Shown here one piece after another: positions 1 to 64,000 of a DNA stretch of 64,000 nucleotides. The notes beneath the pieces were generated by a model that searched no databases, had not been told where the DNA came from, and worked only from the letters and a program-made list of their open reading frames with translations. Every line of letters starts with the position of its first letter. The stretch's first letter is position 1. The translations under genes and the position numbers were made by a program. Source of the DNA: Spirochaetota bacterium (GTDB taxonomy: Bacteria; Spirochaetota; UBA4802; UBA5368); NCBI GenBank assembly GCA_004297825.1, contig SCSX01000019.1, positions 1 through 64,000 on the forward strand, written 5' to 3'.

Positions 1-2
1 CG

Positions 3-410
3 CATTTATTAGACAGATGTTTCAGAGAAAGTCGATTTAATAGCTATATGATCGGAGAAATACATATTGTCTCTCCAGACTTAATCCCTAATAGTAGAAG
101 AGATGATTTTATAGATAATGAAGCTAAAACCATATTTTATAATGAGATAGAAAAAGCAATTGGTCTCCCTGTATCTAGAGAAATAAGACTAAGATCAAAA
201 TCTCAAAATGCCTTAAATATCAATACTGGTTCTCTCGAGGCCCCTCAAAAATTAACAACGCAAGATGAGAATAATAAGTTGAAGGGATTGAGTGTTGTAG
301 GTTGCAATAACCGAATGCCATCCGAAGAGGTAATTCGAGGAATAATAAAAAATTGTTCCAATTGCAATACATTTATTAAAATAGTTAATGATTCATCAAG
401 TTGCACGTAA
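3..410 (+). CDS. Hsp90-like (GHKL) ATPase, C-terminal part, cut by window edge
   Basis: The reading frame is open from the first bases of the window, so only the last 135 codons are visible. The segment SPDLIPNSRRDDF followed by an acidic/aromatic stretch (DNEAKTIFYNEIEKAIGLP) resembles the middle part of Hsp90/HtpG-like ATPases that occur beside helicases and nucleases in defence loci. The ATP-binding GHKL domain would lie upstream and cannot be seen. The tail is Asn/Ser-rich and unremarkable. The gene is AT-rich like the convergent minus-strand operon 86 bases away, so both probably arrived together. Family assignment rests on one conserved block and is moderate. Confidence 0.55.
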   Translation, partial: HLLDRCFRESRFNSYMIGEIHIVSPDLIPNSRRDDFIDNEAKTIFYNEIEKAIGLPVSREIRLRSKSQNALNINTGSLEAPQKLTTQDENNKLKGLSVVGCNNRMPSEEVIRGIIKNCSNCNTFIKIVNDSSSCT

Positions 411-495
411 TGTTAGCTTACTCTGAATCTATCTTCCAATAATATTATTTATGGAATGAAAAATATCGTATTTGTAAACTGGGAATTAATATTTA

Positions 496-1479
496 CTATA
501 GTTTGTTTATTTCTTTTAATACTCTATGAGTGTTTGCTTCAATTTTTGTTAATTCGAACTTGCATTTATCAATTACCGTCTCGTCTAATTCGCAAATATT
601 TTCCATTAATGAACCTTCAACGATCCATTTTCTAAAATGATGGAGTTTTTTATAAATTGTATTATTATGACCTTGTTTGTCTGCCTTTTCGTAACTTTCT
701 TCAAAACGACATTCCCCTGATAGAAATTTATTTACTATAGCTGGTTTTGCCGTTAATATCACGGGTAATTTATCTCGTAAATCTGCGGCGGTCGGAATCT
801 CTTTGGTTTTTATTTTTTTAACTACGACTTTGTCGAGATCTGGAAATTTATCTCGTGCTTTTTTGACGGAGTTATTTCTAAGGTATTCGAAGTAATAGCT
901 CCAGCGGTCCGTTCTCTTTTCATTTTTGCTAAGCATTAAAGAATATACATTGATATAGAAATTAACATGCTTCACCGTTAGTCCCATGTCATTCGCAATT
1001 TGCTGAACCGTAACATTGTGTTGCTTGTGGCGTCGATATAAATACCCAGCCTGTTCATAGGGAGCCCAATCTTTTTTCCCTTTTATGTGGTCAGCTAATA
1101 TTGCAAAAGCAACGTCATCGCCTACATCATTTGATAATATTTTACATTTTACTTTTGCCCACTTAATGTCTTTTTGTTCGAGTATCTTGTACGCAGCAAG
1201 GCGGCTATTCCCCTCGAGTACCATATTATTGCGAACAATAAGTGGCTCTCTGAGGCCACCATTGGTTTTTATTGATTGTAGTAATTCATTTACATGTTCC
1301 ATGTTTTTTAATTTATCAAATATTTCTTCTTGAGATGGTTCGGAACCATCATCGTATATTAGTGAATAAATACGGGGATTTTCTGGGTAAAAATTAAGAT
1401 CGCGGACTTGAAGATAGCCAATTTGTACTGGAATTTCCTTTCCGAGCAAGGTGATTGAATCATTGTTGAATTCACTCAT
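496..1479 (-). CDS. ParB/Srx-fold protein (first of two)
   Basis: A 327-residue protein with a ParB/sulfiredoxin-like N-terminal domain: an opening strand (RDLNFYPENPRI), a helix with SIKTNGGLREPLIV, and the signature EGNSRLAAYKIL near residues 109-120, matching the nucleotide-binding GxxRxxA motif of ParB CTPases. A helix-turn-helix-like segment (VTVQQIANDMGLTVKHV) follows at about 155-171. The C-terminal half is not recognised. It is the last gene of the minus-strand operon, and its start overlaps the end of the helicase gene by 8 bases, indicating translational coupling. In known systems ParB/Srx folds serve as CTP switches, nucleases or modification sensors; which applies here cannot be told. 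Confidence 0.75.
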   Translation of the reverse strand: MSEFNNDSITLLGKEIPVQIGYLQVRDLNFYPENPRIYSLIYDDGSEPSQEEIFDKLKNMEHVNELLQSIKTNGGLREPLIVRNNMVLEGNSRLAAYKILEQKDIKWAKVKCKILSNDVGDDVAFAILADHIKGKKDWAPYEQAGYLYRRHKQHNVTVQQIANDMGLTVKHVNFYINVYSLMLSKNEKRTDRWSYYFEYLRNNSVKKARDKFPDLDKVVVKKIKTKEIPTAADLRDKLPVILTAKPAIVNKFLSGECRFEESYEKADKQGHNNTIYKKLHHFRKWIVEGSLMENICELDETVIDKCKFELTKIEANTHRVLKEINKL

Positions 1480-2962
1480 TTACGTTTCCTTTGGATGGAA
1501 TTTTAAGAATATCTTTAAGCATGGTTCCAAAGTCATATGACATTCGGCTTCTATAATATTCAAGAGTGATGTCGCCTTGAGCAAGCTTGGCTGCTAATTC
1601 TTTCGAAGTCAGCAATGCGTCAATCCATTCGTCGATTGAATCTTGCATAACAATATTATGCACAAAACATGTATGTTGCTGAGAAATACGATGGATTCTA
1701 TCCTGCGCTTGGATGTAATCATCCAAGCTAAAACCACGATCATAAAAAATCACATGATTCGCAACTGTAAGAGTTAACCCTTCCTTTGCGGCTCCCGGCG
1801 TAGCTATTAGTATGCGAGTTTTGGGATCATTCTTAAATGCAGCTACACTATGGCTCCGTTCATACATATTCATTTTGCCATAGATTTTACATGTTCCGAA
1901 TTCAACTAAATCTCGACTTAACCAATCAACATTTTCTGTAAAGGAAGTCCAAACAATACATTTCTCCTTGTTGTCTGTAATTCGGTGTATTAAGTCATGC
2001 AAATAAATCAGTTTGCCTGGTTCGGAACAATATGACTCATCAACTAGTCGCGGATTGGAGGTAATCTGCACTAGTCGAAGAAGACGCTTTAAGATGCCTT
2101 CGGAAATGTCATCAAATGCCAATCCTTCTTTTATTATCGTAGTTCTCATTTCATCACGTACTTGAGAATACATTTCATACTGAATGGGTTCCCAAATTGA
2201 TTCGACCCTTTCGAACACTTTTTCCGGCAAGGAAATTACACCACTTGATTTTGTTTCGCGCACTGTGAAGTGGCTAATATTATTCATTATTTCTAGCAAA
2301 CCATTTTCAAGACTAGTTCTTAGTTCGGTCGATTCAGCAAGATTATTGGATAAATCGTGACTGTGACGGAAATGTTGATAATTGTTGCCAAGGCTTCTTC
2401 CTTGGTCGAGGAACCATATTTGTGCCCAAATATCGTAAGGACGATTTGCCACGGGTGTGCCAGTCATAATTACACGTCTTTTAAAAAAGGGAGCCAAATT
2501 GAAAAATGCCTGCGTTAAACTTGAATCTGGATTCTTAATTTTTACTGATTCATCAAGAATCGCTCCCACATCTCTTGACTTAAGGAATAATATCATTCGC
2601 TCAAATTCCGATTTTACAACTTCGTAATTTGTGAGTACAATTCTGAAGTCGCCATTAAATACGAAATGATTCTGGTGCTTGTCTTGAGAAAGAATTCCAG
2701 GACGCAGTTGACAATGCTGTTTGAGTTCTTCGTGCCAGTTGTGTAATAAAGATTTCTTTACTACAATCATTACGGTATCGATTATTTGTGATTCAAGCCA
2801 ATATAACAGCAAATCGATGGCAATTTTTGTTTTTCCTAATCCCTGTTCGTGAAATATGGCACTATATTCTAATTTCTGAATCGCTCGAACAGCTTCTAGT
2901 TGATAGTCGAACCCATGCATTTTGGGAATTAAATTCGGTTTCCTTTTTAGATATGGCTTCAT
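1472..2962 (-). CDS. SNF2-family DNA-dependent ATPase/helicase
   Basis: A 496-residue superfamily 2 motor. Motif I is HEQGLGKT (residues 38-45), motif II reads DES rather than DEAH (137-139), motif III is TGTP (167-170), and the second RecA lobe carries KCIVWTSF and the SNF2-type motif VI (QAQDRIHRISQ, about 426-436). It is a minimal SNF2 core with no obvious accessory domain, so targeting must come from partners. The start overlaps the stop of the upstream nuclease gene by one base (TAATG), and the end overlaps the next ParB-like gene. It most likely translocates on DNA as motor of a multi-protein complex made with its operon mates. SNF2 assignment is secure; role is inference. Confidence 0.88.
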   Translation of the reverse strand: MKPYLKRKPNLIPKMHGFDYQLEAVRAIQKLEYSAIFHEQGLGKTKIAIDLLLYWLESQIIDTVMIVVKKSLLHNWHEELKQHCQLRPGILSQDKHQNHFVFNGDFRIVLTNYEVVKSEFERMILFLKSRDVGAILDESVKIKNPDSSLTQAFFNLAPFFKRRVIMTGTPVANRPYDIWAQIWFLDQGRSLGNNYQHFRHSHDLSNNLAESTELRTSLENGLLEIMNNISHFTVRETKSSGVISLPEKVFERVESIWEPIQYEMYSQVRDEMRTTIIKEGLAFDDISEGILKRLLRLVQITSNPRLVDESYCSEPGKLIYLHDLIHRITDNKEKCIVWTSFTENVDWLSRDLVEFGTCKIYGKMNMYERSHSVAAFKNDPKTRILIATPGAAKEGLTLTVANHVIFYDRGFSLDDYIQAQDRIHRISQQHTCFVHNIVMQDSIDEWIDALLTSKELAAKLAQGDITLEYYRSRMSYDFGTMLKDILKIPSKGNVNE

Positions 2963-3396
2963 TACTTATCCCATAAATCAGAAAACTGTTCAGGCAAATA
3001 TTCTAATACGATAACGTCGATACTTTTTATATTATTATTTCGCATGATGGCCTTCAATAATCCCTTAACACAATTTACCATAGTCCATGGGACAGCCAAT
3101 AGTAGAGCCGATGAAGCAAAGCATGAGCAATGTTTCAAATAGGAGATATACTGATTTTTTGAGTGTCTTGATTCAACATCCATTAACGTTTTTGCTTCAC
3201 CAATAATGATTCGCTCCCCAAATCTCGCTTTTGCATAAACATCAGGTATAAAACCATCAATGCGAGGAGGTTGGTTTCCTAAATTTAAATTGGAAATATC
3301 ACAGTGAATAAAATATTCTAGGCCTCCATCATTCCCCTGTTGAAGCCATTTAATTAGTTCTTTTACGTAAAACGTATGTGTTGATGAAACAGACAA
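2962..3396 (-). CDS. Small PD-(D/E)XK-type nuclease candidate
   Basis: A 144-residue protein with the pattern of a PD-(D/E)XK nuclease core: PDVYA at residues 51-55, a short hairpin, then GEAKT at 66-70, giving the D-(x)n-E-x-K triad D52, E67, K69. The compact size resembles stand-alone restriction-type or VRR-NUC-like domains. A later helix (QYISYLKHCSCFASSALLL) fits the helix that packs on the core. It lies between a ParB-like gene (start directly after that gene's stop) and the helicase gene (1-base overlap), so nuclease and motor should be made in matched amounts. Not assigned to a named family. Confidence 0.65.
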   Translation of the reverse strand: MSVSSTHTFYVKELIKWLQQGNDGGLEYFIHCDISNLNLGNQPPRIDGFIPDVYAKARFGERIIIGEAKTLMDVESRHSKNQYISYLKHCSCFASSALLLAVPWTMVNCVKGLLKAIMRNNNIKSIDVIVLEYLPEQFSDLWDK

Positions 3397-4404
3397 TTAT
3401 TCATTCCTAGTTTCGATATCTGAGCATAATTGATCGATCTCATCCTTTAGTGAAAAAATATTTTGGGTTTTCTCGCTATCGGCATTTGTGCTCATTTCAC
3501 GGACAGAGGCATGACTAATATTTCTTAAGCGATTTATAAGTTCTTTAACTAGTGAATCCATCGGAATACTTGAAAAGTTCTCACCAACTTCATTTACCAC
3601 CAATTCTTTTAGGGCTTCTCTTGCCCCTACACTGAAAAATTTTGTCTTACTATTTGGATTGCGAAGGATACGAGGCAAATCGCGAACTGTTGCCAATGGA
3701 TCAATTAGACGATCATTTACCCAGCCGGCGAAATTCTCCTTCGTGTAACCACCTTCACTAAGTGCAGTTAAAATTGGCCCTTTTTGAAGTTCAACAAAAG
3801 CACTGAAGCGAGTTTGATCAAACTCGGATTCATCACTTAAAATTGGTCTATAATAAGTCTCTATATCATTATAAGCCTGGATTAAAGACAGTACTTCTTG
3901 CCTTTTTCCACCACAGAAATCAATAATTTGATTAATTGTTAAATGATCACTATTTCTAAGTTCATTGAGATATTTTGCCTTTGAATATGGATCCCATGCT
4001 CTAGGACCTACTAGGTGTGCTTGAAGCCTGATGGCGTCTTGACTTGCTAATTCTAGATTGTCATATACTAAAGATGGAATAACATTCCAATCGCCGATTA
4101 CCTTTTGTTTCTTAAATTCACGGTAGATTGCCGCCCTAGTATTTCCCTCGATTACAACAAATATTCCATCTGGTCTACAGTTGACGATAATTGGATTAAT
4201 TATTCCGCCGTTTGTACGTATTGACTCTTTTAAGCTTTGAAATGTTGTCCCCCCTTCTGAACTAGTGGGGCTTCCAGCGCCAAGTGCAAGATTTATCTGG
4301 TCTGCAGTAGGGTTAGTGCCATACTTTTCAATCAATCTGGCAATTCTCGGATTGGCAACATCAAGTAGGAGTTTATCAACTTCAAGTAGTTTTAACGTTG
4401 GCAT
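3397..4404 (-). CDS. ParB/Srx-fold protein (second, distinct paralogue)
   Basis: A 335-residue protein with the same architecture as the ParB-like protein at the operon's other end: LLLDVANPRIARLI near the N terminus, SIRTNGGIINPIIV, then the signature VIEGNTRAAIYREF at about residues 96-109. The central part has DPYSKAKYLNELRN and a possible helix-turn-helix (LTINQIIDFCGGKRQEV) as in that protein, but sequences are only distantly alike. It is the first gene of the four-gene operon, and the next start codon abuts its stop. The two homologues may form a heteromeric sensor or recognise two different sites. No classical partner ParA is present, which argues against plasmid segregation. Confidence 0.72.
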   Translation of the reverse strand: MPTLKLLEVDKLLLDVANPRIARLIEKYGTNPTADQINLALGAGSPTSSEGGTTFQSLKESIRTNGGIINPIIVNCRPDGIFVVIEGNTRAAIYREFKKQKVIGDWNVIPSLVYDNLELASQDAIRLQAHLVGPRAWDPYSKAKYLNELRNSDHLTINQIIDFCGGKRQEVLSLIQAYNDIETYYRPILSDESEFDQTRFSAFVELQKGPILTALSEGGYTKENFAGWVNDRLIDPLATVRDLPRILRNPNSKTKFFSVGAREALKELVVNEVGENFSSIPMDSLVKELINRLRNISHASVREMSTNADSEKTQNIFSLKDEIDQLCSDIETRNE

Positions 4405-4441
4405 AAAATACCACCTTAGTCCTTTAATTGTTGAGATCGTA

Positions 4442-4666
4442 CTAAATCCGCGTTCCGTCCGCTAACGTGATCTTCTTTATCGCTTCTGGGTGAACGGCAA
4501 GAAATGTCCCCAGGATCTTTTGCAACAGCAAACACGAAATCCCATGGTCCTCGCCGGGGTCCAGCAAATACGCAAGATATGAACTGATATTAGGTTCGTT
4601 GATGGATCCGTCGTAGGAAGAGAGAATCTTGAAGATATTCATGATTTCTCGATTGGCATCCCGCAT
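4442..4666 (-). pseudogene. Truncated PD-(D/E)XK (PDDEXK_4-like) nuclease, N-terminal fragment
   Basis: Seventy-four residues that look like the start of PD-(D/E)XK nuclease superfamily proteins of the PDDEXK_4 type: IMNIFKILSSYDGSINEPN, then SYLAYLLDPGEDHGISCLLL, which in that family precedes the catalytic core. The catalytic residues are absent because the frame stops where base composition changes from GC-rich to AT-rich near base 4440. The simplest reading is that a host nuclease gene was cut when the AT-rich island inserted. It may still be expressed with the downstream operon, as it reads in the same direction 37 bases upstream. Family identification is moderate. Confidence 0.5.
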
Positions 4667-4795
4667 GTATGCGCCTTTATATATGACCTGTTTTTATTGA
4701 GACAAAATAGTTTCGTCTGTCAACATATTTTCACGGTATGGCAGTCAAATAGCAGGTACGCGGGAATCCCTGGCATGAAATTAACCGGCATTTGA

Positions 4796-4823
4796 TTGAC
4801 AATTGGCCCCATCCGGGTACAAT
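4796..4823 (+). promoter_or_regulatory. Sigma70-type promoter of the MNT/HEPN pair
   Basis: TTGACA at 4796-4801 and TACAAT at 4818-4823 are separated by 16 bases, a near-consensus promoter 50 bases upstream of the MNT start at 4874. The sequence was read directly; activity is inferred. Confidence 0.6.
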
Positions 4824-4873
4824 TTGAACATTGTTCTGACCGCGATACCACCGATCAGGAAAAAGATAACGAT

Positions 4874-5199
4874 ATGAAAACGGAAAATATACCGGAAGCA
4901 GTCGAGGAACTGAAAACCGCCCTTGTCGGTAAATTCGGCAACGGAATCACGCTAATCCTCTTCGGCTCCGCTGCCAGGGGAACATGCGGCAGCGATTCGG
5001 ATGTCGATATTCTGGTTCTCATTCCCGGAATGGTTGGTATTCGCCTGGAGGAGGAAGTGATCGAAACCGCGTATGAAATAGAGCTCCGTCATGACGTGGT
5101 GTTCGGGATCATCGTGTATCCCGAGAATTCTGGGATTCCGGACTCTCCTCCGTCATGCCGCTTCATGTGAACATCGACCGCGAAGGCGTTCCGGTGTGA
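4874..5199 (+). pseudogene. MNT-type nucleotidyltransferase antitoxin, frameshifted
   Basis: The N-terminal 80 residues are a clean minimal nucleotidyltransferase: LILFGSAARGTCGSDSDVDI carries the GSxARG motif and the DxD metal pair. After VVFGIIVYPE the frame slips. In the original frame the expected tail FWDSGLSSVMPLHVNIDREGV follows (in part) and ends at TGA 5197-5199, overlapping the GTG start of the HEPN gene at 5196. A single missing base in GAGAATTCTGG (about 5121-5131) explains both frames, so the antitoxin is probably dead; in its present frame it ends at 5170 with an unrelated tail. The start at ATG 4874 follows AGGA about 15 bases upstream. Confidence 0.7.
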
Positions 5200-5384
5200 A
5201 CGACAAGACCGACCTCATACGATATCGAAGGGCGAAGGCGCGGGAAACATTGCGCGATGCGCGGGTATTATTCGAAAACGAAAGCTACTCATCCGCGGTC
5301 AACAGAATATACTATGCTCTCTTTTATTTCCTGTGGCACACGTCTCAACGCCGATGCGCATGGATCAACACGCCTCCCCCATGA
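5196..5384 (+). pseudogene. HEPN toxin remnant paired with the MNT gene
   Basis: Starting at a GTG that overlaps the ancestral MNT stop, the product begins like a HEPN-domain toxin: IRYRRAKARETLRDARVLF, then NESYSSAVNRIYYALFYFL, the two first helices of the family. After about 47 residues similarity ends in a Pro/Arg-rich tail and a stop, so the C-terminal helices with the RX4-6H ribonuclease motif are gone. The gene order and overlap are those of MNT/HEPN toxin-antitoxin modules, in which the nucleotidyltransferase AMPylates the toxin. Both members here are broken, so the locus is a relic. Confidence 0.65.
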
Positions 5385-5569
5385 GGCCGATACGTCTGCA
5401 CTATACATGAATCGCACCCCGCCTGGCCCACCTCGGCCGCCCGAACCTGAACAATTCCAGGAATTCAATCAGACAACAGTTTCACCTGGTTATAGTGTAT
5501 TTTTATTGACAATCGTATTTCATGATGACATTGACATATAGTAATAATAAAGCACGAGAGGAGAGACCG

Positions 5570-6871
5570 ATGGAAAGGCTTTCGATCGTACTGCTCAGTA
5601 TCTTCATGGCGGGATGTGCGAGTTTCCATGGTGTGTTGACGGAGAAGGGAGCGCCCGATCAGCTCAGCATAGAATATTGTCAGGATAGTTTCAGCATTGG
5701 GTTGCACTACGAGGACGACTTCTATGACTTTCGCTATCCCTCGGGAGCCGTTTTCCATGAGGCCGACCTCTCAGGCATTGGTTTCGTGGACAGCTGGAGC
5801 AGGGGGAACGACCGCTTCGAGTTCTATTCAATGATAAACCTGTCGCGCAGCATATTCATGAGCGGGCAAACCGCGACCGCCACGCCTTCCGACCGTATCC
5901 CGGTGGCCGAAATGTATTTAAAGCTCATAAAGAATTACCCCATGCTGCAGATGAAGATCCCCTTCTTCGATCCGCTCAGGAACAGGGACGACCTGAAGCT
6001 GGTCCTTTCCGCGGCCGGGATTCCGCTCGCGATCAACGCGGAAGACATCGCCTTCCCCGACGGCGAGATAATCGGGCGGAGCGTATTTCTTCTCTACGCC
6101 GATTCGGTAATCAGGGTGATAATCGGCCACAATTTCAGTTATTCGAAGCTGGATTTCGTCGTCACCCCGGCCGACTTGCTCAATAAAGCCGCACTGCGGG
6201 ACAAGGTGAAGGCCGGATGGCTGGCTCTGTGGCAGGCGAATTACGAAGACGAAATCGCCAAGGGGTATATTACGCAGGAAGAACGCGACACCAGGATCGC
6301 CCAAAGCGTCGATGCGCTTTCGAACGGATATTTTGAACGATGGGCCGAACATTTTAAAAATCCCGTGACCGAGGCCATGCCCGAATGGGTCGCGAATCGC
6401 TACCCGAATCATATGGAGACGTTCGGGCCCGCGCGTCCCAACGCGGGCGCGCTGGTGATCGCAAAGATGGCGGAGGCGGGTTTCATGGGCGTCACCGTGG
6501 GGGATTTCCTGGATGGGTACGTCGCGGACAGCATGTTTGCCGGCGAGGTCGAAGCCGCGTACAAGGCGGCGTCAAACCAGGCTACCGAACGCTATAACCA
6601 GCACATGGCGGAGATGGGCGCGGTGCTTAACGTCATGCAGACGATGTCGATGCAGAATCCGTATTACAGGGCGACCGCGCCGGGCGCCGTGACGACCGGC
6701 GGAGCCAGAACGGGCGGAGGTCAGGCATATTATTACGACGCGAAGATCACCGATGAAGGAAAATCGAGCCCCATAGGCCCCTTCCACACGGCCGGCGAGT
6801 GTGGAAAAAATCTCAACGAGAACAAGGGGACAATGGATTTTCGCGTCTCCCGGCCTTGTTACGCGAAGTAG
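5570..6871 (+). CDS. Predicted lipoprotein of unknown function
   Basis: A 433-residue protein starting at ATG 5570 behind GAGAGGAGAG; a longer in-frame start would disrupt the signal. The N terminus is a lipoprotein signal, hydrophobic core IVLLSIFMAGC with the lipobox MAGC and Cys 15 as lipidation site. The mature part has no family I recognise; it contains acidic/aromatic stretches and a Gly/Thr-rich segment (TTGGARTGGGQAYYYDAKI) near the C terminus that also has two Cys that could form a disulfide. It probably sits in the outer membrane or periplasm. It is a single transcription unit and runs convergent with the nucleotidyltransferase gene. Confidence 0.7.
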   Translation: MERLSIVLLSIFMAGCASFHGVLTEKGAPDQLSIEYCQDSFSIGLHYEDDFYDFRYPSGAVFHEADLSGIGFVDSWSRGNDRFEFYSMINLSRSIFMSGQTATATPSDRIPVAEMYLKLIKNYPMLQMKIPFFDPLRNRDDLKLVLSAAGIPLAINAEDIAFPDGEIIGRSVFLLYADSVIRVIIGHNFSYSKLDFVVTPADLLNKAALRDKVKAGWLALWQANYEDEIAKGYITQEERDTRIAQSVDALSNGYFERWAEHFKNPVTEAMPEWVANRYPNHMETFGPARPNAGALVIAKMAEAGFMGVTVGDFLDGYVADSMFAGEVEAAYKAASNQATERYNQHMAEMGAVLNVMQTMSMQNPYYRATAPGAVTTGGARTGGGQAYYYDAKITDEGKSSPIGPFHTAGECGKNLNENKGTMDFRVSRPCYAK

Positions 6872-6891
6872 CGGGAAGAATTACATTCCGG

Positions 6892-7197
6892 TCAAACATA
6901 CACTGCCTCGATGCTGATGCGCGCCTTGAGAAAGCTATTCATGAGCGGACTCAAAGGAATTACGTCGACAGGGTGACGCAGGTCCTGCTCGAGTTCTTCC
7001 TTGATATGGACAAGCGCGAAAAGATCGGGATCGTTCATCTCGATGACTACATCTATATCGCTGTCTTCACGCGCCTCTCCCCGGGCGAAGGAGCCAAAAA
7101 GCCCCAGTCGTGAAACGCCGTAGCGTTTCGCGAGGCCGGGTTTCAGCTGTCCCAGCTCGGACAGGATCGTTTCGCGTGTCAGGAGTTTTTCATTCAT
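6892..7197 (-). CDS. MNT-type minimal nucleotidyltransferase (solitary)
   Basis: A 101-residue protein with the MNT core: LGLFGSFARGEAREDSDIDV, giving GSFARG and the DxD metal site, and a third acidic position in the VDVIPL strand. Such proteins usually act as antitoxins for HEPN (DUF86) toxins by nucleotidylating them. No HEPN gene lies beside it: downstream is the convergent lipoprotein gene and upstream only intergenic DNA. It is therefore an orphan, or it works with a toxin elsewhere. Unlike the nearby broken MNT gene its frame is intact. Function by family is good; partner unknown. Confidence 0.78.
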   Translation of the reverse strand: MNEKLLTRETILSELGQLKPGLAKRYGVSRLGLFGSFARGEAREDSDIDVVIEMNDPDLFALVHIKEELEQDLRHPVDVIPLSPLMNSFLKARISIEAVYV

Positions 7198-7259
7198 ACG
7201 TTCACCTTGAATAACTTACTTGACCCGATCGCCGAAAATATCAACCACATTTTGATCCC

Positions 7260-7288
7260 TCCATCCCCTCCTCTCCCACTCTTACACG
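7260..7288 (-). repeat. CGTGTAAGA dispersed repeat, copy 1
   Basis: Read on the minus strand this begins CGTGTAAGAGTGGGAGAGG and continues GGGGATGGA, matching copies near 18854, 18925, 27795 and 43035. It lies between the nucleotidyltransferase and adenylate kinase genes. Confidence 0.5.
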
Positions 7289-7310
7289 TTCCCTAACCCG
7301 GTTTCCGATA

Positions 7311-7341
7311 CAAAACAAAAGCGCGCCGTCCCCGGCGCGCC
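7311..7341 (-). terminator. Rho-independent terminator of the divergent adk gene
   Basis: On the minus strand a GC-rich hairpin (GCGCGCCGGG / CGGCGCGC) is followed by TTTTGTTTTG, 37 bases after the adenylate kinase stop. Confidence 0.75.
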
Positions 7342-7377
7342 CCTGTACTGATTCTGATACGCGAATATAAGAATAGC

Positions 7378-8061
7378 CTACAGCTTCTTCATCAAATCTT
7401 CGCTCACTTCCTTCACACCCGGCTTGCCGTCGAGTATGATAACCTTCACGCCCTTCTTCGAGGCGACGTCCTTGAAATAGTTCACCGCGGCGACCGTGCC
7501 GGTCTTGGCGTCGTAGTAGATGTCGTGGCGCTTGCCTATGGCCACCTCGTCCTGGTCGTCCGAACGGGCGGATAGCGCCCCGCCGCACACGCGGCATACG
7601 AACCCGCCGTCCTTCGCGGTCGGCTTGATCGCGTCAATAAAGACGTTGTTCGGGTGGTTGTTGTCGTTCGCGCACAGGCGGCGGCCCATGATGCGGTTCT
7701 TCGCGATGTCGCGGGGAAGGTCGATCTCGATCACGAAATCGAGCTTCATGCCGGCCTTCTGGAGCGCCTCATCCAGCGCCTTCGCCTGCTCGATGCTGCG
7801 GGGGAACCCGTCAAGGAGCCAGCCGTTCTTGCAATCGGGCTCCTGGAGGCGGCTCACGATCATGGGGATGGTGATGCCGTCGGGAACGAGCTCGCCCTTG
7901 TCGATGAACGCCTTCGCCTTCATGCCTATCTCGGTGCCCTTCTTGATGTTCTCCCTGAAGATGACGCCCGATTCCACGTGGTTGATGCTGTATTTCTTCT
8001 GTACGACCGCGCCCTGGGTGCCCTTGCCGCTGCCGTTGGGCCCGAAAATGAGTATGTTCAT
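7378..8061 (-). CDS. Adenylate kinase family protein (divergent paralogue)
   Basis: A 227-residue nucleoside monophosphate kinase with P-loop GPNGSGKGT (residues 7-15), LLDGFPRSIEQA (NMP-binding DGFPR) and a long LID. The LID has C-x5-H (LCANDNNHP) and later CRVC, so zinc would be held by Cys, His, Cys, Cys rather than four Cys. The segment after the LID (KRHDIYYDAKTGT) departs from the usual RLxxYxxxTxPLI pattern, and the C terminus is longer. A second, canonical adk lies next to ndk at 18041. This copy may have another nucleotide preference or a regulated role. It is a single gene with its own terminator. Confidence 0.85.
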   Translation of the reverse strand: MNILIFGPNGSGKGTQGAVVQKKYSINHVESGVIFRENIKKGTEIGMKAKAFIDKGELVPDGITIPMIVSRLQEPDCKNGWLLDGFPRSIEQAKALDEALQKAGMKLDFVIEIDLPRDIAKNRIMGRRLCANDNNHPNNVFIDAIKPTAKDGGFVCRVCGGALSARSDDQDEVAIGKRHDIYYDAKTGTVAAVNYFKDVASKKGVKVIILDGKPGVKEVSEDLMKKL

Positions 8062-8239
8062 AGAAAACGCTCCTTAATAGTAGATTGATGACGATTTCCG
8101 CACACCTGCTCCGTCTAGCCTTATCCATGCATAAAGGATGAGACCTGTTTGTAAAGAAATTTTATCCCCCGCCGGCTGGGGCGATTTTTCACTTGCGCGG
8201 GCGTTTCCCGAGTCTATTCTTGCGCATCGAGGTGACGAT

Positions 8240-8608
8240 ATGGCGGCGGAAACGGGGAAAAACGGGCTCGAGCTGGGCAGGCGCCCGTGGGGAATCTACG
8301 AGGTCCTGGCCGACGAGGACGACCACAAGGTGAAGCGGATCACGGTGTTCCCGGGGAAGCGCCTCTCCCTCCAGCGCCACCGGCGCAGGGCCGAGCACTG
8401 GCTGTGCGTGCACGGCACGGGCGCGGTGACCCTGGACGAGCGCATAGTGGAATTCACCCCCGGCGGGGCGGTGGACATAGGGAAGGGCGTCCTTCACAGG
8501 GTCGAGAACAGGGGGACCGATAATCTCTATTTCATCGAGATACAGTCCGGCGACTATTTCGGCGAGGACGATATCGAGCGCGTCGAAGACGACTTCGGCC
8601 GGGTCTGA
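8240..8608 (+). CDS. Cupin protein, type II mannose-6-phosphate isomerase-like
   Basis: A 122-residue single-domain cupin. It begins RRPWGIYEVLAD and has LSLQRHRRRAEHWLCVHGTGAV, the metal-binding cupin motif 1 of the C-terminal isomerase domain of mannose-1-phosphate guanylyltransferases, followed by motif 2 around IGKGVLHRVEN and SGDYFGEDDIERVEDDFGR, a typical ending of that family. The start at ATG 8240 has GAGGTGA ten bases upstream. Alone, such domains interconvert mannose- and fructose-6-phosphate for GDP-mannose and surface polysaccharide synthesis. No guanylyltransferase gene is nearby, so the pathway is inferred from family only. Confidence 0.82.
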   Translation: MAAETGKNGLELGRRPWGIYEVLADEDDHKVKRITVFPGKRLSLQRHRRRAEHWLCVHGTGAVTLDERIVEFTPGGAVDIGKGVLHRVENRGTDNLYFIEIQSGDYFGEDDIERVEDDFGRV

Positions 8609-8921
8609 TATAGTATTGCCTCACCCGGATGCCCATGTAAGGACCGATACGACCGGCGGCGCATGCGCCGTTCCGAAAAACGCTTGCCTTCCGGAAGGCG
8701 GCGTCGCATAACACGATGGGCCGGGGCGCTTCCCGGCGTGTGCGCTTCGAACCTCCGGGTAACCGCGAATGAACGCCAATAAACGCGAATTATTAATGGG
8801 TACGGGGCGTGCCCGTGAGATTGATAGATAAGTAGTCACATGAATTTTTTGTAACCTGTCGGGGGCGAATCGGTCACATGCCAATCATGGACCGGCGTCG
8901 TCGGCACGGCGGGGTTTGCAT
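8609..8921 (+). other. Intergenic region with short repeats
   Basis: No coding potential is evident. It holds a 14-base palindrome CGGCGCATGCGCCG near 8657 and a stretch of repeated CGAAT/AACGC units (CGCGAATGAACGCC, then AATAAACGCGAAT) near 8766-8790, a type of intergenic filler seen in many bacteria. An AT-richer part at 8790-8850 could hold the promoter for the CorA-like gene, but I see no convincing -35/-10 pair and no M-box. Confidence 0.35.
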
Positions 8922-9836
8922 ATGCTGAAGCGGTTCGCATTATCGGGGGGGCGCCTCGAGGAGGCCGACGACGAGGGAAAGGTCATCGTCGTCGTCAATC
9001 CGGACGAAAGCGAGAAAAAGTACCTCATCGCCGAGTACCAGGTGGACGAGCACACCCTGAACTCGGCGCTCGACCCGGATGAGCTCGCGCGTATCGAGTT
9101 CGAGCCCCGGCACATGGCCTTCATCTTCAAGCGGCCCAAAAATTATTCGTCGGAGGACAATTTTCTTTTCAAGGTGATGTCCACGGGGATGTTCCTCTAT
9201 AAGGATGTGCTCATCATCGTCATGGCCGACGAGATGTTCATGTTTCAGGACAAGATATTCATGGGGTCGAAAACCATCCAGGACGTCTTTCTCCGGATCA
9301 TCTATCGCAGTATCTACCATTTCCTGGACCACCTCAAGGCGATCAACATGATCTCGGACAGCCTGGAGCAGAAGGTGAACACCTCGATGGAAAACCGGTA
9401 TTTATTGAACATGTTCACCCTTCAGAAGGGGCTCGTGTATTACCAGAACGCGGTGAACATAAACGGCTACGTGATCGACAAGCTCAAGGCGAACGCGAAG
9501 AAGATCGGGTTCACCACCGACAACCAGGAATTCCTGGAGGACATCATTATCGAGAACAGCCAGTGCTACAAGCAGGCGGAGATCTACTCGAACATTCTCG
9601 CCAGCCTCATGGACGCGCGGGCGTCCATCGTAAGCAACAACCTGAACGTGCTCATGAAGACGCTCAACATCATCACCATCGCCATCATGGTGCCCACCTT
9701 CGTGGTGAGCGCGTTTTCCATGAACGTGGACATCCCCCTGCAGGGACATCCGTTCGCCTTCTGGATAGTGATGGGTCTCGCGATGGTCATGCTCATGGTA
9801 TTCATACTGTTCTGGAAGTACAAGAAGTGGTGGTGA
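8922..9836 (+). CDS. CorA-like divalent metal ion channel with SMN signature
   Basis: A 304-residue member of the CorA/2-TM-GxN family. A long soluble alpha/beta and coiled-coil N-terminal part is followed by two membrane helices near the C terminus (IITIAIMVPTFVVSAF, then FAFWIVMGLAMVMLMVFIL) and a basic tail (KYKKWW). The loop signature that forms the pore entrance, normally YGMN, reads FSMNV at about residues 261-265, with Ser in place of Gly. The family exchanges Mg2+ (or Co2+, Zn2+ in variants) as a pentamer in the inner membrane. I chose ATG 8922 over TTG 8916. It is monocistronic; the ABC operon starts 69 bases later. Confidence 0.85.
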   Translation: MLKRFALSGGRLEEADDEGKVIVVVNPDESEKKYLIAEYQVDEHTLNSALDPDELARIEFEPRHMAFIFKRPKNYSSEDNFLFKVMSTGMFLYKDVLIIVMADEMFMFQDKIFMGSKTIQDVFLRIIYRSIYHFLDHLKAINMISDSLEQKVNTSMENRYLLNMFTLQKGLVYYQNAVNINGYVIDKLKANAKKIGFTTDNQEFLEDIIIENSQCYKQAEIYSNILASLMDARASIVSNNLNVLMKTLNIITIAIMVPTFVVSAFSMNVDIPLQGHPFAFWIVMGLAMVMLMVFILFWKYKKWW

Positions 9837-9905
9837 CCCCGCGCTTCGCGAAGCAGATAGTCGTTCCATGATTCGGAGATTTATCAAGGAGGAACACGGC
9901 TGCAC

Positions 9906-10838
9906 ATGATCAGTGTTAACGGCGTAACAAAATACTACGGGAGCTTTTGCGCGGTGAACGACATCTCGTTCTCCATCCGCAAGGGCGAGATCACGGGCCT
10001 CCTGGGCCCCAACGGCGCGGGGAAGACGACGACCCTCCGCATGCTCACCTGCTACCTGAAACCCACGTCCGGCAGGATCGCCCTGGGCGATTACCTGGTG
10101 GACGAGAACCCCCGCGCGGTGAAGCGCATGATCGGGTACTTGCCCGAATCGGCGCCGCTGTACGCGGACATGCTCGTGTACGACTACCTCGAGTACGTGA
10201 GAAGAATCCACAAGATCGAGGATCCCGCGCGCGTCAGCGAGATCGCCCGGACGTGCGGCATCACCGAGGTGATGCACAAGAACATCTCCGAGCTTTCCAA
10301 GGGCTACCGCCAGCGCGTGGGGCTCGCGCACGCGATGATCCACGACCCCGAGATACTGGTCCTGGACGAGCCCACGAGCGGGCTGGACCCCAACCAGATC
10401 ATCGAGATCCGCACGCTCATCCGCGAGATCGGGAAGAAGAAGACCGTGATCCTCTCCACGCACATCCTCTCCGAGGTGGAGGCCACCTGCGACCGCGTGA
10501 TCATCATCGACCGCGGCAGCATCGTCGCCGATTCGCGCATGGCCGACATCACGTCATCCCACAACAAGAAGGCGCGCATACTCGTCCGCGTGAAGGGCGC
10601 CGCGTACGACGAGCTCTCGTCGGCGCTGGGGGCGCTCCCCGGCGCGGGCGCCGTTAACCGCGCGGAAGACCCCGACGGGCTCACGGCCGCGATCGTGACA
10701 TCCTCGTCATCGGACGACATCCGGCCCGCGGCCTTCGCCGCGGTGCGCGACAGGGGCTGGACGCTCTACGAGCTCTCGCGCGAGCACGAAACCCTCGAGC
10801 ATGTCTTCCGGCAGCTCACCAAAGGAGGCCTGCAATGA
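9906..10838 (+). CDS. ABC exporter ATPase, GldA type
   Basis: A 310-residue ABC ATPase: Walker A GPNGAGKT at about 36-43, signature LSKGYRQRVGLAHAMI, Walker B ILVLDEPTSGLDPNQ and the switch His in ILSTHILSEVE. The region after residue 220 is an extra regulatory domain common to GldA/NatA-type ATPases. It drives an ABC-2 type transporter. The next gene (permease) overlaps its stop by four bases and the GldG-like auxiliary follows, the order gldA-gldF-gldG. In Bacteroidetes this set supports gliding motility, but homologous sets are widespread in non-gliding bacteria, so the substrate is unknown. A ribosome site AAGGAGG precedes the start. Confidence 0.9.
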   Translation: MISVNGVTKYYGSFCAVNDISFSIRKGEITGLLGPNGAGKTTTLRMLTCYLKPTSGRIALGDYLVDENPRAVKRMIGYLPESAPLYADMLVYDYLEYVRRIHKIEDPARVSEIARTCGITEVMHKNISELSKGYRQRVGLAHAMIHDPEILVLDEPTSGLDPNQIIEIRTLIREIGKKKTVILSTHILSEVEATCDRVIIIDRGSIVADSRMADITSSHNKKARILVRVKGAAYDELSSALGALPGAGAVNRAEDPDGLTAAIVTSSSSDDIRPAAFAAVRDRGWTLYELSREHETLEHVFRQLTKGGLQ

Positions 10839-11557
10839 ACATCCGGGAAATTCTGCACGAGGCGGGAATAATCGCCCGCAAGGAGATACAGGGATATCTG
10901 ACCACCCCCGTGGGCTACATCGTCATCACGGTGTTCCTCATCGTCACCGGGTGGTTCTTCTTCTCCACCTTCTTCCTCTACGGGCAGGCGGAGCTGCGCG
11001 GCTTCTTCGAGCTCCTGCCGCTCATCCTCGCCTTCGTGGTGCCCGCGGTAACGATGCGGCTCTTCGCGGAGGAAAAGCACTCGGGTTCCTTCGAGACGCT
11101 CATGACCCTGCCCATTTCGCTTGAGGGCGTCATACTCGGCAAAATACTGGCGGGGACGGGCTTCGCGCTCATCATGGTCGCGCCCACGCTGCTGTACGCG
11201 GCCTCGGCGATCATCGTGGGCTCGCCCGACGCCGGTCCCATCGTGGGCGGCTACTTCGGGACGGCGCTCCTCGCGCTCGCCTTCTCGTCAATCGGCGTCT
11301 TCGCGTCCTCGCTCACGAAGAACCAGATCGTGGCATTCATGATAGGGCTCGCGATGTGCCTGTTCGTATCGCTCATCGACAAGTTCCTGTTCTTCGTGCC
11401 CGGCGCCGTCGTGGGCTTCTTCGAATACCTGGGGGCCGATTATCATTTCGGCAACATATCGCGCGGCATCATCGATTCGCGCGACATTCTCTACTTTCTC
11501 TCGGTCGCGGCGCTCGCATTCATCGCGACGTCAAAAAAGCTTGAGGACAGGAGCTGA
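10835..11557 (+). CDS. ABC-2 type permease, GldF-like
   Basis: A 240-residue integral membrane protein with about six hydrophobic helices, beginning with an amphipathic segment (IIARKEIQGYLTTPVGYIVI) that is characteristic of the ABC-2 permeases partnered with GldA-type ATPases. The conserved FAEEKHSGSFETLMTLPIS loop, which contacts the ATPase, is present at about residues 70-88. It overlaps the ATPase gene by four bases and is six bases from the GldG-like gene, so all three are one transcription and translation unit. Substrate unknown. Confidence 0.88.
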   Translation: MNIREILHEAGIIARKEIQGYLTTPVGYIVITVFLIVTGWFFFSTFFLYGQAELRGFFELLPLILAFVVPAVTMRLFAEEKHSGSFETLMTLPISLEGVILGKILAGTGFALIMVAPTLLYAASAIIVGSPDAGPIVGGYFGTALLALAFSSIGVFASSLTKNQIVAFMIGLAMCLFVSLIDKFLFFVPGAVVGFFEYLGADYHFGNISRGIIDSRDILYFLSVAALAFIATSKKLEDRS

Positions 11558-11563
11558 CACGCA

Positions 11564-13762
11564 ATGAAAATGATCACCCTGAATGATGTGAAGGCCGCCC
11601 TCCGGCGCGCCGTCGATACGGCGGGCGAGCGGAAGAACCAGTGGCTCGTCAACATCGTAATTATAGTACTCGTCAATCTCGCGGGGGCGGTGCTCTATTT
11701 CCGCCTCGACCTCACCGCGAACCGCGCCTACTCGCTCTCGAAGATAAGCAAACAGGCGGTCGCCACGCTCGAGGAGCCGCTCACGGTCAAGGTCTTCTTC
11801 TCGAAGGACCTGCCCGCGCCCGTGAACACGGTGAACCGCTACGTCGCGGACCTGCTTGAGGAATACAAGCAGTCCGGAAGCGGCAAGTTCCGCTACGAGT
11901 TCGTGGACGTGGACAAGCACAAGGAGGCCGCATCGGAATTCGGCATCCAGCCCATTTCCCTGCAGGAGCTCAAGAGCGACCGCGTATCGGCGCGCAGCGC
12001 CTTCATGGGCATCGCGCTCGTGCACGGTGACCTGGTCGAAACCGTGAATCCCGTCATCGATCCCGAGGAGCTCAAGCGCCGCGCGACCACCTTCCAGGGG
12101 ATCGAGTACAAGATCACCACGCTCATGCAGAAGATGACCGGCAAGGTGGACGCACTCCTGCGCCTTGACGACAAAAAGATCGACGTGACCCTCTTCGCGA
12201 GCTCGGACCTCCAGATCGAGGGCATGGCCGATATCGACAAGAAGGTCGCGGAGAAGGTCCGCAAGTGCAATCACCGCAACTACGACAAGCTCCGGTTCTC
12301 GTACGTGGACCCGGGAAAGGACAAAAAGGCGCTCGAGCTCGCGGAGGTCTACGGCTTCCCGAAGCTCCAGTGGCCCACCTACACCACGCGGACCGGCAAG
12401 TACGTCGAGGCGGGTGAGGGGGCCCTGGGCATTCTCGTGAAGATGGGCGACCGGTTCGAGACCGTGCCCATCCTGGGGCGCTCCATGTTCGGGGACTTCA
12501 CGGTCGCGGGCATGGACAACCTCGAGGAATCCATCAATACCGCCGTGGGCAATCTCGTGGGCATCAATCCCAAGGTGGGCTATATCACCGGCCACGGCGA
12601 GCGCGACCTCTCCAACCCGCGCGAGGGCGGAGCCGCGAGCTTCCGCGAGCTCATCGACGACATGTACGAGTTCAAGGTCATCGACCTCACGGAGGACGAG
12701 ATCCCCGGCGACATTCAGACGATCGTCATCAACGGGCCGCGCGGCGAGTTCGCGGACTGGGAGCTTTACAGGATCGACCAGTTCCTTATGCAGGGGAAAT
12801 CGGCGCTCGTGTTCCTCGATTCCTTCAACGAGATCCAGCCCGACGGCCAGCAGAACATGTTCATGCGCGAGCCGGCCGTGCTCCCGGTCAACACCGGGAT
12901 CGAGAAGCTCATCGCGCATTTCGGCGTCACGGTGAACAGGGACATCGTCCTGGACCGCAACTGCTACCGGCAGGTGCAGCGCGGGATGGGCGGCATGGCC
13001 GAGCAGTACGTCTATTTCCTCCCGCTCATCGACGAATCGGGCCTCAGCCGCGACAACACGATCACGCGCCATCTCAAGAAGATCGCCTTCTTCAAGTCGT
13101 CCTCGCTGGGGCTCGCGGAGGCCTCGAAGGGCGGCGAGACGCGCATTCCCCTGGTGAGCTCGTCAGACGACAGCTGGCTCATGTCGGGCCGCGTGAATTT
13201 CAACGCGTGGCAGATGGCGCCCCCCAAGGCGGCCGAGATGTCCCGCTACACCCTCGCCGCGCTCACGAGCGGTGAGTTCTCCAGCTATTTCGCGAACAGG
13301 CCGGTCCCAGAGAAGAAGGAAAAAGACAAGGACAAGAACAAGGGCAAGGCCGGGGAGCCCGATAAGCGAAGAGAAGGCGGGGAGAGGTCCCCTGTCGCGT
13401 CGGCGCAGCCTTTGAAAAAGGCGGTGAAGCCGGTGAAGATCATCGTCGCCGGGACATCGGAAATCAGCTCGCCCATGTTCGTGGACAAGGAGGGGCGCTC
13501 GCCCAACTCCGTGCTCCTGCATAACATGGTGGACTACCTGAACGGCAACTACGACGTGCCGGAGATGCGCAGCAAGGGCCTGGAGATGAATCCCATAAAG
13601 GAAACCGGGGACAACACCAAGCTCACGCTCAAGATATTCAACATCGCGGGACTCCCGCTCCTGGTGATGCTTACGGGGCTCGTCATCTGGAAGCGCAGGG
13701 GCGCGCGTAGGCAGCGTATTATTGCGGTCTTCGCGAAGACGGAGGCGCACGATGAAAAATAA
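11564..13762 (+). CDS. GldG-like ABC transporter auxiliary protein
   Basis: A 732-residue protein of the GldG / ABC_transp_aux family. One membrane helix near the N terminus (residues 26-46) and one near the C terminus (IAGLPLLVMLTGLVIWKRRG) anchor a large extracytoplasmic part. It contains the Gld family opening (LTANRAYSLSKISKQAVATL), an IFT52-like fold with VGYITGHGERDLSN, and a late Lys/Glu/Pro-rich insert (about 586-625) that is probably a flexible linker. It works with the preceding ATPase and permease. The next gene overlaps its end by 11 bases. Family is secure; what is exported or extracted is unknown. Confidence 0.85.
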   Translation: MKMITLNDVKAALRRAVDTAGERKNQWLVNIVIIVLVNLAGAVLYFRLDLTANRAYSLSKISKQAVATLEEPLTVKVFFSKDLPAPVNTVNRYVADLLEEYKQSGSGKFRYEFVDVDKHKEAASEFGIQPISLQELKSDRVSARSAFMGIALVHGDLVETVNPVIDPEELKRRATTFQGIEYKITTLMQKMTGKVDALLRLDDKKIDVTLFASSDLQIEGMADIDKKVAEKVRKCNHRNYDKLRFSYVDPGKDKKALELAEVYGFPKLQWPTYTTRTGKYVEAGEGALGILVKMGDRFETVPILGRSMFGDFTVAGMDNLEESINTAVGNLVGINPKVGYITGHGERDLSNPREGGAASFRELIDDMYEFKVIDLTEDEIPGDIQTIVINGPRGEFADWELYRIDQFLMQGKSALVFLDSFNEIQPDGQQNMFMREPAVLPVNTGIEKLIAHFGVTVNRDIVLDRNCYRQVQRGMGGMAEQYVYFLPLIDESGLSRDNTITRHLKKIAFFKSSSLGLAEASKGGETRIPLVSSSDDSWLMSGRVNFNAWQMAPPKAAEMSRYTLAALTSGEFSSYFANRPVPEKKEKDKDKNKGKAGEPDKRREGGERSPVASAQPLKKAVKPVKIIVAGTSEISSPMFVDKEGRSPNSVLLHNMVDYLNGNYDVPEMRSKGLEMNPIKETGDNTKLTLKIFNIAGLPLLVMLTGLVIWKRRGARRQRIIAVFAKTEAHDEK

Positions 13763-14711
13763 GAAGCTCTACATAAGCCTCGGGATTATCCTCATCTGCG
13801 CGCTCGTGCTTGCGGTAAACAGCTTCCGTTCTCCCAGCGTGCCTTCGCTCAAGGCGTGGAAAGACGCCGCGGATGAAATCGTCATCACGCGCGACGGGAA
13901 GGATACGGGCATCGCCCTCAAAGAAGGGAAGTGGCAGATAGGCGAGAAGGCCTTCCCCGCGGACCCGGAGACGATGACGCAGATCGAGAACAAGCTCAAG
14001 AACCTGAAGCTTGCCGAGCTTATCACCGACAAGCCGCCCTACGAGCGCTACGAGCTCGAGGGCGAGCGTGCGGTGCGGGTGCGCGTGAAGGCCGGCGGCG
14101 CGCTTTTACGGGATGTCACGCTGGGCAAGAAGAGCAGCACGATGCGCCACACCTACGTGCGCCTGGGCGAGGCGCCCGAGGTGTACCTTGCCACCGGCGG
14201 CTTTGACGAAATCACGAAGCCCGTCGAGGAGCTGCGCGACAAGACCGTCATGAAGGTCTCGAAGGGCGCGATCGAATCGGTCGAGATCGTGAACAAGGGA
14301 ATACGGACCAGGCTCGTCAAGCAGATCGAGGAAAAGAAGGAAGAAAGCCCTGAAAAGGACGAAGCCGTTCCTGAAGGTCCCGTCCGCGAGAAGACGAAGA
14401 AGGTCGAGAAGTGGACGCTCGACGGCAACCCCGCGGCGCGCGTGGACGAGGGAAAGCTCGGCCAGGCGCTCGCATCGTTCGATCCCCTCAAGGCCATGTC
14501 CTATTCCGATCAGGAGGTGAAGGGGCTCGCCCCGCTCTGCACGGTGACCATACGGGCCTTCGACAAGAACATGCGCCTCGACATCTTCAAGAAGCTCGAC
14601 GAGAGCAAATACCTCTGCTCCTCCTCCGAGTCGCCCTATCCGTTCACCATGGACAGCTGGAAGGTGGAGAACACCATCATCAAGGTCGCGGACGAAATCG
14701 TGAAGAAGTAG
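13752..14711 (+). CDS. DUF4340 membrane-anchored protein of the Gld-type operon
   Basis: A 319-residue protein with a single N-terminal membrane helix (LYISLGIILICALVLAVNSF) and a periplasmic part made of repeated beta-rich units of the DUF4340 type: EIVITRDGKDTGIALKEGKW near the start, a second unit after LELEGERAVRVRVKAGG, and a charged Lys/Glu linker around 195-225. DUF4340 genes very often follow gldG-like genes, as here, where the start overlaps gldG by 11 bases with GGAGG upstream. It is probably a structural or regulatory part of the same envelope complex. ATG 13752 was chosen because it places the membrane helix at the N terminus. Confidence 0.82.
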   Translation: MKNKKLYISLGIILICALVLAVNSFRSPSVPSLKAWKDAADEIVITRDGKDTGIALKEGKWQIGEKAFPADPETMTQIENKLKNLKLAELITDKPPYERYELEGERAVRVRVKAGGALLRDVTLGKKSSTMRHTYVRLGEAPEVYLATGGFDEITKPVEELRDKTVMKVSKGAIESVEIVNKGIRTRLVKQIEEKKEESPEKDEAVPEGPVREKTKKVEKWTLDGNPAARVDEGKLGQALASFDPLKAMSYSDQEVKGLAPLCTVTIRAFDKNMRLDIFKKLDESKYLCSSSESPYPFTMDSWKVENTIIKVADEIVKK

Positions 14712-14719
14712 GAGGCAGC

Positions 14720-15793
14720 GTGAGCGCGCACGTCACCGAGATACTCGCCACCATCGGGCCCGCGTCGCTGGAGATCATGCCCGCGCTCTATGCCGCGGGC
14801 ATGTCCGGCGTGCGCATCAACAGCTCGCACGGCGATCCCGCGACGCACGCGCGCGTCATCGCCGCCTCGCGCGCCGCGAATCCCGAAGGCTACGTCGTCT
14901 ACGACATCAAGGGACCCAAGATGCGCCTGGGCGATTTCCCCGCGCCCATTCCCGTGCGCGCGGGCCAGGTGCTCGTGCTGCGCACCGATATTCCCAAGCC
15001 GCAGGGAAGCGACTACCCCGCGGTGGAAGACTCCGCCGGGGGGATACCGGTAAGCTACGAAACACTCGACCGGTGCGTGAAGCCCGGTCACCGGCTTTTC
15101 GTGGACGACGGGTACGCGGGCCTCAAGGTGACCGGGGTATCCCCGGGAAGGATCGAGTGCGTCGTGCTCTACGGCGACACGCTCCGTCCCCGCAAGGGGC
15201 TCAACCATCCCGACACGATAATCGATTACCCGTACACGATGCCCGCGGACTATCCCAACCTGGACTTCGCCGCGCGCAACGGCGTAAACTTCATCGCCGA
15301 TTCCTTCACCCGCAGCGCCGCCGACGTGCGCGAGCTCCGCGGGCGTCTGGCGGGCACGCGCATCAAGATCATCTCGAAGATCGAGAATCCCGAGGGCGTC
15401 GCAAACTTCGACGAAATCCTCGCCGAAACGGACGCCGTCATGATCGCCCGCGGCGACCTGGGCGTGGAGATGGACCCGTGCGAGCTCCCGGAGCTCCAGA
15501 AGGTGATGATCGCGAAGTGCAACCGCGCGGGGAAGCCCGTGATCACCGCGACCCAGATGCTCGAATCCATGATCGACAACCCGCATCCCAGCCGCGCGGA
15601 CGTGAGCGATATCGCGAACGCCCTCTACGACGGCTCCGATATCATCATGCTCTCGGGGGAAACCTCGGTGGGCAAATACCCGGTGGAATGCGTGCGCATC
15701 ATGCGGCATGTCGCGGAGTTGACCGGGAAAACGGCGCGCTACCGCGAACGCAAGGCGGGGATCAACGGACTAGCCGTGCTGGCGCGGGCTTAA
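14720..15793 (+). CDS. Pyruvate kinase lacking the C-terminal domain
   Basis: A 357-residue protein from a GTG start behind GGAGG. It shows the pyruvate kinase A domain and B domain in order: TEILATIGPAS, the substrate loop RINSSHGD, DIKGPKMRLG, the catalytic region KIENPEG, the metal motif MIARGDLGVEM and ATQMLESMIDNPHPSRAD. The usual C-terminal allosteric domain (about 110-120 residues) is missing: the protein ends just after IMRHVAEL. It therefore probably has unregulated or altered activity, possibly on another enolpyruvate. It lies eight bases after the DUF4340 gene, an odd operon partner. Its end overlaps the convergent membrane-protein gene by 24 bases. Confidence 0.8.
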   Translation: MSAHVTEILATIGPASLEIMPALYAAGMSGVRINSSHGDPATHARVIAASRAANPEGYVVYDIKGPKMRLGDFPAPIPVRAGQVLVLRTDIPKPQGSDYPAVEDSAGGIPVSYETLDRCVKPGHRLFVDDGYAGLKVTGVSPGRIECVVLYGDTLRPRKGLNHPDTIIDYPYTMPADYPNLDFAARNGVNFIADSFTRSAADVRELRGRLAGTRIKIISKIENPEGVANFDEILAETDAVMIARGDLGVEMDPCELPELQKVMIAKCNRAGKPVITATQMLESMIDNPHPSRADVSDIANALYDGSDIIMLSGETSVGKYPVECVRIMRHVAELTGKTARYRERKAGINGLAVLARA

Positions 15794-16174
15794 GGCTATC
15801 AGCGCCAGCCCCGCGCATGCCGTCCACGCGCCCGCCCAGACCTGGGAAAGGGGAACCGGAAGAAGCACGATCGAGACCAGGAAGAACGCCGCGGCCGAGA
15901 GCGCGAAAAGCCGCGCGAGGACCGCGCTCTTCGAAAGCAGCACGTAGAGCGCAACGGCGCCCACGGCGAACACGCTCAGGGACGCAATCACCGGAATGGG
16001 CTCCGCCCCGCTGAAAATATTCAACGCGATCTCACCGCCGGAAACGTAGCGGCGCGCCATGTGGTTCTCGCTGTAAAACCAGGGCGCGATCACGGACAGG
16101 AGGACGAGCACCGCCCCGGCGACCGCGGGAAGATTGCCCCGGGACCACGGCGCGCGCTCGTACAAAGATTTCAT
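15770..16174 (-). CDS. Small four-helix membrane protein
   Basis: A 134-residue hydrophobic protein with four predicted membrane helices (around LPAVAGAVLVLLSVIAPWFY, IPVIASLSVFAVGAVALYVL, LFALSAAAFFLVSIVLLP and AWTACAGLALIALS). No family was recognised. ATG 16174 (MKSLYERAPW) gives a short basic N terminus; ATG 16189 is an alternative five codons earlier. The 3' end overlaps the convergent pyruvate kinase gene. Composition matches the surrounding chromosome. The reading frame looks genuine because the hydrophobic periodicity is strong, but function is unknown. Confidence 0.55.
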   Translation of the reverse strand: MKSLYERAPWSRGNLPAVAGAVLVLLSVIAPWFYSENHMARRYVSGGEIALNIFSGAEPIPVIASLSVFAVGAVALYVLLSKSAVLARLFALSAAAFFLVSIVLLPVPLSQVWAGAWTACAGLALIALSPRQHG

Positions 16175-16259
16175 TTTCCCGAATTCCATTTGAGGTTGAC
16201 TCGCCGGCAAGCCTAGCGGGGCGCGCGGGGCGTGTCCATAAGAAATTTCATTTTTCTGG

Positions 16260-16287
16260 TTGACAGCATATGCTGGTCGTATATCAA
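16260..16287 (+). promoter_or_regulatory. Promoter of tRNA-Leu
   Basis: TTGACA at 16260-16265 and TATCAA at 16282-16287 with a 16-base spacer lie about 50 bases before the tRNA. Confidence 0.5.
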
Positions 16288-16336
16288 GTTCGCGTGCGGG
16301 GTCAACAGGACCGCCGCATTTGTTTTTAACATGCCC

Positions 16337-16421
16337 GCCCAGGTGGTGGAATTGGTAGACACGCATGTTTGAGGGGCATGTGGGAGAATATCCTGTAAGG
16401 GTTCAAATCCCTTCCTGGGCA
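16337..16421 (+). tRNA. tRNA-Leu (anticodon GAG)
   Basis: The acceptor stem GCCCAGG/CCTGGGC closes with discriminator A. The D arm has GGTAGAC, the anticodon stem CATGT/GCATG holds loop TTGAGGG with anticodon GAG, a long class II variable arm follows, and the T arm is AAGGG TTCAAAT CCCTT. CCA is not encoded. Confidence 0.95.
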
Positions 16422-16428
16422 CACATAA

Positions 16429-16468
16429 AAAGAAGGCGCGGACAACCAGTCCGCGCCTTCTTTTTTTA
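16429..16468 (+). terminator. Terminator after tRNA-Leu
   Basis: A 14-bp stem (AAGAAGGCGCGGAC with GTCCGCGCCTTCTT) around a 5-base loop is followed by a run of seven T. It belongs to the GAAGGCGCG palindrome family found at other gene ends in this window. Confidence 0.9.
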
Positions 16469-16517
16469 TTTTCCCCGGCTGGTTCATACACACGTCGGAT
16501 TAAACTTCTCCCGCGCA

Positions 16518-16810
16518 TGCTGAAAACGGGGTCGAAAGGGGCGAAGCCCTTGACGGAAACTCATCTGGACCCGTGCGTAACCTGAATAGACTGGAAGCAC
16601 GGCCCACGCCGAAAATAGTTACTTCGTAAATACTCAAATCGTAAGGGACGAAGCCCCTGACAGAAACTCCAGAGGGTCCCGCGCGTAACCTGATTAGGTT
16701 GGACCCACGGCCCACGCCTAAAATAGTTATTTCTTTACTACATGCTGAAAATGGGGTCGTAAGGGGCGGAGCCCCTTACAGGAGCCCCCGCAGGGCTCCC
16801 TGCATAACTG
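16518..16810. repeat. Three tandem diverged copies of a GGGGCGAAGCCCC repeat
   Basis: Units beginning near 16518, 16640 and 16743 share CGAAAGGGGCGAAGCCC-type hairpins, a middle part ending CGTAACCTGA, and CACGGCCCACGCC followed by AAAATAGTTA. The third copy is shortened. A related hairpin copy lies at 57040-57110. The segment has no plausible gene. Confidence 0.6.
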
Positions 16811-16934
16811 GGAAGGGCCGGCCAAGGCCGGCATTTGAAATATTTACATCTTTTTAATAAATCGATAACGTTATATTGTTGACATTGAGTTTTATTTGCT
16901 ATATTGATGTGACAATTTGTTTACTATTTTTTTA

Positions 16935-16986
16935 TTGACAAATTATGGGACATAAATAATATGAGTGAGTGCTTGCTCACTATAAT
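16935..16986 (+). promoter_or_regulatory. Promoter with overlapping TetR-type palindrome
   Basis: TTGACA (16935-16940) and TAATAT (16957-16962) form a promoter with a 16-base spacer. Immediately downstream is AGTGAG-N6-CTCACT (16964-16981), an inverted repeat of the form bound by TetR-family repressors, and TATAAT at 16981-16986. It would control the zinc-ribbon gene at 17150. No regulator gene is adjacent. Activity is inferred from sequence. Confidence 0.5.
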
Positions 16987-17149
16987 GCCAAAGTATTAAT
17001 AGTTATCGCCGGGAGAAGGAATCGCCGCGGCAGTTATTGAGCGGGGGATGCCGTCCCGGAAAAGTTGGAAATTTAGATTTTCCTCATGCCCTGGAGCGAA
17101 ACGCTCGATAAGGGAGATGAGGGAAGTATTTTCGCCCAAGGAGGAATCG

Positions 17150-17329
17150 ATGATCAATTACAATATGCAGAGCGATTACGAGATCATCGCGAAACACTGC
17201 CCGCGCTGCGAAGCGCTCGTGATGGCCGCGGTGGTACGCACCGTGCAGGGGGAATTCTACAAGTACAGGGACCTCAAGTGTTCGCGGTGCGACTGGAACA
17301 GCGCCGTAACCGCGATAAAAAATTCTTGA
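17150..17329 (+). CDS. Small zinc-ribbon protein
   Basis: A 59-residue protein starting at ATG 17150 behind a strong AAGGAGG. It contains two CxxC knuckles (CPRC at 20-23 and CSRC at 46-49) separated by a beta-hairpin-like stretch, a treble-clef or rubredoxin-like zinc ribbon. Small proteins of this kind bind nucleic acid or protein partners; no family name was recognised. The upstream region carries a strong promoter with an operator-like palindrome, so expression is probably switched. A longer in-frame start at 17048 lacks a ribosome site and was rejected. Confidence 0.7.
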   Translation: MINYNMQSDYEIIAKHCPRCEALVMAAVVRTVQGEFYKYRDLKCSRCDWNSAVTAIKNS

Positions 17330-17508
17330 TAAATTCCGCGCGTTCAGCATCCTGACACCGTCCTTAACGACTGCCGGTTGATCTCTTCGCCGGCGTTTTC
17401 ATTTTAAGAACACGCAAAATATCCGTCGGCACTGGACCCGCTTCCCCGAATACGCAAGGATCACGGCAGGGGGGCTGGCGCCGATAGGTCAATCCCGGGG
17501 TACCACAC

Positions 17509-18015
17509 ATGGCAATGGAGCAGACGCTCATCATCATCAAGCCCGACGGACTCGTGAAGTCCCTCACGGGCAACATCCTCTCGAGGCTCGCCGAGGCGAA
17601 GCTCATTATCGTGGGCGCGAAGGCGGTCCACGTGAGCAGGGACCTCGCGGTGACGCATTACGAGCATTTAAAAGACAAACCCTTCTTCGAAGAGCTCATC
17701 GACTACATCATGGGCAAGCTCCACGGATCCAACCGGGTCGTCGCCTTCGTCTACCAGGGTGAGAACGCGATCCAGCGCATACGCGATATCGTGGGCCACA
17801 CCGATCCCGAGAAGGCCAACCCCGTGAGCATCCGCGGCGCCTACGGGCGCATCACCACCTCGGGCGTGTTCGAGAACGTCGTGCACGCATCCTCAAGCCC
17901 CGAGGACGCCGAGAAGGAAATCAAGCTCTGGTTTCAGCCCTACGAGCTGGTCGAGGATATCTACCCGGTCAAAGAGACCGTGCTCAAGGAAGTCAAAACA
18001 ACCGTGTGGGCCTGA
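17509..18015 (+). CDS. ndk: Nucleoside diphosphate kinase
   Basis: A 168-residue NDP kinase, which transfers phosphate from NTPs to NDPs through a phospho-histidine. IIIKPDGLVK opens the protein, RGAYGR binds nucleotide, and NVVHASSS carries the active-site His, although the usual following Asp is Ser. It is longer than the common 140-residue form because of an internal segment (FVYQGENAIQRIRDIVG) and a C-terminal extension ending TVWA. ATG 17515 is an alternative start. The adk gene follows 25 bases later, a sensible nucleotide-metabolism pair. Confidence 0.93.
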   Translation: MAMEQTLIIIKPDGLVKSLTGNILSRLAEAKLIIVGAKAVHVSRDLAVTHYEHLKDKPFFEELIDYIMGKLHGSNRVVAFVYQGENAIQRIRDIVGHTDPEKANPVSIRGAYGRITTSGVFENVVHASSSPEDAEKEIKLWFQPYELVEDIYPVKETVLKEVKTTVWA

Positions 18016-18040
18016 GCGCACGGGAACGCGGGGTAACGCC

Positions 18041-18688
18041 ATGAGAGTTATACTGCTCGGAGCGCCGGGCGCGGGGAAGGGGACCATCTCCTCGCTCCTG
18101 GTCGGGAAATACGGCATCGTCCAGGTATCCACCGGCGACATCCTCCGCAACGAGGTGAAAAAGGCCTCGGCGGTGGGGAAGCAGGCGGCCGAATACATGA
18201 ATGCCGGCGCGCTCGTTCCGGACGAAGTCATTATGGATTGCATCCGGGAGCGCTTGAAAGAGCCCGATTGCGCGAAGGGCTTCATCCTGGACGGGTTTCC
18301 GCGCACGCGCGCACAGGCCGATGCGCTCAAGGCGCTGCTTGCCGGGATGGGCCTGAAGCTGGACGCTGTGGTGAACCTCGAGGCGCCCGAGGACGTGCTC
18401 CTGAAAAGGCTCACGAGCAGGCGCACCTGCTCGAACACCAACTGCCAGGCGATATTCAATATCTATACGAAGCCCCCCCGGGTGGAGGGGAAATGTGACG
18501 TGTGCGGCAGCCCCGTCATTCAGCGCGACGACGAGACCGAGCCCGTCATACAGGCGCGCCTGGCGACGTACCGCGAAAAGACGGCGCCGCTCATCGAGTA
18601 TTACGCGAAGGACCCGGAATTCTTCTCCGTGCCCTGCCTCGACGCGAAGGAATGCTTTTCGGCGATCGACGCGCGTTTGAAGAAATAG
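18041..18688 (+). CDS. adk: Adenylate kinase
   Basis: A 215-residue adenylate kinase catalysing ATP + AMP to 2 ADP. The P-loop GAPGAGKGT is at 7-15, the NMP site is VSTGDILR, and FILDGFPRTRAQA follows. The LID holds zinc through C-x4-C (TCSNTNC) and CDVC, with TxPLIEYY after it. This is the canonical copy; a divergent paralogue is at 7378-8061. It is downstream of ndk and followed by a small hairpin (CGTGCAT/ATGCACG, 18701-18725). Confidence 0.93.
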   Translation: MRVILLGAPGAGKGTISSLLVGKYGIVQVSTGDILRNEVKKASAVGKQAAEYMNAGALVPDEVIMDCIRERLKEPDCAKGFILDGFPRTRAQADALKALLAGMGLKLDAVVNLEAPEDVLLKRLTSRRTCSNTNCQAIFNIYTKPPRVEGKCDVCGSPVIQRDDETEPVIQARLATYREKTAPLIEYYAKDPEFFSVPCLDAKECFSAIDARLKK

Positions 18689-18740
18689 CCTTGACTCATA
18701 CGTGCATGTGGTTCACAAATGCACGAAATGATAGTCGTCC

Positions 18741-18826
18741 GGAGAGGTGCCAGAGTGGCCGAACGGGGCGGTCTCGAAAACCGTTGAGGGCTTTGCCCTC
18801 CGAGGGTTCGAATCCCTCCCTCTCCG
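18741..18826 (+). tRNA. tRNA-Ser (anticodon CGA)
   Basis: The acceptor stem GGAGAGG/CCTCTCC has discriminator G. The anticodon stem GCGGT/ACCGT holds loop CTCGAAA with anticodon CGA. A long variable arm (TGAGGGCTTTGCCCTC) and T loop TTCGAAT mark it as a class II serine tRNA. Confidence 0.95.
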
Positions 18827-18853
18827 CAGAATCAAATCCCCGCCGCTTAAAGA

Positions 18854-18952
18854 CGTGTAAGAATAGGAGATGTGGGGATAGAAGAGATTCTATCCTCGGA
18901 CTTTATCTCTTCCATCGCCTTTAACCATCTCCTTATCTCCAATTCTTACACA
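18854..18952. repeat. CGTGTAAGA dispersed repeat, two copies in inverted orientation
   Basis: One copy (CGTGTAAGAATAGGAGATG, then GGGGATA, 18854-18880) faces a second inverted copy (18925-18952, reading GTGTAAGAATTGGAGAT on the minus strand). Between them is a smaller hairpin, ATAGAAGAGATTCTAT. The pair forms a potential 99-base stem-loop between two tRNA-Ser genes. Confidence 0.55.
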
Positions 18953-18988
18953 CCTTGCTTGTTCCGGCACGCAGCTTAAAATTTACTA

Positions 18989-19016
18989 TTGACAAACATG
19001 CACCCCTGAATTACGA
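18989..19016 (+). promoter_or_regulatory. Promoter of the second tRNA-Ser
   Basis: TTGACA (18989-18994) and TTACGA (19011-19016) are separated by 16 bases, 36 bases before the tRNA. The -10 is imperfect. Confidence 0.4.
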
Positions 19017-19052
19017 AGTCAGGGTGCCGCGGCACAGGACTTGAAAAAACCC

Positions 19053-19137
19053 GGAGAAGTGTCTGAGTGGCCGAAGGAGCACGGTTGGAAACCGTGTGTA
19101 GCGCAAGCTACCGAGGGTTCGAATCCCTCCTTCTCCG
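19053..19137 (+). tRNA. tRNA-Ser (anticodon GGA)
   Basis: The acceptor stem GGAGAAG/CTTCTCC has discriminator G. The anticodon stem CACGG/CCGTG holds loop TTGGAAA with anticodon GGA. The variable arm is TGTAGCGCAAGCTAC and the T loop TTCGAAT. Confidence 0.95.
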
Positions 19138-19161
19138 CATCCTACAAAAAAACGAAACACG

Positions 19162-20880
19162 ATGTCATATCAGGTAATAGCCCGGAAATGGCGCCCCCAG
19201 GAGTTTGACGGCGTCATCTTCCAGGATCATGTTTCCCGCACAATAAAAAACGGCATAAAGAAGGGGCGCATCTCGCACGCATTCCTGTTTTCGGGACCGC
19301 GCGGGGTGGGGAAGACCACCATGGCCCGCATCCTCGCGCGCGCGCTCAATTGCGTGAACGGTCCCACCGAGAGCCCCTGCGGCGTCTGCGAGCACTGCAC
19401 CGAGATTCGCGCGGGGAATTCGTTCGACGTCATCGAGATCGACGGGGCGTCCAACAGCGGGGTCGATCATATCCGCGAGCTGCGTGAGAACGTCAATTTC
19501 GCGCCCGCGAAGTGCCGCTACAAGGTCTACATCATCGACGAGGTGCACATGCTTTCGCGGGAGGCCTTTAACGCCCTCCTGAAAACGCTCGAGGAGCCGC
19601 CCGCGCATATCGTCTTCGTCTTTGCCACTACCGAGTTCCACCGCATCCCCGAGACCATACTCTCGCGCTGCCAGAAATTCTTTTTCAAGAAGATATCGAT
19701 CGACGCCATCGTCGCCCATCTCGCCTCCATCGTGAAGGCCGAGGGCTTCTCGATCGACCCGAAAGCCCTTTATCCCGTGGCCCGCGCCGCCGACGGCTCC
19801 ATGCGCGACGCGCAGTCGCTCCTGGACCAGATGCTCTCCTTCGCCGAGGGCGAGGTCGGGGAGGAGGACGCCCTCGCGATCCTGGGGGTGGTGCCGCTGG
19901 GAAGCTACCTGCTCCTCCTGGAAACCATGTCCGCGGGCGGCCGCCGGGAGGCGGTCATGGAGGTGGACCGCGTGATCGAGCTGGGCGTGGACATCGCGCG
20001 CTACGCCGCCGGGCTCGTGGACGCGATACGCGCGCTCCGGCTCGTGAAGAACGGCATTGCGGTGCAGGAGCTTTTAGGCTATTCGGCCGAGGAGACGGCG
20101 GCGATAACGGCGCTTGCCGGGCGCTTCGTCGACGAGGAGCTCTCGGGAATTTTCAGGATCGGGAGCGATCTCCTGGCCGACCTGCGCACCTCCGCGAACG
20201 AAAGGATAAACCTTGAAATGGCGCTGCTGGACATGATCGCCCTCAAGAACGCCCCCTCCATCGCCGCGCTTCTTAAAATGCTCGACGAGGGGGGTCCGAT
20301 ACGGCCATCGGCCGGGGACGCGAAATCCGCCCCGGCGAACCCGGCGGCGGAAAAGTCCGCCCCTGCGAAGCCCGCGCGCCCGGCGGAGGCCAGGGCCCCC
20401 AGGACCGATGAAAAGCTTCTCCCTAAAAAACAGTCCAATGCGAAGGCGGCACCCCAGGGCGTTCCCTCGGACGCGCAGATGCGCGCGGCATGGCGCGATC
20501 TCATCAAGGAGATCGAGACCACGCGCTCCTTCCTCCATTTCAATCTCAAGGAGGCCCGCGTCGAGCTTCGCGACAGGACGCTCGCGATAATATTCCCCGA
20601 GGGCGGTGGTCACGAATACAACAGCAGGGTGCTCGACAGGGCCGCGCAGGATTTCATTAAGGAAGAATTGTTAAAGCGCACCGGCTTCGAAGCGGGCCTG
20701 TTCGTAACCTCGGGGCCGCGTGTGCGCGAGGAAGAGCCCGCAATCGAGGAGGCCCCGCCTCCGCCGGAGGCGGAGATGATCATGAACCCCGAGACGGATG
20801 AGATCAAGATGACGAATCCCGTCGTGGAAAAAGTCAGGGACGCGTTCAGCGGCAAGATACTGGAAAAAGGAGACGAATGA
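19162..20880 (+). CDS. dnaX: DNA polymerase III subunits gamma/tau
   Basis: A 572-residue clamp-loader ATPase. Domain I has SGPRGVGKTT (Walker A), a four-Cys zinc module (CGVCEHC and an upstream Cys), DEVHMLS (Walker B) and TTEFHRIPETILSRCQ with the sensor/arginine-finger SRC. Domains II-III run to about residue 365, followed by an Ala/Pro/Lys-rich linker (380-435) and a C-terminal domain resembling tau domain V. No clear slippery heptamer for a gamma frameshift was found. It lies 24 bases after tRNA-Ser and overlaps ybaB by four bases, the usual dnaX-ybaB-recR operon. Confidence 0.95.
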   Translation: MSYQVIARKWRPQEFDGVIFQDHVSRTIKNGIKKGRISHAFLFSGPRGVGKTTMARILARALNCVNGPTESPCGVCEHCTEIRAGNSFDVIEIDGASNSGVDHIRELRENVNFAPAKCRYKVYIIDEVHMLSREAFNALLKTLEEPPAHIVFVFATTEFHRIPETILSRCQKFFFKKISIDAIVAHLASIVKAEGFSIDPKALYPVARAADGSMRDAQSLLDQMLSFAEGEVGEEDALAILGVVPLGSYLLLLETMSAGGRREAVMEVDRVIELGVDIARYAAGLVDAIRALRLVKNGIAVQELLGYSAEETAAITALAGRFVDEELSGIFRIGSDLLADLRTSANERINLEMALLDMIALKNAPSIAALLKMLDEGGPIRPSAGDAKSAPANPAAEKSAPAKPARPAEARAPRTDEKLLPKKQSNAKAAPQGVPSDAQMRAAWRDLIKEIETTRSFLHFNLKEARVELRDRTLAIIFPEGGGHEYNSRVLDRAAQDFIKEELLKRTGFEAGLFVTSGPRVREEEPAIEEAPPPPEAEMIMNPETDEIKMTNPVVEKVRDAFSGKILEKGDE

Positions 20881-21197
20881 TGGGACTTGGCGATATCGGA
20901 CAGATAATGAAATTGCAGAAGGAATTCAAGAACATCCAGAAAAAACTCCAGAAGACCGAATGCGAGGGCGCAAGCGCCGACGGGTCGGTCAAGGCGAGGG
21001 TGAACGGGGAATACAGGGTCACCGACATTCAGGTCGCCGATGCGCTGTTAAAGGCGGGCGACGCGAAGAAGCTCGAAAAGATGGTGATACAGGCGGTGAA
21101 CGCCGCCGTCGACAGGACCAAGGAAGTCGCCGCCCAGGAGATGCAGAAACTCACCGGGGGGTTGAATATCCCCGGGCTTGGAAATTTCTTGAAGTAG
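20877..21197 (+). CDS. ybaB: YbaB/EbfC nucleoid-associated protein
   Basis: A 106-residue YbaB/EbfC family protein, a small dimeric DNA-binding protein located between dnaX and recR in most bacteria. The helical N terminus (IGQIMKLQKEFKNIQKKLQ) and the central RVNGEYRVTDIQV strand are typical. The start overlaps the dnaX stop (ATGA), and a second ATG follows directly (20880), so the first codon is ambiguous. In Borrelia the orthologue EbfC binds a palindrome upstream of surface protein genes; the function here is assumed to be nucleoid organisation. Confidence 0.92.
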   Translation: MMGLGDIGQIMKLQKEFKNIQKKLQKTECEGASADGSVKARVNGEYRVTDIQVADALLKAGDAKKLEKMVIQAVNAAVDRTKEVAAQEMQKLTGGLNIPGLGNFLK

Positions 21198-21207
21198 GTG
21201 TGTATCC

Positions 21208-21804
21208 GTGAGTATGCCCGCAAGCCTTGAAGCGCTCATCCGCGAGCTTTCCCGCCTGCCGGGGGTAGGGCCTAAAAGCGCCTCCAGGCTCGCGTTCCAT
21301 ATCCTGAAGGCCGGCCGGGAGGACGTGGAGAGGCTCTCACGGGCGCTCGTCACCGTGAAATCAAGCATCACCCGCTGCGCCCGCTGCGGCGGGATAGCCG
21401 AGGCCGAGTATTGCGCGATCTGCACGGATCCCGCGCGGGACCATGCGATTATCTGCGTGGTGGAAGAAGCCAATGACGTGCTCACGGTGGAAAAGACCGG
21501 GGAATTCAAGGGGACCTACCACGTGCTGGGAGGGGTGATCGCGCCGCTGGACGGGATCGGTCCGGACGACCTTAACATAACGAGCCTGCTGGAGCGCGTC
21601 CCCCGGGAAGGGGTGCGCGAGATTATCGTCGCCACGAACCCCACGGTCGAGGGGGACGCGACAAGCCTCTACCTGGCGGGGCTCATCAAGCCCCTGAGCG
21701 TGCGGGTCATGCGGATCGCGCACGGTCTTCCCGCCGGCGCCGACCTGGAATTCGCCGACAGCGTCACCATCGCGCGTTCGATAGCGGGAAGGGTGGACCT
21801 TTAG
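21208..21804 (+). CDS. recR: Recombination mediator RecR
   Basis: A 198-residue RecR, the ring protein that works with RecF/RecO to load RecA on gapped DNA. The N-terminal helix-hairpin-helix (LPGVGPKSASRLAFHIL), a zinc module (CARCGGIAEAEYCAIC) and the Toprim domain (IICVVEEANDVLTVEKTG, then HVLGGVIAPLDGIGP) are all present in the usual order. The start GTG 21208 or ATG 21214 cannot be separated. It is the last gene of the dnaX operon and ends 13 bases from the convergent der gene. Confidence 0.95.
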   Translation: MSMPASLEALIRELSRLPGVGPKSASRLAFHILKAGREDVERLSRALVTVKSSITRCARCGGIAEAEYCAICTDPARDHAIICVVEEANDVLTVEKTGEFKGTYHVLGGVIAPLDGIGPDDLNITSLLERVPREGVREIIVATNPTVEGDATSLYLAGLIKPLSVRVMRIAHGLPAGADLEFADSVTIARSIAGRVDL

Positions 21805-21817
21805 GAAACCTGCTGTA

Positions 21818-23152
21818 TCAGCGCCCCCGGCGCGCGTTGTCCCTCTTCTTTCCCTCGATGATGAGCACCATGGGAATCCCCGTCGCCCCCAGCTGATTCT
21901 GAAGCTCCTTTTCGAGAAACCGCACGACGTCCTTTCTGAAAAGCTCCGGCCGGTTCACGAACAGCTTGAACTTCGGGGGCCTGCTTTCGGTCTGGGTGAT
22001 ATAGTATATCTTCAGCGTGTCGCCAAGCAGGGGGAGCCGCCGCGAGCGCTGTATCCCCTCCATGATCTTGTTGAGCCGGGGGGTGTCGATGCGCGTGTTC
22101 GCGCGATCGTTGAGATCCATGGCCAGCTCGAGCAGCTTGTGGATGCGCTGCTTCTCCTTCGCGGAGATGGAAATGATGGGAAAGTCGCCCGCCCGGTAGA
22201 ACTGAAATACGAGCTTTTCCTTGAATGCCTGGAAGGTCTTCGTATCTTTCTCTATCGCGTCCCACTTGTTTATCGCGATGATCAGGGGCTTGTGCGCCGT
22301 AAGAATCTCGTCCGAGATCTTCTTGTCCGTTTCGGTGAGGCCCGCCTGGGCGTCGATAAGATGGACGACCACGTCGGCGCGCCTGATCGAATCCCTGGTG
22401 CGCGTCACCGAATAGAAATCCACGTTTTCGGTGATCTTGCTTTTTCTCCGGATTCCCGCGGTGTCGATGACCGTGAGCCGTCTTCCCTGGAACGTGAGCT
22501 CCTCGTCCACCGAATCGCGCGTCGTTCCGGGCACGTCCGACACCACGGAACGGGTGAAGCCGGTGAGGGAATTCAGCAGCGTCGACTTCCCGCAATTGGG
22601 CCTTCCCACGATCGCGATCCTCATGTCGCTCTCGGCCGCCGCCTGCCGGCGGACGGGGAGCTCGCGCACGATCGCGTCGAGCAGGAGGCCCATGTTCGTC
22701 CGCGATTGCGCCGCCAGCGGAAGGACCTCCGAGAATCCCATCTCGTAAAAATTTGAGAGGTTTTCATATTCCTCGGCGCTGTCCATCTTGTTTACCGCCA
22801 CGATCGTGGGGAGCGAGAGCTTCCGCACTATGTCCGAAAGCTCGTAATCGAACGAGCTGGGCGCGGGATTCTCGAACAGAAGGATGATCACGCTCGAAGT
22901 GCCAAGAAAGGCCTTCGTGTTTTCAAGTATGGTCTGCGAAAGCTGCGAGGGATCGCGGATATCGAGGCCGGGCGTATCGCAGAGCATGAAGGCCGCCTCG
23001 TCATGCGTGACCGCGCACGAAAGAATGTCGCGCGTGAGCCCCGGCATGGGATCGACGATCGCCTTTTTCTGCTGGATGAGCGCGTTGAAAAGCGTGGATT
23101 TCCCCACGTTTTGCCTGCCCACTATCGTTACCACGGGTAAATTTTTTGCCAT
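21818..23152 (-). CDS. der: Ribosome assembly GTPase Der (EngA)
   Basis: A 444-residue GTPase with two tandem G domains: the first has GRQNVGKST (G1), DTPG (G3) and NKMD (G4); the second has GRPNCGKST, DTAG and NKWD. A C-terminal KH-like domain (from about residue 355) follows. Der helps 50S subunit maturation and is essential. ATG 23152 follows GGAGGCC at the right distance, so longer in-frame extensions upstream were rejected. It is monocistronic and convergent with recR. Confidence 0.95.
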   Translation of the reverse strand: MAKNLPVVTIVGRQNVGKSTLFNALIQQKKAIVDPMPGLTRDILSCAVTHDEAAFMLCDTPGLDIRDPSQLSQTILENTKAFLGTSSVIILLFENPAPSSFDYELSDIVRKLSLPTIVAVNKMDSAEEYENLSNFYEMGFSEVLPLAAQSRTNMGLLLDAIVRELPVRRQAAAESDMRIAIVGRPNCGKSTLLNSLTGFTRSVVSDVPGTTRDSVDEELTFQGRRLTVIDTAGIRRKSKITENVDFYSVTRTRDSIRRADVVVHLIDAQAGLTETDKKISDEILTAHKPLIIAINKWDAIEKDTKTFQAFKEKLVFQFYRAGDFPIISISAKEKQRIHKLLELAMDLNDRANTRIDTPRLNKIMEGIQRSRRLPLLGDTLKIYYITQTESRPPKFKLFVNRPELFRKDVVRFLEKELQNQLGATGIPMVLIIEGKKRDNARRGR

Positions 23153-23503
23153 GAGGCCTCCATTGTTGCGCACTGAACGCACCATCGGGCATCGCGCCGT
23201 CAATATCAAGCATAATTGAGGAATAGCGCCCGGGCGAGCGGCGCGGCTGATTTTATCTTGGAAATTTATTTCTAGGGGCGCGCCGCGAGACAAAAACCAC
23301 CTTTTTCCGGTTCCGTGAGCCAAGAATATTTTTAATTTTTTTTTGTCAAAAGATATTTTTTTCTTGCAAAAAAAATATTATGTCACATAGTATCGCTCGA
23401 TGCGGTTCATGGTATCGGGATTCAGTTCATAAATTGACAAAGCGGACGGATCGCGTCGGGCCTCCGGGAGGGGCCGAAAAATTAAACAAGGGTGGTGTAC
23501 TCG
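23153..23503 (+). other. Intergenic region with AT-rich promoter area
   Basis: No gene was seen. A very A/T-rich block (23325-23390) contains TTGTCA (23343), TTGCAA (23364) and several T/A runs, and a TTGACA (23434) without a clear -10. It probably holds the promoters for der (leftward) and for the H1-like gene (rightward). Confidence 0.35.
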
Positions 23504-23701
23504 ATGAAAGGGAAATCCGTTAAATCGCTTCAGGCCGACTTAAAGAGAAAGGACGCCAAGGTGAAGAAGCTCGCCGGCGATCTCAAGAAGGAAAAGGCCG
23601 GCGCTCCGGCGCTGAAGAAAGCGCTTGCCGACGCGAAGAAAGCCGAAGCCGCCGCAAAAAAGGCGAAGAAGCCCGCGAAAAAGGCCGCCAAGAAAGCCTA
23701 G
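23504..23701 (+). CDS. Lys/Ala-rich histone H1-like small protein
   Basis: A 65-residue, strongly basic protein. The first half is a charged helix (SLQADLKRKDAKVKKLAGDL) and the second is made of AKK/PAKK repeats (AAKKAKKPAKKAAKKA), like the C-terminal tail of histone H1 and bacterial H1-like proteins. It would bind DNA or RNA non-specifically through its lysines. GTG 23492 is an alternative start four codons earlier. It has an AT-rich upstream region and its own terminator, so it is a stand-alone gene that is probably well expressed. Confidence 0.7.
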   Translation: MKGKSVKSLQADLKRKDAKVKKLAGDLKKEKAGAPALKKALADAKKAEAAAKKAKKPAKKAAKKA

Positions 23702-23723
23702 CTCCAGTTTACGGTCAAGGACG

Positions 23724-23759
23724 CAAAAAGAGGGGGGATAAAAAACCTCCTCTTTTTTA
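23724..23759 (+). terminator. Terminator of the H1-like gene
   Basis: AAAAAGAGGGGGG pairs with CCTCCTCTTTTTT around an A-rich loop, giving a hairpin and T run. Confidence 0.85.
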
Positions 23760-24050
23760 TTAATTTCCCGGAAGCCGCTCATGCCGCGGGGTAGGATGCC
23801 TTGGAAGGGGTAACCGAGTTTCAAGCCATTCAAGGTCACGATTAATGAGCATTGGGTATAAAATCCGTCCATATCGAGCGCGGGGGGCTCACTTTAGCGT
23901 AAAAACCCCCTTGAGGTTAAAATTCTACAGGAACAGGGCGAATATTTCGATAATTATAAGGAAAAACTGCCGTTATATGTCTTGTAGTTATATTAATTTT
24001 CATTTATTTAGATCAGATAAAGTCCATTTCGGCGCTGTCAGGGGACGATA
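23760..24050 (+). other. Intergenic region before the PilZ-like gene
   Basis: About 290 bases without a supported gene. The part from 23920 to 24020 is AT-rich and likely contains the promoter of the next gene. A 68-codon open frame here has no ribosome site or recognisable motif and was not called. Confidence 0.35.
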
Positions 24051-25217
24051 GTGAATACCTACAAACAGAGAAAACAGCGAACCTTTGAGGAAATTAAAAC
24101 CCGCCAGGATGTGCTCGAATTCCTGAAAAACCAGTATGACAGGAAGCTGCTCATCAAGTACTCGTTCGAAAAGCGTGAGGCGAAGATAAACGAGTACCTT
24201 GAAGACGGCACGATACTCGTCGTTACCGACCCGGATTTCGAGGGGGAGGATACTATCGTCCTCTACGGGCTCATGGACAAGTATTTCGAGATAGACCTCA
24301 AGGTCGAGGAAAAGCGGGGACCGGGCTATTACCTGTGCGCCGTTACCGGGATGAAAAAGGCCATGGTGGGCAGGCGCGACCTGCGCTTCAAGATGTCCGC
24401 CGAAAAGGTGGTGGCGACCAATTTCAAGATATCAAAACACACAATCGAGATTTCGGACTTCAAGATTCCAACCACTATCAAGGTCGTGATAGACCAGTTC
24501 CAGAACCAGAACGCGAAGCTCTCCGACATCGTGCGTATCGATGTTTTCCAGGCGGGGGATCCGATTTACGACAGCATCAAGAAGACCGGCAGGACCCTGT
24601 TCGTCGAGGATGTGGGGAACAGGGAGTCGTATAACCCGGCGAACGAAGATTTTCTCGACAGCGCCGGGCTGCTCGGGGACGGTTTTGCGCAGTACATGAA
24701 GAAAAACATCGAAAAAGGATACAAATCAATCATCATCTCCCCCATATTCTACATAACGGAATCGGGGTCTTCGCTCCCCTTCGCCTATTTCGAGGTCGTT
24801 TCAAAGAAGGAGAGCATGGGTATGGACCAGGTGCTCCTCGTGAAGGATCTCTCATTCAAGCTGGTAGAGCGGATCCGGGACGCCAATACCCTGTTCATAC
24901 CCCAGCACCAGCAGGTCGTTGATATGAGCCTTGGGGGAGCGAAGCTCATGTTCACGGACGAAAACCTGAAGCGCTATGTCCCGCGCGCCAAGGGCTTCAT
25001 CTTCGATATCGTTTTCAAGCTCCAGGCCCCCATAACCATCTACGGGGAGATTCGCCACATGTTCACCGATGAAAGCTCAAACCTGTTCGTGGGTGTCGAC
25101 TTCGCGGGAAACTCGTCCCGCAAGGACGAAATGAAGAGGTTCTATTCCGTGATCAAGCCCATGGAGCTTGAATACAAGAACCGGCTGCTCAAGGAGATGA
25201 AGCAGCGCTCCAAGTAG
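24051..25217 (+). CDS. PilZ-domain protein, DUF1577-like
   Basis: A 388-residue cytoplasmic protein from a GTG start with AGGGGA upstream. It carries both hallmarks of c-di-GMP-binding PilZ domains, an RxxxR (RRDLR, about 107-111) and a DxSxxG (DMSLGG, about 290-295), but they are some 180 residues apart rather than about 25-30. The C-terminal part (IYGEIRHMFTDES, then FVGVDFAG) looks like the end of a PilZ barrel. The whole resembles DUF1577 proteins known to me from Leptospira. It may respond to c-di-GMP with one complete and one degenerate barrel. Monocistronic. Confidence 0.7.
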   Translation: MNTYKQRKQRTFEEIKTRQDVLEFLKNQYDRKLLIKYSFEKREAKINEYLEDGTILVVTDPDFEGEDTIVLYGLMDKYFEIDLKVEEKRGPGYYLCAVTGMKKAMVGRRDLRFKMSAEKVVATNFKISKHTIEISDFKIPTTIKVVIDQFQNQNAKLSDIVRIDVFQAGDPIYDSIKKTGRTLFVEDVGNRESYNPANEDFLDSAGLLGDGFAQYMKKNIEKGYKSIIISPIFYITESGSSLPFAYFEVVSKKESMGMDQVLLVKDLSFKLVERIRDANTLFIPQHQQVVDMSLGGAKLMFTDENLKRYVPRAKGFIFDIVFKLQAPITIYGEIRHMFTDESSNLFVGVDFAGNSSRKDEMKRFYSVIKPMELEYKNRLLKEMKQRSK

Positions 25218-25224
25218 CATCCGG

Positions 25225-25929
25225 TCACGCCCCCCCGCTTTTTTTCTTTTCGAGAATAATTTCCGCGTCCGATCTGCGCGCATACAGGGGAAGTACGTGT
25301 TCGTAGCCGCGGTACTCGTCCGGACGCGCGCGGTAGAGGGCCTCCACGAGATCGAGCGCGTCCGCACCCGAGGGACGCGATGATTCGATCATGACATGCG
25401 CCGGAAGCGCGTGTGTAAGATGTTCGCGATAGCGCAGGGCCCCATCCCCAAGGCACAGAGCGTCAGGGCGGGCGCCGGAAGCGAGGTGTCCAATTTCGTA
25501 ATCTCCCGGTTCCATGAGGGTACGCGGGATACCGCCCGGACCGGCGGCTTCGTAGAGCGCCCCGAAAACACGGTCCTTCTTCGCGTCAAAGGCGACCAGC
25601 ACGTGCCGCCCTTCCTGCGCGCCGCAGGAGACCGCGTACAGGAGCGCTGAGGGAACCCCCACCAGGGGGACGCCGAGCACCTGGGCGAGCGTGCGCGCGG
25701 CGCTCACCGAGATGCGGATTCCCGTGAACGAGCCGGGGCCGATTCCCACGCCGATCAGCTCGATTTCGCGCACATCCAGACCGACGGCCTCCAATGCCCT
25801 GCGCACGAGGTCGAACAGCGTCGCCGAGTGGGACCGTTCCGCGGGCGTGGTCATGTCGGAGACTCGCTCCCCCTTGCGCGCGGCTATGAGCTCCATTGAG
25901 GTCGAGGTATCAATCACCAGGGTGTTCAA
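25225..25929 (-). CDS. tsaB: tRNA threonylcarbamoyladenosine protein TsaB
   Basis: A 234-residue ASKHA-fold protein, the scaffold partner of TsaD in making t6A37 of ANN-decoding tRNAs. From the TTG at 25929 the product begins with the family-typical NTLVIDTST, and AGGAG lies eight bases upstream, so I prefer it to ATG 25947. GIGPGSFTGIRI at about 68-79 is the other signature, and the C-terminal region (PLYARRSDAE) is also typical. It overlaps tsaE by 20 bases and is the last gene of an rluD-tsaE-tsaB operon. Confidence 0.93.
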   Translation of the reverse strand: MNTLVIDTSTSMELIAARKGERVSDMTTPAERSHSATLFDLVRRALEAVGLDVREIELIGVGIGPGSFTGIRISVSAARTLAQVLGVPLVGVPSALLYAVSCGAQEGRHVLVAFDAKKDRVFGALYEAAGPGGIPRTLMEPGDYEIGHLASGARPDALCLGDGALRYREHLTHALPAHVMIESSRPSGADALDLVEALYRARPDEYRGYEHVLPLYARRSDAEIILEKKKSGGA

Positions 25930-26335
25930 TTGTAATTCTCCTCGCATGGGGCCCCGCGTATTCGCTCAGGACACGTACTGCGCTATTTGGAAGGAGGCCC
26001 GCCGCATTATCGGCCCACTCGATTATCGAAACCCCGTCACCGTACCAGTATTCCTCGAAGCCGAGCTCGTCGAATTCGTCCGCGCGCGCGATCCGGTAGA
26101 GGTCGAAGTGGTAAAGGGGAAGCCTGCCGCGGTAGATTTCCAGAAGCGTGAAGGTGGGGCTCGTGATCTCGTCCGGTATCATGAGCCCACGGGCGATGCC
26201 CTTGGCGATAACGGTTTTTCCCGCCCCGAGCTCGCCCGTGAGCGCGTACACCGCGCCGGGGAGCGCCTCGCGGCCGAGCTCCTCGCCCAGCCTCATGGTC
26301 TCCTCTTCCGAATGTGTCACCACGGTTTTCCGCAC
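25910..26335 (-). CDS. tsaE: tRNA threonylcarbamoyladenosine ATPase TsaE
   Basis: A 141-residue P-loop ATPase that regulates the TsaB-TsaD complex in t6A synthesis. Walker A GELGAGKT lies at about 40-47, SPTFTLLEIY follows, and LYHFDLYRI with an acidic DEFDELGFEEYW segment matches the family. It is 18 bases downstream of rluD and overlaps tsaB. The fusion of the three into one transcription unit groups RNA-modification genes. Confidence 0.93.
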   Translation of the reverse strand: MRKTVVTHSEEETMRLGEELGREALPGAVYALTGELGAGKTVIAKGIARGLMIPDEITSPTFTLLEIYRGRLPLYHFDLYRIARADEFDELGFEEYWYGDGVSIIEWADNAAGLLPNSAVRVLSEYAGPHARRITIEHPGD

Positions 26336-26353
26336 CGCGCCGGCATCCCCCTG

Positions 26354-27289
26354 TCAGTTGTTCCTTTCGAGCTTTCGAATAAATTCAGTTATGTGCACGG
26401 GGGGTTCAATCTGGAATTTCATGCGGCCGCCCTTGACGGGATGGGTGAATTCCAGGAACACGGAGGCGAGCAGCAGGAATGGTACGCGGTACCGGTCCCA
26501 TTTTTTCGAATAGATGGGATCCCCCACGATGGGAAGCCCCCGGGAAGACAGGTGCACGCGAATCTGGTGCGTGCGTCCCGTGTGCAGCCGCACGTCGAAG
26601 AGGGAAAACACCCCCTGCTCCGCGTGCCATATCTTCGTGCAGAAAAGCTCGGTCACGGCCTCTCGTCCGTCCTCCCGTACGGTCATCTTGTGACGGTATA
26701 CCGGGTGCCGGGCGATCGGCTCCTCGATGAGCTCGTGCGCGATTTTAGGCTTGCCGACGACCACCGCGATATACCGTTTGTCGACGCCGCGCGCGGCGAA
26801 TTCGGCAGTGAGCGCCTGGTGGGCCGCGTCGTTTTTCGCGACGACCATGATGCCCGCGGTGTCCTTGTCCAGGCGGTGCACGATTCCCGGTCTCAGGGTA
26901 CCCCCGATTGAAGAGAGGTCTTTAAGGTGGAACAGGAGCGCGTTCACGAGCGTATGGTTCCAGTTTCCGGGGGAAGGGTGCACTACCATGCCCGCGGCTT
27001 TATTGATGACGGCGATAGACTCGTCCTGGTACAGGATATCAAGCGGCAGGTTTTCCGGGACCACGTCGAGCGTTTCCGGTTCGGGTATGGCGATATGAAG
27101 TATGTCGCCGGTTTTGATCTTGTAGTTCGCCTTGAACGGGGCGCCGTTCGCGAGGATGTGACCGCCCTTGATAAGCTTCTGTACGTAGCTCCGCGAGAGG
27201 TCAATCTCCAGCGCGCTCGCCAGGAAGACATCGGCGCGCTCGAGGTGATACTCCTCGGGGACGGTTATTTCGTAGTGTTCGATAGCCAT
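26354..27289 (-). CDS. rluD: 23S rRNA pseudouridine synthase, RluD type
   Basis: A 311-residue RluA/RluD-family enzyme. The N-terminal S4 RNA-binding domain is followed by ILYQDESIAVINKAAGMVVHPS and the catalytic motif GIVHRLDKDTAGIMVVAK with the nucleophilic Asp. HQIRVHLSSRGLPIVGDPIY marks the C-terminal part. RluD makes pseudouridines in helix 69 of 23S rRNA; RluC-like specificity cannot be excluded by eye. First gene of the operon with tsaE and tsaB. Confidence 0.9.
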   Translation of the reverse strand: MAIEHYEITVPEEYHLERADVFLASALEIDLSRSYVQKLIKGGHILANGAPFKANYKIKTGDILHIAIPEPETLDVVPENLPLDILYQDESIAVINKAAGMVVHPSPGNWNHTLVNALLFHLKDLSSIGGTLRPGIVHRLDKDTAGIMVVAKNDAAHQALTAEFAARGVDKRYIAVVVGKPKIAHELIEEPIARHPVYRHKMTVREDGREAVTELFCTKIWHAEQGVFSLFDVRLHTGRTHQIRVHLSSRGLPIVGDPIYSKKWDRYRVPFLLLASVFLEFTHPVKGGRMKFQIEPPVHITEFIRKLERNN

Positions 27290-27359
27290 GGAATATTATT
27301 AAATCGTGCTTTACTCGCGGGGGACGGCCCCTGTAACATCGTCATGATCCGATATACCC

Positions 27360-27761
27360 ATGGTTATGTCAACGAAACAGGAAATTTTTTTACGGCTGGA
27401 CCGGGTGATCCCGTATTTCACCGTGCTCTATTTTGCCGAGATCATGTACCTCATGGTCGCATTCGCGTTTATGTTCGGGAAGGTCCTTGCCGTTCCCATC
27501 GCAGGGGCGCTCTCCGTCCTGCTCGCCGTGCACGTGTTCATGCTCTACTTAAAGAAGCCCTTGCACAGGGTGGTGCAGCTCGCGCTCATGGATATGCACT
27601 GCGCCTACTCGATCCCCTTCGCGTACAGCCTGGTCTTCCACGGGAGCGAGTTTACCGGGATGGACACCGTCTTCATGACGCTACGCCTCTCTATGGCCGC
27701 GGCCGAGCTCGCATTCATCTTCGCCCTCACCGACGACAACGTGAAACGATCATACGCCTGA
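27360..27761 (+). CDS. Four-helix membrane protein of unknown function
   Basis: A 133-residue hydrophobic protein with about four predicted membrane helices: VLYFAEIMYLMVAFAFMFG, VPIAGALSVLLAVHVFMLYL, HCAYSIPFAYSLVF and SMAAAELAFIFAL. No family was recognised. ATG 27360 or 27366 may be the start. It is transcribed divergently from rluD and convergently to icd, so it is a single gene. Codon use matches the chromosome. Confidence 0.6.
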   Translation: MVMSTKQEIFLRLDRVIPYFTVLYFAEIMYLMVAFAFMFGKVLAVPIAGALSVLLAVHVFMLYLKKPLHRVVQLALMDMHCAYSIPFAYSLVFHGSEFTGMDTVFMTLRLSMAAAELAFIFALTDDNVKRSYA

Positions 27762-27794
27762 ACGCGCGTACCCATTCCGAGCGGAATTCAAAGG

Positions 27795-27820
27795 CGTGTA
27801 AGAAGGAGGTGGGGATGGAA
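27795..27820 (+). repeat. CGTGTAAGA dispersed repeat, copy 4
   Basis: CGTGTAAGAAGGAGGTGGGG is followed by ATGGAAG and then directly by the perfect palindrome at 27825. It matches copies near 7260, 18854, 18925 and 43035. Confidence 0.5.
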
Positions 27821-27824
27821 GTAC

Positions 27825-27852
27825 GAATGCGCGGATTCGAATCCGCGCATTC
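27825..27852. terminator. 28-base perfect palindrome between convergent genes
   Basis: Arms GAATGCGCGGATTC and GAATCCGCGCATTC are perfectly complementary with no loop. It sits between the ends of the membrane-protein gene and icd. A T run is missing, so termination is only a suggestion. It shares its centre GCGGATTCGAATCCGC with the palindrome at 47616. Confidence 0.45.
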
Positions 27853-27891
27853 GCGAACGGGAATGCCGTTCCGTGCCAACGGGGTGCGCCG

Positions 27892-29106
27892 TCAAATATT
27901 CTCCGCAACCGCCTTCCCGAATTCCGAGCACTTGAGCAGCGTCGCACCCTCCATGAGGCGCTCGAGGTCGTAGGTGACGCGCTTCTGCGCGATGGTGCGC
28001 TCGATGCCGCGCACGAGCCCGTCGGCGGCCTGGGTCCATCCCATGAAGCGCAGCATGAGCTCTCCGGAAAGCATGAGGCTCCCGGGATTGACCTTGTCCT
28101 GGTTCGCGTACTTGGGCGCGGTGCCGTGGGTCGCCTCGAAGACCGCCTCGTTGTCGCCGATATTCGCGCCCGGCGCCATGCCCAGCCCCCCGACCTGCGC
28201 CGCGAGTGCGTCGGAGATAAAGTCGCCGTTCAGGTTGGGCGTCGCGATGACGTCGTACTCCTCCGGGCGGAGCAGCACCTGCTGGAACATGGAATCGGCG
28301 ATGCGGTCCTTGATGACGATCTTCCCCGCGGGGACCTTGCCGTCGTATTTTTCCCAGAGCTCGTCCTCGGTTATCGTCTGGCCGGAAAATTCCTCGCGCG
28401 CGAGCTCGTAGCCCCAGTCCTTGAAGGAGCCCTCGGTGAATTTCATGATGTTGCCCTTGTGCATGAGGGTCACGCTCGACCGGCCGTTCCGTAATGCGTA
28501 ATTGACGGCAGCGCGCATGAGCTTCTTCGTGTTCGTGATGCTGATCGGCTTGATGCCGATGCCGGAGTCTATCGGCACCTGCTGTCCCAGCTCATTGTTG
28601 AGGAAGTCGATCACCTTTCGCGCCGATTCGCTCCCCTCTTTCCATTCGATGCCCGCGTAGAGATCCTCCATATTTTCGCGGTAGATGATCATATCGACCC
28701 TCTCGGGCCTTTTAACCGGGCTGGGCACGCCCGCGAAGTAGCGCACGGGGCGCACGCACGCGTACAGTTTAAGGATCTGCCGGAGTGCGACGTTTATGGA
28801 GCGGATGCCGCCTCCCACGGGCGTCGTAAGGGGGCCCTTGATCGCGACCTTGTATTCCCTGATCTTCGCGACGGTATCATCGGGGAGCCACTGGCCGGTT
28901 TCGTTGAACGCCTTCTCTCCCGCGAGCACCTCCATCCATTCGATCTTTTTCGTCCCGCCATATGCCTTTTCTACCGCGGCGTCCAGCGCGATCCTCGTGG
29001 CGCGCCAGATGTCGGGGCCGGTGCCGTCACCCTCGATGAAGAGCACGTAAGGATTGTCGGGGACCGATATTTTTCCGTCCTCGTAACGTATCTTTTCGGG
29101 TTTCAT
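27892..29106 (-). CDS. icd: Isocitrate dehydrogenase, NADP-type
   Basis: A 404-residue isocitrate dehydrogenase of the E. coli Icd type, oxidatively decarboxylating isocitrate to 2-oxoglutarate in the TCA cycle. The product has [12 protein letters not shown], the substrate loop [15 protein letters not shown] with the regulatory Ser, [14 protein letters not shown], the catalytic Lys/Tyr region, and [19 protein letters not shown]. The start MKPEKIRY at 29106 follows AGGAAA; a longer frame adds nothing conserved. NADP preference is inferred from family membership. Monocistronic. Confidence 0.93.
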
Positions 29107-29360
29107 GTTCGCGGTTTCCTGTTGTGAATTTATTCGTGAATGCATGGAGGGTGATGTGCCGGAATAATGCAAACATTTTTTGCCGTGAAGGTGATCCCCC
29201 GGGCTCCATGCGCGTCCCCGTGAATAGTATACGGAAATTTCGGGCGCCGATACACCCTGCGCGGCGGGCAGCGCGCTTTTTTCTTGCGGTACGCGGGCGT
29301 CGCTGGTAGAAGGATATCCTCCGCCGGAAAGCGAATCGGCGGAAAGCCAGGAGGCGCCCG

Positions 29361-30305
29361 GTGAAGCTCGACAGGCTCTTCGCCATAGTGATGCTCATCG
29401 TCAACCGGAAGCGCGTGAGCGCCGAGGAGCTTGCGCGCTATTTCGAGGTATCGGTGCGCACCATATACCGCGATATCGACGCCATAAACCTTGCCGGCAT
29501 TCCCATAGTCGCCTATCCCGGGAAGAACGGCGGGTTCGGGATCATGGAATCCTTCAAGTTCGACCGCCACGTGCTCACCCCCGACGAGATATTTTCGATC
29601 GTCACCGCGCTCAAGGGCGTGGGCGCGAGCGTCGCGGGGAAGCGCGCGCGCGACACCGCCGAAAAGCTCACGACGCTCCTGCCCCCGGACGAGCGCACGC
29701 GTCTTAAAAAGCGGGAAGAAACCATTATCATCGACAGCTCCCCCTGGATGTACCCCGCTCATTTGAAAAAGCGCGCGGACGAGATACTGCGCGCGATCGA
29801 GGAATGCCGGGTGGTCGGCATGAGCTATGTGGACGGCCGCGGGACGACGGCGAAGCGCGCGGTGGAGCCCATGACGCTGGTGCTGAAGGGCACCGTGTGG
29901 TACTTTTTTGGCTATTGCCGGCTGCGAGGCGATTTCAGGGTGTTTCGCATCTCCCGCATCAAATCGCTCAGGGTCACCGGGGAACGGTTCGCCCGGCGCC
30001 CCATGGAATACTCGCCGGAGCAATGGACCGACAACTGGACCTCGAAACCGCCGCTCGACTTGGTGCTCCGCTTCAAGCCCCGCGCCCGCGTGAGGGTGGA
30101 GGACTATTTCCTGCCCGCCCAGGTGCGCAGGCGGAAAGACGGGGGCTTTGACGTGCGCACGCGTTACCCCGAGGACGAGTGGGTGTACGGGTTCCTCCTT
30201 TCGTTCGGCGAGGACGTCGAGGTGCTCGAACCGCGCAGGATCCGCGACCTCGTTCGCGCGCGGGCGGAAAAGATACACGCCATCTATGAAAAGGACGTCG
30301 ATTGA
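29361..30305 (+). CDS. WYL-domain transcriptional regulator
   Basis: A 314-residue regulator with an N-terminal winged helix (HTH_11: [20 protein letters not shown]) and a WYL domain (about 145-235) that binds ligands such as nucleotides or nucleic acid, followed by the WCX C-terminal extension ([19 protein letters not shown]). Such proteins repress or activate stress, defence or metabolic genes. The two genes after it (DUF3795 and a membrane protein) are in the same direction but separated by a hairpin, so they may be its targets. Confidence 0.88.
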
Positions 30306-30354
30306 TTTCCCCGCGAACGGTGCGCGATTTTTTGAGATATTTTTCATCCCCCGG

Positions 30355-30384
30355 CAAACCCTGACATACGGCTGTCAGGGTTTG
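30355..30384. terminator. Perfect 12-bp hairpin after the WYL gene
   Basis: CAAACCCTGACA and TGTCAGGGTTTG pair around a six-base loop. It is 50 bases after the WYL regulator and 41 before the DUF3795 gene; it may terminate the former or be an operator for the latter. Confidence 0.5.
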
Positions 30385-30424
30385 TGTGATAGGGTTTCAG
30401 CATAAACCTTAAAGGAGGAATCAT

Positions 30425-30778
30425 ATGGATGCAATCATCAGCTACTGCGGCCTCGTGTGCACGGAATGCCCCGCCTTCGTCGCCACCCGGAACGACGATG
30501 ACGCCCTGCGCGCGCGCACGGCGGCGGAGTGGTCGAAGCAGTTTAACGTCGAAATTAAAAAGGAAGACATCTACTGCAAGGGATGTCTCAACGAGGAGGG
30601 CAGGATATTCGGCCATTGCAGCGTGTGCGGCATCCGCGCGTGTGGGAGGGAGAGGAAGGTTGGCAACTGCGCGGGCTGCGGCGAATATTCATGCACGAAG
30701 CTGGACGAGTTTCTCGCCATGGTGCCCGCGGCCAGGGACAAACTGGAATCGATCCGCGCGGCGGGGGGTGCGCGATGA
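30425..30778 (+). CDS. DUF3795 cysteine-rich protein
   Basis: A 117-residue protein with the DUF3795 pattern: YCGLVCTECPAF at the N terminus, then CKGC, HCSVCGIRACG and CAGC/C clusters, about twelve Cys in all. These are consistent with iron-sulfur or zinc binding in the cytoplasm. The family is frequent in anaerobes, and its function is unknown to me. AAAGGAGGAATC provides a very strong ribosome site. The start codon of the membrane protein gene overlaps the stop (ATGA), so the two are co-translated. Confidence 0.82.
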   Translation: MDAIISYCGLVCTECPAFVATRNDDDALRARTAAEWSKQFNVEIKKEDIYCKGCLNEEGRIFGHCSVCGIRACGRERKVGNCAGCGEYSCTKLDEFLAMVPAARDKLESIRAAGGAR

Positions 30779-31158
30779 ACAGGGTGAAAACGATCGCGGT
30801 TTACGGCTTTATAAGTTGGCTGATTCCCTTCGCGCTCAGCATTCCCCTCTATCCGCCCCTGCACGAGACGATGATGCCGCTCTTCAAGAACATCATGCTC
30901 GTCACCGGCATGCTCACGGGGGTGACGCTGCTTGTCCGCTATTTCCGCGGCGTGAACGCGGACCACGTGCGCGAGGGGCTCGTCGTGGGCCTCGCGTGGC
31001 TGGCAGTGAATATCGTCCTTGACCTGGCGACGCTGGTCGCCGCGTTCAAGATGCCCGTCGCCGAGTATTTCCTGTATACCGGGATCGTGTACCTTTCGAT
31101 TCCCATAATCAGCACCGGGATGGGCTTTCTCCTCGCGGGGCGGCAGGGGGTCCGATAA
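30775..31158 (+). CDS. Small membrane protein coupled to DUF3795
   Basis: A 127-residue protein with four predicted membrane helices (TIAVYGFISWLIPFALSIPL, NIMLVTGMLTGVTLLV, GLVVGLAWLAVNIVLDLATL, YLSIPIISTGMGFLLAG). No family assigned. ATG 30775 overlaps the stop of the DUF3795 gene by four bases, so the two probably act together. It ends against the convergent MFS gene, with a terminator between them. Confidence 0.7.
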   Translation: MNRVKTIAVYGFISWLIPFALSIPLYPPLHETMMPLFKNIMLVTGMLTGVTLLVRYFRGVNADHVREGLVVGLAWLAVNIVLDLATLVAAFKMPVAEYFLYTGIVYLSIPIISTGMGFLLAGRQGVR

Positions 31159-31216
31159 ACGTACGTGCCTTCGATGCGCTCATGAAGGAAGCGCGCGGAT
31201 AGCCGGGCGGCGGGAA

Positions 31217-31252
31217 TGAAAAGGCCCGCATCGCTCTCCGTGATGCGGGCCC
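31217..31252 (-). terminator. Terminator of the MFS transporter gene
   Basis: On the minus strand GGCCCGCATC/GATGCGGGCC (10-bp stem, 9-base loop) is followed by CTTTTC. It lies between two convergent genes. Confidence 0.75.
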
Positions 31253-31275
31253 CGTAGTACCGGGAGATGCCGCGT

Positions 31276-32568
31276 CTATTTCTCTTGCTCGAGCACCAGG
31301 CCCTTGACCTTGTCCAGGTCGGCCGGGTAGCTGCGCGAGCCCAGCCACTCGATGAACGCGGCGACGAAGCCCGAGAGCGCGATAATGATGAGCGCGTATT
31401 TAAGTCCGTCGGCGCCGCCGCCCAGGGCGTCCGATATCACACCGGTCACTATCGGCCCCCAGCCGCCCCCGAAGAGGTACATGCAGAACACCGCCATCCC
31501 GTAGGAGAGGCCCTTCACGGCCGGCTCGACCACGTCCTGAGTCACGGCCGTGAGCGGGGGTACGCCCACCATGACCATGGCGCCCCACAGGCACAGGATG
31601 ATGAAACCCGCGCCCCTCGCCTCGAGGTAGAGTGCGATGATGAGGATGATCGCGGCCAGGATATCCCCTATTACCGGAAGGAGCATGCGCGCCCGCCGGT
31701 TCTTCTTCTGCCAGGTGTCGGAAAGCACGCCGCCCAGCACGCTTCCCAGGATAGCCATGATGAATATCACGCCGCCCAGCATCCCGGCCTTGTCCTCGGG
31801 AATATTCTGCGAGCGCATGAAGTAGGCCGATATCCAGGTGAGGACCGAGAAGTTCATGATGTTGCGTATCCCGTAGCCCAGGTACAGCCACTTGAGCGTG
31901 GGAATCCTGAAGAGCGAAAGCGCCGACTTCAGGAAGCCCGCCTTCTTGCCGGCCGCATCCACATGGACCACGGTCTTGTAGTCGCGCATGAAGAAGGCCA
32001 GTATACCCAGGATAACGCCCGGTATCGCGAAGACCAGGAAGGGCGTGCGCCAGCCCCCGAAGTTCTTGGAAAGGTAACCGCCCAGTACGAGCCCAAGCGC
32101 CGCCCCGATGGGAATGACGAGGTTGAATATCCCCATCAACTTGCCGCGCGACTCGGGCGGGTATACCGCGGTGAGCATCGCGGTGCCGCCGGCGGAAAAG
32201 CCCGATTCGCCCACCCCCACCATCATGCGGGGAAGCAGTACGCCCAGGAAGTTCCTGCCAAGACCGGTAAGATACGTAAAGCCGCTCCATATCACCGCCA
32301 TGATCGCGATCGCCTTGCGCCTGCTCCAGCGGTCGACCATATAGGCGACCGGAAGCGAGAACAGCGCGATGCTGAGAAGAAATACCGTTTGCAGCATACC
32401 GGCCTGGGTGTCCGACAACCCCAGGTCGACCTTCATGGGCTGCAGGACCGCCGAAAGGACCTGCCTGTCCATGTAATTCACCATGTATAAAAGGGAACAG
32501 ATAATGAGAACATACCGCGCGCTCCATCCGCCCGTTTTAAGCTCCTTCTTTCCGGGTGCATCGCTCAT
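31276..32568 (-). CDS. MFS transporter
   Basis: A 430-residue major facilitator with twelve predicted membrane helices. The conserved loop 2-3 motif reads YMVDRWSRRKAIA (from about residue 57), the N-half has GVGESGFSAGGTAML (spinster/antiporter-like motif), and the central cytoplasmic loop is basic. Similarity is to the organic-acid or lipid-linked spinster-type MFS group; substrate unknown. Expression is monocistronic with its own terminator. A second MFS of similar layout lies at 34943-36259. Confidence 0.85.
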   Translation of the reverse strand: MSDAPGKKELKTGGWSARYVLIICSLLYMVNYMDRQVLSAVLQPMKVDLGLSDTQAGMLQTVFLLSIALFSLPVAYMVDRWSRRKAIAIMAVIWSGFTYLTGLGRNFLGVLLPRMMVGVGESGFSAGGTAMLTAVYPPESRGKLMGIFNLVIPIGAALGLVLGGYLSKNFGGWRTPFLVFAIPGVILGILAFFMRDYKTVVHVDAAGKKAGFLKSALSLFRIPTLKWLYLGYGIRNIMNFSVLTWISAYFMRSQNIPEDKAGMLGGVIFIMAILGSVLGGVLSDTWQKKNRRARMLLPVIGDILAAIILIIALYLEARGAGFIILCLWGAMVMVGVPPLTAVTQDVVEPAVKGLSYGMAVFCMYLFGGGWGPIVTGVISDALGGGADGLKYALIIIALSGFVAAFIEWLGSRSYPADLDKVKGLVLEQEK

Positions 32569-32620
32569 CGGGAACCTCCAGGTTTTATTTTTGTGGATCT
32601 GATAATGACCGATTTTCGGA

Positions 32621-32755
32621 AACTACTCAGCTAGTATGAAATCATAACCAAAAGTAATTAAAAGTATTGAATACTCCCCCGCCGCAGGGGCGGCGGGGGA
32701 GTATTCCGCGCACTTATTATTTATGTGCATATATTTAACAGACAGCTGAGTAGTT
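32621..32755. repeat. Nested inverted-repeat element
   Basis: Outer arms AACTACTCAGCT (32621-32632) and AGCTGAGTAGTT (32744-32755) enclose AT-rich DNA with a central 17-bp hairpin (GAATACTCCCCCGCCGC / its complement, 32669-32706, 4-base loop). The arrangement resembles a small non-autonomous mobile element. No coding sequence lies inside, and the rest of the 32569-33039 gap holds only the marR promoter. Confidence 0.5.
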
Positions 32756-32978
32756 ACGATCTTCGACCAATGAGTTATCTGGCAACACGAATCGAAAAAT
32801 GTCAAATATGTTTCAATGCGTATATGCAAAATGCAGTGCCCATCTTTGAATTGCTGATACACGATAAGTGGCGTACCACTGCTTTTATGACTAATACGCG
32901 GCCGCCGGTTTCTCCCGGGGCCGGCCTCTTTTTCCAATACGGGAAATCGCGAAATTTTGACGGGATTGTTGATTTACC

Positions 32979-33029
32979 TTGACGGTTATTCCCGCTGTGG
33001 TATATTTAGTTTATATTAACTAACTAATT
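32979..33029 (+). promoter_or_regulatory. marR promoter and MarR operator 1
   Basis: TTGACG (32979-32984) and TATATT (33001-33006) have a 16-base spacer. The adjoining TTAGTTTATATTAACTAAC... stretch (33006-33029) is repeated in inverse orientation before the next gene. Confidence 0.6.
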
Positions 33030-33039
33030 GTACATAACT

Positions 33040-33459
33040 ATGTCGCTAACCCTGGTAGAACTTATCGATGTCCTGACGCGCTTTATCGGCGACCAGGAAC
33101 TGCATCTCCTGAAAGAGCTTGAGGCGAGCGGTCTCACGGCACGCCAGCTGTATTATCTGGAGACCATCCGTGAGATGAAGAATCCCACGTACGGCGAGCT
33201 TGCCCGGAGGCTGGCACTATCGAAACCGTCGGTGACGGCGGCGGTCGAAAAGCTTGCAGGCCTGGGCTACGTGCAGCGCATCCAGTCCGACGAGGACAGG
33301 AGGTCGTTCCACCTGCATGTTACGGACAAGGCCGAGACGCTCTCGGGCCTTCACCGCGAGGGACACGAGAGGATCGCACATCTTCTCTCGAAAAACCTGG
33401 ACGCGAAGGACCTTGCGCAGATGGTGCGAATTCTCAACAAGGTGATACAAGGGACGTGA
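33040..33459 (+). CDS. MarR-family transcriptional regulator
   Basis: A 139-residue winged-helix regulator: recognition region NPTYGELARRLALSKPSVTAAVEKL (in part) at about 45-70 and the wing with the family-typical SDEDRRSFHLHVT. The MarR fold dimerises through its terminal helices and usually represses its own promoter until a ligand binds. ATG 33040 was preferred to a TTG four codons upstream. The same 24-base operator-like sequence sits just before this gene and before the next (ICMT-like) gene, so both are probably its regulon. Confidence 0.88.
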   Translation: MSLTLVELIDVLTRFIGDQELHLLKELEASGLTARQLYYLETIREMKNPTYGELARRLALSKPSVTAAVEKLAGLGYVQRIQSDEDRRSFHLHVTDKAETLSGLHREGHERIAHLLSKNLDAKDLAQMVRILNKVIQGT

Positions 33460-33472
33460 ATTTTTTTTGTGA

Positions 33473-33498
33473 AATTAGTTAGTTCGATTAAACTAATT
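33473..33498 (+). promoter_or_regulatory. MarR operator 2
   Basis: AATTAGTTAGTTCGATTAAA followed by CTAATT matches the reverse complement of the operator at 33006-33029 (AATTAGTTAGTTAATATAAA, then CTAA) at most positions. Confidence 0.6.
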
Positions 33499-33514
33499 AG
33501 AGAGGGTTATCAAC

Positions 33515-34114
33515 ATGGATTTCTTCGACCTGTTTCAAATTTTGTCGCTCGTCGCATTCTATGCAGTATTCGTCGGCCGCACCCTCATGCTCATGTCGCG
33601 CGGCGTGAAGGTCTTTATGCTCGGTGTGGGAAAGAAAGGTCCCCGTGCATGGCTCGAGCGCGTCTTCATGGCGGCACTTTTATTATGGTCGGCGCAGATC
33701 GTGGTCCAGGCGCTGCACCTGCCGCGCATCCTGCCGGGATGGCTGCATGAGCCTCTCTTCGTATGGATACCCGCACAGGCGGCGGGCGCGGTGATGATAT
33801 CGGGGGGCCTGGCGCTGTTTGTCGCGGCGCTCGTTTCGTTCGGCCGCTCCTGGCGGGTGGGGATCGATATCGGGAGCCCGGGCGCCCTGGTGACCGGTGG
33901 CGCGTTTTCCCTTTCGCGCAACCCGATTTTTCTCTTCATGGATGCCATGTTTATCAGCACCTTTCTCATCAATGGATCGCCCTTCTTTCTTGCTGCCGCG
34001 GCGATAACGGTGACGGGCGTGCACTGGCAGATTCTCCAGGAGGAGCGCTTTTTACAGGGATATTACGGCAAGGCGTATGCGGATTACCGCGCCGCGGTTC
34101 GGCGGTATATCTGA
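33515..34114 (+). CDS. Isoprenylcysteine methyltransferase-like membrane enzyme
   Basis: A 199-residue membrane protein with about five helices. The C-terminal region is that of ICMT/PEMT-family methyltransferases: VTGGAFSLSRNPIFLFM, then HWQILQEERFLQGYYGKAY and ADYRAAVRRYI, where the RNP and EE pairs bind S-adenosylmethionine and substrate. In bacteria this family methylates lipids or small molecules; the substrate is unknown. It follows marR by 55 bases, with a copy of the marR operator in between. Confidence 0.82.
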   Translation: MDFFDLFQILSLVAFYAVFVGRTLMLMSRGVKVFMLGVGKKGPRAWLERVFMAALLLWSAQIVVQALHLPRILPGWLHEPLFVWIPAQAAGAVMISGGLALFVAALVSFGRSWRVGIDIGSPGALVTGGAFSLSRNPIFLFMDAMFISTFLINGSPFFLAAAAITVTGVHWQILQEERFLQGYYGKAYADYRAAVRRYI

Positions 34115-34537
34115 CGTGCTCGCAAGTGAGCAAACGCCCCCCATATCCCCCCCGGCGGGGGGCAACGGCATCTTTGTCAATGGCAGAGAATGCACACTCT
34201 TCAATTGCTGAAGTTTCCCTCCGGGGGATTTAGGGGGCCTCCTGAGGCAGGTTTTGTGTTATGGGTAATGATCGGGACGGAGGAACGGGGCGGCCGGCAT
34301 TCGGGTATGGATGGCAATTAAAGGCATATAGGGCTTTTTTACGGAGGTTCGGGCGCCGATACTATCTATGGCGTGTCAGTCCGCGGGAAGGAGGGGGCGT
34401 GCCGGGCGGCCCGGTACCGACGAGGGGTGAGGGTCGAATCGGCCCCCCGGATTTTCCGCGGCACGCGTGTCCCCGGAAAGAATGCTGAACGATCCGGGGC
34501 ATGCGCGGCGACCCATCAGGCGTATCGAGCGTGCGTG
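34115..34537 (+). other. Intergenic region with a long imperfect inverted repeat
   Basis: Arms GCCCCCCATATCCCCCCCGG (34136-34155) and CCGGGGGATTTAGGGGGC (34221-34238) could form a large hairpin. The rest is GC-rich without a supported gene: a 75-codon frame from 34261 is Arg/Gly/Pro-rich and unrecognised. No clear promoter for the response regulator was seen. Confidence 0.4.
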
Positions 34538-34927
34538 ATGAACAGTAAGACGAAAATACTCATTGTTGAGGACGAGGCCATATCGGCCATGTTCCTGGAA
34601 ATGGAGTTCAGGAACCGGGGATTCACCGTGTGCGAGCCGGTCGCGACCGTGGAGGGAGCGCTCCAGGCCGCACGGACCGAACAGCCCGACGTCGTGATCA
34701 TGGATGTGAGCCTCCCGGGGGGCGCGGACGGCATAGAGGGCGCCCGCCGGATACTCGAGCTCTTACCGGTCCACGTGATCATCATTACCGGTTACGAGGA
34801 CGAAGCCCTCCGCAAGCGCGCCGAGCTGATCAACCCGGCGGGGTTCTTCGTCAAGCCCCTTTCCGTCCCCCAGGTGAGCCAGATCGCCCGTGTCATCGAA
34901 TCGCTGCGGGAGCCGGGCGGGAATTGA
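34538..34927 (+). CDS. Stand-alone response regulator receiver protein
   Basis: A 129-residue CheY-like receiver domain without an output domain. It has the acidic pair VEDE near the N terminus, the phospho-acceptor Asp in VVIMDVSLPGG, the switch Thr in IIITGYED and the Lys in GFFVKPLS. It therefore relays phosphate or modulates a partner by binding. No histidine kinase is next to it. ATG 34538 gives the standard receiver start NSKTKILIVEDE. Confidence 0.9.
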   Translation: MNSKTKILIVEDEAISAMFLEMEFRNRGFTVCEPVATVEGALQAARTEQPDVVIMDVSLPGGADGIEGARRILELLPVHVIIITGYEDEALRKRAELINPAGFFVKPLSVPQVSQIARVIESLREPGGN

Positions 34928-34942
34928 TTCCCGCGGCCCGCG

Positions 34943-36259
34943 TCAGCCGCGGGCCTGGGCCTGCATCTGCGCGGCGCGCTCTCCCAGGAGTTTGCGCAGC
35001 GATTCGCGGTCGGCGGTGATGTAGCGCGCCACCGCAAGCAGCAGCAGCCCGCAGGGCACCCACCAGAGAATCGCGAAATTCATCATGAAAATCTGTCCCA
35101 GGGGAATCAGGAGGCCGCCGATCGCGGGCCCCAGGCCCTGTCCCAGGTTGTTGGTTATGTTGAACACCGCGAACACCGAGCCGCGGTGCTCCGGCCGGTT
35201 CACGTTCATGAGGATCGCGTTTACATTGGCAGAGGCGACCGAGACAAGAAAGCCCGTAAAAAACCCAAGGGCAAGGTAGAGGGTCATATTTTCCAGCGAC
35301 ATGTTGATGAGCAGGAATGACGGTATGATCCCCAGGAGCACCCCGGCCCCGCACATGAGGGGCATGTAGCGGGGCTGTTTCTTGTAGAGCCATTCCCCGA
35401 CGTAGGCGAAGCCCAGCCCTCCCAGGAGCGATCCGATCCCCAGCACCAGGAATATGAGACTCGCCATCTCCTTCGATACGCCCCGGTGTGTTTCAAAAAA
35501 GTTGATGAGCCAGTAGGTGAGGATTCCCCACGGGACCGTTCCGGGCAGGCCCTGCAGGAAGGTGTAGATATTGGTCTTGTTGGTGAATATAAGCCCGAAA
35601 TCGCTCAGCTTTATCTTCTGCTTGTAGACCAGGCCCTTCTGGATCAGGGCTTCCAGCGCCTCCTCGGTACGGCCGCGTTCGGGCTCCCGCGCGTAGAGGG
35701 CGAAGATGATCGCCAGCGGGATGTTGGGCACGCCTATGAGAATGAACGGCAGCCTCCACCCGAAATCGTTGGTGAGGAATCCGGCAACCTCCACCCCCAG
35801 AACCGAGCCCACCGACCATGCCGTGATCATCCATGCGGAGGCCGAGGCCCTGTTTTCCTCCCTGAAGAAGTCGGCGAGGACCGAAAGGGTGATGGGCATG
35901 ATGCCGCCAAGCCCGATTCCCGAAAGAATGCGCAGTATCGTGAAAGACTCGATGCTCGACGTGAAATACGGGACGCCGGTCAGGATGCAGGGGATCTCGC
36001 CCACCATGATCACGAGCACCATGAGCGCCTTGCGCGGGGCCCTGTCGGAAAAGAAGCCGAACACGATGCTGATTAATGCCCCCACCAGGGTGAAGCCCGA
36101 GCCGATAAGGCCAAGGGTGGTCTCGCTTACGGCGTACTCCTTCGAGAGCTCGGGGAGGATGGCCGACATGATCAACTGGTCGGCGTACAGCAGGGTGGTC
36201 ATAACGAACAACAGACCGAGCGTAATCTTTTCGCGCAGGCTCATTCCGGTTGGTGCCAT
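34943..36259 (-). CDS. MFS transporter (second)
   Basis: A 438-residue major facilitator with twelve predicted helices. Features: LLYADQLIMSAILPELSKEY in helix 1, the loop 2-3 motif GFFSDRAPRKALM, RILSGIGLGGIMPIT in helix 4 and a charged central loop (YAREPERGRTEEALEAL). The helix 1 and 4 patterns are spinster-like or organic-anion-like. It is convergent with the response regulator gene. Two distantly similar MFS genes within 5 kb may reflect related substrates; none is indicated. Confidence 0.85.
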   Translation of the reverse strand: MAPTGMSLREKITLGLLFVMTTLLYADQLIMSAILPELSKEYAVSETTLGLIGSGFTLVGALISIVFGFFSDRAPRKALMVLVIMVGEIPCILTGVPYFTSSIESFTILRILSGIGLGGIMPITLSVLADFFREENRASASAWMITAWSVGSVLGVEVAGFLTNDFGWRLPFILIGVPNIPLAIIFALYAREPERGRTEEALEALIQKGLVYKQKIKLSDFGLIFTNKTNIYTFLQGLPGTVPWGILTYWLINFFETHRGVSKEMASLIFLVLGIGSLLGGLGFAYVGEWLYKKQPRYMPLMCGAGVLLGIIPSFLLINMSLENMTLYLALGFFTGFLVSVASANVNAILMNVNRPEHRGSVFAVFNITNNLGQGLGPAIGGLLIPLGQIFMMNFAILWWVPCGLLLLAVARYITADRESLRKLLGERAAQMQAQARG

Positions 36260-36362
36260 GAAGGATCTCCTTGCAGGATTTGGGTGTATCGGAACAGTCG
36301 GCGGTGAGCATACGCTCAGTCGGGAATTAATGCAATAACATTTTTTGGTCCGATGCGCGAAC

Positions 36363-36408
36363 CGCGAGAATGAAGGCGCGCAAACGTTTGCGCGCCTTCA
36401 TTCTCGCG
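36363..36408. terminator. 46-base perfect palindrome at the end of the usp gene
   Basis: Arms of 23 bases (CGCGAGAATGAAGGCGCGCAAAC and its exact complement, given here only as positions 36363-36385 and 36386-36408) meet without a loop. It lies just downstream of the minus-strand universal stress gene. It shares the GAAGGCGCG core with the palindromes at 16429 and 47616. Confidence 0.6.
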
Positions 36409-36418
36409 CGCCTTGCGT

Positions 36419-36874
36419 TTAATGAATGCTGCTTCTCACCACCAGGGTCTCGGCCGGTGATTCGTTGACCAGCGTCTCCGTGAGGTGCGGGAAAAGCCTC
36501 CAGGCGCGCTTCTTGTGCGTATGCGGGGCCGCAATCACGAGGTCTATGCCGCGCTCCCTTTCCACTTCAATGATGACGTCCGACGCGTGCCCGAACCTGA
36601 TGTCGCTCGACACCGGAATCGTTTTCTTCTTCGTCACGCGAGCCAACTCTTCCTTCATTTTTTTCTTCGCCTGGGCCATGAGTTGGTCCTTTTCGGCCAT
36701 GACATCGGACGCGTCCAGGCAATAGTCTGCGGCGCACTGCTCGACCTCGGGGATGACATGTAATAGATAGATATGCGATTTGTATTTCCCCCCGATATCG
36801 AGCGCCTCCTGTATGGCCATATCGGATTCGCTGCTGAAATCGGTAGTGACGAGGATCCTTTTCGGGTTAAACAT
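36419..36874 (-). CDS. Universal stress protein (UspA family)
   Basis: A 151-residue single UspA domain: RILVTTDFSSESDMAIQEAL at the N terminus, a central VIIEVERERGIDLVIAAPHT and the C-terminal stretch ending VNESPAETLVVRSS. The ATP-binding GxxG-x9-G(S/T) motif is not clear: where it should lie (IAAPHTHKKRAWRLFPHL) the Gly residues are missing, so this copy may not bind ATP. UspA proteins help survive stress in the cytoplasm. Monocistronic, with a long palindrome at its 3' end. Confidence 0.85.
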   Translation of the reverse strand: MFNPKRILVTTDFSSESDMAIQEALDIGGKYKSHIYLLHVIPEVEQCAADYCLDASDVMAEKDQLMAQAKKKMKEELARVTKKKTIPVSSDIRFGHASDVIIEVERERGIDLVIAAPHTHKKRAWRLFPHLTETLVNESPAETLVVRSSIH

Positions 36875-37173
36875 ACGAAACCTCCGTACTACAACATTTT
36901 AAAGACTACTTAAATATAATCTATAGTGAGGCTAACGTCAAACTTCCGCCAGCGGTGTTTCAGGGATGAGTATGCCCATTGAGACAGGACGGCAGCGTTT
37001 TTGATGGAAACCCGCACGGCAGGGGTAGCTTCGCAGGGCTCCCCGCGAGTGCGAGACCGTAGTTTCGCATCAATTAGTACTGATATGCTGAAAAAATTTC
37101 AGATTAATATATTGACAAATAAGTTACTTGGTTCAATGTGATGTAATGTGATGTGACTTGAATCAATATTGAT
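36875..37173 (+). promoter_or_regulatory. Regulatory region of the GntR gene
   Basis: TTGACA at 37112-37117 is followed by a palindrome with arms TTGGTTCAA (37128-37136) and TTGAATCAA (37158-37166), between which AATGTGATGT is directly repeated. This is a likely GntR operator for autoregulation. Upstream (37005-37085) is a diverged copy of the GC-rich repeat with GCAGGGCTCCCCGC. The ATG at 37174 has no clear Shine-Dalgarno. Confidence 0.5.
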
Positions 37174-38262
37174 ATGGCAGACAATCAGAGAGTAACCGGA
37201 AACCTGAATATCGGCCCCCGCGAAGGGGACGATCCCGCCGTATATCCTTTATATAAGAAGATTCTTTCCGAATACAAACAAACAATCCTTGAGCATCGCC
37301 TCATGCCGGGGGACCGCATCGAATCGATCACCGGGTTACAGACGAAGTACCGGATTTCCCGGGAAACCGCCAAAAAGGTCCTCAACCTCCTGGCGGACGA
37401 GGGGCTCATCGAGCAGCACGCGGGGAAAGGCTCCTTCGTGGCCAAACCCAGGGACAAGAAGAGCGTCTGGGGCGTGGTGCTCCCCTTCTACTCGATCCAG
37501 TACGAGGACCTTCTCGCCCGAATCGCCGACAAGCTGGCCCCCCGGGATCGCGAGCTGCGGCATTTTTGCGACTACAACAGTTGGGAAAACGAGATCCGCA
37601 TGGTGGGCTCTATGCTCCGGGAAAATTACGAAGCGGTCATCGTCATACCCACGATGGAGGAGTCGAAGACGAAGGACTTCTACCTGAAAAGACCCAGCTT
37701 CGGTTCGCCCATCGTGTTCCTCGACCATACCATGACGAACTACGATTATCCCTGCGTGATCCAGAGCTACGACCTGGGACTGGTGCGCGGCATGCGCCGC
37801 CTGCTCGAAACCACGCACCGTACGATCGCCCTCGTCAAGAACGACACCTGGAGCGGGATGAACATGATCCAGGAGCACCTCGTGGAGACCTACGAGGATT
37901 TTCTCCAGAAACAGCGCCCGGGGGCGCGGCCGCTCGTGCTTTCGCGGGTGAGCGATCTCTCGGCGGCCATGGTCGCGGAGAAGGGGATCGAGGGCATCTT
38001 CTGCTGCGACGATATCAGCGCGGCGCAGGTGATCGGGCGTATCGGCGAACAGGGAATACGCGTCCCGGGGGACATTCGGGTCGTGAGTTACGGAAATACG
38101 GACGTTGCGCGCTACTTCACGCCTGCGATCACCTCGGTGGATTCGTGCAACGAGGAGATGGCGTCCAATATCGTCGAGCTCCTGGGCCCCGTGATGTCGG
38201 GGGGCGCAATCGAGAACAGGCGGTACGTCGCGCAGCCGGAAGTGATCGTACGGGGGACCTAG
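37174..38262 (+). CDS. GntR-family regulator with LacI-type sensor domain
   Basis: A 362-residue regulator. A GntR winged helix occupies about residues 25-90 (YRISRETAKKVLNLLADEGL, then HAGKGSFVAKP) and a periplasmic-binding-protein-like sensor follows (VWGVVLPFYSIQYEDLLARI to the end), with the family-typical CDDISAAQVIGRI and GDIRVVSYGNTDVARYFTP. AraR-type regulators of this build sense sugars or small metabolites. It directly precedes a corrinoid protein gene and a UroD-type methyltransferase gene, so the ligand may be the methyl donor they use. Confidence 0.87.
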   Translation: MADNQRVTGNLNIGPREGDDPAVYPLYKKILSEYKQTILEHRLMPGDRIESITGLQTKYRISRETAKKVLNLLADEGLIEQHAGKGSFVAKPRDKKSVWGVVLPFYSIQYEDLLARIADKLAPRDRELRHFCDYNSWENEIRMVGSMLRENYEAVIVIPTMEESKTKDFYLKRPSFGSPIVFLDHTMTNYDYPCVIQSYDLGLVRGMRRLLETTHRTIALVKNDTWSGMNMIQEHLVETYEDFLQKQRPGARPLVLSRVSDLSAAMVAEKGIEGIFCCDDISAAQVIGRIGEQGIRVPGDIRVVSYGNTDVARYFTPAITSVDSCNEEMASNIVELLGPVMSGGAIENRRYVAQPEVIVRGT

Positions 38263-38339
38263 CGCACAACGGGGAACGGCGTATCGGCGCCCCGGATGTT
38301 ATAGAAGAATTTTACGACACCAGCATAAGGAGCAGGGAA

Positions 38340-38966
38340 ATGGCCAGGAACGAAAAGCTTTTCAATGCCATCATCGAGGGCAAAAAGGATACGGCGGTGG
38401 CGGCCGTCCGGGAGGCAGTGGACGCGAAACAGAACATCGAGGAAGTGCTCGAGGGATCCATGATCCCCGCGATGAAGGAGATCGGGGACCGCTTTTCCAG
38501 GAACGAGGCCTTCGTCCCGGAGATGCTCATGGCGGCGCGTGCGATGCAGGCAGGGCTCGCGCTTATCGAACCCATCCTGAACGCGAGCGGCCACCAGCCG
38601 CTGGGCCGCGTGTGCATAGGCACCGTGAAGGGGGACCTGCACGACATAGGCAAGAACCTAGTGGCCATCATGCTGAAGGGCGCGGGCTACGACGTGACGG
38701 ACCTGGGCGTGGACTGCGACGCGGAATCGTACTACAAGGCGGTGAGGGAGGGTGCCCAGGCCGTGCTCCTGAGCTCGCTCCTGACCACGACGATGAGCTA
38801 CATGAAGACCGTCGTGGAGAAGCTCGCGGAGTTCCCGAACGTCAAGGTGATTATCGGCGGCGCGCCGGTGACGAAGGAGTACGCGGACTCGATCGGGGCG
38901 CACGGGTACGCGGCGGACGCGGGCGGCGCGGTGAGCGTCGTGAGCGCGTGCCTGGGACTGGCGTAA
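38340..38966 (+). CDS. Corrinoid protein of a methyltransferase system
   Basis: A 208-residue B12-binding protein like MtbC/MttC. The N-terminal helical cap (LEGSMIPAMKEIGDRFSRNE, FVPEMLMAARAM) is followed by the Rossmann B12 domain with GTVKGDLHDIGKN, whose His is the lower axial cobalt ligand, VTDLGVDCDAE, LSSLLTTTM and IIGGAPVT. It carries methyl groups as methyl-cob(III)alamin between two methyltransferases. It lies 77 bases after the GntR gene with AAGGAGCAGGG as ribosome site and 51 before the UroD-type gene, forming one cluster. Confidence 0.92.
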   Translation: MARNEKLFNAIIEGKKDTAVAAVREAVDAKQNIEEVLEGSMIPAMKEIGDRFSRNEAFVPEMLMAARAMQAGLALIEPILNASGHQPLGRVCIGTVKGDLHDIGKNLVAIMLKGAGYDVTDLGVDCDAESYYKAVREGAQAVLLSSLLTTTMSYMKTVVEKLAEFPNVKVIIGGAPVTKEYADSIGAHGYAADAGGAVSVVSACLGLA

Positions 38967-39017
38967 GGAAAAAATTAAAGGGCGGGGGCCGATACGCGCC
39001 TGCCCGGGGAGCCGGAC

Positions 39018-40040
39018 ATGAAGATGAGTATGAGGCAGTGGATCGAGGACATCACCGCGTCCCCGGAGAGAAAGGCGTTCCCGTTCATGGCGGGGACCGG
39101 GGCCTCGCTCGCGGGCGTCCGGTTCGCCGATGCGCTTCGCGACGCGGGGAAACAGGCGGCCTGCGTGGGGGCGCTCGCAAAGCGCTACGAGTCCGCGGCG
39201 TGTATCACGTTCATGGACCTCTCCGTGGAAGCGGAGGCCTTTGGCGCCGAAGCGCGCTGGATGGGGGACGAGACCCCGACCATCACCGGGCGCATCGTGA
39301 CGGATACCGTATCGGCCGGCGCGCTGGAGGTCCCGCGCATTGGCGCGGGGAGGACCGGCGTGTACCTGGAGGCGGCACGGCTGGCCGCGGAATGCGCGGA
39401 CCGGCCGCTCTTTGGCTGCCTCATAGGACCCTTTTCGCTCGCCGGCAGGCTGTGCGGAATGACCGAGGCGCTCCTGGGCGTGCACGCGGAACAGGCCATG
39501 CTGCATACTGTGCTCCGGAAGTGCGCCGGGTTCCTGGAAGAATACGCGCGGGCATTCAAGGCGACCGGGGTGAACGGCGTCGTGATCGCGGAACCGGCCG
39601 CGGGGCTCATGTCGCCCGCGCAATGCGGGGAATTCTCTTCGCGTTATGTGAAAGAGATAATCGGCGCGGTGCAAGACGATGACTTCATGGTGATTTTGCA
39701 TAACTGCGGGGCGACGCCCCGCCACGTCGATGCCATGGCGTCGACCGGCGCCATGGGGCTGCACTTCGGGAACGTCGCCGATATGGGCGAGGTCTGCGCG
39801 AAGGTGCCGCCGGCCGTGCTCGCCTGCGGGAACCTGGACCCGGCGCGCGTGCTCAAGGCCGGGAGCGTCGACGAGGTCCGCGTGAAAACGCTGGAGCTTC
39901 TGCACAGGACCGCGGGATTCAAAAATTTCCTACTTTCGTCGGGATGCGATATCCCCGTGGCGGCGCCCATCGAGAACATCGATGCGATGTTCAGGGTGCT
40001 CAAGGCGTATAACGGGAAGGCGGTGTCGCCCGTGTCCTGA
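39018..40040 (+). CDS. UroD-type cobalamin-dependent methyltransferase
   Basis: A 340-residue TIM-barrel protein of the uroporphyrinogen decarboxylase family, MtaA/MtbA/CmuA side. It has VVIAEPAAGLMSP, ILHNCG with a His and Cys that could bind zinc (the MtaA-type H-x-C), LHFGNVADM, ACGNLDP and a late SSGCDIP providing the third zinc Cys. Such enzymes move the methyl group from the corrinoid protein to a thiol or to tetrahydrofolate. No MtaB/MtbB/MttB-type substrate methyltransferase is next to it, so the methyl donor is unknown. Confidence 0.85.
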   Translation: MKMSMRQWIEDITASPERKAFPFMAGTGASLAGVRFADALRDAGKQAACVGALAKRYESAACITFMDLSVEAEAFGAEARWMGDETPTITGRIVTDTVSAGALEVPRIGAGRTGVYLEAARLAAECADRPLFGCLIGPFSLAGRLCGMTEALLGVHAEQAMLHTVLRKCAGFLEEYARAFKATGVNGVVIAEPAAGLMSPAQCGEFSSRYVKEIIGAVQDDDFMVILHNCGATPRHVDAMASTGAMGLHFGNVADMGEVCAKVPPAVLACGNLDPARVLKAGSVDEVRVKTLELLHRTAGFKNFLLSSGCDIPVAAPIENIDAMFRVLKAYNGKAVSPVS

Positions 40041-40289
40041 GGCTTTTCCGAGCCTGGCGCGGCGAGCTCTGGCTGCTGCTTCTCGCGTGGATCGCGCTCG
40101 CGCCGGTCCTGTTCACGCGGTCGTTATATTCACCACATACCTTGAATAATAGTTGACTTATAATTGTTCGGGTTAAAAATCCTGACGAGCGGGATGCCGC
40201 CGGGGATTGGGGCGATTATGAGTGCGATGTCCCGCCGGTCGTTTCGTCCGGTTTCAATTAATCGTTCAAACTAAAACAAGGGGTATGTC

Positions 40290-40919
40290 ATGTTCAGAAT
40301 CGCAGTAATCACTGCCGCGGTGTGCGCGCTGTGTGTCGGGTGCTCCACCGTGGGAAAGATCCAGATGCGGGTGGACGATATGACGGGAAGCAAGGTCATC
40401 ACCCTCGACCTCGAGCACACGTCGAAGGAAAAAATGCCCGGTTTGCTCTCACCGCGCTACGACTGTCTGACCAAATACGCGCGGGAAATCAAGCCGACGA
40501 ATTCGGAAGTTATCAGGGTAACACTTGTTACTCGAACCTGCGTAGAATGCGACGATATCACGGATAACGCCATCGTAAAAGCAAATGATGAAAAATTTGA
40601 AATCAAGCTGGTGGACAGGGTGGTGGAGGTCAAAACCGAAATAAGCTCGACGACCGAGACTACGCACCAGGCCCGCGCCGACGGCTTTGTCGATTATTCC
40701 AAGCCGGGGAATTCGAAAACCACGACCTCGTCACAGTCATGGAAGGAAATGCGCGGGAAAATAGCGATCACGCCCGAAATGAAAAAATCCCTACTCGCCG
40801 CGAATACCATTACGTACCGCATCTATTCGGGAACAAACCCCATCACCTTCGACCTCAAGCCCGAGGACGTGGTGAAGGTGAAGAAGCTCCTTCTCACGGA
40901 CGGGAGCGATATTAAATAG
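40290..40919 (+). CDS. Predicted lipoprotein of unknown function
   Basis: A 209-residue protein with a lipoprotein signal: hydrophobic IAVITAAVCALCVGC and lipobox CVGC with Cys 18. The mature region is rich in Thr, Lys and Glu (VVEVKTEISSTTETTHQARA) and contains an internal Cys pair (TCVEC). It starts at ATG 40290 with AAGGGG upstream. No family recognised. A -10-like TATAAT at about 40159 could be part of its promoter. It probably faces the periplasm from a membrane anchor. Confidence 0.7.
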   Translation: MFRIAVITAAVCALCVGCSTVGKIQMRVDDMTGSKVITLDLEHTSKEKMPGLLSPRYDCLTKYAREIKPTNSEVIRVTLVTRTCVECDDITDNAIVKANDEKFEIKLVDRVVEVKTEISSTTETTHQARADGFVDYSKPGNSKTTTSSQSWKEMRGKIAITPEMKKSLLAANTITYRIYSGTNPITFDLKPEDVVKVKKLLLTDGSDIK

Positions 40920-41039
40920 CATCGAATCGCCGCGTCGGGGGCAGTTCCGCGATGCGGCGACCATTTTCGAAACCCGCCCCCTCGATAAAAGTCTTGCAAT
41001 CGAAAAAGCCCGGCGATCTCCTGTCCCCTGAGTGCACCG

Positions 41040-41591
41040 ATGCCCGATGAAATAAAAAAGCTGAGCTTCGCCCAGATCACCGCCGCGCGGCTGTCGGTCG
41101 AGGAGGCCGTGCGCGCGGCCCGCTTTCCCGTGTGCGCGGTGATGGAGAATATCCGCAGCCTCTACAACGTGGGCGCCGCCTTCCGCACCTCCGACGGCGC
41201 GCTCATCGAGAAGCTCTACCTGTGCGGGTACACCGGCGCGCCGCCGCGCCGCGAGATCGAGAAGACCTCGCTCGGCAGCGTGCAGAGCGTCCCCTGGGAG
41301 CACCGCCCCGATACCTGCGCCCTGCTGCGCGCGCTTAAAGGGCAGGGTTACCATATCCTCGCGCTCGAGCATACAGATAAAAGCGTCCCCTACACGGAGG
41401 CACGGTACCGCTTCCCGCTCTGTATCGTCGTGGGAAACGAGGTGGAGGGGGTATCCGACGAGGCGCTCGCCCTGTGCGATTCCGCCGTGGAGATCCCCAT
41501 GTACGGCATCAAGCAGTCTCTGAACGCGTCGGTCGCCTACGGGATAATCGCGTACCACCTGGTGAACGAATACCGCAAGGCGAATCCCTGA
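41040..41591 (+). CDS. SpoU/TrmH-family RNA 2'-O-methyltransferase
   Basis: A 183-residue SPOUT methyltransferase without an extra substrate-binding domain. The three SpoU motifs are there: motif 1 ENIRSLYNVGAAFRTSDG, motif 2 LCIVVGNEVEGVSDEAL and motif 3 IPMYGIKQSLNASVAYGI, which form the knotted SAM site. It methylates tRNA or rRNA ribose, with target unknown. ATG 41040 follows the convergent-free stretch after the lipoprotein gene. It is convergent with the flavoprotein gene (12-base gap). Confidence 0.9.
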   Translation: MPDEIKKLSFAQITAARLSVEEAVRAARFPVCAVMENIRSLYNVGAAFRTSDGALIEKLYLCGYTGAPPRREIEKTSLGSVQSVPWEHRPDTCALLRALKGQGYHILALEHTDKSVPYTEARYRFPLCIVVGNEVEGVSDEALALCDSAVEIPMYGIKQSLNASVAYGIIAYHLVNEYRKANP

Positions 41592-41603
41592 GCCCGGGCG
41601 GCG

Positions 41604-42698
41604 TTACCTTTCCCCGTACATCTTCATGCCCCGCACCCCCGCCCGCATCACGAGCGCGCGGAGAAACGCGTTATACATGAACGGCGCCTTGAAGGTCTTC
41701 GCGATTATCGAACGAACGAGCGGGGCGCTCTCCCTCCGGTAACGCGGGAGGAGCGTGTCCAGGTCGCCGCCCGCCGCCGCGTCCGCGAATGCCATGGCGC
41801 TTCTGAGGGCGTAGCTGATTCCCTCGGCGGAGGTGGGGCTGATAAACCCGGCCGCTTCCCCCACGAGCACGGTCCTGCCGGCGCCGCACCGCACCTGGCC
41901 CGCGCGCGCCGGGCGCAGGAGGAGCGTGCCCTTCGTCCTGCCCGCGCGCGGGAACCGGTACCCGTATTTCGTGAGCTTCTCTTTCAACAGCGCGAACTTT
42001 TTCCACGGCTCGTCGCGCGGTGCGAGGGCGGCGCCCACGATGAGGTGCCCGTCCTTGGGAATGGTCCACGAATAGAAATCGGTGACCGCGCGGTCGAAGA
42101 TCGCGGAAAAATAGGGGAGGGGCGCATCGGCCCGCACCCATTCCTGGATGGCGAGGTAGGTGGTCCGGAATTCCTCCCCGGGGAAGAGCGCGGCGCGCAC
42201 GCGCGAGGAGGCCCCGTCCGCGCCTGCGAGTATGCGCCCGCGCGCCGTGTATTCGCGCGTTCCCTGCAGGAAGCGCACGCTCACGCCGGAGGCGTCCTGC
42301 GCGAACCCGGTGAGCCGGCACCCGCAGCGCACGTCGACGCTTCCCGGTACGAGCGAGAGCAGCCAGCGGTCGAACGCCTCGCGGTCCATGTTCAGGTAGT
42401 GCCGCTGGTAGTAGCGCTCGAGCCCGTTGTCGAAATCGATCGTGCGCACGGTGAAGATTTGCGGCCCCACGCACGCCGCGAGCGGCACCCCGAGTCCCAG
42501 GCGCGCGAGCGTCTCCTGCGCGTCCGGCGCGAGCAGCCCCCCGCAGCACTTGATCCCCTGGTACACGCCGCGCGGCGGCCGCAGGAGCGGCCGCTTCTCG
42601 ATCACGAGTATCCGGTAACGCGATCCCAGCAGGCGCGCGAGCGTGGAGCCTGCCGGTCCCGCGCCCGCGATGATGATGTCGTACCGATCGTTCTTCAT
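41604..42698 (-). CDS. Geranylgeranyl reductase-like FAD-dependent oxidoreductase
   Basis: A 364-residue flavoprotein. The N-terminal Rossmann motif DIIIAGAGPAGSTLARLLG binds FAD ADP, ILAGADGASSRVRAALFPG is the DG motif, and VLVGEAAGFISPTSAEGISYAL is the GD-like second FAD motif. The family reduces isoprenoid chains (geranylgeranyl groups of lipids or menaquinones) or hydroxylates aromatic rings. A Cys in KCCGGLLAPDAQ matches geranylgeranyl reductases, which fits that function better. Substrate unknown. Confidence 0.85.
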   Translation of the reverse strand: MKNDRYDIIIAGAGPAGSTLARLLGSRYRILVIEKRPLLRPPRGVYQGIKCCGGLLAPDAQETLARLGLGVPLAACVGPQIFTVRTIDFDNGLERYYQRHYLNMDREAFDRWLLSLVPGSVDVRCGCRLTGFAQDASGVSVRFLQGTREYTARGRILAGADGASSRVRAALFPGEEFRTTYLAIQEWVRADAPLPYFSAIFDRAVTDFYSWTIPKDGHLIVGAALAPRDEPWKKFALLKEKLTKYGYRFPRAGRTKGTLLLRPARAGQVRCGAGRTVLVGEAAGFISPTSAEGISYALRSAMAFADAAAGGDLDTLLPRYRRESAPLVRSIIAKTFKAPFMYNAFLRALVMRAGVRGMKMYGER

Positions 42699-43082
42699 GC
42701 GGCGCGCCTCCCCGTGCGGTGATGTGGCCCCTTAGTGCGTGCGAATCGTCAAAAAGGCGAGCATTTTTTCGGCGGAAGGGGCGAATCGGCGCATCGGCCC
42801 CGGGGTGAGGAATACCGGCCATATATAACTATATACGGGGTCCCGCGAGAAGGGCATCGGACGGCAGCGGCCTCGGGGGTCCGATACCGCATCGCCCCCG
42901 CAGGGTACTATCGGCCCCCCGAAATAACTATTTTACCCGGCAATGCCGATATAATTACAGGGAACAATCGCAGAAACTTACGTCTCCGATATGCGTGAAT
43001 ACGAGCTTACGGGGACCAGGGAGGAATATCTCGTCAATCCCCCTCTCCCCTATTCTTACACGTCGTTAATGATCCTGGGAGT
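42699..43082 (+). other. Intergenic region with dispersed repeat copy
   Basis: About 380 bases without a gene I can support. A copy of the CGTGTAAGA repeat lies on the minus strand at 43035-43062 (CGTGTAAGAATAGGGGAGAG). GC-rich short inverted repeats with CGGCCCC/GGGGTC occur around 42800-42930, and CCGATATAATTAC near 42946 may contain a -10 for the SpoIIE-like gene. Confidence 0.4.
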
Positions 43083-44402
43083 ATGCAGGAAACAGTATAC
43101 CAGCGAGGCGGTGGTACCATGCAGGAAGACGGCAGTCCCCGGATGGACAAATACACTCTCGAGTACCTGGAGCGCCAGCTCCACAACCTGAGCCGGCTGG
43201 TCGAAATCAACCAGATAATCAACTCGACCCTGGACATGGGAAAGCTCCTCACGATCATCATGGAGATCATCAAGGACATCATGGAAGCGGAGGCGAGCAC
43301 GCTGCTCCTCTACGAGGAGAGCAGCCACGACCTGGTCTTCAAGGTGGCGCTGGGCGAGGCGGGCAAGGAGCTCCAGGAAAAATACCGCGTGAAGGTGGGC
43401 CAGGGGATCGCCGGCTGGGTCGCCGAACACCGCGCGAGCGTTTATATCAACGACGTCTACAAGGACGACCGCTTTGACCCCAACTTCGACAAGATGACGG
43501 GCTTTCTCACGAAGTCCATCCTCTGCGCGCCGCTCCTGTTCAAGGGAAAGCTCGTGGGGGTCATCCAGGCCATCAACCCGATCAACCGTCCCGTCTTCAC
43601 GGACGACGACGTGGTCCTTATCAACGCCTTCGCGACCCAGTGCGCCCTGGCCGTACAGAACGCGATCTACTTTAAAAACGCCCTCGAGGAGGAGCGGATC
43701 AAGAGCGAGCTCATGTCCGCGCAGACCATCCAGCATTCCCTCCTGCCGGACATCACTACCAACTATGGGACCCTGCGCATCGCGGCGAAGTCGCTCGCGG
43801 CGCGCGAGATGGGCGGCGAGTTCTACGAGATATACAATTTCAGCGATTCGGTGGGGATCTCGCTGGGGGATTTCCAGGCCAAGGGAATCCCGGGGGCCAT
43901 CTATGCGTCGGTCGCCAGCGGGGCGCTCAAGGCGCTCACACGCGTGAAGCACGACAATCCCGCGCTCCTGATAAGCCGGGCGTACGACTCCCTGCGCGAC
44001 GTGTTCGCGATCAGCCGCAACCGCGCGCTGTTCTACGCCCACGTGAAGTTCGACGAGAACCTGCTCCGCTTCGCGCTCGCGGGCGTCGCCTACACCATAC
44101 TCGTCAGGGACGGGTGCTCGCGCTACCTGCGCTTCGGCGGGGACCTCGAGGAAAAGGAGCCGTCCAACGTGACGGTAAGGCTGCGCCCGGGGGACTATTT
44201 CGTGGTCATCACGGACGGGATCGTGAACCTGAAAAACAGGGGAGGGCAGCTTATCGGGCTCAAGCGCATCATGAAGCAGCTCGAGGCGCCGCACGAGAAT
44301 CCCGAGGACGTGATCCATTCGCTGCTGCGGCTCATGAACGATTTTACCGAGGGCCTGGAGCGCCGCGAGGACGTCTCGATGATCGTGATGAAGGTGAAAT
44401 GA
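43083..44402 (+). CDS. GAF-domain SpoIIE-type phosphatase with altered metal site
   Basis: A 439-residue signalling protein. After a coiled helix (ERQLHNLSRLVEINQIINST) a GAF domain spans about 30-195, then a SpoIIE/PPM phosphatase domain (about 215-438). In active enzymes the metal residues are GGDFYD and a C-terminal DD; here they read GGEFYE and RED, while the LGD and TDGI aspartates remain. Activity may be reduced or use a changed metal geometry. Such proteins dephosphorylate anti-sigma-factor antagonists. A second possible start is ATG 43119. Confidence 0.85.
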   Translation: MQETVYQRGGGTMQEDGSPRMDKYTLEYLERQLHNLSRLVEINQIINSTLDMGKLLTIIMEIIKDIMEAEASTLLLYEESSHDLVFKVALGEAGKELQEKYRVKVGQGIAGWVAEHRASVYINDVYKDDRFDPNFDKMTGFLTKSILCAPLLFKGKLVGVIQAINPINRPVFTDDDVVLINAFATQCALAVQNAIYFKNALEEERIKSELMSAQTIQHSLLPDITTNYGTLRIAAKSLAAREMGGEFYEIYNFSDSVGISLGDFQAKGIPGAIYASVASGALKALTRVKHDNPALLISRAYDSLRDVFAISRNRALFYAHVKFDENLLRFALAGVAYTILVRDGCSRYLRFGGDLEEKEPSNVTVRLRPGDYFVVITDGIVNLKNRGGQLIGLKRIMKQLEAPHENPEDVIHSLLRLMNDFTEGLERREDVSMIVMKVK

Positions 44403-44441
44403 ATTCCGCGCGATATGCGCGGGTATCATTAAAGCGCGGGT

Positions 44442-45254
44442 TTACCGCGAAAAGAGCCTCGAGAATATCACCTGGATGAAAAAGAAAATACTCCTGAACA
44501 GCCTTCCGATGCGCCATGGGCGGGCAACGATGCGGTAGAACCAGTCCAGTCCCCTGCCCATGAAGAACGGGGGCGCGAGTTTCACCTCGCCGGAAATGTA
44601 GTCGATGCTTCCCCCCACGCTGATAAGCACCGCCTTCCTGAACTCATTCTTGTACTTGTATATCCACTTGTCCTCGAGCGGGAACCCCATGCCCACCAGG
44701 ATGATGTCCGCCTGCGACTTGCGGATCGCCTCAACTACCGAGAGCTCGCGCTCGGGATTGAAGTAGCCGCCGTGGCGTCCCACGATGCGTATATTGGGGA
44801 ACGACTTGCGTATGTTGAAGAACGTTTTCTCGGCGATCTCCGGCCGGCCGCCCACGATGAAGATCGAGTATTCCTTGATCTCGGCGATGCGTACCAGGTC
44901 CATGAGGAAGCTCATGAGGGGAATGCGCTCCTTGAGCCCAGCGCGCAGCATCTTCGCTGACCACTGCAGCCCCGCGCCGCTCGCGAAGTGCATCGCGGCC
45001 TTGCTCGAGATGAGGCGCAGGTCCTGGTTGGACTTGATGCGGTGGAGTTTGTAGGGGTTAAGGGAGATCACGTGGTGCACGCCGCCGCCCTCGATCATCT
45101 TCATGACCTTGACGACCGCCTGCGCGCGGTTCACGTTGTCGATGCCCACGCCCAGGATGTTCACGATATTCACGTCGCCCAGCGTGACCTGGTTGTATTC
45201 CAGGAGAACGTCCCTCTCCTCCTTCCAGGAATCGTAATAGATCGAGTCTTCCAT
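44442..45254 (-). CDS. WecG/TagA/CpsF-family glycosyltransferase
   Basis: A 270-residue glycosyltransferase of the WecG/TagA family (GT26). It has VHHVISLNPYKLHRIKSN, the conserved FASGAGLQWSAKML with LMSFLMDLV, IFIVGGRPEIAEK, IVGRHGGYFNP and ILVGMGFPLEDKWI and ends with a basic/hydrophobic tail (RSIFFFIQVIFSRLFSR) that attaches to the membrane. It transfers ManNAc or ManNAcA-type sugars to lipid-linked intermediates in surface polysaccharide assembly. The catalytic Asp usually in a MPDG-type motif appears replaced by ASGAG. No polysaccharide cluster is around it. Confidence 0.85.
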   Translation of the reverse strand: MEDSIYYDSWKEERDVLLEYNQVTLGDVNIVNILGVGIDNVNRAQAVVKVMKMIEGGGVHHVISLNPYKLHRIKSNQDLRLISSKAAMHFASGAGLQWSAKMLRAGLKERIPLMSFLMDLVRIAEIKEYSIFIVGGRPEIAEKTFFNIRKSFPNIRIVGRHGGYFNPERELSVVEAIRKSQADIILVGMGFPLEDKWIYKYKNEFRKAVLISVGGSIDYISGEVKLAPPFFMGRGLDWFYRIVARPWRIGRLFRSIFFFIQVIFSRLFSR

Positions 45255-45399
45255 CGGTGAGCCCTCCCGCTGTCCTGCGCCGCGCCGGCGTTTTCGCTAT
45301 AATACTTTCAGAGTGGTGATTTTTTAATTGAATTTGGATTATGTCAATAACAAAATAGCCCGTGTAGTTCATCGACCATTCCGACAGGGGGAGCCCAGT

Positions 45400-46185
45400 A
45401 TGTCCAGGCTTGACGATGTAAGGAAATTTCTTGAGCATGAAGGCGCGCATGGCGTCGTCATCGAGCCGGGGTACCGCTTCGCCCAGGTGCGCGACAGGCT
45501 CCTCGACGTGCTCAACGATTACAACCCGGGCGTGATCGTGAAGGCGGGGCTGGGCGGCGGCGACCTTCTCCTCGAGATCGCGCGGCACGGCACCGGCTAC
45601 CTCGCGGTCGTCGAACCCTCCCCGGCGCTCATTGCGCGCTTCCTCGATACGCACCGGGGCGATCCCGCGCTCGAGCGGATCAATTTCATAGCGGGCGACT
45701 TCCACGACTTCCCGGTGGATTACTACAAGGCGGACCTCCTCGTGTGCGTTGACTGCATGAGCATCTTCGATTCCAGCAAGTGTGTGGACGAGTTCCGCCG
45801 CGCGCTGCAGTTCGACGGAATTTTCTTCCTGGGGACCGTCGTCCTCGACAACGCCGACGTGGACGGCGCCTATGACGACGTCATCCATTCCCTGTTCCCC
45901 TTGCATAACGACTACTACCTCGAGGACGACCTTAAAACCATGATGGACCTGAACGAGTTCCGCTTTCTCAAGGGCTCGGTCGCGGAGTATCCCATGAGCT
46001 TCGACGAGTTTTCCGCGTACCTGGCGGGCATCTTTCCCGGGGCGAACGTGGGCCGGGCGCGCGAAATCATGGGGGAACAGGCCGCGGTCCTCGCTGAGCT
46101 GTACGGATTCAAGGACGGCGCCTTCAGGGAAAAATATTTCCTGGGTTGCTTCATGCGGAACAAGCCGGAGCAGGAGAAGCGCTGA
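45400..46185 (+). CDS. Class I SAM-dependent methyltransferase-like protein
   Basis: A 261-residue protein with a Rossmann methyltransferase core: motif I VIVKAGLGGGDLLLEIAR (about 47-64), acidic end of strand 2 AVVEPSPALI, INFIAGDFHDFP for motif II/III and LVCVDCMSIFD as motif IV. The C-terminal 100 residues are not typed. ATG 45400 follows AGGGGGAG. The gene precedes a radical SAM/SPASM gene by 36 bases, so the two probably act on the same substrate, perhaps a peptide or protein. Confidence 0.75.
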   Translation: MSRLDDVRKFLEHEGAHGVVIEPGYRFAQVRDRLLDVLNDYNPGVIVKAGLGGGDLLLEIARHGTGYLAVVEPSPALIARFLDTHRGDPALERINFIAGDFHDFPVDYYKADLLVCVDCMSIFDSSKCVDEFRRALQFDGIFFLGTVVLDNADVDGAYDDVIHSLFPLHNDYYLEDDLKTMMDLNEFRFLKGSVAEYPMSFDEFSAYLAGIFPGANVGRAREIMGEQAAVLAELYGFKDGAFREKYFLGCFMRNKPEQEKR

Positions 46186-46221
46186 AAATGATCGACGGCG
46201 CGTGTCCCGGGTGATCACTCC

Positions 46222-47598
46222 ATGAATCCCGTACCTTCCACGCAAGTCCCCCTGCTCACCGGCCAGGTGTTTACCGAGCCGGTAGACCGGGAGCGCAGTC
46301 TTATTTATGCGCCGCTCAGGAACATCGCCTTCATCGGGAACACGGCGCTTGTAAACCTGGTTCTCGATGCCTGCGCCCGCGTCGACGCCGGCCTTCCACC
46401 CGGGGAACTGGAAGACAGCTTCATATCCATGCTCGACGGCATGGATTTCTTCACCCCCGCCCCCGAGCCCGCGGACGACTGCGGCCCCGGCGGCCCGCGC
46501 TACGACACTGTCGTCCTCTTCCTCACCAATGCCTGCAACCTGCGCTGCCGGTACTGCTACGCGCACGCCGGGGACCATCCCGTGAAGACCATGGACGCGG
46601 CCACCGCGCGCGCGGCGATCGATATCGCCTGGGCCGATGCGCGCAGGCACGGCGCCCCGACATTCACGCTCGCCTTTCACGGCGGCGGCGAACCGACCAT
46701 GAACCTCCCGGTTCTCCGGGAATCGGTGGGGTACTTTAAATCCATCTCGCGTGACAGCGGTGTCGAGATCTCCATCGCGGGCGCCTTCAACGGATGCTGG
46801 AGCGATGAGACCCGGGAGTATATTTTGAGCGCCTTCACCGAGGCGAGCATTTCACTGGACGGCCCGCCCGAAATCCAGGACTTTGCGCGGCCGTGCGCGG
46901 ACGGGTCCGGTTCCTTCGCGCGCGTCGACCGTACCCTGCGCGGGCTGGACGGGGCGGGTTTCCCCTACGGGATACGCATGACCGTGACGAGCGAATCGCT
47001 GGACCGGCTCCCCGAAAGCGTCGCGGAAATCTGCGCGCGCTATAGTCCCGGGAAAATCCAGGCGGAGCCTGTCTTCATGCAGGGACGCGCCGCCGGGAAG
47101 GACTCCATGGCGGCTGACCCCGGGCGCTTCATCGGCAAATTCATGCAGGCGTACGAAGCCGCCCGCACGCGGGGCGTGGAGCTCTTTTATTCAGGGGCGA
47201 GGCCCGATGTCCTCACCAGGCGCTTCTGCCTGGCCGCCGGGCGTGCCCTCGTGGTGACCGCGGACGGCGACGTAACCGCCTGTTTCGAGAGCTATGGGCG
47301 CGAGCACCCGCTCGCCGGGCGCTTCCTGGTGGGGAGCCTGGGCCCCGGGGGGCTCGCGCTCGACGGCGGAAAGCTCGACGCGTGCTTCACCACGACCGTG
47401 GACTCATTTCTCCACTGCGCGCGCTGCTTCTGCAAGTGGCACTGCGCTGGGGACTGCGCGATCAAGAGCCTGGCGGAAGGAGGGGGCGAGGTATTCCGCT
47501 CAACGGAGCGGTGCGCGATCAACCGCGGGATCACGAAGCTGCTTCTGCTGGACCGCATCCGCGGAAGCGGCGGCGTGATCTGGAAGGGGACGAAATAG
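46222..47598 (+). CDS. Radical SAM/SPASM-domain protein
   Basis: A 458-residue radical SAM enzyme. The cluster motif CNLRCRYC is at 105-112 (C105, C109, C112), followed by FHGGGEPTMN. The C-terminal SPASM region binds extra Fe-S clusters through several Cys (CARCFCKWHCAGDC, with more before and after). The first 90 residues form a small N-terminal domain (LIYAPLRNIAFIGNTALVNL), probably for peptide recognition. Enzymes of this class mature anaerobic sulfatases, quinohemoproteins or ribosomal peptides. No precursor gene is recognised beside it. Co-transcribed with the preceding methyltransferase gene. Confidence 0.88.
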   Translation: MNPVPSTQVPLLTGQVFTEPVDRERSLIYAPLRNIAFIGNTALVNLVLDACARVDAGLPPGELEDSFISMLDGMDFFTPAPEPADDCGPGGPRYDTVVLFLTNACNLRCRYCYAHAGDHPVKTMDAATARAAIDIAWADARRHGAPTFTLAFHGGGEPTMNLPVLRESVGYFKSISRDSGVEISIAGAFNGCWSDETREYILSAFTEASISLDGPPEIQDFARPCADGSGSFARVDRTLRGLDGAGFPYGIRMTVTSESLDRLPESVAEICARYSPGKIQAEPVFMQGRAAGKDSMAADPGRFIGKFMQAYEAARTRGVELFYSGARPDVLTRRFCLAAGRALVVTADGDVTACFESYGREHPLAGRFLVGSLGPGGLALDGGKLDACFTTTVDSFLHCARCFCKWHCAGDCAIKSLAEGGGEVFRSTERCAINRGITKLLLLDRIRGSGGVIWKGTK

Positions 47599-47615
47599 GC
47601 TCATCATGCCATTGC

Positions 47616-47661
47616 ACAAACAACGAAGGCGCGGATTCGAATCCGCGCCTTCGTTGTTTGT
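47616..47661. terminator. 46-base perfect palindrome, bidirectional terminator
   Basis: Two 23-base arms (47616-47638 and 47639-47661) are fully complementary; the core is GAAGGCGCGGATTC/GAATCCGCGCCTTC, flanked by ACAAACAAC and GTTGTTTGT. It lies between convergent genes and gives T-rich tails on both strands, so it probably terminates both. Confidence 0.75.
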
Positions 47662-47683
47662 AAATTGAATCAATATTCTTTGC

Positions 47684-48469
47684 TTATTTCGCCAGCATCC
47701 CGCCGTCCACCGGCAGTATCGCGCCCGTCATGTAGTCCGATGCCTTCGACGCGAGGAATACCGCGAGTCCCTTGACGTCCTCCGCCTCGCCCATCCGGGG
47801 AAGCGGGATCTGCATAAGCACCGCGTCGAGTATGGGCTTCATCTCCGGCTTGTCCAGGTAGCCCATCATGTCGGTGTGGAAGAATCCGGGGGCGATCGCG
47901 TTCACGAAAATCTTGTAGCGCGCGAGCTTGATCGCCAAGTTCATGGTGAGAAGGTTGATTGCGGCCTTGGAAGAATTGTAGGGGACCGCCGGGTGTCCTT
48001 CCTCGATGGAGCCGCGGAAGCCCATGACGGACGATATGTTGATCATCTTTCCGCCGCCCTTTTCCTTCATGATCCGCGCGACCGCCTGCGAGAGGATCCA
48101 TACGCCGCGCACGTTCACGTTGAAAATCTTGTCCCATTGCTCGAGCGGGAACTCGAGCGTGGGCGCGCCCCAGGTGACGCCCGCGTTGTTTACGAGGATG
48201 TCGATCGTGCTGAATTCCTTCATCGCGAAATCCACCAGGCCCAGGATGTCGTCCTTGGAGCCCATGTCGACCTTACATGCCTTCGCCTTGATCCCGAGCT
48301 TCGAAAGCTCGGCCGCCGTCTGCTCCAGCTTATCGAGCTTGCGTGACGCGACCACCACGTTCGCCCCGGCCTCGGCCAGGCCCGTCGCGATGAACTTGCC
48401 GATTCCCCTGCCACCGCCCGTAACGACCGCGACCTTGCCGCTCAGGTTGAAAAGATCCTTTACGTTCAT
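47684..48469 (-). CDS. Short-chain dehydrogenase/reductase
   Basis: A 261-residue classical SDR. It has the cofactor motif TGGGRGIG (17-24), NNAG after VDILVN, the catalytic Ser in NISSV, Tyr/Lys in PYNSSKAAIN and a C-terminal IAPGFFHTDMM and DGG. The Arg in ASRKLDK after strand 2 favours NADP(H). FabG or gluconate-5-dehydrogenase-like enzymes are nearest, but the substrate is unknown. The start at 48469 follows GGAGGG. It is convergent with the radical SAM gene. Confidence 0.87.
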   Translation of the reverse strand: MNVKDLFNLSGKVAVVTGGGRGIGKFIATGLAEAGANVVVASRKLDKLEQTAAELSKLGIKAKACKVDMGSKDDILGLVDFAMKEFSTIDILVNNAGVTWGAPTLEFPLEQWDKIFNVNVRGVWILSQAVARIMKEKGGGKMINISSVMGFRGSIEEGHPAVPYNSSKAAINLLTMNLAIKLARYKIFVNAIAPGFFHTDMMGYLDKPEMKPILDAVLMQIPLPRMGEAEDVKGLAVFLASKASDYMTGAILPVDGGMLAK

Positions 48470-48581
48470 GAAACCCTCCTTTATATGCATTAACTGCAAT
48501 TCCCGGGGAAAAGTCCCCGCGGGTTTTGTCAAAGAACTTCCATGGTGAACCGCCCGCCCGCGAATCGGCGCCCACCGCCCC

Positions 48582-49799
48582 TCATTTCCCCGCGTTTTCG
48601 GGGTCCGATATCGCTTCCTTCAGGATGACGAGCCCTTCCGTCAGCTCCGCCTTTGTGACGGTGAGCGCGGGAAACAGGCGTATGATTCTTTTCTGCGTGA
48701 TGTTGATGACGAGCCCGCGGCGGAGGCACGCATCGCGCACCGGTACCGCCCGCCGCTCGTCCGCGAGATCGATCGCGATGAGGAGCCCCAGCCCGCGCAC
48801 GCCGGCGATGATCCCGGGGGATTCCTTTTCCCACGCGTGAAGCTCCCGCAGCGCCCATTCGCCCGTTTCCGCGACATGCGCGGAGATGCCGGTGTCAAGC
48901 ATGTGGCGTATAACGGCATATGCCACGGCGCATCCCAGGGGGTTCCCGCAGTAGGTCCCGCCGTGATCGCCTATGGAGAGCCTGTCCGCGACCTGCTGGG
49001 TCATCGCGAACGCGGCGAAGGGGTACCCGCCGGCGATCCCCTTGGCCATGGTGAGGAAGTCCGCGCACACCCCGGGGACGCCGCTCGCGAACATTGGCCC
49101 GATACGGCAGAAGCCGGTCTGAATCTCGTCGATGATCAGGTACACCCCCCGCGCGGCGCACAGCGCCGAGAGCCCTTGCAGGTACCCTTGCGGAGGAAGG
49201 ACGATCCCGCCCTCTCCCTGTACCGGCTCAACGATCACGGCAGCGGTATTTTCGTCGATCGCGCGGGCGGCCGCGTCCAGGTCCCCGTAGGGCACGAAGA
49301 CGTAGCCCGGCATGAGGGGATTGTAGCGCCCGCGATGGGATTCCTGTCCCGTCGCCGAGGCGGTGCTTATCGTCCGCCCGTGAAAGCTCATGTCGGTCGA
49401 TATGATCGTGGGGCGCCCGGACGCCTTGCGCGCGAGCTTGATGGCCGCGTCGTTCGCCTCGGCGCCGCTGTTCTGGAAGAAGACGCGGTCCAGGTTCGCG
49501 GGGAGTATTTCCTTCATGAGGGCCAGGAGCTTTGCGCGTATCGGCGAGTATGAGGCGCCGGAGTTCGGGTTCTGGATGATCTTCGCGGCCTGGTCGCAGA
49601 GCGCCTTCGTGATCACCGGGTGCGCGTGACCCAGGCTCGTGACGCCCCACCCCGCAGTGAGGTCGAGGTAGCGCTTCCCGTCCTCGTCCCACACGTAGAC
49701 GCCCTCGCCCCGTTCGAAGGAGACGGGTATCTTCTGGAAGAACGGTGCGGCGTACCGGTCCTCGGTCGCCATCGTGTCCCGCATTGCGCTCATGGTCAT
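48582..49799 (-). CDS. Class III aminotransferase, acetylornithine type
   Basis: A 405-residue PLP enzyme like ArgD or other class III transaminases. Motifs: GKRYLDLTAGWGVTSLGHAHP, FFQNSGAEANDAAIKLARK, SFHGRT, EPVQGEGGI, DEIQTGFCR and the PLP Lys in LTMAKGIAGG. These closely fit acetylornithine/succinyldiaminopimelate aminotransferases, though gamma-aminobutyrate-type enzymes share many. No arginine genes are nearby. Possible starts lie at 49799, 49793 and 49781; no clear ribosome site decides between them. Confidence 0.85.
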   Translation of the reverse strand: MTMSAMRDTMATEDRYAAPFFQKIPVSFERGEGVYVWDEDGKRYLDLTAGWGVTSLGHAHPVITKALCDQAAKIIQNPNSGASYSPIRAKLLALMKEILPANLDRVFFQNSGAEANDAAIKLARKASGRPTIISTDMSFHGRTISTASATGQESHRGRYNPLMPGYVFVPYGDLDAAARAIDENTAAVIVEPVQGEGGIVLPPQGYLQGLSALCAARGVYLIIDEIQTGFCRIGPMFASGVPGVCADFLTMAKGIAGGYPFAAFAMTQQVADRLSIGDHGGTYCGNPLGCAVAYAVIRHMLDTGISAHVAETGEWALRELHAWEKESPGIIAGVRGLGLLIAIDLADERRAVPVRDACLRRGLVINITQKRIIRLFPALTVTKAELTEGLVILKEAISDPENAGK

Positions 49800-49925
49800 T
49801 CGTATCGCATCGTGTGGTGTCGTCGTAAGCCCCGATCGGTGGCAGGAGAAGCGTAGATGCCCCCGGGGGCGTCGATTCACGATAGTGGAGGGGCGCCGGC
49901 TGTCAATAAGAATAACGGGAGCTCG

Positions 49926-50756
49926 CTATTTATAGTTCTCCGCAAACCAGTCAATTAATTGCCTCGCTATACTGATCTTACCGGGAATCTCAGGCAGATT
50001 CTCCAGCGTAAACCACCCGGCGTCGGACACCTCTTCGCCGTCAACCTTGATCTCTCCGCCTGCGTATTCTGCGGTAAATCCGACCATCATCGAATCAGGG
50101 AACGGCCATGCCTGGCTCGCAAAATACCGAATATTCTTTACATCCACACCGGCTTCTTCTTTCACCTCGCGTTGAATGCATTCCTCAAATGTCTCACCGG
50201 GTTCGACGAATCCCGCCAGCACGCTGTAGAAAGACCGTGGAAAACGCTTTGAATGCCCAAGCAATATCCGCCGGTCCCTGATTACCGCTACGATTACGGC
50301 CGGAGAAATCCGCGGGTAACCGGTAAATCCGCAGGCAGGGCAAACTTTAACACGTTCAACAGTTGAGAACTGCACCGGCGTGCCGCACCGCCCGCAGAAT
50401 TGATGCGTTCTGTCCCAATACATAATCATGGATGCCCGCGCCGCTATCCTGAAAAGATCATTGGGGACCATGCCATACAGGGTGCGCAAGGATAGAAGGG
50501 ATAGGCCTTCGGGGAATACCTTCGATTGCGCATCAATGGCAGTAGCATAGCAGTGTATTCCATCAAGGATTCCCAGGTACTGCCTGCTGACAGTTTTAAT
50601 GTTCAATGATCCGGGGTCCGTGACTTTGGGTATTTTGGCAGAATCACTGCCGGCACATGCGAGTATTTTATCATTTTGGAAGATAAACCACCATGCCGGA
50701 TCGCTGCAATTTTCCGGAGGCCTGAATGATGAAATGAAATTCATAATGGATATCAC
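49926..50756 (-). CDS. nudC: NADH pyrophosphatase / NAD-RNA decapping hydrolase NudC
   Basis: A 276-residue NudC-type Nudix hydrolase. The zinc ribbon (CGRCG and CPACG) precedes the Nudix box, which starts GFVEPGETFEECIQ and ends REVKEEAGV, and the diagnostic post-box motif reads SQAWPFPDS where most have SQPWPFPxS. It cleaves NAD(H) to NMN and AMP and removes NAD caps from RNA. It begins the AT-richer accessory stretch and is convergent to nothing nearby, ending about 50 bases before the transaminase promoter area. Confidence 0.9.
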   Translation of the reverse strand: MISIMNFISSFRPPENCSDPAWWFIFQNDKILACAGSDSAKIPKVTDPGSLNIKTVSRQYLGILDGIHCYATAIDAQSKVFPEGLSLLSLRTLYGMVPNDLFRIAARASMIMYWDRTHQFCGRCGTPVQFSTVERVKVCPACGFTGYPRISPAVIVAVIRDRRILLGHSKRFPRSFYSVLAGFVEPGETFEECIQREVKEEAGVDVKNIRYFASQAWPFPDSMMVGFTAEYAGGEIKVDGEEVSDAGWFTLENLPEIPGKISIARQLIDWFAENYK

Positions 50757-50821
50757 CTGAAATTCGATTTCCCTGATCTAATGTAATTCGTAACAATTGC
50801 AGGGAATGATGGGAAACGCCT

Positions 50822-51160
50822 TTATCCGGAAGAATTTTTCAAACTCTTTGCCCACTTTATTGCCCAATCCTGGAAGGGCTCAAGAATCGTAAAAAGTTCC
50901 CGGCCTGTTTTAGTAAGCTGATAGCCGTCAAGGCTGCGTTCGATCACTCCGGCTTCAATGAGGTCTTTAATACGGGTGCTGAGGATTGTCGGAGAGATTG
51001 AGCTGCATCTGCTCTGCAATACGTTGAAGGCGAGCGGCCCGCTGCTCAGCTGCCAGACAATTCCCATAGCCCAGCGGCGCCCTAAAAGATCGAAGATTGC
51101 CATTACGGGTGACCCCGTCGTTGAACCCCGAACGGGTTTGCCGGGCTTTGGAATTGCCAT
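50822..51160 (-). CDS. HxlR-family transcriptional regulator
   Basis: A 112-residue HxlR winged-helix protein: DLLGRRWAMGIVWQLSSGPL, the recognition helix region SISPTILSTRIKDLIEAGVI and the wing YQLTKTGREL. Many HxlR proteins sense quinones or aldehydes through a Cys; here the Cys lies in LQSRCSSISP rather than at the usual N-terminal position. The next gene on the same strand upstream is a tautomerase, with an operator-like cluster before it that this regulator could bind. Confidence 0.85.
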   Translation of the reverse strand: MAIPKPGKPVRGSTTGSPVMAIFDLLGRRWAMGIVWQLSSGPLAFNVLQSRCSSISPTILSTRIKDLIEAGVIERSLDGYQLTKTGRELFTILEPFQDWAIKWAKSLKNSSG

Positions 51161-51296
51161 CGTAGTACCTCTTCAAGCTTTTATTAACCCGCAAATTGCA
51201 TGTAAAGGCGCTCATTATCGGGCTAAACTATCCGCATGATGGTAACAATGAGCCTGCGGAGAAACTGGGCAAGAGCTTTTCTCCCGCCCCCCTGTT

Positions 51297-51497
51297 TTAT
51301 CTGCCCGCCTTGATGTCTTTAATCGTCTTGCCGCCGACACCGATGTTCTCAAGGGGTGATTCGTTGATAAAAACTGTGAATTTTTCTGCGGCGATTCCCG
51401 TGATCTCAACGGCATCCGCCGTAAAACGGGAGATTACCCTTTTTTTCTGCTCCTCGTTTATCTGGCCGAGGCCAAGGTCGAAATTAATTACCGGCAT
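51297..51497 (-). CDS. 4-Oxalocrotonate tautomerase-family enzyme
   Basis: A 66-residue 4-OT family protein. After the initiating Met comes Pro (MPVINFDLG), the catalytic base of the family, and the C-terminal half has FTVFINESPLENIGVGGKTI. Hexameric 4-OT enzymes isomerise unsaturated keto acids. The start codon at 51497 follows AAGGAGG closely. It lies upstream of the HxlR gene on the same strand, and the operator cluster at 51507-51567 sits right before it. Confidence 0.83.
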   Translation of the reverse strand: MPVINFDLGLGQINEEQKKRVISRFTADAVEITGIAAEKFTVFINESPLENIGVGGKTIKDIKAGR

Positions 51498-51506
51498 GAA
51501 ATCCTC

Positions 51507-51567
51507 CTTGCTACATATATAGTAGTTAGCTACAAACAATGTAGTGTACTACACAATATGTAGCAAG
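51507..51567 (-). promoter_or_regulatory. Cluster of inverted repeats before the tautomerase gene
   Basis: CTTGCTACATAT (51507-51518) and ATATGTAGCAAG (51556-51567) are perfect inverted arms. Between them GTAGTGTACTAC (51541-51552) is a 5-2-5 palindrome, and CTACATATATAGTAG overlaps the left arm. Repeats of TAGT/CTAC suit a winged-helix regulator such as the nearby HxlR protein. Confidence 0.55.
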
Positions 51568-51829
51568 ACTTTTTCTTCAAAATATTTATAATTTTCCGGT
51601 TGCACGGAGACGGATATCGGGGCGGAGTTTGGCGCGATGGACGGCACACATGGGTATGAGCTCCGGGTAAGCGACGGCCCTGCGGCGGGGTAAAACATGG
51701 CCGTAGCGACCCCGGCGGCTGCCCCTGCTGTGGACATTCCGCCGGCGTCGCCGGACCACTCATACCCTAAAAAGCATCCAGTTGGCTCTTTCCATAATTA
51801 TTAATATATCCTGAAATCAAATACGCTGA
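51568..51829. other. Intergenic region
   Basis: Some 260 bases between the tautomerase promoter area and the lipase gene 3' end. The middle part is GC-rich like the chromosome; no gene, terminator or known element was identified. Confidence 0.3.
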
Positions 51830-52546
51830 TTAATCCTCGTTTGCCTGCACTGCGGCGGAGACATATTCATATATACCAGCGTCGGTACAAAAGTCGTTAT
51901 GAGCAATAGCTGAAAACTGCAAGCTTGTCGCCCCATCGAGAGTATTGATGCTGTCCTTTTGCCAGTAACACGTATACGTCATATCGCCTGCAACATGCGG
52001 ATCGACGCTGTCGGCCAGAATGCCATAGGGGGTCTGATCACGAACGGCATTGGCTTTGCATACGGCGGTACTGGGTTTCATGTCGGGTATTGCCAGAACA
52101 ACCAGCCAGTCGGGGTTGCCCTTCATGGAAGAATCGAGGAATACTACGTCCGTGACTTTGCCGCCGGCTGCGCCGCCGAGCGAATGTAGATAGTATAACG
52201 TGCTGACCCCGCCCATGCTATGACAAATGATATCCACCCGGTTCGCGCCGGTCTGGGCAAGAACCTGATCTACCCACCCGCTGATCTGGGACGCATTGGT
52301 TATGTTGATGCCTACCGCGCCGCTGTTTGGATTTGCGAATGTATACGCGAATAATGAATCGGACGACCAGCCGTCATCAATAAAGCGCTGCTTCATCGTA
52401 TCCCATTTGGAGGCATTGGCCGACCATCCATGTATAAACAGGATAGGATTATGTTCCGGGACCGACTGGCTGGAAAGCGGGGAAATAACGGATAAGGCGA
52501 TAAATGCGGAAATCAAAAACAGGGCTTTGAGGCGTTGAGTTTTCAT
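51830..52546 (-). CDS. Secreted triacylglycerol lipase
   Basis: A 238-residue alpha/beta hydrolase with a signal peptide (LKALFLISAFIALSVISPLSSQS), so it is exported. The oxyanion region is ILFIHGWSANASKW and the nucleophile elbow is CHSMGG, as in family I lipases (GHSMGG-like). An Asp in ADSVDPHVAG and a His in AIAHNDFCTD are candidates for the rest of the triad. Two to three Cys could form disulfides outside the cytoplasm. Its promoter is on the minus strand just upstream with an overlapping palindrome, so it is regulated. It stands alone. Confidence 0.85.
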   Translation of the reverse strand: MKTQRLKALFLISAFIALSVISPLSSQSVPEHNPILFIHGWSANASKWDTMKQRFIDDGWSSDSLFAYTFANPNSGAVGINITNASQISGWVDQVLAQTGANRVDIICHSMGGVSTLYYLHSLGGAAGGKVTDVVFLDSSMKGNPDWLVVLAIPDMKPSTAVCKANAVRDQTPYGILADSVDPHVAGDMTYTCYWQKDSINTLDGATSLQFSAIAHNDFCTDAGIYEYVSAAVQANED

Positions 52547-52592
52547 GCTTTCATCTCCTTGAGTTTAATGGTGCTTCAATTTCCAGGAAAAA

Positions 52593-52650
52593 GATAACGA
52601 ACGCTCGCTATCTTTCGGATGATATGACAGCATATCCTCAAATGTGTCAA
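52593..52650 (-). promoter_or_regulatory. Lipase promoter with palindromic operator
   Basis: On the minus strand TTGACA (52650-52645) and TCATAT (52627-52622) have a 17-base spacer. Just downstream is GATAACGAACGCTCGCTATC (52593-52612), an imperfect 20-base palindrome of TetR-operator form. Confidence 0.55.
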
Positions 52651-52914
52651 TATTTATTTGCGCGGGTTTACCGATTTTGTCTGATCGGGGCGATCCATGT
52701 CGGGGCAAAATTTCCGTTGAAGCCTTTCACTTTCACCGTTTGTAGAAAACGTACTGTTAGGGGAATAGGTCAGTTCGCTTGGATAATTACTCCTTGACAT
52801 ACGTTTGTATAGTGCATCACTGTGACGAACATTCCAGTGCAAGTTTATATCCGTAAACTCTGGTTGGAAATACGATGCAAATTTATAGAGGGTGATTAAA
52901 AAAGGAGAACTGGC
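52651..52914 (+). promoter_or_regulatory. Upstream region of the hydrolase gene with TetR-type site
   Basis: TTGACA (52794-52799) runs into ATACGTTTGTAT (52799-52810). The same site in inverse orientation (ACACAAGCGTAT, 57135-57146) directly follows a TTGACA before the tetR gene. No good -10 is seen, so promoter strength is unclear. AAAAGGAGAAC at 52900-52910 is the ribosome site. Confidence 0.45.
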
Positions 52915-53931
52915 ATGATAAAAAAAGCAGGCATTATTCTAGCGAAATCACTGGTGGTCGTCTTTGCCTGTGTCGGCCTGTATGCTTCTTTTTATTCCTG
53001 CCAGCGCGATTCAGTGCTGAAAAAGGTCGAAAAACTCGAGGCGAATCGCCCCTACGACAAGGATCTCAAGTACCATAAGCCCTACGGCGAGCCGATCTTC
53101 CTGGTCAGGCCCGGCAACGCGACGACGCTCTTTTTCATCGACGGCTTTCGCGGCCAGGTCGCGGCAGGACATTATCTCGACTGGTTCAAGGCGCTTCACG
53201 AAAATTACCATATCAACGTCGTCTGCCCGGTCACGGGCCTGCAGGGCTGGCCCGTCGCGTATCGAACGCGCGCATGGCACCGCGAGGAGGACATGCGCCA
53301 GGCGCTCCAGGTCTACGATGCCTACTGCGCCAACCTTCCCGCCGGCCACCGCGTGGTGACGGGCTCCATGTCGTTCGGGGGATTTTCGAACATCACCCTG
53401 GCCGTGTTCGGGAAAAGAAAGCCCGATGCCATGGTCATGGTCGCGCCGGTAAACACGGTGCTCGATTACAAGTCGGGCAGCGCGCTGATGCGCTGGCTTG
53501 CGACCCAGACCTCCTGGCTCCGGTATATCGTCCCCCTGGCGATGAGGGGCGGCAACAAGGAGCGCGCAACGTTATACGACATCGTGAATAGCGGGAAAAA
53601 CCTCGAAACATGGAACGCGCTTGCGAAGGACACCGTGAACTGGGAAGAGAACCTTGCGCAGGGTCTGCATCTTACCGAAACCGCTGAGTACATGGAAAAG
53701 GATCTGGTTCCCCGTGTCACGAACGAAAAAATCCTCATCCTCTACGGGGACAGCGATCTGACCTTCAGCGCCGCGGGGTTTGAGTCGCTTGCGGAGAAGC
53801 TGCGCGCGTCCGGCAACCGTGTGAAGACCGTCAAGTTCGCGGAAAGCGGACATATGCTCCTGTACGACAACGGCGGGGACGCAGCCAAAAAGCTTGTCCT
53901 CGACGTGCTGCAGAACAGGTACGCGTTCTGA
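52915..53931 (+). CDS. Alpha/beta hydrolase, membrane-anchored
   Basis: A 338-residue hydrolase with an N-terminal membrane helix or signal (IILAKSLVVVFACVGLYASF), so it faces the periplasm. The nucleophile elbow is GSMSFGG, an Asp in YGDSDLTF and a His in ESGHMLLYD complete a plausible triad. The region after LFFIDGFRGQVAAG carries the oxyanion segment. The family's substrate is unknown; esterase or lysophospholipase activity is likely. An operator shared with tetR suggests common control with the downstream hydrolase genes. Confidence 0.78.
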   Translation: MIKKAGIILAKSLVVVFACVGLYASFYSCQRDSVLKKVEKLEANRPYDKDLKYHKPYGEPIFLVRPGNATTLFFIDGFRGQVAAGHYLDWFKALHENYHINVVCPVTGLQGWPVAYRTRAWHREEDMRQALQVYDAYCANLPAGHRVVTGSMSFGGFSNITLAVFGKRKPDAMVMVAPVNTVLDYKSGSALMRWLATQTSWLRYIVPLAMRGGNKERATLYDIVNSGKNLETWNALAKDTVNWEENLAQGLHLTETAEYMEKDLVPRVTNEKILILYGDSDLTFSAAGFESLAEKLRASGNRVKTVKFAESGHMLLYDNGGDAAKKLVLDVLQNRYAF

Positions 53932-54340
53932 CGAGGTATGGGCGCATGCGTGGTGCTCCGGAGTCATAGGGCTCGAATAGTGCCGCGTTCGATTTCCCGG
54001 CGATGAATGATGATGTCGGCTGTCTTTTGGTCCATACTGGCACCCTGCCCGTGGGTGCACTTATAGATCGCTGAACAGGAAAAGCATCAGTCTTATGTCT
54101 GTTCTCCGGGGCCTGCCCACCGCGGCAGGCGCATTCACCAGGATCTGATATTCCCGTCAAATTTCTTGAGTTGAAAATTTGAAATTAATTAAGTTGACAA
54201 ATAGGCGTGGTGTACCCTTTGTGTAATAAGAAACTAAAATGGTTTTATAGTTTCTATCGTATTCGACTGTTCCCCGATTCTTGGGTGATGAGTGCATATG
54301 TCAGGAATACGATCAATCGATATTCATTAAGGAGCGGATA
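53932..54340 (+). other. Intergenic region before the cupin gene
   Basis: About 400 bases without a supported gene. The right part is AT-rich, with TTGACA at 54193-54198 but no -10 at the right spacing. An inverted pair CCTGCCCACCGCGGCAGG lies near 54112. AAGGAG at 54329 serves the next gene. Confidence 0.35.
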
Positions 54341-54790
54341 ATGATAATTAGAAAACTCGCAGACATGGAAAAGATCGATGTGGGTAAGCCATTCGGGCTT
54401 CCTGACGGAATGTTCGTGATTCAATGGATAATAAGCAATCAGGTTGGTGATGAACGATATAGGCATCGATATGCAGTACGCAAATATACACTTCAACCGG
54501 GCCTCCCGCTCGAGATGATGCCGCTTCATAACCACGCCTATATTCAGTCGCCCGTTGTCCTGAAGGGTACAATGATATTTCAAAATGGTGACGGCGAAAC
54601 GATCGAAGTCGGTCCCGGCGATACCGTATATTTTTACGAAAATGAGAAACACAAGGGTGTCGTCAAGGGTAACGAACCGGTAGAATTGCTCTGCATTATA
54701 GACTGTCCCGGTGACGGCACTGATTGTATACCGGATATTCCCAAGAATGCCATGGTTGAAAAACTGAAAGAATTCAAGGGGTGCGGCTGA
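54341..54790 (+). CDS. Cupin-domain protein
   Basis: A 149-residue protein with one cupin barrel. The family motif is seen as LEMMPLHNHAYIQSPVVLKG (His-rich motif 1) and, after a loop, VGPGDTVYFYENEKHKGVV for motif 2, so a metal site of His residues is likely. Related single cupins act in small-molecule or quercetinase-like oxidation. It starts at ATG 54341 with AAGGAG upstream. It is followed 67 bases later by a metallo-hydrolase gene and then a second hydrolase gene, in one direction, which suggests a catabolic pathway for an ester or lactone. Confidence 0.75.
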   Translation: MIIRKLADMEKIDVGKPFGLPDGMFVIQWIISNQVGDERYRHRYAVRKYTLQPGLPLEMMPLHNHAYIQSPVVLKGTMIFQNGDGETIEVGPGDTVYFYENEKHKGVVKGNEPVELLCIIDCPGDGTDCIPDIPKNAMVEKLKEFKGCG

Positions 54791-54857
54791 GAGTCCGGCA
54801 ATTAGTAAAACCGAATTCAGTTTTGATGAATTTTAAATTTCATATAGGAGTTCAAGA

Positions 54858-55685
54858 ATGAAGTATTGGAAAATAAAGGTCCTCTATTTCGGAAATATAC
54901 GTGCGCGGGTCTCGATGATTTGGCCGGCGGGGATGCCTCCGCTGGAGGAAGATTTCGAGATGAGTGCCCCATATTTAGGATTCCTATTGCAGAATGGGAT
55001 GAGAAATATTCTGGTTGATACGGGAATCAGCGACGGATTCATCGTTGACGGCAAGGCATGGGGTGCTCTCCCGGCAGAAGGTGGTTCTTGTTTTGTTGAG
55101 AATGCCTTGAAGAAAGAGGGATTATTGATATCCGATATTGACACGGTGCTCCTGACACACCTGCATAATGATCATGCGGGGAACGTGCATCTTTTCAAAA
55201 ATGCCAGGATTATTTTCCAGGAAGATGAATGGCACAACTTCATGAAGCCGATACCACAACAACTTCCCAGGGGAGATTACGATTTTGGTATCGCCCCAGT
55301 TATTAAAAGCCTCAACACGGTTCAGGTTAGCGGCGACATTGATATTGATGCCGGCATTAAGGCGTTTAAAATACCCGGCCACAGCAAGGGCAGCCAGGCA
55401 ATCTCAGTTGCCACCGAGAAAGGTGTTGTCGTTCTTATCGGAGACCTCTGTCTTTTTAATTTTATGATTTTCCCGGGAACCACCGAAGTAGTGGAAATGA
55501 ACGGGAAGCATCATTCAATACCGGCGGCTCCTCCCACACTCGGTCCAGCGGTGCCCAGCAGCATAATCTACGACCTTTTCAGTTTCTATGACAGTGTTGA
55601 CAGGGTCAAGGCCCTTGCTTCAAAGGTCGAACCGGGCTATATTTTGCCGGGTCATGAACCGTCCCTGGTTGGCACATCTTATTAA
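54858..55685 (+). CDS. MBL-fold metallo-hydrolase
   Basis: A 275-residue metallo-beta-lactamase fold enzyme. The metal motif THLHNDHAGN lies at about 96-105, a second His in GHSKGSQAI at about 178, and the C-terminal PGHEPSL supplies the last ligand. An Asp in VVLIGDLCLFNF bridges the metals. The two-Zn arrangement resembles N-acyl homoserine lactonases and other lactonases or esterases. It is within the cupin to hydrolase gene set. Confidence 0.85.
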   Translation: MKYWKIKVLYFGNIRARVSMIWPAGMPPLEEDFEMSAPYLGFLLQNGMRNILVDTGISDGFIVDGKAWGALPAEGGSCFVENALKKEGLLISDIDTVLLTHLHNDHAGNVHLFKNARIIFQEDEWHNFMKPIPQQLPRGDYDFGIAPVIKSLNTVQVSGDIDIDAGIKAFKIPGHSKGSQAISVATEKGVVVLIGDLCLFNFMIFPGTTEVVEMNGKHHSIPAAPPTLGPAVPSSIIYDLFSFYDSVDRVKALASKVEPGYILPGHEPSLVGTSY

Positions 55686-55753
55686 CACTGAATCCGATTC
55701 GTTCATTCCGCGTTTGGGCGGGCGGATCGATTCATTATGAGGAGGCAGTCTCG

Positions 55754-56932
55754 ATGGCATTTCATCAATTAATCGACGAACCCCAGATGAATTTCTCTGT
55801 CAACAGGATCCTTACCTATGGAGAAAATGCTGCGGATATAAATGAAGTCCGTGATATCTGCGAAAAGATACACGACTTTGACACATGGTATAATGAATGG
55901 ATTATTCTGGCAGCAAAGGCTGAAAGAGAGAAACGTTACTTTCATGCGGCATTCTATTATCGTATGGCGGAGTTTTTTCTTACCGACGACAAGGAGGAGA
56001 AGCTTAGTTCATATGTAAAATGCAAGGAAAACTTTTCCAGGGCGATCGGGCGTGACCACAGTGTTGCATTTAAGGATGTCCCATTTATGGGAGGGTCGAT
56101 TCCTGCTATGATTTTATCTCCGAACGGTATTTCCAGGGCGATCATCCTGATTCATGGAGGCTATGATTCCTATATGGAGGAGTTTTATCTTACCGCAAAA
56201 CGTATGGTGGAATTGGGGTATACCGTAATCATGTTCGAGGGTCCCGGGCAGGGGGCTGCGCTTAAAAATGGATTTAAATTCACCTACAAGTGGGAGGAAC
56301 CAGTTTCGGCTGTACTGGATTTTTTCGATATGGAGGCTGTGACCCTTATCGGAATATCGTGGGGCGGCTATCTCGCACAGAGGGCAGCCGCGTTTGATGC
56401 CAGAATCAAGCGGGTTGTTTCATACGATGTGTTTTATAATGGAATGGATTTTATCACCAATGCGATGCCAAAAGGCGGCAAACTATTCCTTAAGGCGATG
56501 TTCAGACTCGGAGCGAAGACGGCGGTAAATCGACTGGTCCGTTGGGCTCGTAAAAAGAAGCCGCTCGCCGACTGGGGGATCAGTCATGGTATGTACATCA
56601 CGGGAACGGATACCCCTTATGATTTTTTCAAGGCACTATCGAAACACGATTTCGGCGCAATTGGGGGCAGAGTAACGCAAGACGTATTATTGCTTGCCGG
56701 AGAGAGGGATCATCTTGTTCCCGCAGGGACATTGCAAAAGATGAAAAAAAAATTGCGGAATGCTAAATCCATCACCACGAGAGTATTCACGGCTGAAGAA
56801 GGCGGTGAACAGCATTGTCAGGTCGGCAATATTGAACTGGCGGTGAATGAAATTCATAACTGGATGAATTCATTTTCCCTGGAACATGCCGCAATGCCGG
56901 GATTACCTGTTGATCATCGTCGATCCTCTTGA
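55754..56932 (+). CDS. Alpha/beta hydrolase, FrsA/DHPON-hydrolase-like
   Basis: A 392-residue alpha/beta hydrolase with an N-terminal helical domain (residues 1-115) as in 2,6-dihydropseudooxynicotine hydrolase. The oxyanion loop HGGYDSYMEE, the nucleophile elbow GISWGG, an Asp in AGERDHLVPAG and a His in GGEQHCQVGN near the C terminus form the triad. C-C bond cleavage of a beta-diketone is one possible reaction, and simple esterase activity another. It follows the MBL gene by 68 bases. The tetR gene lies 300 bases downstream. Confidence 0.8.
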   Translation: MAFHQLIDEPQMNFSVNRILTYGENAADINEVRDICEKIHDFDTWYNEWIILAAKAEREKRYFHAAFYYRMAEFFLTDDKEEKLSSYVKCKENFSRAIGRDHSVAFKDVPFMGGSIPAMILSPNGISRAIILIHGGYDSYMEEFYLTAKRMVELGYTVIMFEGPGQGAALKNGFKFTYKWEEPVSAVLDFFDMEAVTLIGISWGGYLAQRAAAFDARIKRVVSYDVFYNGMDFITNAMPKGGKLFLKAMFRLGAKTAVNRLVRWARKKKPLADWGISHGMYITGTDTPYDFFKALSKHDFGAIGGRVTQDVLLLAGERDHLVPAGTLQKMKKKLRNAKSITTRVFTAEEGGEQHCQVGNIELAVNEIHNWMNSFSLEHAAMPGLPVDHRRSS

Positions 56933-57231
56933 AGAATTGCAGCGGATTCAGGAACCATTCACTTGATAGCCGCCAACCACGATTGCGTAGTGTTGCATCT
57001 CGTGATACGTAATAGAGTTGTCGCATAACTCCATTTTTTACGGGGCATAAGGGGCGAAGCCCCTTAAAAGCCCCCCGCAGGGGTCCCCTGCGCGCGTGAG
57101 ACGGCAGTTTCGCAACAAGTCCAATTGTTCATTGACACAAGCGTATCAGATATAGATGATTTATAAGTTTGTTTTGCGTTAGCGATATTTTATTAAAATT
57201 AAATCGCCAATTCAGGATATGGAATGTAACT
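56933..57231 (+). other. tetR upstream region with dispersed GC-rich repeat
   Basis: A copy of the GGGGCGAAGCCCC repeat (57050-57110: GGGGCGAAGCCCCTTAAAAG, then CCCCGCAGGGG) lies in the middle. TTGACA (57132-57137) overlaps ACACAAGCGTAT (57135-57146), the presumed TetR site, also present before the hydrolase gene at 52915. The -10 is not evident. Confidence 0.45.
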
Positions 57232-57807
57232 ATGGATCAGAAAAACCATGTACTTGATGTCGCCAAGCTGCGATTCGACCGGTTCGGGTATAAAAAAACG
57301 ACGATGGATGAAATTAGCAGCGATGCGAAAATCTCTAAAAAAACTCTCTATGAACTTTTTACCGACAAAGAAGATTTGTTTGTGTCTCTCTTTATAAGAG
57401 AGGCGCTTAGTGCCCGTGAATACCTTTTTACAAAGATTAAAGATATGGATGATCCCCGGGAGAAACTTATTAGGTTATCAGGCGTCATAGGAGACAATTT
57501 TAACGAACAGCACTTCATGGTAAAAGTACTTAAAGACAATGGGGCACTCTATACTCCATATCTTAAAAAAAGTTTCCTTGAACAGACGGAGGAAGAAACA
57601 ATACGGATCATATCTGAGATTATAAAAGATGGCATACGCAAACACCTATTCAGGAATATCGATCCTAAAATAGTCGGATATATGATTTTCAAGCTGTTCC
57701 AGGCGTTTACTTATGCCAGAACATCGACTCTGGAAGGAGATGAAATAAACAGAAAAGCCAATATTAAAGTGCTTATGGATTTTATTATGAGAGCGTTGGC
57801 CAGATGA
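57232..57807 (+). CDS. TetR-family transcriptional regulator
   Basis: A 191-residue TetR protein. The N-terminal helix-turn-helix (AKLRFDRFGYKKTTMDEISS, then DAKISKKTLYELFTDKEDLF) is typical, and the rest is a helical ligand-binding and dimerisation domain. It is transcribed in the same direction as the hydrolase cluster and separated from it by a repeat and its own promoter. The sequence before it contains an operator-like 12-mer shared with the promoter region of the hydrolase gene at 52915, so it probably represses itself and that gene until a lipid-like ligand binds. Confidence 0.87.
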   Translation: MDQKNHVLDVAKLRFDRFGYKKTTMDEISSDAKISKKTLYELFTDKEDLFVSLFIREALSAREYLFTKIKDMDDPREKLIRLSGVIGDNFNEQHFMVKVLKDNGALYTPYLKKSFLEQTEEETIRIISEIIKDGIRKHLFRNIDPKIVGYMIFKLFQAFTYARTSTLEGDEINRKANIKVLMDFIMRALAR

Positions 57808-58060
57808 TCTGAAATGGTTAAGCGCATCAGTTAACGTTGCCAATCGATTCCGGGCATCGCTGTCGATATCGGTATCATTGCGCAGATTCTGCAATGCCGC
57901 AGTGAAAAGGCCGGGGCATCTTCCGTAGTATCGCCATGAGTGACAATGAAGAGGATGTCCTATTCAGGTAGATACGCTTTTTTATGCTTGAGCGCTTTGT
58001 TGTATAAGTATATGTAGTTACCTTGATTATCCCCAAGGATGGAATAACCGGAAGGATGCC

Positions 58061-58564
58061 ATGAAATTATCAAAAGCGTTGATCGTTTCAACAATCATGA
58101 CTGTCGCCTTTTCCTCAGATGCCTTTGCGGCGCAAACTCAGGTGTTGTTTTCCATTGAGAACAGCATGATCACCAGCAAGGCGGTATACGTCATCGAACT
58201 TAGCGACGACTTCAAGATAGAAAAAGGAGAGCCCGTGTACGGCTTCTGGCTCAGGCCGAGCGGCAGCACAAGGGCGATGACCTGGATGGAAAAAAGGAGC
58301 GCCTATGGGATCGAGTATCAGCATGTTCAGGGTGCGGCAACCCTCGAAATGGCGCTGTCGAAATTCTCACAAAGAAAAATCACGATTGAAATCACCGAAG
58401 GGAAGGCCGTCGCGCACATGATTATTAATGGAAAGAACTGCATATTCCAAAGGGTATTCATCAAGGCCACTGAAACCATGTTCGGGCCATCCGTCGAATA
58501 CGCGGAGATCATAGGTGTGGATCCCGATAGCGGCGCCGGTGTAGTCGAGCGGGTCAATCAATAG
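58061..58564 (+). CDS. DUF4833 exported protein
   Basis: A 167-residue protein with a signal peptide (ALIVSTIMTVAFSSDAFA, cleavage after AFA). The mature part resembles DUF4833: LFSIENSMITSKAVYVIEL, EPVYGFWLRPSGSTRAMTWM, KRSAYGIEYQ, a strand pair ending VAHMIINGKNCIFQRVFIKA and VEYAEIIGVDPDSG. The function of this family is unknown to me; it may be a periplasmic or surface protein. It has no close operon partner and lies just upstream of the tRNA-like remnant. Confidence 0.75.
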   Translation: MKLSKALIVSTIMTVAFSSDAFAAQTQVLFSIENSMITSKAVYVIELSDDFKIEKGEPVYGFWLRPSGSTRAMTWMEKRSAYGIEYQHVQGAATLEMALSKFSQRKITIEITEGKAVAHMIINGKNCIFQRVFIKATETMFGPSVEYAEIIGVDPDSGAGVVERVNQ

Positions 58565-58566
58565 TC

Positions 58567-58591
58567 GGTTCGAATCCCCCCATCTCCCCGT
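58567..58591 (+). other. tRNA 3'-half remnant (possible attachment site)
   Basis: CGGTTCGAATCCCCCC continues ATCTCCCCG and looks like the T loop, T stem and acceptor 3' strand of a tRNA, but no 5' half is present. Such remnants are left where an element integrated in a tRNA gene. It lies at the right end of the AT-richer stretch 49.9-58.6 kb. Confidence 0.45.
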
Positions 58592-58704
58592 CCTTGAGGT
58601 CAGGTTTGGAGAATGGCGCGCATCCTAAAAATTTTTGTTGACAATGCCCGGACGCGCGCCGCATGGTGAGTGCGCTGCAGAATACAACCCGTATCTAGGC
58701 AATT

Positions 58705-58779
58705 GGGCGATTAGCTCAGACTGGTTAGAGCGCCTGCTCGACACGCAGGAGGTCACTGGTTCAAGTCCAGTATCGCCCA
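58705..58779 (+). tRNA. tRNA-Val (anticodon GAC)
   Basis: The acceptor stem GGGCGAT/ATCGCCC with discriminator A, D stem GCTC/GAGC, anticodon stem CCTGC/GCAGG with loop TCGACAC and T arm ACTGG TTCAAGT CCAGT form a clean cloverleaf. Position 33 would be C instead of the near-universal T. TTGACA at 58638 may be a -35. A T run follows directly. Confidence 0.92.
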
Positions 58780-58803
58780 ATTTTTTTATTTCAAGGGGTA
58801 CAC

Positions 58804-60726
58804 ATGAGCGGCCAGGTAACAATCACCCTCCCCGACAATTCCACCCTCTCGGTCGAAAAAGGAACCTCGGTTTACGACATCATAGGTATGATCGGGAAAA
58901 GGCTCCAGGGCGCGGCGCTCGTCGCCGGCGTGAACGGGAAGACGATGGACCTGAACGCGAAAATCGAGGGGGACGCGGCCCTGAAGGTCTTCACCTTCGA
59001 TAGCCCCGAGGGGAAGGACGCGCTGCTGCATTCGGCCTCACACCTCATGGCGCAGGCGATCAAGCGGCTGTTTCCCGGCGTTAAATTCGCGATTGGCCCC
59101 TCGATTGAAAACGGCTATTATTACGACATGGAGGCCCCCCGCGGCTTCGTCCAGGAGGACCTCGCGAAGATCGAAGCCGAAATGGAAAAGATCGTGAAGG
59201 AGGACATCGAGATCGTGCGTGAGGAGATGCCGCTGGCGAAGGCCCGCGAGCTTTTCGCATCGCAGAACGAAACCTACAAGATCGAGCTTCTCGAAACCAT
59301 CGAGGGCGATTCCGTATCCCTGTACCGCCAGGGCGAGTTCGTGGACCTGTGCCGCGGGCCGCACGTCCGGCGCACCTCGCAGATCAAGGCCTTCAAGCTT
59401 CTCTCCATCGCGGGTGCGTACTGGCGCGGCGACGAGAAGCGCGCGATGCTCTCGCGCATCTACGGCACCGCCTGGGCCTCGAAGGAACAGCTGGACGCCC
59501 ACCTGAAAAAACTGGACGAGATCGAGCGCCGGGACCATCGCAGGCTCGGAAAACAGCTCGAGCTTTTTTCCGTTCATGACGAAACCGGGGCCGGCCTCAT
59601 ACTCTGGCACCCCAAGGGCGCGCGCCTGCGCAACATACTCGAAAACTTCTGGCGCGAGGAACACTACAAGAACGGCTACGACCTGGTGTTCTCCCCGCAT
59701 ATAGGGAAAAGTCAGCTCTGGGAGATCAGCGGCCACCTGGGCTTCTACCGCGAGAACATGTACTCGCCTATGGATATCGACGGCCAGGAGTATTTTACCA
59801 AGCCCATGAACTGCCCCTTCCATATCGTCATGTACAAGAACAGGTCCTGGTCCTACCGCGACCTGCCCCTGCGATGGGCGGAACTGGGGACGGTGTACCG
59901 ATACGAACGCAGCGGTGTTCTGCACGGGCTGCTGCGCGTCCGGGGCTTCACGCAGGACGACGCGCACCTCTTCTGCCGTCCGGACCAGATGCCCGAGGAG
60001 ATAGACCGGGTACTCGCCTTCTGCCTGTCGATGCTGCGCGCATTCGGTTTCGAGGACTTCACGCTGTACCTCGCGACCCGGCCTGCCGAGAAATCGGTGG
60101 GCGAACCCCAGCAATGGGCCGATGCGACGCGCGCGCTCGAGGAGTCCCTGAAGCGGGCGGGAATCGGCTACGAGGTCGACGAGGGCGGCGGCGCCTTCTA
60201 CGGGCCCAAGATCGACATCAAGATAAAGGACGCCCTGGGCCGCGAGTGGCAGTGCTCCACGATCCAGTTCGATTTCAATATGACCGAGCGCTTCGACGTC
60301 ACCTACATCGACCGCGACGGGAAGAAGCACCGGCCCTACATGATCCATAGGGCGCTCATGGGCTCGCTCGAGCGTTTTATCGGCATACTCATCGAGCATT
60401 ACGAGGGGCGCTTCCCGCTGTGGCTCGCCCCGGTCCAGGTGATGCTTCTCAGCGTGACCGAGGACGCGGCGGACAGGGTAAGCCGCCTCCGCAACGAATT
60501 CATGCAGGAAGGTATCCGCGCCGAGGCCGATATCCGCGAGGAAACCATAGGCTACAAGATCCGGGACGCCATCGAGAAGCGCGTTCCTTTCATCGGCGTG
60601 GTGGGCAAAAAGGAGATCGAGAACGATACCGTTTCGGTGCGAAGGCGGGGTGAGCAGCAGAGCACGGTCATGAAACGGGAAGAGTTCTCCCTTCTCATCA
60701 AGGAAGAATCGGCCCGAAAAAAATAG
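58804..60726 (+). CDS. thrS: Threonyl-tRNA synthetase
   Basis: A 640-residue class II aminoacyl-tRNA synthetase of standard length. Domains in order: TGS (1-62), the editing domain with HSASHLMAQAIKRLFPG and RGPHV, the catalytic core with motif 1, motif 2 (YRYERSGVLHGLLRVRGFTQ) and motif 3, and the anticodon-binding domain from about 540. Conserved zinc ligands C in MNCPFH, later His residues, are present. It attaches Thr to tRNA-Thr and clears mis-acylated Ser. AAGGGG precedes ATG. The downstream infC operon is separated by a leader with hairpins. Confidence 0.97.
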   Translation: MSGQVTITLPDNSTLSVEKGTSVYDIIGMIGKRLQGAALVAGVNGKTMDLNAKIEGDAALKVFTFDSPEGKDALLHSASHLMAQAIKRLFPGVKFAIGPSIENGYYYDMEAPRGFVQEDLAKIEAEMEKIVKEDIEIVREEMPLAKARELFASQNETYKIELLETIEGDSVSLYRQGEFVDLCRGPHVRRTSQIKAFKLLSIAGAYWRGDEKRAMLSRIYGTAWASKEQLDAHLKKLDEIERRDHRRLGKQLELFSVHDETGAGLILWHPKGARLRNILENFWREEHYKNGYDLVFSPHIGKSQLWEISGHLGFYRENMYSPMDIDGQEYFTKPMNCPFHIVMYKNRSWSYRDLPLRWAELGTVYRYERSGVLHGLLRVRGFTQDDAHLFCRPDQMPEEIDRVLAFCLSMLRAFGFEDFTLYLATRPAEKSVGEPQQWADATRALEESLKRAGIGYEVDEGGGAFYGPKIDIKIKDALGREWQCSTIQFDFNMTERFDVTYIDRDGKKHRPYMIHRALMGSLERFIGILIEHYEGRFPLWLAPVQVMLLSVTEDAADRVSRLRNEFMQEGIRAEADIREETIGYKIRDAIEKRVPFIGVVGKKEIENDTVSVRRRGEQQSTVMKREEFSLLIKEESARKK

Positions 60727-60792
60727 CTGCCTATTAATTTTGGTTGATTAATAACGGCATATAGGGCCAATGTGGCACATTATCAGCGCCGG

Positions 60793-60844
60793 CTTCATAT
60801 CGAGGATATGAAGGTAAGACAGAAGCGCACATGCGCTTTTTTTT
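60793..60844 (+). promoter_or_regulatory. infC leader: hairpin plus attenuator-like terminator
   Basis: CTTCATATC/GATATGAAG (60793-60813, 3-base loop) is followed by AAGCGC/GCGCTT (60823-60838) and a T run (60837-60844), which is a terminator 55 bases before infC. The pair resembles an attenuation leader of infC-rpmI-rplT operons, controlled by L20 or IF3 in other bacteria. It may equally terminate thrS transcription. Confidence 0.55.
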
Positions 60845-60898
60845 CGTTTCCCCCGTTTGGCCGGTCATAAAACTTTAGTTGCACGGGAAGGAGGGTGG

Positions 60899-61441
60899 TT
60901 GGCTCTCGACAAGTCGGATTCAAAGCGGTACAGGGTTAATGACCAGATACGGGCCTCGCAGGTTCGCCTGGTGGGAGAAGAGGGCGGGCCGCGCATCGTG
61001 CCTCTGGATGAGGCGATCACGCTCGCGAAGAGCAGGGAAATGGACCTGGTGGAAATCTCACCCGACCAGGACCCCCCGGTAGCGAAGATAATCGACTACA
61101 GCAAGTTCAGGTTCGAGCAGATAAAAAAGGCCAAGGAAGCGAAAAAGAAGCAGAAGATCATCCATATAAAGGAGATCAAATTCCGGCCTTCCATCAACCA
61201 GCACGACTACGTGCACAAGGTGAACCACGCGAAGGAGTTTCTGTCAAGGGGCGACAAGGTTAAGTTCACGCTTATGTTCCGCGGACGGGAAATCGTGCAC
61301 AATGACCTGGGCTTCAAGGTGATGGACAATATCAAGAGCGACCTGAAAGAGCTCGTGCTGATAGAGAAGTCGCCATCAATCGAGGGAAGGAATATCACCA
61401 TGATCGTTTCGCCCGTGGTGGCGAGCGGCCAGAAGAAGTGA
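60899..61441 (+). CDS. infC: Translation initiation factor IF-3
   Basis: A 180-residue IF-3 counted from TTG 60899, five bases after AAGGAGGG. The N domain starts SKRYRVNDQIRASQVRLVG, the linker is Lys-rich (KKAKEAKKKQKI) and the C domain holds FRPSINQHDY and KVKFTLMFRGREIVH. IF-3 prevents 50S joining and checks the start codon. infC normally uses a rare start codon, AUU in E. coli, for autocontrol; here TTG seems used, although a TTG at 60857 is also in frame. It is followed by rpmI and rplT. Confidence 0.93.
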   Translation: MALDKSDSKRYRVNDQIRASQVRLVGEEGGPRIVPLDEAITLAKSREMDLVEISPDQDPPVAKIIDYSKFRFEQIKKAKEAKKKQKIIHIKEIKFRPSINQHDYVHKVNHAKEFLSRGDKVKFTLMFRGREIVHNDLGFKVMDNIKSDLKELVLIEKSPSIEGRNITMIVSPVVASGQKK

Positions 61442-61493
61442 AATAAACGTACGCGGGCCTGTTCCGCGGACTTTCATAACGAGGAGACGGGAT

Positions 61494-61694
61494 ATGCCGA
61501 AGCTTAAAACGAACAGCGGCGCGAAGAAGCGCTTCAAGGTGACCAAGAACGGGAAGGTCAAGAAGGCGAACGGCTGGAGAAGCCACCTGCTCGAGGCCAA
61601 GTCCTCCGGACGGAAGCGCAAGCTCGGCAAGGCGACCCTCGTGCACGATTCCGAGGTCGATAAGATCCGCCGCATGATGCCGTATGCGTTTTAA
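61494..61694 (+). CDS. rpmI: 50S ribosomal protein L35
   Basis: A 66-residue L35: PKLKTNSGAKKRFKVTKNGK at the N terminus, then the basic central region (RSHLLEAKSSGRKRKLGKA) and RRMMPYAF at the end, all as in the family. ATG 61494 follows GAGGAGA. Between infC and rplT, the usual order. Its Cys-lacking, very basic sequence binds 23S rRNA. Confidence 0.97.
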   Translation: MPKLKTNSGAKKRFKVTKNGKVKKANGWRSHLLEAKSSGRKRKLGKATLVHDSEVDKIRRMMPYAF

Positions 61695-61738
61695 TGAATT
61701 ACGAAATCTATCAGTATTGATATTAAAGAGGTAACGTC

Positions 61739-62089
61739 ATGCCCAGAGCAACCACCGGAAGGATTCACCACAAAAGACGCGAGAAGATATTACAGGATGT
61801 TCAGGGATTTTTCGGCGCGCGGAAAAACCTTTTCAGGACCGCGAAGGACGCCCGCAGACGCGCGCTCGAAAACTCGTTCATTGACCGCCGCCGTAAGAAG
61901 CGCGAATTCAGGTCGCTCTGGATCACGAGGATCAACGCGGCTGCCCGCCTGAACGGAATGTCCTACAGCGTGCTCATCGCGGGACTCATCAAGGCCGGCA
62001 TCGAGGTGAACCGCAAGATCATGGCCGACCTGGCCGTAAGCGATCCCAAGGCGTTCAAACAGCTCGTTGATGCGGCAAAGGCGAAATAG
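61739..62089 (+). CDS. rplT: 50S ribosomal protein L20
   Basis: A 116-residue L20 with the long basic N-terminal tail ([18 protein letters not shown]), the [22 protein letters not shown] (in part) helix region and the globular C-terminal domain ([20 protein letters not shown]). It assembles early on 23S rRNA and represses its own operon in E. coli and B. subtilis. AAAGAGGT precedes ATG. The following barrel gene may overlap its end. Confidence 0.97.
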
Positions 62090-63029
62090 GCCCGGTTCCG
62101 CGAACTCCGCCGGTCAGGGAAACCCGCTCGGCACATTGACAAGCGCCATGCTCATGGCGCTTGTGTTGTTTTCAGGCGCCCTCCCGCAGGCGCGCGCATC
62201 CATGCCCCTCACCGAAACCATCGCGACCCTGCCGGAGGGAGGAGCGGGCTTCTCCATCCGCGAGGAGTTTTTTACCCCGAAGGACGGGAGGAGGAGAGAA
62301 TACGCGGGGATAGACCTGGGGGCGCTTCCCTGGCTCAACCTGGGTTTCCGGTTCACCTACCTGCATGGCGACGGGGGATACGGCGGGCAGGGCGAGATCG
62401 GCGATGCGTTTATCAGGCTCTGGATGGATACGGGGGACTATCTCGGGGACAGGCTGCACACGGGCTTGCTTACTTACTTTCGGATACCCACGGGAAGGAA
62501 CGTGTACGAGGACCGGATATGGCGTAACATGGCCTACGGCAATAACGAGCTGAAAATCGGCCCGGTCATGCAATATGACGCGGGACACGAATTTTTCCAT
62601 GCCAACCTTTTCTATGCGTTCCGGGAGAGGGACCGGGAGGGCTTTTATGACCGCCTGAGACTGAATCCCCTTGACAAGGAGTTCTTTACCAGGGCGCTGG
62701 GACTCAATCCCGCGGCGCGCGGTTCATTTCTGGACCCGGCGCTTCTGGGTAACGATTACCTCGCTGTGGCCTGCGCGGTGAACACCTCCCGCGCATACCC
62801 CTTTATCCCGTTCATCGAACTATATGCCTCCCGGGGGATTTCCCCTGACCGTGAGACCCGGGGGCTCGGCATCGAAGGGTCCCGCCGTGTTTCACTGCTC
62901 GCCGGGCTTGGCCTGCGGTATTTTTTTTCCCAAGGCGTATTTGCGGGGGCATACGCGATCGCGAACCCGCTGCCGGGAGGGACGCGCTTCAGGGAGACCG
63001 CGGGCGTTGAAATGGCCGCATGGTTCTGA
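62070..63029 (+). CDS. Predicted outer-membrane beta-barrel protein
   Basis: A 319-residue exported protein. A hydrophobic stretch ([20 protein letters not shown]) is a signal peptide, and the mature part alternates polar and hydrophobic residues with many Tyr/Phe/Gly ([30 protein letters not shown]), ending in VEMAAWF, a C-terminal Phe typical for outer-membrane barrels. No family recognised, although it may be a transporter or porin-like. The start is uncertain: ATG 62070 (overlapping rplT by 20 bases) gives a basic N terminus, ATG 62148 and TTG 62136 are shorter options without a ribosome site. Confidence 0.7.
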
Positions 63030-63273
63030 AAATAAAAAGCTTGATTCCATCGTCATCGGAGTATACAATTTAAGTCAACGGGGATGCAATGCGCATCTCC
63101 ATTGCCGGTTCGTACGCGCGGGCTTTTTTGGTACATGTTTAGGCGCAATGCGCCGAAAATTACAGCAGGCGCAAAGGCCATGCGCGCAGGAAGCACGCTG
63201 CGCGCCCCTACTCACGGAGACAGAGTGGCTGAACCGGGTCGATTGATCATTTATTCTCTGGAGGTACGCAGCG
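63030..63273 (+). other. Intergenic region with hairpin
   Basis: A hairpin GGGGATGC/GCATCTCC lies near 63079-63099, and CGCGC-rich inverted bits near 63180-63215. TTGATT and TATACAAT around 63041-63070 may be a promoter. A stretch GGAGACAGAGTGGCTGAACC near 63219 resembles the D-arm part of tRNA-Ser but has no complete tRNA. Confidence 0.35.
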
Positions 63274-64000
63274 ATGATAACCATGCAGCAGCTTGAGGAG
63301 CTCGAAAGCAGGATAATTAAGGCGCTTCAGCTGATAGGCGACTTGCGCGTCGAAAACTCCCGCCTGGAATCGGACAACGAGAATCTGAAATCCATTGCCG
63401 AAGAGGCGAAACTCAGCCTCGAGGAAAAAGAGCAGGAAATTGTGCGCATCCAGCGCGAACTTGACGACACCGTGCGGGAACTCGCCGCCCTCAAGGACAA
63501 GGAAGAAGTGCTCGAGAAGAAACTCATAGAACTCCTGGGAAAGATGGACACGCTCAAGGTGGGATCATCGCCCGCAACCCCGGCGTCCAGGCCCGCCCCG
63601 GAGCCCCGCGCCGCCGAAAAGAGCGCTCCTTCGCCCGCAACTGCACGCGTCGCCGCCGAGCCCGAGATGGAAAGAGAGCCCTTCCGGGATGTCAACGTCG
63701 AGGTGGTTAAGGCCGGCGACGACATGGCGGCCGCCGATAAGGACGACGACATTATCATCATCGACGACGATACGGCGATGGCCGACGGCGATATCGCGAT
63801 CGAGCCCGCGAGGAAAAAAGGCGAGCCCGAGGACGAGATCATACTTATCGACGATGCGGGAGAGGATATCATCATAGACGACGTGGACCGCGAATCGGTA
63901 ATCATAGACGAGACCGAAAAGCCGGCCCCGAAAAAAGCCGAGCCCCCCAAGAAGAAGCAATCGTTCGACGTGCTTGAGAGCGACGACGATTTCCTCATAA
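63274..64000 (+). CDS. Coiled-coil protein with acidic IIIDD repeats (runs off window)
   Basis: The frame opens at ATG 63274 behind TGGAGGT and is still open at the last base, giving 242 residues. Residues 1-95 form a coiled coil with heptads (LEELESRIIKALQLIGDLRV, LEEKEQEIVRIQRELDDTVR), similar to ZapB-like or septum-site coiled coils. A Pro/Ala linker (100-130) leads to a strongly acidic part with repeated hydrophobic-acidic motifs: DIIIIDDD, EIILIDDAG, DIIIDDVD and VIIDE. Repeats of this type dock onto partner proteins. Not assigned to a family. Confidence 0.7.
   Translation, partial: MITMQQLEELESRIIKALQLIGDLRVENSRLESDNENLKSIAEEAKLSLEEKEQEIVRIQRELDDTVRELAALKDKEEVLEKKLIELLGKMDTLKVGSSPATPASRPAPEPRAAEKSAPSPATARVAAEPEMEREPFRDVNVEVVKAGDDMAAADKDDDIIIIDDDTAMADGDIAIEPARKKGEPEDEIILIDDAGEDIIIDDVDRESVIIDETEKPAPKKAEPPKKKQSFDVLESDDDFLI

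Follow-up and report, generated by a model that had tools for sequence, protein, structure and literature searches.

A ParB-nuclease-SNF2-ParB operon with a constant radical-SAM partner: half of a widespread, apparently unnamed defence-like gene set

Introduction

Dpd systems combine a modification operon with a restriction operon of helicases and nucleases. In these systems DpdB drives the insertion of a base into DNA (PMC12839542). Dnd modification modules are decoupled from their restriction modules (PMC10853773), and the same is seen in the genes described here. Restriction-modification (R-M) neighbourhoods are typified by GHKL ATPases accompanied by SF2/SNF2 helicases and nucleases (PMC2292703), while modification-dependent enzymes such as GmrSD contain ParB/Srx domains (PMC12839542). 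The four genes analysed here, located at a contig edge, form half of a widespread and apparently unnamed defence-like set, in which a radical-SAM protein (rSAM) is the constant partner.

The set resembles Dpd in its division into modification and helicase/nuclease parts, in a DpdB-like partner of the ParB superfamily at about half of the loci, and in an SNF2 protein that also matches DpdE (E 5.5e-34). However, its conserved genes include neither DpdA (no TGT family match) nor DpdC nor DpdD/F-K; rSAM stands in the enzyme slot, and two ParB proteins with a standalone PD-(D/E)XK nuclease replace the Dpd set. With Dnd/Ssp it shares the modular modification/restriction layout and the presence of the DndB family (PF14072), but DndA (cysteine desulfurase), DndC, DndD and DndE are missing from the conserved genes, a DndA/SspA-type match being found once among 100 neighbouring proteins, and its rSAM, a genuine member of the radical-SAM superfamily, has no relationship to DndC (PMC10853773). 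The MORC/paraMORC R-M systems likewise join a GHKL ATPase to an SF2 helicase, often of the SNF2 group, and to a nuclease of restriction fold (PMC2292703); here the conserved set has no DNA methylase, rSAM and the ParB pair occur instead, and the GHKL protein tracks rSAM and not the helicase. Classical R-M of types I-III differs in its DNA methyltransferase, which was not found among the conserved genes. Zorya has a related SNF2 motor (ZorD, E 9.5e-46), but neither ZorA, ZorB nor any other Zorya protein is among the conserved genes, and the present SNF2 core, of 496 aa, carries no added domains. The likeness to DISARM is confined to a generic SNF2 match to DrmD (E 7e-15) or DrmA, and the conserved set is without DrmA, DrmB (DUF1998), DrmC and methylase. 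Finally, both ParBs match the N-terminal ParB-like region of protein A of the PADLOC candidate system PDC-M38 (E 1e-10 to 4e-9) and PD-Lambda-5 (E 2e-4 to 5e-4), proteins of 440-715 aa in which the alignment is confined to that part and whose partner genes differ.

Profile searches thus matched only single, generic proteins of Zorya, DISARM, Dpd and Dnd, and these four assignments were rejected. No entry for the gene set was found in PADLOC, NCBIfam or the open literature (open-licence papers only), and PADLOC-DB 2023 holds no profile for this family. The earlier note had recognised no named system with this combination, and the profile search bears it out, since only single proteins match PADLOC or NCBIfam.

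The locus and its other half

The window is a stretch of 64,000 nucleotides whose base 1 is also base 1 of its contig (C19). Four minus-strand genes lie at its start in the order ParB2 (3397..4404, 335 aa, first gene of the operon), a small PD-(D/E)XK nuclease (2962..3396, 144 aa, TTG start), an SNF2-family translocase (1472..2962, 496 aa) and ParB1 (496..1479, 327 aa), with successive junctions of 0 bases, a 1-base overlap and an 8-base overlap. The G+C content is 36.0% at positions 1-4430 and 57.7% across the remaining window, so that the AT-rich, tightly spaced gene group noted earlier at 1-4440 is confirmed in coordinates and composition. Repeats flanking this island were looked for, and only matches of chance length were obtained.

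Convergent to the operon, on the plus strand, the C-terminal part of a GHKL (Hsp90/MutL-like) ATPase occupies positions 3..410, the gene being truncated where the contig starts. Although a Pfam search by itself gave no match for this fragment, it shares 45% identity with residues 314-434 of the full-length GHKL protein of a related locus (L015), and hence its earlier reading as the end of an Hsp90-like ATPase gene holds. Because the window begins at a contig end, only half of the gene set is visible in it. The other half, namely the rest of the GHKL ATPase and the rSAM gene, lies on another contig of the same genome (G000:C62), where the N-terminal GHKL part covers positions 1-628 of the minus strand and is 53% identical to residues 1-211 of the L015 protein. 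Since the ends C62:1 and C19:1 share no exact overlap, the join between the contigs rests on homology; about 100 GHKL residues are absent between the two parts, corresponding to some 300 bases between the contigs. A stop in the GHKL frame of this genome, 5 bases from the end of C62, reflects either the assembly edge or a real defect. The N, G1 and G2 boxes of GHKL ATPases are recognisable, with E53, N57, D60, D94-x-G96 and RGFRG-x-GR kept in 45 sequences, and the copy in the window's own genome has REYIQN, DNGPG and RGFRGIGR.

The conserved operon proteins

Pfam backs the assignment of the ParB pair weakly (E 0.11 and 0.017), and NCBIfam and PHROGs profiles back it clearly (1e-6 to 1e-16): ParB1 matches TIGR00180 (E 1.4e-6) and PHROG 3694 (E 1.6e-16), and ParB2 matches PHROG 3694 (E 1.4e-12). 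These profiles support the ParB/Srx-like pair proposed earlier. The EGNSR motif of ParB1 at residues 89-93 (E89, G90, N91, S92, R93) is kept in 60 homologues and the EGNTR motif of ParB2 at residues 86-90 in 58. ParB2 homologues of 43-45% identity are found on rhizobial and Roseomonas plasmids; ParB1 had no match among 50,697 phage records.

The nuclease has no match in Pfam, and its identification comes from conserved motifs and from core topology. D33, P51-D52, E67-x-K69 and Q82 are kept in 59 homologues, and the secondary-structure elements of the AlphaFold2 model (pLDDT 92) follow one another as alpha-beta-beta-beta-alpha-beta, as they do in the PD-(D/E)XK core. D52 and E67-x-K69 fall at the adjacent core strands 53-57 and 63-68. 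The nearest structures by Foldseek, all of them weak matches, are a CdiA-CT nuclease, EndoMS and Mus81/Hef (best E 0.027). The SNF2 protein is recognised by Pfam as SNF2-rel_dom (E 1.9e-28) and Helicase_C (E 7e-18), and its GLGK, DE, GTP and QxxDRxHR motifs are kept in 60 homologues. A motor and a nuclease forming the attacking part, as had been suggested, are supported; the cutting of unmarked DNA would be their predicted activity.

Recurrence of the set and the modules within it

Fifty-six relatives were compared: 44 are relatives of ParB1, spread over about ten phyla, 6 are plasmid loci and 6 are viral loci. The order ParB2-nuclease-SNF2-ParB1 is invariant in all of them, which goes beyond chance, so the genes are co-inherited in unrelated genomes and not scattered. 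At 53 of the 56 loci rSAM adjoins the operon, including two divergent versions that have CxxxCxxC, and at the other three the contig breaks off after 69-130 bases on the side where rSAM would lie; rSAM was not found elsewhere in these three genomes. The set as first seen hence omitted its central partner, which accompanies every restriction module that is not cut by a contig end, a genomic linkage of the kind seen in R-M in the broad sense and not a functional test.

This constancy bears on a type-IV-like mode of action, in which the ParBs would sense modified phage DNA, the complex would cut it and rSAM would act elsewhere, for example on RNA. Such a role for the ParBs would agree with the ParB/Srx domains of GmrSD-type modification-dependent enzymes (PMC12839542), but a system of this kind would have no need of an obligate self-modification partner, yet rSAM is always present where flanks exist, and we regard it as very improbable.

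The dependence is one-sided. The ParB operon was never observed without rSAM where flanks exist, whereas the rSAM-type module does occur without the operon, in pNL1 of Novosphingobium aromaticivorans DSM 12444 (which carries a sister variant), Agrobacterium S7/73, two further loci (L114 and L115) and a Marinitoga virus, the last with HerA-NurA. Among the other DNA-acting partners of the rSAM family are HerA-NurA and a DndB-domain fusion. A count across 398 genomes around a Rhizobium carrier found rSAM in 3 and ParB1 in 1, too few for statistics, and brought the alternative partner to light.

Mantel correlations of protein distances are 0.71-0.80 inside the ParB/SNF2/nuclease module, 0.93 between rSAM and GHKL and 0.27-0.40 between the modules (0.31-0.39 for rSAM against each restriction-module protein). 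Median identity is 56% for rSAM versus 29-52% for the restriction-module proteins. There are two co-evolving modules, {ParB2, nuclease, SNF2, ParB1} and {rSAM, GHKL}, and the coupling between them is loose. GHKL adjoins rSAM in most relatives and is missing from small five-gene versions in Firmicutes and Planctomycetes. Given its correlation with rSAM (rho 0.93) versus those with ParB/SNF2/nuclease (0.27-0.40), and its absence from the five-gene versions, GHKL is more likely a helper of rSAM than a gate for the assembly of motor and nuclease, the function first suggested for it and not borne out here.

The proteins neighbouring the loci gave matches to 169 PADLOC families from 100 proteins; in the control, the remainder of the window, 45 proteins gave 7. 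Part of the neighbouring ORFs come from mechanical calling, and there may be spurious ones among them. Together with the missing named match, this enrichment upholds the earlier proposal of an uncharacterised defence-like module, and the system is likely one of defence. The ParB-like domains, and the plasmids among several of the carriers, might instead point to genes for plasmid partition or maintenance. This reading is hardly credible: most matches lie outside plasmid records, and the neighbours are defence genes. It was rejected as the conserved set has no ParA and its invariant partners are a nuclease, an SNF2 motor and rSAM.

The radical-SAM partner and its possible substrate

The CxxxCxxC motif of the radical SAM superfamily is present in rSAM, with C157, C161 and C164 kept in 56 sequences, and the Pfam PF04055 match is under the curated cut-off. 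The structural model (pLDDT 89) matches MgmA, MiaB and TsrM (E 1e-10 to 1e-8). In relatives a putative N-terminal B12-binding domain is indicated by PF02310, with E 1.7e-8 (above cut-off) in L077 and E 0.014 in L018. A methylthiotransferase of the MiaB/RimO type was rejected: conservation is limited to the three radical-SAM cysteines, the three more that would bind a second Fe-S cluster are lacking, and Pfam detects no TRAM domain. The substrates of the nearest solved structures are proteins (MgmA, RimO), tRNA (MiaB) and small molecules (TsrM, AprD4), none of them DNA; for the present rSAM we infer DNA.

A protein substrate is the first alternative: in a defence system, rSAM would mature a partner such as GHKL, ParB or the nuclease and so switch the DNA-cutting complex on or off. 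MgmA, the closest solved structure, is a radical-SAM protein methylase, RimO also modifies a protein, rSAM and GHKL co-evolve very tightly, and radical-SAM modification of a peptide effector has been proposed for other conflict systems (PMC7159879). However, GHKL is absent from the five-gene versions, the correlation of rSAM with each restriction-module protein is low, and a mark on DNA shared by unrelated DNA-acting partners fits better than a partner-specific target. On balance a protein substrate seems unlikely.

Prokaryotes possess radical-SAM antivirals, the viperins. Their existence, and the semi-independent evolution of the modules, would agree with an rSAM whose product, a modified nucleotide or a small molecule, acts as a poison of phage replication in the manner of prokaryotic viperins, the ParB/SNF2/nuclease genes being a separate second weapon. 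But rSAM is of the B12-domain/MiaB type in fold and domain layout, with no viperin in the best 50 PDB matches, independent weapons would not stay linked in 53 of the 56 loci, and the DpdB-like partner suggests a nucleic acid; we consider such a poison improbable. That partner, a DpdB/DndB-like protein, occurs at 26 of the 56 relatives, where the DGQHR protein matches PADLOC DpdB (E 8e-19). It is seemingly absent from the window's own genome, with no such ORF beside rSAM.

Proposed mechanism and meaning

Because rSAM is the constant partner, marking of the cell's own DNA by a radical enzyme and attack on unmarked DNA are suggested. A two-module, R-M-like defence, in which rSAM marks own DNA and the ParB/SNF2/nuclease complex destroys DNA without the mark, is the reading that we favour, with somewhat better than even confidence. 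Against it count the lack of DNA among the substrates of the nearest solved rSAM structures, the seeming absence of the DpdB-like protein from the window's own genome, the stop in the GHKL frame near the end of C62 and the weak Foldseek matches of the nuclease. The modification module, mostly on C62 in this genome, would consist of the B12-domain-type rSAM and GHKL, joined in about half of the relatives by the DpdB/DndB-like protein, and would place a protective chemical mark on the DNA of the cell. Recognition of DNA, or of the mark's state, would fall to the ParB1-ParB2 pair; the SNF2 motor would travel along DNA using ATP, and the small nuclease would cleave DNA devoid of the mark. Culturable carriers exist in Rhizobium leguminosarum bv. 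trifolii WSM1325 and, for the sister variant, in N. aromaticivorans DSM 12444.

The rSAM module occurs with the ParB-nuclease-SNF2-ParB operon, with a DndB-domain fusion protein and with HerA-NurA. It is conceivable, at rather less than even chances, that these represent a new R-M-like class of immunity, in which a B12-domain-type rSAM marks DNA by undescribed chemistry and is exchangeable among at least three DNA-attacking partners. If rSAM does mark DNA, self and non-self would be distinguished by a mark made through radical chemistry, which could alter carbon positions beyond the reach of ordinary methylases. A family would then be added to the modification-restriction systems, spread over about ten phyla, conjugative plasmids and phage-like contigs.

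The operon and its AT-rich island

The window opens with the first base of contig C19. Its initial 4.4 kb have a G+C content of 36.0% against 57.7% in the remainder. They hold a row of four minus-strand genes, encoding ParB2 (3397-4404), a small protein of 144 residues (2962-3396), an SNF2 motor (1472-2962) and ParB1 (496-1479), whose junctions are abutments or overlaps of 0, 1 and 8 bases. A convergent plus-strand reading frame, open at the contig start, ends at position 410. The earlier note had described these genes, their spacing, the AT-rich composition and the convergent end accurately. The SNF2 protein gives a clear match (Pfam E 1.9e-28) and consists of the motor alone. ParB1 and ParB2 are weak in Pfam and clear in NCBIfam and PHROGs, and their EGN(S/T)R motif is kept in all relatives.

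Profile searches gave no family match for the 144-residue protein. Its residues D33, PD (51-52), E67-x-K69 and Q82 are kept in 59 homologues, and in an AlphaFold2 model (37 sequences, pLDDT 92) of helix-strand-strand-strand-helix-strand topology they sit at the second and third strands. Foldseek returned weak matches only, several of them PD-(D/E)XK enzymes (CdiA-CT nuclease, EndoMS, Mus81/Hef). We take the protein to be a PD-(D/E)XK nuclease.

At the island edge, a 74 aa N-terminal piece of another PD-(D/E)XK-type protein (4442-4666, minus strand; PDDEXK_4 E 0.0043, PADLOC PDC-S26 E 1.6e-6) is apparently a gene remnant. Nucleotidyltransferase (MNT/HEPN-type) genes or remnants flank the island on both sides (window ~4874-5350; 2754-3098 of a second contig of the genome, C62), and a similar gene pair is found again near the copies in Rhizobium (L006) and Ruminiclostridium (L056). 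The G+C of the window dips once more, to 41-47%, at ~54000-58000.

The missing half of the system

By tblastn, plasmids of Rhizobium, Mesorhizobium and Roseomonas carry this four-gene set, and Bradyrhizobium has a diverged form of it with an additional ParB-like gene. Each set adjoins, in codirectional or convergent arrangement, an annotated DGQHR protein, a radical SAM protein (rSAM) and an ATP-binding protein. With the plasmid rSAM as query, the window's own genome yielded a single homologue, at C62 656-2053 (E 1.5e-93); no DGQHR gene was found by search of this genome. The N-terminal part of a GHKL (Hsp90/MutL-like) ATPase adjoins the C62 rSAM and runs into base 1 of that contig, its frame reaching a stop 5 bases from the contig end, so that this copy may not be intact. 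This part is 53% identical to residues 1-211, and the window fragment 45% identical to residues 314-434, of one 434-residue GHKL protein of a relative (L015). Because the two pieces match two regions of a single protein, C62:1 and C19:1 most likely flank an assembly gap of ~300 bases within one GHKL gene. The island extends ~2.4 kb onto C62 (G+C 30-36%), where a small ribbon-helix-helix-like gene (RHH; 2218-2391, plus strand) precedes rSAM. The reconstructed order is RHH, rSAM, GHKL, followed by convergent ParB1, SNF2, nuclease and ParB2. Similar small proteins lie just upstream of rSAM in two relatives (L021 3441-3701 and L067 1928-2173, both plus strand); all these proteins are perhaps regulators of the modification module.

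Recurrence and probable modular exchange

Scanning 84,980 species genomes yielded 44 ParB1 relatives (35-52% identity) which, according to record titles, belong to Pseudomonadota, Desulfobacterota, Acidobacteriota, Planctomycetota, Chloroflexota, Firmicutes, Nitrospirota, Verrucomicrobiota, Bacteroidota, Poribacteria and others; viral contigs contributed 6 more. Together with the plasmids these make 56 loci, and the order ParB2-nuclease-SNF2-ParB1 is kept in all of them as far as the contigs reach. The four-gene set, part of the candidate defence module of the earlier note, thus recurs in unrelated genomes. The search alignment was built from rSAM-carrying loci, rSAM itself not being used in the search, and rSAM is adjacent in 51 of the 56 by profile, while 2 more have a divergent rSAM that keeps CxxxCxxC; the remaining 3 operons lie 69, 114 or 130 bases from a contig end. 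GHKL stands beside rSAM in 41 loci and the DGQHR protein is present in 26, while 8 loci (Firmicutes, Planctomycetes and others) consist of five genes only, ParB2-nuclease-SNF2-ParB1-rSAM, with no GHKL seen beside rSAM.

Pairwise identities correlate strongly among ParB1, ParB2, nuclease and SNF2 (Mantel rho 0.71-0.80) and between rSAM and GHKL (0.93), whereas correlation across the two groups is weak (0.27-0.40); kinship among loci inflates such values, but the contrast is drawn within the same loci. This is the pattern expected of two interdependent cassettes that would be exchanged between systems. Median identity is 56% for rSAM, against 29% for the nuclease and 42% for the ParB proteins.

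The rSAM module also has other partners. On the Novosphingobium aromaticivorans plasmid pNL1 and on one from Agrobacterium sp. S7/73, DGQHR-rSAM-GHKL lies beside a DndB-domain protein of ~770-790 residues, a type present as well in two genomes of the group around the Rhizobium carrier. Large fusion proteins of this kind take the place of the ParB operon at L114 (9280-11292), L115 (11294-13690), L116 (12174-14483) and L117 (5490-7850), next to rSAM-GHKL with or without DGQHR. Their N-terminal region is weakly restriction-nuclease-like (Card1_endonuc E 0.012-0.028); a Swt1-like HEPN match, also weak, occurs in one of them. In Marinitoga camini virus 1 (L118 6998-10824) an rSAM relative adjoins depositor-annotated HerA and a NurA-type nuclease, and homologues of this pair adjoin rSAM-GHKL on two IMG/VR contigs (L075, L076), apparently a sister system. 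Since three unrelated attack modules pair with one rSAM family, we argue for a shared rSAM product that these modules would read. In about a dozen loci a PIN-like nuclease gene, paired with a second GHKL ATPase, adjoins the rSAM system (among them L006 17279-20944; L007 17315-20831; L011 19487-22931; L116 4081-7634; L117 1806-5128); the pair may be an accessory of the system or a defence unit in its own right.

The rSAM enzyme and its proposed substrate

The rSAM model (pLDDT 89) matches MgmA, MiaB, TsrM and AprD4 (E 1e-10 to 1e-8), enzymes with an N-terminal Rossmann/B12-type domain ahead of the radical-SAM barrel, and in relatives the match to the B12-binding profile PF02310 ranges from E 1.7e-8 (L077, above the cut-off) to a weak E 0.014 (L018). 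The family lacks the additional cysteines that methylthiotransferases carry, which makes methylthiolation less likely than a methylase reaction or other radical chemistry. None of the solved structural neighbours acts on DNA, and the enzyme might instead modify a protein partner, which we consider unlikely, or make an antiviral nucleotide, which seems more improbable still. DNA is the substrate that we infer from the company of the enzyme: its DNA-acting partners, the DGQHR partner that matches DpdB (E 8e-19), in Dpd systems the ATPase driving base insertion into DNA (PMC12839542), and the association of GHKL, helicase and nuclease, typical of restriction-modification neighbourhoods (PMC2292703).

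A proposed modification-coupled defence system

The gene set recurs beside defence genes, a point that the earlier note had raised for checking. A sample of 100 flanking proteins matches 169 PADLOC families (E <= 1e-5), among them Gabija, PD-T7-1, PD-T7-5, MADS, Septu, AbiO and type II and type IV restriction enzymes, whereas 45 control proteins from the remainder of the window match 7; the families overlap, so that matches are not protein counts, but the contrast is large. Host DNA would be marked by rSAM, with the help of GHKL and, in larger versions, of the DpdB-like protein, GHKL being dispensable in small versions. The ParB1-ParB2 pair on DNA, together with SNF2 and the nuclease, would then test DNA, and unmarked DNA would be cut. 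In support of this model, every testable nuclease module is linked to rSAM, while rSAM occurs without it; such one-way linkage fits a nuclease module that would turn against its host in the absence of rSAM.

Neither PADLOC-DB 2023 nor NCBIfam has a profile for the gene set, in line with the earlier note, which recognised no named system, and full-text searches of openly licensed papers turned up no description of it; a published name may exist in other papers or in newer databases. We assign the system, as a new variant, to the modification-coupled restriction exemplified by Dpd and Dnd. If confirmed, the chemistry of its DNA mark would be new.
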